Below, one piece after another: positions 1 to 24,748 of a DNA stretch of 24,748 bases. The stretch covers positions 1 to 24,748 of the IMG/VR virus record IMGVR_UViG_3300042154_000247. One strand, written 5' to 3'. The position numbers and the translations under genes were made by a program. Position 1 is the stretch's first letter. The number at the start of each line of letters is the position of its first letter. The notes below the pieces were generated by a model, which was not told the DNA's origin, searched no databases, and saw only the letters and a list, made by a program, of their open reading frames with translations. This DNA comes from a virus.

Positions 1-76
1 CGCGTGCATATCGTCGCACCTGGGCAGCTGTCCAGGGGACAGGGCCACCTGGTGGGGGGAATGGCCAGGTTTTCAT
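1..76 (-). CDS. Partial hypothetical phage protein (N-terminus only)
   Basis: The minus-strand ATG at 76-74 overlaps the stop of the upstream 83-aa gene as ATGA, the junction type used elsewhere in this operon. The 25 visible residues begin MKTWPFPPPGGPVPWTAAQV and stay open to the window edge. The proline-rich start followed by a short polar helix looks like small proteins seen in many phage accessory operons, but I cannot name a family. No function is assigned. The gene is truncated by the window, not visibly broken. Confidence 0.55.
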   Translation of the reverse strand, partial: MKTWPFPPPGGPVPWTAAQVRRYAR

Positions 77-324
77 TTGGTCAGCTTCTCTGCGCGGGTT
101 ACATCCTGGATCTGTGCGAGTGCTTCGAGTGCTGCCCCTCTACGCTGTCGGGTGTTCATTGCAGCGCTGTCGCTGTCGGCTATCGCCACCAGGGCAGCGG
201 TGGCCTGTCCCAGGGCACGCTGCAGATCAGCGATACGGGCAAACTGTCGGGCAGTGCCGGTGAACCCCTCAGAGTAGGCCAGGGCTTCGGCTTCGGTGGC
301 GGTCAGGTTTTCAAGACAGATCAT
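73..324 (-). CDS. Hypothetical 83-aa helical protein
   Basis: This is an 83-aa Ala/Gln/Glu-rich protein with no cysteines, no membrane segment and an almost wholly helical look (for example LTATEAEALAYSEGFTGTAR and MNTRQRRGAALEALAQIQD). Its start overlaps the stop of the upstream 57-aa gene as ATGA (321-324), and its stop overlaps the next gene the same way (73-76), so it is probably translated by coupling within the leftward operon. I do not recognise the family. The ATGA junctions on both sides are the main evidence that it is real, because an open frame also exists on the opposite strand. Confidence 0.65.
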   Translation of the reverse strand: MICLENLTATEAEALAYSEGFTGTARQFARIADLQRALGQATAALVAIADSDSAAMNTRQRRGAALEALAQIQDVTRAEKLTK

Positions 325-494
325 TTTCGATTCTCCACGTAAAGGGCAGCGGCTTCGTCAGCATCGCGCCCGGTTAAAAAATAGTGAGTTGCGGTAGTCC
401 AGTCGATGCGCCCGGCCATATGGGGAGCCAGCGCCAGCACGGCATCCATGAATGCGCCCATCCATTGGGCCCGGAAATGTTCTTTTACTCGCAT
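321..494 (-). CDS. Hypothetical 57-aa protein
   Basis: Reading the minus strand from ATG at 494-492 gives 57 residues starting MRVKEHFRAQWMGAFMDAVL and ending in ALYVENRK, with TGA at 323-321 overlapping the next ATG (ATGA). The start lies 10 nt inside the end of the upstream 73-aa gene. The protein carries several aromatic and charged residues and a 'TATHYFLTGRDADEAAALY' segment. It has no membrane segment or known motif. No strong ribosome site precedes the start, so coupling to the upstream gene is likely. Function unknown. Confidence 0.6.
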   Translation of the reverse strand: MRVKEHFRAQWMGAFMDAVLALAPHMAGRIDWTTATHYFLTGRDADEAAALYVENRK

Positions 495-706
495 ATAAAA
501 TTCTGTAGGTTAGCGCCCATGGTTGACCCTGGACCGGTTTGAAATGCTGCCCAGTGGGCGTGCCAGATGGTGATCAGGGTGACAGGTCTGCCCCGGTGGG
601 TTCCCCTGGTGCCAGGTGCTGGCCAGGATGCCCTGTCAGGGTATCGGTCAGGTTCTGGATTGTGGGTGTACCCTGGTGCGGGTTTATTCTCGAATATCGG
701 GTTCAT
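485..706 (-). CDS. Hypothetical 73-aa proline-rich protein
   Basis: I chose the ATG at 706-704 because it overlaps the stop of the Gp88 gene as ATGA (703-706). A longer open frame extends to 811, but it would run deep inside the Gp88 coding region with no reason for a start there. The product begins MNPIFENKPAPGYTHNPEPD and is rich in Pro, Gly, Arg and His in its first two thirds, so it is probably disordered. The DNA beneath is unusually rich in CAGG/CCTGG words, which leaves open that it is a degenerating or low-complexity gene. Function unknown. Confidence 0.5.
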   Translation of the reverse strand: MNPIFENKPAPGYTHNPEPDRYPDRASWPAPGTRGTHRGRPVTLITIWHAHWAAFQTGPGSTMGANLQNFICE

Positions 707-1359
707 GCTGGCACCACCATTAAACGAATGACTTTGGCCATCTTCTGGCCATGTGCCGGGTAGCAGATCAGGGGGATTGATTTGTCCCAGCAAGCCCGGC
801 ACCCGCTGCATTTGCCGCCGTGTTCATAAGCCCTGCAGAGCGATGCACCTGGGTGATCTTGAAATGTATCGGCGCTGGGTCCAATGACTGACCCGTGAAG
901 GCCGGGGATGTATTCACCGGTGATGCTGTCAGCAGAGAATCGAACACTCACATTGTCCAGGGCCTGCATGCTGCGCAGAACCTGCAGGAACTTGGGGAAC
1001 TTGTGCATGCGAGTGGGGAGCCAGTGGCGGCACCATGGGGTGCGCTGCATGACCTCGAGCACTTTTTCAGCCAAGGCAACAGAGTAAAGATCCCCGCTGT
1101 CAAGCCAGCGGAAATAGCGGTCTCGCTCGAGTTCCGCCACCATCTCATCGCACCATTCGATGCGGGTCCAGTCAGTACGATTAAATTCCCTGGGTGCTTT
1201 CACGTTCGGGTAACGGTAGTTGCCGGTGGTGGCGTAACAGCCCTTACAAGCATCTACCAGCACGCCAGGGGACTCGATCGAGCCAGGGCAGGTGTCCAGG
1301 GCTTGCAAAGACCAAGAGCGGATTCCATCGAGTTTTGAGGTGACAGATATTTTTGGCAT
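703..1359 (-). CDS. Gp88-family phage protein (cysteine-rich)
   Basis: A 218-aa protein that I recognise as the phage Gp88-type family, common in actinobacteriophages and environmental phages and of unproven function. Residues 24-50 contain C24, C38 and C41 in a DACKGCYATTGNYRYP segment. A second cluster, C175, C184-x2-C187-x2-C190 and C199, lies near the C-terminus. The middle holds 'FRWLDSGDLYS' and 'VSVRFSADS', which look like alternating strands and helices. The grouped cysteines suggest metal or iron-sulfur binding; this is inference. A good Shine-Dalgarno (GAGGG, about 8 nt) precedes the ATG at 1359-1357. It lies in mid-operon, 3 nt after the 89-aa gene, and its stop is coupled by ATGA to the next gene. 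Confidence 0.8.
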   Translation of the reverse strand: MPKISVTSKLDGIRSWSLQALDTCPGSIESPGVLVDACKGCYATTGNYRYPNVKAPREFNRTDWTRIEWCDEMVAELERDRYFRWLDSGDLYSVALAEKVLEVMQRTPWCRHWLPTRMHKFPKFLQVLRSMQALDNVSVRFSADSITGEYIPGLHGSVIGPSADTFQDHPGASLCRAYEHGGKCSGCRACWDKSIPLICYPAHGQKMAKVIRLMVVPA

Positions 1360-1362
1360 GAA

Positions 1363-1632
1363 TCAAGCCCTCAAAAGCTGAGTGATACCCGCGACAAGTG
1401 AGTCCAGGTCCTTAGCCCACAAATTGCGGCCGCCGGTGTAATCCTTCATGTGTTCGGCCGTGCGGTACAAATACCCGCCACCCAGCACTTCGGTGTTCAC
1501 GTACACAATGGCGGCACCCAGCGAAATAAACCCGCTGCAGCCTCGTTTGTCGCCGTTGACTGCGATATTTTTGAGTGCCACCTGATGCACGGATGAAAAG
1601 CGATTTTTGAGTTTGGTTGACAGAATTAACAT
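1363..1632 (-). CDS. Hypothetical 89-aa protein
   Basis: The 89-aa product begins MLILSTKLKNRFSSVHQVAL and contains a central 'GFISLGAAIVYVNTEVLGGGYLY' beta-like stretch, then a 'YRTAEHMKDYTGG' turn. I see no catalytic or binding motif and do not recognise the family. The start at 1632-1630 has an AAGGG ribosome site about 8 nt upstream, followed by TTTAAACC, an end-of-leader pattern also seen at other starts of this operon. It is separated by only 3 nt from both the preceding and the following gene. Confidence 0.65.
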   Translation of the reverse strand: MLILSTKLKNRFSSVHQVALKNIAVNGDKRGCSGFISLGAAIVYVNTEVLGGGYLYRTAEHMKDYTGGRNLWAKDLDSLVAGITQLLRA

Positions 1633-1635
1633 GGT

Positions 1636-1932
1636 TTAAACCCTTGCAAGATTTAGAGCAGTTCGGGCGGCTTCGAGTGCTGCAGGTGCATCAGCCTGAT
1701 GATGAGTGGCGGCTTCGGTAAGTTGCTGCAACGCGTGAAGCAGGGCAGGGGCTGCGTTGCTTAATTGCGGCTCATGCCATACCCGAATCAGCGCTGCGGC
1801 CTGAGTGTGATAGTTTGCGTCAGTAAGGGCTTCGATCATTGCAGCGAAAATACGATCACCGTCCCAGTTTAAAGATTTTGCAACAAGTGGCCCAATTTGA
1901 TCAGGGGTCAAGTTTTTGATTGTCTGTTTCAT
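1636..1932 (-). CDS. Hypothetical 98-aa helical protein
   Basis: This 98-aa protein begins MKQTIKNLTPDQIGPLVAKS and is predicted by eye to be mostly helical and Ala/Leu-rich towards the C-terminus (ALLHALQQLTEAATHHQADA). It has no cysteines or transmembrane span. The ATG at 1932-1930 is preceded on the minus strand by a leader containing three GTAACC-like words and a GAAAG purine run. It belongs to the leftward operon, directly upstream of the 89-aa gene. Function unknown. Confidence 0.65.
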   Translation of the reverse strand: MKQTIKNLTPDQIGPLVAKSLNWDGDRIFAAMIEALTDANYHTQAAALIRVWHEPQLSNAAPALLHALQQLTEAATHHQADAPAALEAARTALNLARV

Positions 1933-1960
1933 TTGGTTTCTTTCGGTTACAGGTTACGGG

Positions 1961-2056
1961 TTACAGGAACAGGGCACCCAGCGAGTGCAGCACCAGGGCA
2001 GCGAGTGCCAAGCCAATGATGACGGCTAGGGAGATATCGGCGATTGTGGTTTTCAT
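1961..2056 (-). CDS. Small single-span membrane protein (31 aa)
   Basis: The minus-strand frame from ATG at 2056-2054 to TAA at 1963-1961 encodes 31 residues. After a short polar start (MKTTIAD) nearly all the rest is a hydrophobic segment, ISLAVIIGLALAALVLHSLG, long enough to cross a membrane once. The upstream leader carries the GTAACC word and the same AAACC-ATG junction as neighbouring genes, which supports real translation. Its place in the leftward operon fits a small phage membrane protein, for example one acting on host envelope functions, but the sequence cannot tell which. It is too short to be sure it is expressed. Confidence 0.5.
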   Translation of the reverse strand: MKTTIADISLAVIIGLALAALVLHSLGALFL

Positions 2057-2089
2057 GGTTTGGCTTTCAATGGTTACAGGTTGCAGGTG

Positions 2090-2111
2090 GCACCAGGTGA
2101 TCACCTGGTGC
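2090..2111. repeat. Perfect 22-bp palindrome (11-bp arms, GATC centre)
   Basis: The arm GCACCAGGTGA is followed directly by its exact reverse complement TCACCTGGTGC. It lies between the first two genes of the leftward operon, in the leader of the 31-aa membrane protein gene. It is built from two CACCTGGTG words, also found at 46, 2654 and 2742. There is no T tract on either side, so it is not a standard intrinsic terminator. An operator or an RNA hairpin controlling translation or decay is more likely. Confidence 0.75.
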
Positions 2112-2118
2112 TAGGGGA

Positions 2119-2307
2119 TCAGCAAATGAATTCTGGGTGACGCTGGCATTTGATGTCGGCAGCGATGCGAGACAATTCGATTTTGCTTTTGTTGGTGCGT
2201 GCTGAACGGATCAGGGCAGAGATGGCACGGGCACAAAAATCAAGACCCAGGCCAGCGGCGTGCATTGATTTGATTTTCTGGATCTCGCGGGTTTCAGATT
2301 TGTTCAT
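2119..2307 (-). CDS. Hypothetical 62-aa protein, first gene of the leftward operon
   Basis: I take the ATG at 2307-2305 (MNKSETREIQKIKSMHAAGL...) as the start. An upstream in-frame ATG at 2373 would lie ahead of the expected transcription start of the candidate promoter, and the residues between them look like untranslated leader. An AAGAG purine run lies about 8 nt upstream. The 62-aa product is basic and helical with a 'DFCARAISALIRSARTNKSK' stretch and ends in a Cys. It may be a small nucleic-acid-binding protein, but no helix-turn-helix is clear. Being first in the operon and next to the palindrome array makes it a candidate regulator; this is speculation. Confidence 0.55.
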   Translation of the reverse strand: MNKSETREIQKIKSMHAAGLGLDFCARAISALIRSARTNKSKIELSRIAADIKCQRHPEFIC

Positions 2308-2350
2308 GGTGGTTACTCTTACGATTACATGGCGATGTTGCCATGGGTGA

Positions 2351-2381
2351 ATCATAACATAGATCTGACCCAATGGGTCAA
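2351..2381 (-). promoter_or_regulatory. Candidate leftward sigma70 promoter with embedded operator
   Basis: On the minus strand TTGACC (2381-2376) is a 5/6 match to -35 and TATGAT (2356-2351) a 5/6 match to -10, with a slightly long 19-nt spacer. The 15-nt palindrome TGACCCAATGGGTCA (2366-2380) covers the -35 and half the spacer, so a bound protein would block the polymerase. The start would fall near 2344, giving a leader of about 37 nt before the ATG at 2307. Confidence 0.5.
2366..2380. promoter_or_regulatory. 15-nt palindrome in the leftward promoter
   Basis: TGACCCAATGGGTCA is a perfect palindrome around one central base. It overlaps the -35 element and spacer of the leftward promoter candidate, which makes it the best argument that this repeat family is bound by a regulator. 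Confidence 0.65.
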
Positions 2382-2561
2382 CTACTCAACGAATAAATCT
2401 TCTAGGTGCTTTCCCTAACCCTCTGGGTATCCCTTGCTTTACTGCGTCACTTGTGACTTGTGGAAGGTAGAAGGATTCTGGATTTTCAAAACAGCTAGTA
2501 TTACTTTCAAAAATCGTCAATCCTCCCCCTCGCCTGCGCGATGTCACCTGCGTACCACTTG

Positions 2562-2582
2562 ACCCCCTTTTTCGGGGTTTTT
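2562..2582 (+). terminator. Hairpin plus T tract (weak intrinsic terminator, + strand)
   Basis: ACCCC (2562-2566) pairs with GGGGT (2574-2578) across a 7-nt loop, and the run continues as T to 2582. Read on the + strand it resembles a short rho-independent terminator. No + strand gene lies upstream of it in the window, so it may end transcription entering from the left or a short untranslated RNA, or it may be accidental. Confidence 0.35.
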
Positions 2583-2602
2583 CGGGTGTCAGGTATTACT
2601 TT

Positions 2603-2743
2603 TGACCCAGCGGGTCACCAGTCACCCAGTGGGTGAAATGACCCAGCGGGTGACACCTGGTGCGCCCTGATTCCCTGACCCAATGGGCCACAATGACCCA
2701 CTGCACCACCTAACCCAGCGGGTTGACCTAGTACGCTGGGTCA
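2603..2743. repeat. Ladder of interrupted palindromes, ~18-bp pitch
   Basis: Sites with core ACCC-N3-GGGT start at 2603 (TGACCCAGCGGGTCA), 2622 (TCACCCAGTGGGTGA), 2639 (TGACCCAGCGGGTGA), 2676 (TGACCCAATGGGCCA), 2694 (right arm degenerate) and 2711 (TAACCCAGCGGGTTG). A right half-site follows at 2729-2743. Start-to-start steps are 19, 17, 37, 18, 17 and 18 nt; the empty slot at about 2657 holds CACCTGGTGC instead. Outlying copies lie at 2366, 2416 and 2901. The regular spacing argues for protein binding in a phased array. Confidence 0.8.
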
Positions 2744-2758
2744 CCTGGTGGCGCTGCC

Positions 2759-2804
2759 CTGGTGCCGCGCTGCGCTGATCCGGTGGTGCTGGTGCCGCGA
2801 TGCG
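2759..2804. repeat. GC-rich 16-bp direct repeat, 30-bp period
   Basis: CTGGTGCCGCGCTGCG (2759-2774) recurs as CTGGTGCCGCGATGCG (2789-2804) with one mismatch. It lies between the palindrome ladder and the AT-rich tract upstream of the small terminase gene. No coding function is apparent. Confidence 0.6.
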
Positions 2805-2900
2805 GTGGTGCCCGAGGCCACCCGGGCAGGGCCGACGAGGCCAGGGTCACGGCTACGGAGGGGCCGCGAACAATTTTATTTTTTAAATCTTTTATCCAAA

Positions 2901-2915
2901 TGACCCAGCGGGTTC
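2901..2915. promoter_or_regulatory. Isolated palindrome copy next to the small terminase gene
   Basis: TGACCCAGCGGGTTC matches the ladder consensus at 13 of 15 positions and lies immediately after an AT-rich tract, 71 nt before the terS start. It could be an operator for a rightward transcript or part of a terminase recognition site. Confidence 0.55.
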
Positions 2916-2985
2916 ACATACTTCTCAGTACCACTTGCCACACGTATTTCCATTTCCCCAAGCATGTGATAGCATCAACACCACT

Positions 2986-3537
2986 ATGGACACATCACAA
3001 CTTGATCCCGTAGGCGCAGATGTCACACCAAGTGCCAACCTCGAACTACCAGACTGGCTAGACCCTGCGCCCCGCACCTTGGCCAAATCCCCGCCCGAGG
3101 TGAAGTCCCTCGTACTGGCGCAGTACGAACACATATTCATGCGAGTCATCGACGAGATTGCCCACGGGCAGTCTTTGTCCCAGGTGCTGCGTGACGACCA
3201 GCGGGACATCGACTACAACGACTTCTACCGGTGGATCAAGAAAGACCCCGTTCGCAAGCAGCTGTTTGATGAAGCCCAGGAGATGCGCACCGAGTTCATG
3301 GCTGGCGAGATCATTGAGATTGCCGATGCCGATGACACGTTGGAGGATGTGAACCGGTCTAAGCTCAAGATCGACACGCGCAAATGGTTGATGGGTGCCC
3401 ACAACAAGAAGAAGTACGGTGCGACGACCAACATCGAGATGACTGGTGGAATTTCCATCTTGGGTGCCCTGGCTGCGGCCAATGCCCGAGTAATTGACAT
3501 GGACGATGTGACTGATGTGGAGATGAAAAATGCTTAA
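2986..3537 (+). CDS. terS: Terminase small subunit (Sf6-like)
   Basis: The predicted 183-aa protein starts at ATG 2986 (MDTSQLDPVGADVTPSANLE). An upstream TTG at 2935 is in frame, but the extra residues look non-coding. After a disordered N-terminus, a helical region 'EHIFMRVIDEIAHGQSLSQV' and 'DFYRWIKKDPVRKQLFDEA' resembles the DNA-binding helix-turn-helix of Sf6-type small terminases. The later 'SKLKIDTRKWLMGAHNKKKY' is the family's typical signature before the C-terminal tail that contacts TerL. The role is to recognise viral DNA and load the TerL motor. It lies directly before the large subunit and next to the palindrome array. No clear Shine-Dalgarno precedes the start, which makes the exact start uncertain. 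Confidence 0.85.
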   Translation: MDTSQLDPVGADVTPSANLELPDWLDPAPRTLAKSPPEVKSLVLAQYEHIFMRVIDEIAHGQSLSQVLRDDQRDIDYNDFYRWIKKDPVRKQLFDEAQEMRTEFMAGEIIEIADADDTLEDVNRSKLKIDTRKWLMGAHNKKKYGATTNIEMTGGISILGALAAANARVIDMDDVTDVEMKNA

Positions 3538-3601
3538 GATAATTATTCTTTGTCTGGTTGTACTTGTAGCCGTGTGGATCATTGACTGGATGGTCAGCTG
3601 A
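3530..3601 (+). CDS. 23-aa membrane peptide between terminase subunits
   Basis: ATG at 3530 opens a 23-codon frame, MLKIIILCLVVLVAVWIIDW followed by MVS, ending in TGA at 3599-3601. It overlaps the end of terS by 8 nt and its stop overlaps the TerL start as TGATG. A GGAG ribosome site lies about 8 nt upstream. The peptide is almost entirely one hydrophobic span with a Lys at the N-terminus and Asp/Trp near the C-terminus. It could be a real tiny membrane protein or a leader whose main job is to couple TerS and TerL translation. Confidence 0.5.
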   Translation: MLKIIILCLVVLVAVWIIDWMVS

Positions 3602-5133
3602 TGCAGACTACCAAGTTCTCCCCTGAAGAAGAGCAGCAGCTCATGGGCCAGATGTGGAGCAGACATCTGGCAGATGACCCCGAGGCGTTCGTGTTCTTCG
3701 CGTTCCCTTGGGGTCAGGAGAACACCCCGCTGACTAAGTTCAAAGGACCACGGGCCTGGCAGCGCCGGGTGCTGCGTGAGATTCGTGACCACATCAAAGC
3801 GAACCGAGGCCAGCTGGACATGAACGCGCTGAGAAAGGCGATCAGCTCGGGCCGGGGGATCGGGAAGTCAGCACTGGTGAGCTGGCTCATCTTGTGGATG
3901 CTGAGTACCCGGATTGGCTCGTCTGTCATTGTCTCGGCTAACAGTGAGAACCAGTTGCGCACGGTTACCTGGGGTGAGCTGACCAAATGGGCCACCATGA
4001 GCATCAACTCGCATTGGTGGGAGGTGAGCGCCACACAGCTGGTGCCTGCCGCCTGGCTGACTGACCTTGTCGAGCGTGACCTCAAGAAAGGCACCCGGTA
4101 CTGGGCCGCTGAGGGCAAGCTGTGGAGCGAGGAGAACCCCGACTCGTATGCCGGTGTCCACAACCACGACGGGATGATGGTGATCTTTGATGAGGCGTCG
4201 GGCATACCGGACGCGATCTGGAGCGTGGCGGCGGGCTTCTTTACAGAGAAGATTTTGGACAGGTATTGGTTCGCGTTCAGCAACCCACGGCGTAACACCG
4301 GGTACTTCTACGAAGCCATCGAGGGCAACAAGCGGGACTTCTGGGCGTCGGACATCATTGATGCCCGCACGGTGGAGGGCACGGACAAAGGGGTGTACGA
4401 CCAGATCATCGCCGAGTATGGTGAAGACTCGATCCAAGCCAGGGTCGAGGTCTATGGTGAGTTCCCCGCTGCTGGCGAAGACCAGTTTATCTCCCCACTG
4501 GTGGTGGAGGATGCGTTCAAGCGGGAGAAGTACAAGGACATGACCGCACCGGTGGTAATCGGGGTTGACCCGGCCCGTGGCGGCATGGACAGCACCGTGA
4601 TCTTGGTGCGCCAAGGCCGTGACATTGTGGCCATCAAGCGCCTGAAGGGCGAGGACACCATGAGTGTGGTGGGTCACATTATCGACGCCATTGAGGAGTT
4701 CAAGCCTGCGCTGACCGTGATCGACGAGGGTGGCCTGGGCTACGGGATACTTGACAGATTGACTGAGCAGCGGTACAAAGTGCGCGGGGTCAACTTCGGA
4801 TGGAAGTCAAAGAACCCGGCGATGTGGCAAAACAAACGCAGTGAGATGTGGGGTGCGATGCGCGACTGGCTCAAAACCGCCAGCATCCCGCAGGACCGGC
4901 AGCTCAAGAACGACCTGGTTGGTCCGATGCGCAAGTTCAATTCGTCTGGGTCTATTTTGCTTGAGAGCAAAAAGGAAATGAAGTCCCGTGGGTTGGCCTC
5001 GCCAGATGCAGCTGACGCACTGGCAGTGACGTTTGCATTCCCCGTGGCGCACCGTGGGGAGTACAATTCCAGAATCGAGCGTCGCGTAGTTAGCGAACGT
5101 GGGTCAATGACATCTTCTTGGATGGGGTCTTAA
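3601..5133 (+). CDS. terL: Terminase large subunit (packaging ATPase/nuclease)
   Basis: At 510 aa this is full length for a P22/Sf6-type TerL. The N-terminal ATPase shows a phage-type Walker A at residues 82-90 (SSGRGIGKS), a Walker B at 192-198 (MMVIFDE, D197/E198) and the coupling segment '[12 protein letters not shown]' near 223-234. The C-terminal RNase H-like nuclease shows D323 in '[11 protein letters not shown]', D375/E376 in '[11 protein letters not shown]' and the third acidic motif '[13 protein letters not shown]' at 467-479. It drives DNA into the procapsid at the portal vertex and makes the packaging cuts. All expected catalytic acids are present. It starts within the stop of the 23-aa peptide and is followed 1 nt later by the 49-aa gene. 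Confidence 0.96.
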
Positions 5134-5134
5134 T

Positions 5135-5284
5135 ATGCCACTCGTCAAATCAAAATCACCCGAAGCCTTTCGTAAAAACGTAAAGGCCGAAGTCGCCGCT
5201 GGCAAACCCGTCAAACAAGCCGTTGCGATCGCATACTCAGTCAAGCGCGAAGCTGCTAAATCCATGCCAAAAGGCAAAAAATGA
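5135..5284 (+). CDS. Conserved small basic phage protein (49 aa)
   Basis: The frame begins [20 protein letters not shown] and continues with '[20 protein letters not shown]', ending in Lys-rich PKGKK. This short basic protein, one long helix with '[12 protein letters not shown]', recurs between packaging and portal genes of many environmental phages; its role is not known to me. It starts 1 nt after the terL stop and its own stop overlaps the next start as ATGA (5281-5284). It was missed by length-based calling but is strongly protein-like. Confidence 0.8.
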
Positions 5285-5523
5285 CCCTAAAAGCACTTCA
5301 AAACTGCGTAATCATTGAGCGCGATGTCGAAAAACACGCATTTTTAGAGCTTCTTTCGACAGAAAAGCAGGAAACAGGTATAGTCGTGGCTGCTGGGCCT
5401 GAGTGCAAAGAGCTGAAGGTCGGCGATCATTTGTATTTTGGCGTGGCGCAAGAATTTACGCACAGCGGCAAGGAATATGTCACTATGCGTGAGCCTCACG
5501 TTTTAGGAGTCCTGAATGGCTGA
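5281..5523 (+). CDS. GroES-like co-chaperonin
   Basis: This 80-aa protein resembles a shortened GroES (about 97 aa in E. coli). '[15 protein letters not shown]' matches the first strand, '[20 protein letters not shown]' the second half of the barrel (compare the GxVxAVGxG...VKVGD pattern), and '[16 protein letters not shown]' the C-terminal EEYLIMRExDILAVI-type ending. The segment 'AFLELL' lies where the GroEL-binding mobile loop would be expected. It probably pairs with the host GroEL to fold phage proteins, most likely the coat, as T4 gp31 does; this function is inferred. It overlaps the 49-aa gene by 4 nt and the portal gene by 8 nt, so all are co-translated. Confidence 0.75.
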
Positions 5524-7708
5524 CGTTACCGGTATTGTTGCCGCCGCTGCGGTAGCGGAGGGTGGCAAGCCCAAGAAAAGTGCCTCCGACATCTTGGCAA
5601 CCGCCCGATCACGCCTTGATTTGGCGATTTCGGCGTTGTCTGAAAGCCGTGAAGACGAGATCGACGACCTGAAGTTCTACGCTGGCTCCCCAGACAACCA
5701 CTGGCAGTGGCCTGCTGACGTTTTGGCAACCCGTGGTGCTGTTCAAGGGCAGACCATCAACGCCCGTCCTTGCCTGACCATCAACAAGCTGCCCCAGCAT
5801 GTGCGCCAAGTCACAAACGACCAGCGCCAAAACCGCCCAGGTGCCAAAGTCATCCCTGTGGACGACAAGGCCGATGTGCAAGTGGCCGACATTTTCAACG
5901 GCATGATCCGGCACATTGAGTACATCTCTGACGCCGACGTAGCCTATGACACCGCCTGTGAGAACCAAGTGTCTTACGGCGAGGGCTATCTGCGCCTGCT
6001 GACCGAGTATTGCGACGACAACACATTTGACCAAGACATCAAGATTGGCCGCGTGCGTAACTCGTTTTCGGTCTACATGGACCCAACCATCCAAGACCCT
6101 ACTGGTGCGGATGCTCAATATTGCTTCATCACCGAAGACATTACCAAAGACGAATACACCCGGTTGTACCCGGACGCAGCCCCTATTACCACTCTCCAGT
6201 CGCTGGGCGTGGGCGATCAGTCGATCAGCAACTGGCTCAATGAAGACACCATTCGCATCGCGGACTACTATTACATTGACTACGATCGTACGACACTAAA
6301 CCTGTACCCCGGCAACGCCACGGCGTTTGAGGGCACAGCCGAGGACAAACAGCTCCGCGCTGTGTACGGCAAGCCAAAACGCACCCGTGAGTCCGATCGC
6401 CCGCGGGTGAAGTATTGCAAGATCAACGGATACGAGATTCTTGAAGAGCGTGAGTGGGCTGGCAAGTGGATTCCTGTTGTCCGCATCGTGGGCAATGAGT
6501 TTGAAGTCGATGGCCGGTTGTATGTGTCGGGCTTGGTGCGTAACGCCAAGGATGCCCAGCGCATGTACAACTATTGGGTTTCACAAGAAGCCGAGATGCT
6601 GGCCTTGGCACCAAAAGCGCCATTTATCGGCTACGGTGGTCAGTTCGAGGGCTACGAGGAAAAGTGGAAAACAGCCAACACCAACAATTGGCCGTACCTG
6701 GAGATCAATCCAGACGTCACAGACGGTCAAGGCGCTGTCCTGCCACTACCCCAGCGGGCACAGCCTCCAATGGCCTCCAGCGGCCTCCTGCAAGCCAAGT
6801 CGGGCGCGTCTGAAGACATCAAGTCCACGACAGGTCAGTACAACGCATCTTTGGGCATGGGCAGCAACGAGCGCTCAGGCAAAGCCATCCTTGCGCGTCA
6901 GCGTGAGGGTGATGTAGGTACTTACCACTACGGTGACAACTTGGCCCGAGGCGTTCGCCACGTGGCCCGTCAACTGGTGGACTTGATCCCCAAGATTTAC
7001 GACACACAGCGCATCGCCCGGATCATCGGTGAAGACGGCGAGACCAAAATGGTCAAGATCAACCCCGAGCAGGCCGAGCCGGTCAACAAGATCATGGACG
7101 AGCAGGGCATCGTGATCGAAAAGATCTACAACCCCGGCGTCGGCAAGTACGACGTTGTGGCGACCACTGGCCCAGGCTACGCGACCAAGCGTCAAGAAGC
7201 CTTGGAGGCGATGGCCCAACTGTTGCAGGGCAATCCACAGCTTTGGCAAGTCGCCGGTGACCTGTTCGTCAAGAACATGGACTGGCCTGGCGCTCAAGAG
7301 ATGGCAAAGCGGTTTAAGAAGACGATTGACCCCAAGCTCATGAGCGACAGCGACGAAAACCCAGAGTTGCAAGCCGCGCAGCAGCAGATGGAGGCAATGG
7401 GCCAGGAGATGGAGCAAATGCACCAGATGATCCAGAACGTCGGCAAGTCCATCGAGATGCAGGACATGAAGCGCAAGGACTACGAAGCTGAGATCAAAGC
7501 GTATCAGGCTGAGACACAGCGGATCTCTGCTGTGCAGGCCGGTATGACCGAGCAACAGATTCAAGACATTGCTATGGGTGTGGTTGCAGCCGCTATGGAG
7601 TCCAATGACCAGATCGGCGGCATTCCTGAGATGCGAGAAGCCCAAGGTATGGAAGCTGAACAGCCTGAAGAAATGATGCAGCCCCCAATGGAAGGAATGC
7701 CACAATGA
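5516..7708 (+). CDS. Portal protein (P22-like)
   Basis: At 730 aa this is close to the 725-aa P22 portal. The N-terminal region ('DLKFYAGSPDNHWQWPADV', then 'RPCLTINKLPQHVRQVTNDQ') is the typical opening of this family. A later 'ASEDIKSTTGQYNASLGM' and 'ERSGKAILARQREGDVGTYH' match the conserved portal stem/wing segment. The C-terminus, about residues 615-685, is a Gln/Met/Glu-rich coiled coil that fits the P22-type barrel. Twelve copies form the DNA channel at one capsid vertex and dock TerL, then the gp4-like adaptor. Its stop overlaps the next gene as ATGA. Confidence 0.94.
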   Translation: MADVTGIVAAAAVAEGGKPKKSASDILATARSRLDLAISALSESREDEIDDLKFYAGSPDNHWQWPADVLATRGAVQGQTINARPCLTINKLPQHVRQVTNDQRQNRPGAKVIPVDDKADVQVADIFNGMIRHIEYISDADVAYDTACENQVSYGEGYLRLLTEYCDDNTFDQDIKIGRVRNSFSVYMDPTIQDPTGADAQYCFITEDITKDEYTRLYPDAAPITTLQSLGVGDQSISNWLNEDTIRIADYYYIDYDRTTLNLYPGNATAFEGTAEDKQLRAVYGKPKRTRESDRPRVKYCKINGYEILEEREWAGKWIPVVRIVGNEFEVDGRLYVSGLVRNAKDAQRMYNYWVSQEAEMLALAPKAPFIGYGGQFEGYEEKWKTANTNNWPYLEINPDVTDGQGAVLPLPQRAQPPMASSGLLQAKSGASEDIKSTTGQYNASLGMGSNERSGKAILARQREGDVGTYHYGDNLARGVRHVARQLVDLIPKIYDTQRIARIIGEDGETKMVKINPEQAEPVNKIMDEQGIVIEKIYNPGVGKYDVVATTGPGYATKRQEALEAMAQLLQGNPQLWQVAGDLFVKNMDWPGAQEMAKRFKKTIDPKLMSDSDENPELQAAQQQMEAMGQEMEQMHQMIQNVGKSIEMQDMKRKDYEAEIKAYQAETQRISAVQAGMTEQQIQDIAMGVVAAAMESNDQIGGIPEMREAQGMEAEQPEEMMQPPMEGMPQ

Positions 7709-8067
7709 AGCCCGCCGATTTTGTAGGAACACTGTTTTTGGCCCGCGATGTGGCCCACTCAGTGCATCTGAACACCCGCAGCTACTCCAAACACAAGGCC
7801 TTGCGGCATTTTTACGACGACATTGTGGAGCTGGCAGACAAATTTGCAGAAGCCTACCAAGGTCGGCATAATCTGATCGGGCCAATCAGCTTGATGAGCG
7901 CAACCAAGACCAACAACATTGTTGAGTTCTTGCAAACCTCGATGGCTGAATTGGAAAATTGCCGATATGAAGTCTGCGACAAAACGGACACCCCGATTCA
8001 AAACATCATTGATGAAATCATTGGGTTGTACTTGTCAACGCTGTACAAATTGAAGTTCTTGGCATGA
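7705..8067 (+). CDS. DUF5856-type protein, Dps/ferritin-like
   Basis: A 120-aa helical protein that I recognise as the phage DUF5856 type. Residues 14-51 (H21, H30, D45, E49 in 'HLNTRSYSKH' and 'VELADKFAEAYQG') resemble the iron-site helices of Dps. The H30-to-D45 distance (15) and the D-x-x-A-E pattern match Dps H63, D78 and E82, but the residue equivalent to Dps D67 is R34, so a full ferroxidase site is not evident. The role in phages is unknown. It overlaps the portal stop and the next start as ATGA, placing it in the same translational chain. Confidence 0.7.
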   Translation: MKPADFVGTLFLARDVAHSVHLNTRSYSKHKALRHFYDDIVELADKFAEAYQGRHNLIGPISLMSATKTNNIVEFLQTSMAELENCRYEVCDKTDTPIQNIIDEIIGLYLSTLYKLKFLA

Positions 8068-8804
8068 CTACACCCTACATTTCCCAGACGCAGTACGGCA
8101 AGTACGAAGATTTCAATCTTCAGGTTGCCCGTGGTCAGATTCAGGGTCACAGCACCGTAAACATTTACGGTTACCAGCCAGCTATCAGCACCACGTCGGT
8201 TCCAGTTTGGGAAAACGTAACTGCGTACACATACCCGGCATCGGCCATTACGATGTATGTGTCCGGCACCAACGGCGACACATGCCGGATCACCGTGGTT
8301 GGCCTAAATTCGCTGTATCAGCCAATCAGTGAGACACTGGTAATGACTGGCGCTACGCCCGTTGCCACAACCAAACAATACCTGCGAATCAACAGCATGT
8401 TTGTGTCGCCTGACAGCCTGAGCAATCCGGCTGGCGTTGTGTACCTGAAAAACTTGGCTGCAACGGTAACGTATGCCCAGATTGCTACCGGCATTGGCCG
8501 CACCCAGATGGCAATCTACACTGTGCCTGCGGGATCGACGTTTTACTTGCAGCGCGTGGCGGTTTACACTTCGCTCAACGGCAACGATTACGTCACATAC
8601 CAAAACAAGAGCATCAGCCCCACTGGTGTAGTGCAGGTGTCTCAAACAGCCCCGCTTGCTACACTCTACGATGCTCTGCGGATCATGCCCAGGCCATTTC
8701 TTGAGAAAACCGACATTCAATTGTTTTGCGCGATCAAGAACGGTACAGGTGCAGTTGCGGTGGCCCAAGAAGGCTATTTGATTAAAAATGACACAGGATA
8801 CTGA
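8064..8804 (+). CDS. Putative virion structural protein (246 aa)
   Basis: The 246-aa product is rich in Thr, Ser, Val, Gly and Tyr and looks beta-stranded throughout. It starts MTTPYISQTQYGKYEDFNLQ and includes 'TVPAGSTFYLQRVAVYTSLN', a segment of the kind found in many virion surface proteins of aquatic phages. There is no signal peptide, membrane span or catalytic motif. Its start overlaps the previous stop as ATGA, and the next gene begins 3 nt after its stop. A capsid or tail surface component is most likely, but no exact role can be given. Confidence 0.65.
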   Translation: MTTPYISQTQYGKYEDFNLQVARGQIQGHSTVNIYGYQPAISTTSVPVWENVTAYTYPASAITMYVSGTNGDTCRITVVGLNSLYQPISETLVMTGATPVATTKQYLRINSMFVSPDSLSNPAGVVYLKNLAATVTYAQIATGIGRTQMAIYTVPAGSTFYLQRVAVYTSLNGNDYVTYQNKSISPTGVVQVSQTAPLATLYDALRIMPRPFLEKTDIQLFCAIKNGTGAVAVAQEGYLIKNDTGY

Positions 8805-8806
8805 TC

Positions 8807-9109
8807 ATGGAACTTTTAAACCCTCTCTCCAGCACTGATTTTCCAGCCAAGACCATCACCTACACCGGCACTGCTGGCGTTACGGGCACATGGAATGCTG
8901 GCCCCCAGGGCGTGGTTGTGTGGTCTGATCAGGCTTGCTACATCCAGGTGGGCGAAGGCGTCACAGCCACCACTGCATGCACCCCGATCCCACCGTTTAC
9001 ACCGATCCCGTTTAAAGTGCCCCAAGGCAGCGGCGGTCAGTGGCGAGTAAGTGCCATCCAGATTTCTACTGGCGGTACAATCTACTGCAAACCGATCAAT
9101 ATCCAATGA
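8807..9109 (+). CDS. Small putative structural protein (100 aa)
   Basis: A 100-aa beta-rich protein starting MELLNPLSSTDFPAKTITYT. The segment 'NAGPQGVVVWSDQACYIQVG' followed by 'PFKVPQGSGGQWRVSAIQIS' reads like a small beta sandwich of the type seen in phage head or tail decoration proteins. An AGGA ribosome site lies about 9 nt before the ATG. Its stop overlaps the next start as ATGA. No family name can be given with confidence. Confidence 0.6.
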   Translation: MELLNPLSSTDFPAKTITYTGTAGVTGTWNAGPQGVVVWSDQACYIQVGEGVTATTACTPIPPFTPIPFKVPQGSGGQWRVSAIQISTGGTIYCKPINIQ

Positions 9110-9270
9110 GCTTTTTTGGCATTCCAGTTCGCAACGGCATTGCCATTGGGCTTGGCAGTGTCATGTCGTTGCTGTCTGGCTATGCCAGCGCAACAGTTCA
9201 GGGTAATCTTTTAACCGAGATCGGCGACAACCTCGTACAAGAGGATGGTGGCTTGATTCTTCTGGAGTGA
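9106..9270 (+). CDS. Small hypothetical virion-cluster protein (54 aa)
   Basis: I place the start at ATG 9106, which overlaps the previous stop as ATGA; a longer open frame from 9040 would overlap that gene heavily. The product starts MSFFGIPVRNGIAIGLGSVM and ends in 'NLLTEIGDNLVQEDGGLILL', an ending style common in short phage structural proteins. The N-terminal half is hydrophobic enough to be a membrane span. Function unknown. Confidence 0.55.
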   Translation: MSFFGIPVRNGIAIGLGSVMSLLSGYASATVQGNLLTEIGDNLVQEDGGLILLE

Positions 9271-9275
9271 CCTAA

Positions 9276-9794
9276 ATGGCAGTCAATCTTTCACCTGTTG
9301 CTGGCGCTGGTTGGCAGTTTTTTGGCAACAATGGCGTCATTTTGTCAGGCGGCAAGCTGTACACGTATCAAGCTGGCACGACCACACCCGCTGCTACATT
9401 TACCACCATTGCTGGCAATGTAGCCCACACCAACCCAATCATTTTGGATTCTGCTGGACGAGTGCCAAGCGGTGAAATTTGGTTGACTGGAACAACGCAA
9501 TATAAATTTGGGTTGTACACAGCCTTAAATGTACTGATTGCCACTTATGACAATATTTGGGGCATTGGCGCAGCAGGCGGCACAGCGGTTCAAGTTCCGG
9601 TAATTTTTAATACTACTGGCACTGGCTCAAACACCACATTTGCACTAGGTGCTGTGCCAACTAGCGAAAACACCACCAATGTGTACATCAATGGTGTGTA
9701 CCAGCAAAAGAACACATATTTATTGTCTGGCGCAAACTTAGTGTTTTCCGAAGCACCTCCAATTACTTCGTCAATCGAAGTCAGTTACGTTTAA
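9276..9794 (+). CDS. Tail anchor protein with P22-tailspike-like head-binding domain
   Basis: In this 172-aa protein residues 12-75 ('GWQFFGNNGVILSGGKLYTY', 'NPIILDSAGRVPSGEIWLTG') match the head-binding domain found at the N-terminus of P22-type tailspikes. Residues 110-172 form a second small beta domain ('TNVYINGVYQQKNTYLLSGA', 'LVFSEAPP') widespread in phage fibres. It lacks any receptor or enzyme domain, so it probably fixes the following fibre and spike proteins to the tail. GGAG lies about 9 nt upstream of the ATG. Neighbours downstream are the fibre and tailspike genes. Confidence 0.8.
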   Translation: MAVNLSPVAGAGWQFFGNNGVILSGGKLYTYQAGTTTPAATFTTIAGNVAHTNPIILDSAGRVPSGEIWLTGTTQYKFGLYTALNVLIATYDNIWGIGAAGGTAVQVPVIFNTTGTGSNTTFALGAVPTSENTTNVYINGVYQQKNTYLLSGANLVFSEAPPITSSIEVSYV

Positions 9795-9803
9795 GGATTC
9801 ATC

Positions 9804-10397
9804 ATGGCCGATAAAAAGATTTCCGCGCTGACTGGCGCAACGACTCCACTTGCTGGCACAGAAGTATTGCCAATTGTGCAGGGCGGCGCTACGGTAAACG
9901 TGTCTGTTGCAAACTTGACCGCTGGCCGTGCAGTTGCGATGGCTGGTGGGTCGTTTACTGACAACATCACGCAAAGCACAGCAGCCAAAGGCATCAACTT
10001 CACCGCCAACACCCCCGCAGCGGGGATGACGAGCCAGTTGCTTAATGCGTATGAGGAGGGTACTTTTAACGCAACAGTTACATCTGGCGCAGGCTTAATC
10101 ACTTCTTATACCGCAGCGGGCACGTACGTTAAAGTTGGCAAAGAAATCACAGTTCAAATTGCCATCAACATAACTAATGCTGGTACTGCAAGCGGTTTGC
10201 TGGTCTTTGCAAATTTACCCTTCACATCGCAAAACGTGTCAGGCTCTGCTTATGTAGGCAGAACAAGGGAAAGCAATGTAAGCGGCGCAGCGTTCGATTT
10301 TCTCATAGATTCAAACGCCACAACAGGTCTTATTCTTTCAAGCGTTTGGGCATCTGGTCAGTTGTATTCGTTAACCGCCACATACATTACCGCCTAA
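9804..10397 (+). CDS. Putative tail fibre protein (197 aa)
   Basis: The protein opens with 'MADKKISALTGATTPLAGTE' and 'VLPIVQGGATVNVSVANLTA', an N-terminal module that recurs in fibre-type proteins of many phages. After about residue 80 ('LLNAYEEGTFNATVT') comes a beta-rich C-terminal domain with 'YTAAGTYVKVGKEITVQIAI', typical of small trimeric fibre heads. No enzyme motif is seen. An AAGGA ribosome site precedes the ATG. It lies between the anchor protein and the tailspike and probably forms part of the adsorption apparatus. Confidence 0.7.
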   Translation: MADKKISALTGATTPLAGTEVLPIVQGGATVNVSVANLTAGRAVAMAGGSFTDNITQSTAAKGINFTANTPAAGMTSQLLNAYEEGTFNATVTSGAGLITSYTAAGTYVKVGKEITVQIAINITNAGTASGLLVFANLPFTSQNVSGSAYVGRTRESNVSGAAFDFLIDSNATTGLILSSVWASGQLYSLTATYITA

Positions 10398-10406
10398 GGA
10401 GTCACG

Positions 10407-11909
10407 ATGTCTTTGACTAAAGCCAGTTTTTCAATGATTCAAGGCATGATGGGAAATGTCTTAGATTACGGCGCTGACCCGACTGGTGTTGCAGACAGCG
10501 CACCCGCGATCAATGCTGCAATTGCGGCAAGACGTTTTGTTTATTTTCCCGCTGGAACATATTTGGTTAATGCGCCAGTTGATTTGAAATCATACGCTGC
10601 GGCTGGTCTTTATGGCGTGGCCTATCAGCAAGTGACAATCAAAGCTGGCGCTGCAATGACTAGCGTGATTAACTTGTATGATACTGTTGACGTATACGAA
10701 GGTGTTTCAGAATACCCAATTCAAAACATCAAAATTGATGGCAACAATTTAGCCACTTATGGCATCCATGTTCGTTATCGTCATTTGGTAGATGTGCAAA
10801 ACGTCTACATTGACAATTGCACCACGGCTGTTTGGGCGGCTGATGCTTGGATTTGTTCTTATACCAATCTTCGCAGTCATACAAACACAAACGGCATCCA
10901 TCTTGAAGGTGCAAACCATAACACCGTTTTCAATAACTGCCATATTTTTCAAGCCAGTGGAGTTCCTTTGTATGTAGGTGGGACAAACCGACTTGACGGA
11001 AACAGCGACATTACTTTTAACAATTTGTTAATTGACAACTGCAATACCACTCAAATTGTTGTTGAAATGGGCATCAACACGAACGTGGTCACGTTCAACA
11101 GTGGCTACATGGGTGAGTTTGCTGCCAACACGCTTGGCACTGCCGCATTTGTTAAAGTTATTTCAGGCAAAGCCGTTTTTAATGGCACTGAGATTTTTTG
11201 CCAAGACACAGCCGTTCCTCCTGAAACTGATGGCGGCATGGCGTTGTTTTGGAGAGCAAACGGCGAGGCAATTTTTCAGGATTGCAGCATCGCTTTGTAT
11301 TCGTATGAATACCTATATCACCAAAGCTCGAACAACGTTGGCGGCCTGACGATTCAGGATTGCACAGTCATCAATGGAACTACTTACGGGCAAGAGTTGA
11401 TTTCTGGCCTCTACAACCTGTTTCCTGTCAAAAACTACGCCTATAAACTTACACCAAAGCACTTCGGTCGTGATCTGACGTACACCACATCTGGCGGAAC
11501 GTTTGTGCAAACATTTCCGGATACTGAAGCCCAAAAAGTTGAAGCTACTGTTGCGGGTGGGTACGCGAGCTTGTCTTTTGCCACAAATACGATGCCAAAC
11601 AACGCCGGATACTTTTTGGTGATCCTGGAGTATTCGTCAAACATCAACAGCTTGCTGCGGTTTACCAACGTACCGCTTGGAGTGCCGATCTGGGACGCCA
11701 TTCCGATCATCCCAACAACTGCAAACACGCGATCCACACTGGTGCAGCTTGTTCAAAACCCACTGTCTTTCAGCAACACGCCAGCAACGCTTGAACTGAC
11801 AAAACAAGCAGCAAACACATGGAGCATTGGCGATTTCCTGCACGTCTGGAAGTTTTCCATTCTTCCGATCAATGAGATCAATTACTCTCGTTTAAACTTT
11901 GAATTTTGA
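10407..11909 (+). CDS. Beta-helix tailspike, probable polysaccharide depolymerase
   Basis: A 500-aa protein. Residues 17-54 ('NVLDYGADPTGVADSAPAIN', 'VYFPAGTYLV') are the classic start of the pectate-lyase-like right-handed beta-helix found in phage tailspikes. Repeating rungs follow, rich in Asn and in 'I-x-I/V-x-N/D' turns, for example 'NIKIDGNNLATYGIHV' and 'NGIHLEGANHNTVFNNCHIF'. The last ~130 residues are a separate beta-rich domain, likely for trimerisation or binding. It probably binds and may cleave host surface polysaccharide; no active-site residues can be assigned by eye. It has no head-binding domain of its own, which the 172-aa protein may supply. A strong AAGGAG site precedes the ATG. 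Confidence 0.82.
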   Translation: MSLTKASFSMIQGMMGNVLDYGADPTGVADSAPAINAAIAARRFVYFPAGTYLVNAPVDLKSYAAAGLYGVAYQQVTIKAGAAMTSVINLYDTVDVYEGVSEYPIQNIKIDGNNLATYGIHVRYRHLVDVQNVYIDNCTTAVWAADAWICSYTNLRSHTNTNGIHLEGANHNTVFNNCHIFQASGVPLYVGGTNRLDGNSDITFNNLLIDNCNTTQIVVEMGINTNVVTFNSGYMGEFAANTLGTAAFVKVISGKAVFNGTEIFCQDTAVPPETDGGMALFWRANGEAIFQDCSIALYSYEYLYHQSSNNVGGLTIQDCTVINGTTYGQELISGLYNLFPVKNYAYKLTPKHFGRDLTYTTSGGTFVQTFPDTEAQKVEATVAGGYASLSFATNTMPNNAGYFLVILEYSSNINSLLRFTNVPLGVPIWDAIPIIPTTANTRSTLVQLVQNPLSFSNTPATLELTKQAANTWSIGDFLHVWKFSILPINEINYSRLNFEF

Positions 11910-11915
11910 CGCATC

Positions 11916-11942
11916 TTGACAAGCGACTTCTTAGCGCATAAT
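11916..11942 (+). promoter_or_regulatory. Candidate sigma70 promoter for scaffold/coat genes
   Basis: A perfect TTGACA (11916-11921) is followed by CATAAT (11937-11942), a 5/6 match to -10; the 15-nt spacer is short. A ~40-nt leader and an AAGGA ribosome site (about 9 nt before ATG 11993) follow. It lies in one of the few gaps of the + strand cluster, just after the adsorption genes, where extra transcription for abundant capsid proteins makes sense. Confidence 0.5.
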
Positions 11943-11992
11943 CTAAGAACTGTACCGGCCCAGTAGACCGGGGAATCGAAGGATTCATTGAA

Positions 11993-12769
11993 ATGACTGA
12001 AGAAGTCCAAGCCCTAGCGGAAGTAGACTCCGCGCCAACCACGGATGTGACGGCCACACCTGAAGTTGCTGATAGTACGCCGGAAGTAGCTGAAACACAG
12101 CCCAGCAAGACATTCTCGCAAGAGGAACTTGACGCTGCAATCGGCAAACGCCTTGCAAGAGAGCAACGTAAGTGGGAACGAGAGCAAGCAAACAGACAAG
12201 CGGAAACGCAAGTCTTAAGAGCCGCGCCAACTGCCACCGCTGACCAGTTTGAAAGCCCTGAAGCCTATGCGGAAGCACTGGCCTACCAGAAGGCAGAAGA
12301 GCTGATCGCCAAGCGTGAAGCAGCCAAGCAGCACTCGCAAGTTCTTGAGAGCTACCACGATCTTGAGGAAGAAGCACGGAATAAGTACGACGACTTTGCA
12401 CAAGTCGCCTACAACCCCAAACTTCCAGTCACGGACGTGATGGCTGAAACGATCCAGTCTTCGGAGATTGGGCCTGAGTTAGCGTACTACCTCGGCTCTA
12501 ACCCTAAAGAAGCGGAACGTATCTCACGCATGACGCCATTGAGCCAGGCGAAAGAGATCGGGAAAATTGAGGCCAAATTGGTTTCAGCGCCCCCGGTCAA
12601 AAAGACAACATCTGCGCCAGCGCCGATTTCGCCAGTAACTGCACGATCCTCTGGATCGCCAGCTTTTGACACTACGGACCCTAGGTCTTCCAAGACCATG
12701 ACGGACTCGCAGTGGATTGAAGCTGAACGTGCACGACAGCGGAAGAAGTGGGAAGCTCAGAACCGCTAA
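11993..12769 (+). CDS. Scaffolding protein
   Basis: This 258-aa protein is highly charged and helical, with an acidic Thr/Pro-rich disordered N-terminus, a central coiled region 'EELDAAIGKRLAREQRKWER' and 'AYQKAEELIAKREAAKQHSQ', and a disordered Ser/Pro/Ala linker. It ends in a basic helix 'IEAERARQRKKWEAQNR'. A basic C-terminal coat-binding helix is typical of P22-type scaffolds (P22 gp8, 303 aa). Position between portal and coat genes supports the assignment. It would direct procapsid assembly and leave before or during packaging. There are no cysteines and no membrane span. Confidence 0.8.
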   Translation: MTEEVQALAEVDSAPTTDVTATPEVADSTPEVAETQPSKTFSQEELDAAIGKRLAREQRKWEREQANRQAETQVLRAAPTATADQFESPEAYAEALAYQKAEELIAKREAAKQHSQVLESYHDLEEEARNKYDDFAQVAYNPKLPVTDVMAETIQSSEIGPELAYYLGSNPKEAERISRMTPLSQAKEIGKIEAKLVSAPPVKKTTSAPAPISPVTARSSGSPAFDTTDPRSSKTMTDSQWIEAERARQRKKWEAQNR

Positions 12770-12780
12770 CTCTCTTAAGA

Positions 12781-12801
12781 TCAGGTATAATGATTACCTG
12801 A
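12781..12801 (+). promoter_or_regulatory. TATAAT box embedded in a 7-bp inverted repeat
   Basis: TCAGGTA (12781-12787) pairs with TACCTGA (12795-12801) across a 7-nt loop. A perfect TATAAT (12786-12791) overlaps the left arm and loop. GGAG (12807-12810) follows, 7 nt before the HNH gene ATG. No good -35 is visible at the usual distance. It could be an extra promoter, a protein-controlled operator, or an RNA hairpin in read-through messages. Confidence 0.45.
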
Positions 12802-12817
12802 AATTAGGAGAATCGAA

Positions 12818-13342
12818 ATGGGGAGTGACAATTTAGACCTAACAGCTGAACAGTTGAAGCGGCAACGCAACAACGAAGCAGGCGCTAGGTATAGAGAACG
12901 AAACCGGGAACGGTTCAATCAGCGTATGCGAGACTGGCGTGAAGCGAATCGGGATAAAGACCGTGAGCATAAACGTGAGTACCGCAACCGGAAGATTGCA
13001 AATGGAACACCGGAAGAAGTTGCCGCAATGCGTGCTGCTGAATCCGCAAAAACCAAGCGCAATCAAGACCGGTGCAAAGATGAAGTTTATGGCGCTTATG
13101 GCGGTTATAAATGCAATTGCTGCAACGAGACTGAACGGATGTTTTTGTCAATTGACCATGTGCATAATGATGGTGCTGAAGAAAGAAGATCGGGTAAATA
13201 CAATGGTAGTGGGTCAGCCTTCTACGCTTGGCTTTGCAAGAACAACTTTCCAACCGGCTATCAGGTTTTGTGCATGAATTGTCAAGTTGGCAAACACAAG
13301 AACGGCGGCGTTTGTCCTCACCAAACCACTTTGACTTTATAA
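12818..13342 (+). CDS. HNH endonuclease (free-standing homing type)
   Basis: A 174-aa protein. The first 85 residues are a very basic Arg/Lys/Glu helical region ('YRERNRERFNQRMRDWREAN') likely to grip DNA. The nuclease domain follows: C99/C101/C102, then 'LSIDHVHNDGAEER' with D113-H114, and 'YQVLCMNCQVGKHKNGGVCP' with C152, N154, C155, H160, C166 and H168. This pairing of a zinc-binding cysteine set with the DHxHND and LCMNC motifs marks a common phage HNH family. It sits between scaffold and coat genes, a usual insertion point for selfish endonuclease genes, and has its own ribosome site and -10-like box. All key residues appear intact. Confidence 0.85.
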   Translation: MGSDNLDLTAEQLKRQRNNEAGARYRERNRERFNQRMRDWREANRDKDREHKREYRNRKIANGTPEEVAAMRAAESAKTKRNQDRCKDEVYGAYGGYKCNCCNETERMFLSIDHVHNDGAEERRSGKYNGSGSAFYAWLCKNNFPTGYQVLCMNCQVGKHKNGGVCPHQTTLTL

Positions 13343-13352
13343 GGAATTTAAT

Positions 13353-14564
13353 ATGTCTAACTCGATTCTTACCATTGACATGATAACAAGGAAGGCTTTG
13401 GAAATCCTTGAGAACAACCTTGTTCTTACCCGTAACGTGAACCGTCAGTACGACGACAGCTTCGCTGTTGAAGGTGCCAAGATCGGTTCCACACTGCGTA
13501 TCCGTTTGCCCGACCGCGCTCTGGTGACCGACGGTGCCGCCCTGCAAGTTCAGGACGACAACGAACAGTTCACCACTTTGTCTGTCGCCAACCAAAAGCA
13601 CATCGGTGTCAACTTCACATCTGCTGAATTGACCATGCAATTGGACGACTTCGCAGAACGTGTGCTTAAGCCTCGTATCAGCCAGCTGGCCTCCAGCATC
13701 GACGCTGACGTTGCCAACGCATACAAAATCATCGGTAATAGCGTCGGCACCCCCGGCACTACTCCTTCGACTTCTTTGGTGCTGTTGCAAGCCCAGCAGA
13801 AGCTGAACGAGAACGCTGCTGTGATGTCCCCACGTTACGCCACTGTCAACCCTGCTGCTAACGCTGGCCTGGTTGAAGGCATGAAGGGTCTGTTCAATCC
13901 AACAGACACCATCAGCAAGCAGTTCCGCAACGGCATGATGGGCACCGGCGTGTTGGGTTTTGATGAGATCAACATGTCTCAGTCGATCAAGCAGCACACC
14001 ACCGGTTCGCGTGACGCTTCTGCCTCCACCTTGGTTAAAACCCCAGGCGTGACCAGCGAAGGCGCTTCCACCATCCTGTTGGAACAAGGTTCTGTGACAA
14101 CCACAATCAAAGCTGGCGACGTGTTCACCATCGCTGATTCGTATGCTGTCAACCCACAGACCCGTGAGTCCACCGGTTCGCTGTTCCAGTTCGTTGCTCT
14201 GGCTGACGCCACTGCCGTGTCTGGTACTTGGACTGTGACCGTTGCTGCCATGTACTCCGCTGCTCACGCACTGGCTACCATGACTGCCCTGCCTGTTACC
14301 GGCAAAACTGTGACCTTCTTGGGCGCAGCTTCCAGCCAGTACGCTCAGAACTTGGTTTACCACAAGGATGCCATCACGTTCGCCACTGCTGACCTGTTGC
14401 TGCCACAAGGCGTTGACATGGCTGCTCGTGCCGTTCACAACGGTATCAGCTTGCGCGTTGTTCGTCAGTACGACATCAACAACGACCGTCTGCCTTGCCG
14501 TATTGACGTTTTGTACGGCTTCAGCACGATTCGTCCACAGATGGCCTGCCGCATCTGGGGCTAA
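13353..14564 (+). CDS. Major capsid (coat) protein, P22-like
   Basis: The 403-aa protein is close in size to the P22 coat protein (430 aa). Features shared with that family include the opening 'ITRKALEILENNLVLTRNVN', the 'NFTSAELTMQLDDFAERVLK' helix, 'YATVNPAANAGLVEGMKGLF' and the C-terminal 'RIDVLYGFSTIRPQMACRIW', which matches the P22 'CRIALWYGVNATRPE' ending. An inserted beta-rich stretch (about residues 225-320) corresponds to the P22 insertion/telokin-like region. It forms the HK97-fold shell. An AAGGA site precedes the ATG and a hairpin terminator follows the stop. Its codon use is the most biased in the window, as expected for an abundant protein. Confidence 0.9.
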   Translation: MSNSILTIDMITRKALEILENNLVLTRNVNRQYDDSFAVEGAKIGSTLRIRLPDRALVTDGAALQVQDDNEQFTTLSVANQKHIGVNFTSAELTMQLDDFAERVLKPRISQLASSIDADVANAYKIIGNSVGTPGTTPSTSLVLLQAQQKLNENAAVMSPRYATVNPAANAGLVEGMKGLFNPTDTISKQFRNGMMGTGVLGFDEINMSQSIKQHTTGSRDASASTLVKTPGVTSEGASTILLEQGSVTTTIKAGDVFTIADSYAVNPQTRESTGSLFQFVALADATAVSGTWTVTVAAMYSAAHALATMTALPVTGKTVTFLGAASSQYAQNLVYHKDAITFATADLLLPQGVDMAARAVHNGISLRVVRQYDINNDRLPCRIDVLYGFSTIRPQMACRIWG

Positions 14565-14569
14565 ACCAA

Positions 14570-14592
14570 ATGGGGCTTCGGCCCCGTTTCTT
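14570..14592 (+). terminator. UUCG hairpin terminator after the coat gene
   Basis: GGGGC-TTCG-GCCCC (14572-14585), extended by A-T and T-G pairs, is followed by GTTTCTT. The U tract is imperfect, so partial read-through into the next gene is expected. Confidence 0.7.
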
Positions 14593-14615
14593 AACTTTTT
14601 TCAAAGGAAACTATC

Positions 14616-15026
14616 ATGGCACTCCCTAATGGCGGCGGCGGTTACCAACTCGGTGACGGCAATCTGAACGAAATCGTACTGGGCTATGCTCCAGCTCCCG
14701 CAGTCTATACAGCTAACGCAACCGCCGCTTTGACGGTTGCCGATTTGGAAGGCGGCATCATTCTGTATACGCAAACCAATGCCAACAACCTCCAGCTTCC
14801 GCTGGTGGCTGGCGTGGGTGGTGTGGATGCAGAAATCAGCAGCGCCAAAGTTGGCAGCACTTTTGACTTTGTTGTCATGTCCACCAGCACTGGTGTGGGC
14901 ACGCTGACTGTCAATACTGGCTGGACGTTGGTTGGCTCTGGCCTGACCACTGCATCCGGTTTCGGTGCTTTGTTCCGCGCTCGTAAGACTGGCGACGGCA
15001 CTTACACCTGCTATCGCATTGGCTAA
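14616..15026 (+). CDS. Putative capsid decoration protein (136 aa)
   Basis: This 136-aa beta-rich protein starts MALPNGGGGYQLGDGNLNEI. The body ('ADLEGGIILYTQTNANNLQL', 'TGWTLVGSGLTTASGFGALF') ends in 'GDGTYTCYRIG', a pattern seen in small virion surface proteins of aquatic phages. It follows the coat gene, has a good AAAGG ribosome site and lies between two hairpin terminators, suggesting its dose is set by read-through from the coat transcript. A decoration role is inferred from composition and position only. Confidence 0.65.
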   Translation: MALPNGGGGYQLGDGNLNEIVLGYAPAPAVYTANATAALTVADLEGGIILYTQTNANNLQLPLVAGVGGVDAEISSAKVGSTFDFVVMSTSTGVGTLTVNTGWTLVGSGLTTASGFGALFRARKTGDGTYTCYRIG

Positions 15027-15031
15027 ATCTG

Positions 15032-15055
15032 AACGGGGGCTTCGGCCCCTGTTTT
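15032..15055 (+). terminator. UUCG hairpin terminator after the decoration gene
   Basis: GGGGC-TTCG-GCCCC (15036-15049), extended by G-T, C-G and A-T pairs, is followed by five Ts. It is a better terminator than the one after the coat gene. The ribosome site of the next gene follows at once (AAAGGA). Confidence 0.8.
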
Positions 15056-15067
15056 TAAAGGAACATC

Positions 15068-15286
15068 ATGCCTAATACCAAATCTATCGGCGTCGCGTAC
15101 GAAGATCAACAATTGGATGGCGCAGTCATGGGCAAAGCTGGCGGCACCGCCAGTTTTTATGGCAATACGCCTATCGTCCAAGCTGCTGCTATCACTGCTG
15201 TCACCAATACCGCCAGCGGTACTGAGTTGGCAACTGCCATCAATGCAATTCGCGTTGCACTGAAAAACATCGGCATCACTGCCTAA
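15068..15286 (+). CDS. Putative head fibre-type protein (72 aa)
   Basis: The 72-aa product begins MPNTKSIGVAYEDQQLDGAV and continues 'ASFYGNTPIVQAAAITAVTN', ending with a helical 'ATAINAIRVALKNIGIT'. The 'FYGxTPIVQ...I-A-V-x-N... I-x-A-L-x-x-L/I-G' pattern is the short C-terminal domain seen in many phage head fibre or surface proteins. It lies in the capsid cluster between two terminators and has an AAAGGA ribosome site. The label is moderately sure. Confidence 0.65.
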   Translation: MPNTKSIGVAYEDQQLDGAVMGKAGGTASFYGNTPIVQAAAITAVTNTASGTELATAINAIRVALKNIGITA

Positions 15287-15291
15287 TGTAC

Positions 15292-15313
15292 CGGGGGCTT
15301 CGGCCCCCGTTTT
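15292..15313 (+). terminator. UUCG hairpin terminator after the head-fibre-type gene
   Basis: CGGGGGC-TTCG-GCCCCCG (15292-15309), a perfect 7-bp stem, is followed by TTTT. It is the strongest stem of the three related hairpins. The next start codon lies only 4 nt beyond the T run. Confidence 0.82.
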
Positions 15314-15316
15314 AAT

Positions 15317-15511
15317 ATGCACATCTATCTCAAGCACTCTATTCACGGCACCAAGGTTGCAATTTCCGACCTGGAAGCTGAAGCAGATGAAAAAAATGAC
15401 TGGGTGCGCTACAATCCAGACACGCCTTCAGACTCTGAAGAAGCGGCTCCCGTAAACACACTCGGGCTAAAGCGCAAATACACCCGTAAGGCGGAAACCG
15501 AAGGAGTCTGA
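15317..15511 (+). CDS. Small conserved phage protein (64 aa)
   Basis: A 64-aa acidic protein beginning MHIYLKHSIHGTKVAISDLE, with 'EADEKNDWVRYNPDTPSDSE' and a basic C-terminus 'LGLKRKYTRKAETEGV'. Short proteins of this type occur widely next to capsid genes of P22-like and other phages; function unknown to me. No Shine-Dalgarno is visible: the sequence before the ATG is the terminator hairpin itself. Expression may therefore depend on the hairpin state or on a weak leader. The next gene follows 1 nt after its stop. Confidence 0.7.
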   Translation: MHIYLKHSIHGTKVAISDLEAEADEKNDWVRYNPDTPSDSEEAAPVNTLGLKRKYTRKAETEGV

Positions 15512-15512
15512 C

Positions 15513-16229
15513 ATGGCCGTTTACACTGCTGGCGATCAAATTAACCGTGCGCTCAGGCTGCTCGGCGTATTGGCCGAAGGTGAAACATCATCTGCGTCTG
15601 TCATGCAGGACAGCCTGATGGCGCTCAACCAAATGATCGACAGCTGGAATACAGAACGTCTGTCTGTCTTCTGCACCCAAGATCAAGTCTTTACATGGCC
15701 TGCGGGCGAATACATCCGCACGCTTGGCCCATCGGGTAACTTTGTCGGCCTGCGCCCCGTGTTGCTGGATGACGCCACGTATTACCGTGACCCCGGCACC
15801 AACGTGTCGTTCGGCATCAAGTTCATCAACCAGCAGCAGTATGATGGCATCGCGGTCAAGACCGTGACCTCCACGTACCCGCAGGTTATCTTTGTGAACA
15901 TGGGCTTTCCTGACATCACGATGTCGATCTACCCACGCCCCACACGGGACTTGGAATGGCATTTCATCTCGGTGCAAGAACTGAGCAACCCAGCCAGCTT
16001 GGCAACGGATTTGTTCTTCCCGCCCGGTTACCTGCGTGCGTTCACGTACAACCTGGCGATGGAGATCGCCCCTGAGTTTGGCGTTGAGCCAAGCCCACAG
16101 GTGCAGCGCATCGCGATGACCAGCAAGCGCAACCTGAAACGCATCAACAACCCTGACGATGTGATGTCGCTGCCCTACGCCATTGTGGCGTCCCGCCAGC
16201 GCTTCAACATCTACGCCGGTAACTATTGA
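15513..16229 (+). CDS. Head-to-tail adaptor (P22 gp4-like)
   Basis: A 238-aa helical protein opening with 'GDQINRALRLLGVLAEGETS' and 'MALNQMIDSWNTERLSVFCT', the standard N-terminal signature of P22 gp4-like adaptors, which bind below the portal and begin closing the head after packaging. The rest includes 'FPPGYLRAFTYNLAMEIAPE' and a helical C-terminus. It is longer than P22 gp4 (166 aa), as in many environmental relatives. The ribosome site GGAG lies upstream. Its stop overlaps the gp10-like start as TGATG. Confidence 0.85.
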   Translation: MAVYTAGDQINRALRLLGVLAEGETSSASVMQDSLMALNQMIDSWNTERLSVFCTQDQVFTWPAGEYIRTLGPSGNFVGLRPVLLDDATYYRDPGTNVSFGIKFINQQQYDGIAVKTVTSTYPQVIFVNMGFPDITMSIYPRPTRDLEWHFISVQELSNPASLATDLFFPPGYLRAFTYNLAMEIAPEFGVEPSPQVQRIAMTSKRNLKRINNPDDVMSLPYAIVASRQRFNIYAGNY

Positions 16230-17668
16230 TGAAAACGCCAATCCTCGGAAGCGCATACGTGGCCCGCAGCGTCAATGCTGCGGACGCCAAAATGATCAAC
16301 TTGTTCCCCGAGATCATTCCCGAGGCGGGCAAAGAACCGGCGTTCCTGAATCGTGCACCAGGTCTGAAACTGCTGGCGACCATCGGCACCGGCCCCATCC
16401 GAGGCGTCTGGGCGTTCGCGTCCAATGACAGCACGGCGTTTGTTGTTTCTGGGACACAGTTGTACAAGATCAACGCCGCCTATGTAGCCACGCTAATCGG
16501 TACTGTGGCGGGCACTGGCCCAGTGTCGCTTGCTGACAACGGCACGCAGTTGTTTATCGCCGCCAACGGTCCCAGCTACATTTACAACAACACCACTACC
16601 GCATTCGGCCAAATCACTGACCCAGACTTTCCTGGCGCTGTGACTGTCTGCTATCTGGACGGCTACTTCGTATTCAACGAGCCAAACAGCCAGAAAATGT
16701 GGGTGACCTCACTGCTTGATGGCACCTCAATTGATCCGCTGGAGTTTGTCAGCACCGAAGGCTCCCCAGACGGTCTGATTGCCGTATCCTCCAATTTCCG
16801 CGAAATCTGGGCCTTTGGCACCAACTCGATCGAGGTCTGGTACGACACCGGTGCGACAGACTTCCCTTTGCAGCGCATCCAAGGCGCGTTCAACGAACTG
16901 GGCTGCGCCGCGCCGTACTCGGTAGCCAAAATGGACAACGGCCTGTTCTGGCTGGGTCGTGACCGTCGTGGTCAGGGCATTGTCTACCGGGCCAACGGGT
17001 ACACCGGCCAACGCATCTCTACGCACGCCGTCGAGTGGCAAATCCAGCAGTACGCCGATATGTCGGATGCTGTTGCATACACTTACCAGCAAGACGGCCA
17101 CAGCTTCTATGTGCTGATTTTCCCATCAGCCAACACAACCTGGGTGTACGACGTAGCGACGCAAGCCTGGCACGAACGTGCTGGCTGGGTCAACGGTGCG
17201 TTTACTCGGCACCGCAGCAACTGCCAGATGGCGTTTCAAGGCAAGACCGTTGTCGGTGACTTTGAGAATGGCAACATCTACGCTTTTGATCTGGACGACT
17301 TTAGCGACAACGGCAGCATCCAAAAGTGGCTGCGATCGTGGCGTGCGCTGCCCACCGGCCAGAACAACCTCAAACGTACAGCCCAGCATAGCCTTCAGCT
17401 CGATGTCGAGTCGGGCGTGGGCCTGAACTTGGGCCAAGGCAGCGACCCTGCGGTCATGCTGCGCTGGTCTGACGATGGCGGGCATACGTGGTCCAACGAA
17501 CATTGGGCCACGATTGGCAAGATCGGCGAATACTATCGCCGGGTATTTTGGCGTCGGCTGGGCATGACGCTCAAGCTGCGCGACCGGGTGTACGAGCTGT
17601 CGGGCACTGACCCCGTGAAGATCAGCATCATGGGCGCTGAACTCATCTTGAGTCCGACGAATGCCTAG
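16229..17668 (+). CDS. Packaged-DNA stabilisation / tail protein (P22 gp10-like)
   Basis: Starting at ATG 16229 this is 479 aa, close to P22 gp10 (472 aa); a TTG codon just upstream is less likely. It opens with 'GSAYVARSVNAADAKMINLF' and 'PEAGKEPAFLNRAPGLKLLA', the typical start of the family, and shows repeated beta-propeller-like segments such as 'SPDGLIAVSSNFREIWAFGT' and 'NGLFWLGRDRRGQGIVYRAN'. It binds under the gp4-like adaptor to form the tail tube and hold DNA in. It overlaps the adaptor stop and the next gene by 8 nt. Confidence 0.88.
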   Translation: MKTPILGSAYVARSVNAADAKMINLFPEIIPEAGKEPAFLNRAPGLKLLATIGTGPIRGVWAFASNDSTAFVVSGTQLYKINAAYVATLIGTVAGTGPVSLADNGTQLFIAANGPSYIYNNTTTAFGQITDPDFPGAVTVCYLDGYFVFNEPNSQKMWVTSLLDGTSIDPLEFVSTEGSPDGLIAVSSNFREIWAFGTNSIEVWYDTGATDFPLQRIQGAFNELGCAAPYSVAKMDNGLFWLGRDRRGQGIVYRANGYTGQRISTHAVEWQIQQYADMSDAVAYTYQQDGHSFYVLIFPSANTTWVYDVATQAWHERAGWVNGAFTRHRSNCQMAFQGKTVVGDFENGNIYAFDLDDFSDNGSIQKWLRSWRALPTGQNNLKRTAQHSLQLDVESGVGLNLGQGSDPAVMLRWSDDGGHTWSNEHWATIGKIGEYYRRVFWRRLGMTLKLRDRVYELSGTDPVKISIMGAELILSPTNA

Positions 17669-18377
17669 CCCTAACGCAACGCCAACGCCAATCACGCCGC
17701 CCAGGGTGCCGCTGATTGACCCGCGCACGAACTTGATTGATCGTGCGTGGTACATGTTCTTTTTGTCGTTGCTTGGCGCGGCGACTACGATTTACGAGAC
17801 TGAAGACCTTGGACCAAGCGCTGAGTCATTGATCGCGTCTTATGACGCAGCCCTGCAAGCGCTGGCGCAGAACGTCGATACACAGCCTTTACCGGTTGAC
17901 TTGAGCGCCGAGCTGATCAAGCAGATTCAAGCGGCTGATTTGGCAGACTGCTGCTCGGGGCTGCTGTCTCAGATCGCTGAGATGCAAAAGCAGATTGAAG
18001 GTTTGCAGGTTCAACCACAATTCGATGCTGCTGCGATCACTGCGGCAATTGCAGCCACATCGACTGCACCGGTCACCAAGACTGCCGATTTCACTTTGGC
18101 GTCAAACGAGACCTGGGTCATCAACAACAAGTCTGGCTCGACGTGCGTGGTCACGCTGCCCGCTGCCTCAGCATGGTCGGGGCGTGAGGTGACCTTTAAG
18201 AACATGCAGGCGCAGCTGCTGAACTCGGCGTCGTCCAACGTGGTGCCGATCGACAGCACAACGGCTGGAACGGCCATCCTCTTGAACGTAATCGGCAATT
18301 GGGCGACAATGGTGTCTGACGGCACAAATTGGGTCATTATGCAAGCCGCATCGAACAATAACTTACTTTTGGAGTAA
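17661..18377 (+). CDS. Putative tail protein with coiled-coil and beta domain (238 aa)
   Basis: The protein begins with a Pro-rich tail (MPSPNATPTPITPPRVPLID) then 'LIDRAWYMFFLSLL', a conserved opening of proteins found after gp10 in many podoviruses. Residues ~75-125 look like a coiled coil ('LIKQIQAADLADCCSGLLSQ', 'IAEMQKQIEGLQ'). The C-terminal part ('TADFTLASNETWVINNKSGS', 'NVIGNWATMVSDGTNWVIMQ') is a compact beta domain often used as a fibre or needle cap. By position it may be the tail-needle (gp26) counterpart; this is inference. It starts 8 nt inside the gp10-like gene. Confidence 0.65.
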   Translation: MPSPNATPTPITPPRVPLIDPRTNLIDRAWYMFFLSLLGAATTIYETEDLGPSAESLIASYDAALQALAQNVDTQPLPVDLSAELIKQIQAADLADCCSGLLSQIAEMQKQIEGLQVQPQFDAAAITAAIAATSTAPVTKTADFTLASNETWVINNKSGSTCVVTLPAASAWSGREVTFKNMQAQLLNSASSNVVPIDSTTAGTAILLNVIGNWATMVSDGTNWVIMQAASNNNLLLE

Positions 18378-18381
18378 ACCC

Positions 18382-18717
18382 ATGACAGTGACCGTCAAAG
18401 TCCTTATTCCGGCCAAGATTGCCGAAGCCACCCAAGTTACGCAGTACACCGCGACTGGCGTGACCACCATCATCGACAAGTTCACCGCGACCAACTACAG
18501 CGCCAGCGCTGCCACGATCTCGGTCAACTTGGTCACCGTGGCTGGCACAGCGGGCAACGCCAACTTGATCACCAAGACCAAGACGCTTCAGCCTGCCGAG
18601 GTCTACACGTTTCCTGAGATCGTGGGCCAAGTGCTGGGTGTCGGTGATTTCATCTCGACGATTGCCGGAACAGCTACATCTATCAACATTCGCGCTTCTG
18701 GCCGCGAGGTGACCTGA
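18382..18717 (+). CDS. Small putative structural protein (111 aa)
   Basis: This 111-aa protein is Thr/Ala/Val-rich and beta-stranded ('FTATNYSASAATISVNLVTV', 'VYTFPEIVGQVLGVGDFIST'), ending in 'SINIRASGREVT'. Such small proteins are common among virion surface parts of aquatic phages, but I cannot name a family with certainty. GGAG lies 7 nt before the ATG. Its stop overlaps the next start as TGATG. Confidence 0.6.
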   Translation: MTVTVKVLIPAKIAEATQVTQYTATGVTTIIDKFTATNYSASAATISVNLVTVAGTAGNANLITKTKTLQPAEVYTFPEIVGQVLGVGDFISTIAGTATSINIRASGREVT

Positions 18718-19256
18718 TGAGAATCGTGTACGGTAAGGGTTTTGAAATAGCACCAAACGCACCAACAAAAGTGCGTTTTCGGGAAGCTATTCTTACTGTA
18801 CAAGACGGTTTACAGCAATTGATTGATAGCGGAGCAGTTCAATCTACACTGGATGATTGCACGCTAAAGCACTATTTCACGCCAAAAGACGCAAAATACA
18901 ACTGCTGCACTTATGCTCGTGAAATGATGATTCCAAAAGGAACGCTAATTATTGGGAAAATTCATCGTCATCAGCATTTGAATTTTATTTCCAAAGGTCG
19001 TGTTAAGGTGTTTACCGAGTTTGGTGAAAAGTATCTTGAAGCACCTTGCACGTTTGTATCTGAAGTTGGGCTAAAGCGTGCGGTTTACGCTGAGGAGGAT
19101 ACATTGTGGACAACAGTTCATTTGACAGAATTTGAAAAAGAATCCGAACTGGATAAAATTGAGCGCGAAGTAATCGCTCCTTCGTATGACGACATGGAAT
19201 TGATTGCATCAACTGATAAATTAGCGCAATTACCAGCGCAAGGGGAAAAATTATGA
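18717..19256 (+). CDS. Cupin-fold protein (179 aa)
   Basis: Residues 45-140 form a small cupin barrel: 'CCTYAREMMIPKGTLIIGKI', then H83-R-H85-Q-H87 followed by 'LNFISKGRVKVFTEFGEKYL', and 'EEDTLWTTVHLTEF' with H135. The HxHxH cluster plus the later His could hold a metal ion, as in enzyme cupins. The role in phages is unknown; it might modify a surface or nucleotide compound, or be structural. The gene is visibly more A+T-rich than its neighbours, a possible sign of separate origin. Starts and stops overlap both neighbours as TGATG and ATGA. Confidence 0.7.
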   Translation: MRIVYGKGFEIAPNAPTKVRFREAILTVQDGLQQLIDSGAVQSTLDDCTLKHYFTPKDAKYNCCTYAREMMIPKGTLIIGKIHRHQHLNFISKGRVKVFTEFGEKYLEAPCTFVSEVGLKRAVYAEEDTLWTTVHLTEFEKESELDKIEREVIAPSYDDMELIASTDKLAQLPAQGEKL

Positions 19257-19966
19257 CATGGGGTTTAGTTGCAGTTGCTGGGGCTACACTTGTTACCGGC
19301 GCAATGGGTTCCAAAGCTGCGGGTAGGGCTGCGGATGTACAAGCTGGGGCAGCCGATCGTGCTGCTGAACTTCAACAACAACAGTTTGAACGACAAGTTG
19401 AATTACAGGCTCCTTGGCGTCAAGCAGGTGAGCGTGCGCTTACAAAACTGGAGGCTGCGTCTGATTACACGCCGTTTGGCACAGCGCAATTTCAAGCTGA
19501 TCCGGGATATGCATTTCGCCTATCGGAAGGTCAAAAAGCTCTTGACCGGCAAGCAGCTGCCCGTGGCGGTTTGATCTCTGGCGGTGCGCTAAAAGCAGCT
19601 TCACGATACGGTCAAGAGATGGGTTCGCAAGAATACACCAACGCATTTAACCGCTACCAGACCGAGCGTCAAGCCAAACTGGGACCGTTGCAGTCTTTGG
19701 CCGGTGTTGGTCAAACAGCAGTTAACCAGCTAGGCGCAGCAGGGCAGGCGTACGCCACTGGCGCAGGCGAGGCGATTGGGGCAGCAGGTCAAGCCCGCGC
19801 ATCTGGCTATGTCGGCGGCGCAAATGCGTTGACTTCAGCTGTTGGTGGTATTGGCAATTTGTACATGCAGAATAAATACATGAATCAGCGGTATCCAACA
19901 TCAGGAGGCAGCATCGGGTACGGTGCTGGGTATGCTGGCGAAGGCCCGACTGGCTACGCACCATAA
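19253..19966 (+). CDS. DNA ejection/transfer protein (P22 gp7-like)
   Basis: A 237-aa Ala/Gly/Gln-rich protein with an N-terminal hydrophobic segment ('GLVAVAGATLVTGAMGSKAA'), a helical 'QQQQFERQVELQAPWRQAGE', then the family signature 'FQADPGYAFRLSEGQKALDR', 'QAAARGGLISGGALKAASRY' and 'EYTNAFNRYQTERQAKLGPL'. The C-terminal third is Gly-rich and flexible. Size and order (before two larger ejection proteins) match P22 gp7, which leaves the head with the DNA and crosses the envelope. It overlaps the cupin stop as ATGA. Confidence 0.82.
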   Translation: MTWGLVAVAGATLVTGAMGSKAAGRAADVQAGAADRAAELQQQQFERQVELQAPWRQAGERALTKLEAASDYTPFGTAQFQADPGYAFRLSEGQKALDRQAAARGGLISGGALKAASRYGQEMGSQEYTNAFNRYQTERQAKLGPLQSLAGVGQTAVNQLGAAGQAYATGAGEAIGAAGQARASGYVGGANALTSAVGGIGNLYMQNKYMNQRYPTSGGSIGYGAGYAGEGPTGYAP

Positions 19967-19975
19967 GGAATAAAC

Positions 19976-21316
19976 ATGGCACTCGTTAATCCAAACATCG
20001 CCCTCGGTGTGCAACCAGTTCAGTTTGAGTCGCCTATGAAGATGGCGATGGCTGCTAACCAGCTGCGCGAATCTCAACTGAAATCGCAAGAATATGAATC
20101 CGCGATGCAAGAGCGTAACGCCTTGCGCCAGCTTAATCCCAGCGATGTAGATTACGCAAATCAGTTGATGCGTGTGTCTCCCACGCAAGGTATTGCGTAT
20201 CGAAAAAGTTTGGGTGAAGCGCAAAGCGCCGAAGCGACACGCACCAAAACATTGGTGGATGCTGCGGCTGCGCGTCAAAAAATGGCAGCACAGGCGTTGC
20301 GTGACATAAGTCAACGACCCTCTGACGCCAATATTACAGCGCACATGGAAGACGTTCAAGAATCGCCTCTTTACGACGTAAAAGAAAAAGCAGCTGTTAC
20401 TAAACGAACACAGATGTTGTTGGAAATGCCGTTTGAAGAACGAAAATCCTTTTTGGCAAGCCAAGGCGCTACTCCTGGTGAACTCAAGCCTACTTTGACA
20501 CCTCAGGCTCTTGGTGGCACCGCTCGAATTATGCAGACTGCTCCATTTGGCGGTGCTGCCACTATGGTGCCTGGTAGTGAGGGTGCGGTCACAATGACAC
20601 CTGCCCAAATTGCGGCAAACAAAATCGCACAAGGTCAGCTTGGTGTGTCGCAGGGTCAACTGGGTGTGTCGCAGGGTCAGCTGGGTGTGGCGCAACAGCG
20701 TTTGGCACAAGAGGGTCAAGGCGTTACATACCAACAGGACGCCCAAGGCAATATTGTCGCGCTGCCATCGCGGTTGGCTGCTGGCGGTATGCCCGTGGCA
20801 AGGCCAGTCACTGGCGAAGGTGGTGCACCTGTTAAAGGCAAGCCAACCGCATTTGCGGAAAAAGCAACAGCGCAAAGACAACAACTGGGTAAAGACATCA
20901 ACCAAGCCATTTTTGAGCTGAAAAATGTTGCCAAAGAAGGTGGTTTGATTGATCAATCCACAGGCAGCGGCGCAGGTAAATTAGTTGACATTGCCGCAGG
21001 TTTTGGTGGAAAAGCCATGCCAGGCGCAATTGCCGCAGGTCAGCTTGCACCTATTGCCGATTTGGTTCTCAAGATGGTGCCCCGCTTTGAAGGCCCACAG
21101 TCTGACAAAGACACACAGTCTTACAAGCAAGCCGCTGGTCAACTGGCTGATACGTCAATGCCGACAAAAATCCGCAAAGCTGCTGCGAATGAAATCATAC
21201 GCTTGATGGAATCCCGTAAGAACCAATTTGCATCGTCCGATATGGCCGCAGAAGGTGTTACACCAACAGCACCTCGTATTGCACCGCCCGCAGGCTTCAC
21301 CCCAGATCAACAGTAA
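19976..21316 (+). CDS. Putative DNA ejection protein (gp20-position, 446 aa)
   Basis: The 446-aa protein is helical and Ala/Gln-rich without cysteines. The start reads MALVNPNIALGVQPVQFESP. Residues 220-240 are three exact or near-exact heptads GQLGVSQ, GQLGVSQ, GQLGVAQ. Size and position equal those of P22 gp20 (471 aa), between gp7 and gp16, so an internal virion protein delivered into the host is the best reading; sequence identity to gp20 itself is not evident. An AAGGA site precedes the ATG. Confidence 0.68.
   Translation: MALVNPNIALGVQPVQFESPMKMAMAANQLRESQLKSQEYESAMQERNALRQLNPSDVDYANQLMRVSPTQGIAYRKSLGEAQSAEATRTKTLVDAAAARQKMAAQALRDISQRPSDANITAHMEDVQESPLYDVKEKAAVTKRTQMLLEMPFEERKSFLASQGATPGELKPTLTPQALGGTARIMQTAPFGGAATMVPGSEGAVTMTPAQIAANKIAQGQLGVSQGQLGVSQGQLGVAQQRLAQEGQGVTYQQDAQGNIVALPSRLAAGGMPVARPVTGEGGAPVKGKPTAFAEKATAQRQQLGKDINQAIFELKNVAKEGGLIDQSTGSGAGKLVDIAAGFGGKAMPGAIAAGQLAPIADLVLKMVPRFEGPQSDKDTQSYKQAAGQLADTSMPTKIRKAAANEIIRLMESRKNQFASSDMAAEGVTPTAPRIAPPAGFTPDQQ
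20633..20695 (+). repeat. Three 21-bp tandem repeats inside the 446-aa ejection gene
   Basis: Units at 20633-20653, 20654-20674 and 20675-20695 encode GQLGVSQ, GQLGVSQ and GQLGVAQ. The units differ at a few mostly silent positions, so the array is under protein-level constraint. Copy number may vary between relatives. Confidence 0.85.
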
Positions 21317-21325
21317 GGACGCAAG

Positions 21326-23779
21326 ATGCCTTTGCAAACTGCGACAAACCCCACCACGGGCGAACGTGTTGCTTTGGTCGGTGACCAATGGCAACCCATT
21401 TCACAATCGGCCACCAACAAGCAGGGCGTAAAGGCTTATCTTGTCGGTGACAAGTGGCTGACTGACGACGGTGCATCGCCTGCCGCCGCGCCTGCTGAAA
21501 GCGGTATACCAGCAGCCCGTGGCGGTCCATCTCCATACGCTGCCGCACCATCAAACCCGATACTCAAGGCGCTGTACTCACCTGTGGTGGGTGCATATCG
21601 TGGGTTGCAGGACATTACCGATGTGGGCATGATTGCAGCCACTGAGGCTTTGGGTATAAAAGGCGCTCGGGAAGAGTCAGCCCGTCAAAAAGCACAATTT
21701 GAACAGCAATACGGTGGTATAGCTGGTGCTGAAGTTGGCCGGGTTGGCGGTCAAATTGTTGGCACATTGCCTGTGGGCGGCGCAATTGCAGCTCCGGTCA
21801 AAGCTGCTGCCAAACTCGCGCCTTCGCTGGCACGCTTTCTGACACCACTGGCTACATCAATTGAGAGCGCTGGGTTTCAGACAGGTTTGAAGCCAGGAAT
21901 CGCAGCGTTGCCTGCCCGTGTTGCGGGTGGTGCAATTACTGGCGGCGTATCCGCTGGTTTGGTCAATCCTGAAGATGCTGCGACAGGTGCAGCAATCGGT
22001 GCAGCAGTTCCTACTGTGGTTGCGCCTATCGTGACCGGTGGTGCAAAGTTTGTTCGCAGACTCGCAGACTTGAAGTCGGCAACATACCTGGATGCTGTTG
22101 AGGGCAAAGGTCAAGATATTGTCAATGCCTTGCGTGACAAGGGAGCCACAATTGTCCCTGGGTCTGCGCCAACTGCTGGTGAGGTTGCATCGACGGCAGG
22201 CAGTGCCAAATTTTCCGCATTCCAAAAGGAAATGTCTCAACTGCCCGGTGTTTCCAGCGAATATGCTGGTGCAGCAGCGCAGTCAAATCAAGCTCGACTG
22301 GCTCAAGAGGCACGGGTGCAGCAGCGTTTCCAAGATGCTGCCTCAAAAGTTCAAGCAAAAATTGACCGTGGTTTGGTCGATGTCAGCCCGTCGGAAGTGG
22401 GCAATACGCTCACCGCTGCCGCAAAAGCCGAGCAACAAGCTGTCAAAACCAATGTGGTTCAGCCCGCATATAAGGCTGCGTTTGATGCTGCTGGCGATGC
22501 CAAGATCGACATTTCCAATGTTGTGTCTGAAGCCGAGCGCATTCTGGACCGTAAGCTGTCATCGTTTGCCACAGAAACCGCACCTGACACGGTTCGCAAA
22601 CTTCGCAGTTTTGCACCCGCTGTACCAGAAGCAGAAGTTGCAACCATTGGAAAAGCCGGGTTCAAAGCAGCCAAGCCGCCTGCGCCACCAGCAGTGCCGC
22701 CACAGGCCACGCTTCAGCAACTGGACGATGTGCGTAAGGCAATCAATGCTGACATTGCCGCTGCCTCGACCAGCAACGCACCTATGGCTGCGACAACGCT
22801 GAAAAATTTGCGCGAGTTGCACACTGCAATTGATGATGCCATCGGCAAAAGCACCACTTTGGCAGATGATGCCAAGGGCTTGTATGCAGATGCCGTGCTT
22901 AAATATCGCACAGAGTATGCCCCTCGGTTTAAAGAAGGCATCAACGCCAACTTGTTCAAGCGCACAAGCCTGGGCGAAGGCCGAATTCGCCCTGAAGATG
23001 TCATCAACCGTTACTTCACACCCAACGGTGAGTCTGAGGCGCGTCAATTCACTCAGTTGTTTGGCAATAACCCAGATGCCTTAAAAGTTGCTCGAGCTGG
23101 CATTGAAGATGTGTACCGTAAAAAAGTTGTGGAAGGTGGGATGTCGCATTCCAACTTCCTCAAAGACTATGGCCGCACAATTGACATCTACGACAACGCA
23201 GGTTTGAATTTGCGTCAGCGATTTGATGTGCTGAACAAGGATGCCGACAGGCTTGCAAAAATTGAAGCTATGGCAAAAGCCAGCGGCAACAAGTTGTCAC
23301 CCCCTCTACCCCCAGGGTCAAATGCCTTGGCTGTAGAAAGACGAATTGGTGAACTGACTCAAGGTTTGGACAATCGTCAACTGACTGCGATCAATTCGGT
23401 TCGTGATGATTTGGCCCGCGAGGCTGAGTACCAGCGCTTGGCTGCTGCCGGTAGCAAGGGCGGTGTGGCGTTTGAAGGCGCAGCCAAAGCAGGTAAAGAA
23501 ACTGGTTTGGCCCCTGCACCATCAATTCTCAGCATGCCGATTACAATCTACAACGCTGTGGTGAAAAAGCTACTTGGCATTGTTGATGACAAATTGGCAA
23601 TGGAGTTGGCCCGCGAGATGTTGAATCCTGCGGTAACTGCTGAATCAATCCAAAAAGCACTGCGTCGGCAGAGTGAGCAAGCAGTGACAAATCAGTTGAC
23701 ACAACGGTTTGCCACTCGAGCTGCACCCGGTTTGGCACAAATGCCTGCTCAAGAAAATCAAAACGCGCTTGTCAAGTAA
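21326..23779 (+). CDS. Large putative internal virion/ejection protein (gp16-position, 817 aa)
   Basis: The 817-aa protein starts with two similar short motifs ('GERVALVGDQWQPI' and 'VKAYLVGDKWLTDD'), probably a small N-terminal repeat. Residues ~130-245 are Gly/Ala/Val-rich with several weakly hydrophobic spans ('VGGQIVGTLPVGGAIAAPVK', 'AATGAAIGAAVPTVVAPIVT') that could insert into membrane. The rest is long helical. Last in the gp7-gp20-gp16 order, it fits the P22 gp16 role of helping DNA cross the inner membrane; no peptidoglycan-cleaving motif is evident. An AAGGA site precedes the ATG. Confidence 0.65.
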   Translation: MPLQTATNPTTGERVALVGDQWQPISQSATNKQGVKAYLVGDKWLTDDGASPAAAPAESGIPAARGGPSPYAAAPSNPILKALYSPVVGAYRGLQDITDVGMIAATEALGIKGAREESARQKAQFEQQYGGIAGAEVGRVGGQIVGTLPVGGAIAAPVKAAAKLAPSLARFLTPLATSIESAGFQTGLKPGIAALPARVAGGAITGGVSAGLVNPEDAATGAAIGAAVPTVVAPIVTGGAKFVRRLADLKSATYLDAVEGKGQDIVNALRDKGATIVPGSAPTAGEVASTAGSAKFSAFQKEMSQLPGVSSEYAGAAAQSNQARLAQEARVQQRFQDAASKVQAKIDRGLVDVSPSEVGNTLTAAAKAEQQAVKTNVVQPAYKAAFDAAGDAKIDISNVVSEAERILDRKLSSFATETAPDTVRKLRSFAPAVPEAEVATIGKAGFKAAKPPAPPAVPPQATLQQLDDVRKAINADIAAASTSNAPMAATTLKNLRELHTAIDDAIGKSTTLADDAKGLYADAVLKYRTEYAPRFKEGINANLFKRTSLGEGRIRPEDVINRYFTPNGESEARQFTQLFGNNPDALKVARAGIEDVYRKKVVEGGMSHSNFLKDYGRTIDIYDNAGLNLRQRFDVLNKDADRLAKIEAMAKASGNKLSPPLPPGSNALAVERRIGELTQGLDNRQLTAINSVRDDLAREAEYQRLAAAGSKGGVAFEGAAKAGKETGLAPAPSILSMPITIYNAVVKKLLGIVDDKLAMELAREMLNPAVTAESIQKALRRQSEQAVTNQLTQRFATRAAPGLAQMPAQENQNALVK

Positions 23780-23796
23780 GCTAATATAGTTAAAAT
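23769..23796 (+). promoter_or_regulatory. Candidate promoter for the lysis genes
   Basis: TTGTCA (23769-23774) and TAAAAT (23791-23796) are each 5/6 matches to -35 and -10, with a 16-nt spacer. They overlap the end of the 817-aa gene and fall in the largest AT-rich gap near the right end, just before the lysis genes. Confidence 0.45.
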
Positions 23797-23812
23797 ACGA
23801 GTAGTTTAAATC

Positions 23813-24058
23813 ATGGACCCGACTAACATGGCGAACGAAATTGATCCTGTGAAATATGGCGTTCTGTGGGAGCGCGTACAGAACTACGAACGCCGATTTG
23901 ACGACATGAGCGCCAAGATCGACAAGATGGAAAACTCTGTCGAGAAGCTGGTGGCCCTTGCCAACCAAGGCCGGGGAGGCTTTTGGGCCGGTATGGCCTT
24001 TGTGTCGTTCATCTCCAGCGGCGTGGGCTTCGCGCTCAGTTGGGTCAAGGGTCATTGA
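23813..24058 (+). CDS. Coiled-coil plus single membrane span protein, holin-like
   Basis: The 81-aa product has an N-terminal helical region with a heptad-like 'ERRFDDMSAKIDKMENSVEK', a Gly-rich turn, and one C-terminal membrane span 'FWAGMAFVSFISSGVGFALS' ending in WVKGH. This coiled-coil/tail-anchor layout is seen in XhlA-type and other holin-associated proteins. Its stop overlaps the endolysin start as TGATG, supporting a lysis role. No clear ribosome site is visible before the ATG. Confidence 0.6.
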   Translation: MDPTNMANEIDPVKYGVLWERVQNYERRFDDMSAKIDKMENSVEKLVALANQGRGGFWAGMAFVSFISSGVGFALSWVKGH

Positions 24059-24438
24059 TGTACAGTCTTGGCCCCCGGTCACTGATGCGCCTCAAGGGCG
24101 TCCACCCGGATCTGGTCAAGGTTGTCCAACAAGCCATCAAGCTGTCCACCGTGGATTTCACCGTGCTGGAAGGCTTGCGTGATGTGCTGCGCCAAAAGAA
24201 GCTGGTTGCTGCCGGTGCCAGTCAGACTCTGAACTCGCGCCACCTGACAGGCCACGCCGTCGATCTGGGTGCTTGGGTTGATGCCCAGGTTGACTGGTCT
24301 TGGCCCCTGTACGCACAGATCAATGCTGCAATGCAGCAAGCAGCTAAGATTCAGAACGTGCCCGTCATCTGGGGCGGAGGCTGGAGAACTTTCAAAGATG
24401 GCCCACACTTCGAGCTTGACCGAAAGGCATACCCATGA
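24058..24438 (+). CDS. Endolysin, M15-family L,D/D,D-carboxypeptidase-like peptidase
   Basis: I place the start at ATG 24058, giving 126 aa, the usual size for this family (for example the phage T5 lysin). The zinc site is complete: S60-R-H62-L-T-G-H66-A-V-D69 supplies H62 and D69, and D114-G-P-H117 supplies the catalytic Asp and third His ligand. It should cleave the peptide cross-links or stems of peptidoglycan at lysis. No signal peptide is present, so it needs a holin. It overlaps the preceding membrane protein and the following gene (ATGA). Confidence 0.9.
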   Translation: MYSLGPRSLMRLKGVHPDLVKVVQQAIKLSTVDFTVLEGLRDVLRQKKLVAAGASQTLNSRHLTGHAVDLGAWVDAQVDWSWPLYAQINAAMQQAAKIQNVPVIWGGGWRTFKDGPHFELDRKAYP

Positions 24439-24680
24439 TCCCCAAAGACAAACAGATGCATATCCTGATGGGCATCGGCGCTTGTGTTGTGCTGGCCGTT
24501 GTGCATCATGTGACGCTCGGTCTTGGCCTGCTGATCGGATGTGCTGCCCTTGGTATCTTCTACGAAATCCAGCAGTGGTATCGCAAAGAAGGCCAGCCTG
24601 ACGCGCTGGACGCCCTTGCCACTGCCTCACCCGGCATCGTTGCGTACATCGTTCTGGAGGCTATCAAATGGACCCGCTAA
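24435..24680 (+). CDS. Small membrane protein of the lysis cluster (81 aa)
   Basis: After MIPKDKQMH comes a hydrophobic span 'ILMGIGACVVLAVV', a second 'LGLGLLIGCAALGIFYEI' and a possible third near the C-terminus ('GIVAYIVLEAIKW'). The motif 'FYEIQQW...DALDALAT' with Gly before it matches small phage/prophage membrane proteins of unknown function often next to endolysins. A holin or spanin partner is possible. It overlaps the endolysin stop as ATGA and the next gene by 13 nt. Confidence 0.65.
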   Translation: MIPKDKQMHILMGIGACVVLAVVHHVTLGLGLLIGCAALGIFYEIQQWYRKEGQPDALDALATASPGIVAYIVLEAIKWTR

Positions 24681-24748
24681 CCATCCTCGCAGCCCTTGGC
24701 CCACTGGCTGTTGATCTGGGCAAATCCCTGATCGGGCGCTTCATTCAG
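24668..24748 (+). CDS. Partial probable holin (N-terminus)
   Basis: ATG at 24668 with a strong GGAGG site (24655-24659) opens a frame that runs off the window end. The 27 visible residues begin MDPLTILAALGPLAVDLGKS and continue LIGRFIQ. This start resembles three-span phage/GTA holins. It overlaps the previous gene by 13 nt. The rest of the protein is needed to confirm the family. Confidence 0.6.
   Translation, partial: MDPLTILAALGPLAVDLGKSLIGRFIQ

Follow-up and report, generated by a model that had tools for sequence, protein, structure and literature searches.

The protein-primed Bacillus phage phi29 makes an early protein, p4, that acts at the early promoter and, at the late promoter, occupies DNA upstream of RNA polymerase (PMC11476376). 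The phi29 A2c/A3 region resembles the locus described here in that its early and late promoters are divergent and flank several sites for one early phage protein, although at our locus the function is predicted. The two systems differ in that p4 is not a helix-turn-helix (HTH) protein of the XRE/MqsA type, and in that the present locus carries 7 to 11 sites whose word changes between clades. A second likeness is to the operators of MqsA, which has a related HTH domain and autorepresses its own operon (PMC5422877, PMC4901048). MqsA binds TAACCT-N3-AGGTTA (core ACCT-N3-AGGT) through Asn97/Arg101, a sequence that shares its length, its spacing and the ACC/GGT letters with the palindromes described below (PMC4901048, PMC5422877). 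In contrast to the MqsA operators, the array here is many-sited, has the word ACCC rather than ACCT and would control phage genes. The candidate regulator, RepC, has no toxin partner or zinc domain that we could see, and the conserved early genes included no MqsR that we noticed.

Mycobacteriophage stoperators also provide many short sites for one phage regulator, but they are asymmetric and scattered genome-wide, whereas the sites here are palindromic and concentrated between two promoters. The right operators of lambda and P22 (cI/Cro) and the P2 C regions likewise combine divergent promoters, small HTH repressors and several short palindromes. Unlike in those systems, the promoters here separate early genes from the terminase and structural genes. 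No integrase or lysogeny module was noticed in an unsystematic look, and the related phage DSL-LC05 has been called lytic in a paper that contains no discussion of its promoters and repressors (PMC10611076). A literature search on early-to-late operator arrays found no matching paper.

We consider it probable, from the comparison of related phage sequences, that the palindromes form a RepC operator array, which would shut off the early promoter and control, probably activate, the late one. The DNA analyzed (the window) is a viral record of 24,748 bases from IMG/VR, belonging to a phage with a P22-type portal and an Sf6-type small terminase. Between the leftward small genes and terS, at 2366-2915, it contains seven exact ACCC-N3-GGGT cores, one near-match and two half-sites. 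The exact cores start at 2368, 2418, 2605, 2624, 2641, 2713 and 2903, and the 15-mers that hold them start at 2366, 2416, 2603, 2622, 2639, 2711 and 2901; elsewhere in the window just one more exact core was found, at 23308. The features are as follows.

73-324, minus strand: last leftward gene in the window (MICLENLTATEAEALAYSEGF...), from the open reading frame list and relative G003
2119-2307, minus strand: first leftward open reading frame (62 aa, MNKSETREIQ...), start of the early operon; from the open reading frame list, with the start codon chosen by comparison with relatives
2351-2356, minus strand: -10 box TATGAT of the leftward promoter P_L, with extended TG (TGTTATGAT), from a comparative promoter search made without reference to the sites
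2366-2380, minus strand: putative operator on P_L (TGACCCAATGGGTCA), exact core
2416-2430, minus strand: distal P_L site (TAACCCTCTGGGTAT), offset 72 from the P_L -10 box
2603-2617, no strand assigned: central array site 1 (TGACCCAGCGGGTCA), exact core
2622-2636, no strand assigned: central array site 2 (TCACCCAGTGGGTGA), exact core
2639-2653, no strand assigned: central array site 3 (TGACCCAGCGGGTGA), exact core
2676-2690, no strand assigned: central array site 4 (TGACCCAATGGGCCA), one core mismatch
2694-2708, no strand assigned: half-site (TGACCCACTGCACCA), three mismatches, all in the right half
2711-2725, no strand assigned: central array site 5 (TAACCCAGCGGGTTG), exact core
2729-2743, no strand assigned: half-site with a TGGGTCA end, from the sequence
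2868-2897, plus strand: AT-rich tract (CGAACAATTTTATTTTTTAAATCTTTTATC) immediately before the P_R operator, conserved in almost every relative
2901-2915, plus strand: putative operator upstream of the terS promoter P_R (TGACCCAGCGGGTTC), core start 67 bp upstream of the -10 box
2967-2975, plus strand: extended -10 box of P_R, TGA-TAGCAT; TANNNT with TG in nearly all relatives
2986-3537, plus strand: terS, small terminase subunit (Sf6-type), first late gene (Pfam PF20901, E 8.3e-20; phrog_1482, E 2.9e-21)
3601-5133, plus strand: terL, large terminase subunit (phrog_2, E 2.7e-45)

These coordinates bear out the array of interrupted palindromes that a preliminary description of this DNA had reported. 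Most positions in its list of full sites stand, but the one at 2694 is a half-site only, like 2729-2743, and at 2416 the core fits while the TGA/TCA flanks do not; the site at 2676 (ACCCAATGGGC) has one mismatch in the core. The steps of 17 to 19 nucleotides, or double that, which it had noted are also present, since from 2603 to 2729 the successive steps are 19, 17, 37, 18, 17 and 18.

The window has 18 cores with at most one mismatch, where 8.1 are expected and no more than 13 turned up in any of 100 shuffles, and the longer word TGACCCARYGGGT occurs 4 times against 0.00 expected. Across 16 related genomes (566 kb), 105 of the 124 exact cores lie within 1.3 kb upstream of terS, while a reversed control word in the same genomes was found twice inside that region and 8 times outside it. 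The core is thus far from the random genome-wide frequency that, according to the preliminary description, would have spoken against a function, as would loss of the array from relatives that keep the flanking genes; in most such relatives its position is kept. Searches of IMG/VR with TerS and TerL yielded about 145 related loci, and site positions were compared over about 70 relatives. Where enough upstream sequence is available, most loci carry 4 to 11 cores within the 1000 bases that precede terS, and few in other places. The same layout is found in DSL-LC05 (OR003940, 37.6 kb), even though its TerS is only 48% identical. Neighbor spacings inside the central cluster fall at 16-20, 24-29, 32-42 and 46-51, with peaks at 18, 20 and 28, and form no clean multiples. 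In a TerL scan of bacterial whole genomes, the only close relatives were on short MAG contigs that appear to derive from phages.

Two distant TerL relatives (G015 and G016) have no clear array of the ACCC-N3-GGGT type. Two others, G017 (L184/L185) and G018 (L186/L187), have ATTG-N-CAAT palindromes of their own between divergent gene sets; their TerS is also different, and they were left out of the comparison because no RepC homologue was found in them.

P_L was found in two ways, by aligning the leftmost sites and by searching for the best -35/-10 pair while ignoring the sites, and it is seen in most loci as one promoter when searched without anchoring on the sites. Both promoters are non-canonical in the window itself, as judged by a simple promoter scan. 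At P_L, which that scan missed, the minus-strand ACCC begins 22 bp upstream of the -10 box and overlaps a -35-like TTGACC (2376-2381), from which the spacer to the -10 box is a non-canonical 19 bp. Transcription would be expected to start near 2344. Among the relatives, the proximal site lies 11 (19 loci), 22 (16 loci, including the window) or 32 (7 loci) bp upstream of the P_L -10 box. In the offset-11 class, the core sits exactly inside the spacer of TTGACA-agcta-ACCCGCTGGGT-TATAAT (TTGACA-16-TATAAT, 19 loci); in the offset-22 class it overlaps the -35 box, and in the offset-32 class it abuts it. The distal site is at 69-73 (about 71) in most relatives, whatever the position of the proximal one. 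As judged from sequence, this arrangement is most naturally read as steric repression of P_L.

In nearly all relatives, a -10 box of the form TANNNT, mostly with TG, lies 9 to 10 nucleotides before the terS ATG, and the terS message would therefore be nearly leaderless. In the window, a weak -35-like TTTCCA (2947-2952) precedes the P_R -10 box with a 17-bp spacer. The site nearest to P_R is found only at 37-41, 47-51, 59-60 or 67-69 bp upstream of the -10 box among the relatives, and a Rayleigh periodogram of these distances, each counted once, peaks at 10.75 bp (p ~0.001). Only a degenerate P_R site is present in the window's nearest relatives (L006, L016, L061 and L065). On the TerS tree, the position class changed at least 13 times at P_L and at least 20 times at P_R, part of which could reflect exchange of promoter modules by recombination. 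Since these many changes land almost only on steps of about 10.5 bp, the sites appear to move only by whole helical turns. The position of the P_R site, off the promoter and on a constant face of the helix, suggests activation, with looping as the main alternative. According to that alternative, which we regard as unlikely, RepC would be a repressor only and would silence both P_L and P_R by looping via the sites at P_L, in the center and at P_R. Looping predicts helical phasing equally well, and the site pairs at P_L do stay in phase. It sits less easily with the P_R site, which never overlaps its promoter while the P_L site does, and with the weak P_R boxes (mean 3.95/6 and 3.6/6), as would be expected of an activated promoter, in a comparison that is biased by the choice of the highest-scoring boxes at P_L.

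The word of the palindrome has switched in two clades. In the G007/L043-L052 clade it is AGCCA-N-TGGCT, and in the L129/L193-L200 clade it is TCACA-N-TGTGA. Both keep the layout, so that sites are found on the divergent promoters at phased positions in the ACCCA-word phages and in the changed-word clades alike. The AGCCA clade has offsets of 32 at P_L and 49 or 60 at P_R; the TCACA clade has TTGACAATGTGA on the -35 box at P_L (21-22), a distal site at 70-71 and a P_R offset of about 47, counted by eye on the sequence. Only two candidate sequence-specific binders are encoded early and conserved in 12/12 compared genomes, the HTH protein RepC and a ribbon-helix-helix (RHH) protein of 65 to 69 aa; TerS, on the late side, is the third candidate. 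The RepC recognition helix reads PVFTLRKW and variants with the ACCCA word, SVSTLRHW with AGCCA, and TKSALYAW or TRSALYAW with TCACA. By this comparison, RepC is alone among the conserved candidate DNA-binding proteins in tracking the word. The match comprises two clear switches, one per clade, and thus few independent events; in one genome (G014), the RepC helix is very different and the word is still ACCCA. The idea that a single residue (Lys7 to His) sets the word was dropped, because L110 and L113 have His7 yet carry CCCA half-sites.

It is improbable that the array serves another protein, either the early RHH protein or one that has escaped recognition. RHH proteins typically bind short repeated palindromes, and this one is conserved throughout the compared genomes, but its predicted DNA-contacting strand is uncoupled from the word: KFLTVRLTP is the same in G003 (ACCCA) and G007 (AGCCA), and AFMTVRVT in DSL-LC05 and G008 again occurs with ACCCA. 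The RHH protein was rejected as the binder on these grounds. TerS was excluded likewise, since its DNA-binding helix does not follow the word; DYNDFYRWIKK is identical in the window and in the AGCCA-clade phages, which have different words, and the helices of DSL-LC05, G013 and G014 differ while the word is the same.

The preliminary description had judged an origin or pac function as likely as repression, a weighting that finds no support here, as the TerS helix is uncoupled, there is no consistent GC-skew extreme at the array and neither function explains the promoter-fixed positions. That the sites are origin iterons for a replication initiator, with the AT-rich tract at 2868-2897 as the unwinding element, is very improbable. 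Repeated sites next to such a tract and the replication proteins encoded in the early operon would suit an origin, but no initiator that tracks the word was identified, the helical positions are fixed to promoters and some sites lie within promoter spacers. The GC-skew check that the preliminary description had proposed gave no consistent extreme at the array, the extremes of cumulative skew being scattered in five genomes, which is a weak test for phages. Recognition by TerS for headful packaging is the least probable reading, for although the array adjoins terS, the terminase and portal are of P22/Sf6 type and some relatives assemble as circles, consistent with permuted headful genomes, the site positions are locked to two promoters and the TerS helix varies independently of the word. 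The array region may nonetheless have a secondary use as an origin or pac site.

The RepC operator reading turns on a protein of about 85 to 105 aa that belongs to phrog_2104 (PHROG function: unknown) and whose only annotation is "repressor protein C," in DSL-LC05. The window phage's own RepC would lie beyond the window edge, its presence being suggested by relatives; repC is expected just outside the record because in G003 it sits about 0.3 kb further left of the homologue of the gene at 73-324. MqsA is among the best sequence-profile matches of RepC (E 1.7e-4 and E 9.8e-5 against the MqsA HTH profile). The match to PF15731 covers the HTH half only and scores 22.1 bits, below the cut-off of 30, and RepC would thus work like MqsA without being filed as MqsA. 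The RepC of L050 reaches 30.4 bits with HTH_31 (cut-off 27) and 27.1 with HTH_3 (cut-off 23), which places it in the XRE/Cro-C1 HTH superfamily; window-type RepCs score lower. The predicted structure has a confident five-helix HTH core and a disordered tail, and a Foldseek search with it returned generic HTH folds, all with E above 0.03. P2 C and P22 C2 are among the weak structure and sequence matches. MqsA Asn97 and Arg101 align with RepC helix positions 3 and 7, both among the positions where ACCCA-type and AGCCA-type RepCs have different residues.

The sites, the promoters, their phasing, the change of word and its tracking by RepC were established by sequence comparison. From these we infer RepC binding, repression of P_L and activation of P_R in the following order. 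A strong P_L would first drive the leftward operon, comprising repC and the replication genes (operon content from DSL-LC05). RepC, a predicted phage-encoded dimeric HTH regulator with the predicted target word TGACCCARYGGGTCA, would on rising in concentration fill the P_L site, the distal site about 71 bp from the -10 box and the central cluster. RNA polymerase would then be blocked at P_L and early transcription switched off, including that of repC itself, after which the P_R-proximal site would control terS together with the packaging and structural genes that follow it. This site is clear of the weak promoter and keeps to one helix face, which would suit contact-mediated activation, compare phi29 p4 at A2c/A3; activation rather than repression at P_R is the least certain step. 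The suggestion in the preliminary description that one protein binds side by side at a multi-site operator fits well with helically phased sites on two divergent promoters. More tentatively, and with somewhat more doubt than belief, we propose that one early HTH protein on 7 to 11 sites spread over 550 bp forms a single phased nucleoprotein complex that turns the early promoter off and the late one on, and that the word is reprogrammed along with the helix while the sites stay put, giving orthogonal switches built on an MqsA-like domain.

If correct, the RepC operator reading would assign a function to phrog_2104 and provide a testable early-late switch in freshwater phages of an abundant and mostly uncultured group. 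Since the positions have moved often in helical phase and the word has changed with the helix, the group amounts to a natural mutational experiment. It would show how one regulator could repress and activate by position, and it would be a source of orthogonal regulator/operator pairs.

Several smaller features were observed at the locus. Two non-palindromic stretches between the distal P_L site and the central cluster, at 2440-2475 (CTTGTGACTTGTGGAAG) and 2500-2560 (TTTCAAAAATCGTCAATCC...GCGCGATGTCACCTGCGTACCAC), look conserved, the AGCCA clade (L050) included. In G001, G003, G011 and G012, one exact core, ACCCAGCGGGT, is found roughly 5 kb to the left of terS, close to the region of the primase gene. 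Just before their start codons (1937-1965 and 2067-2092), leftward small genes have runs of (C/T)GTAAC repeats in their leaders, with extra copies in some relatives (in L025, upstream of the first leftward gene). At the expected 5' end of the P_L transcript, the minus strand of 2323-2345 contains a short stem-loop, CATGGCAACATCGCCATG, whose sequence varies among relatives while the pairing seems to be kept (L007, CCGGaacaaaaCCGG; L016, CTGCACaacatcGTGCAG).
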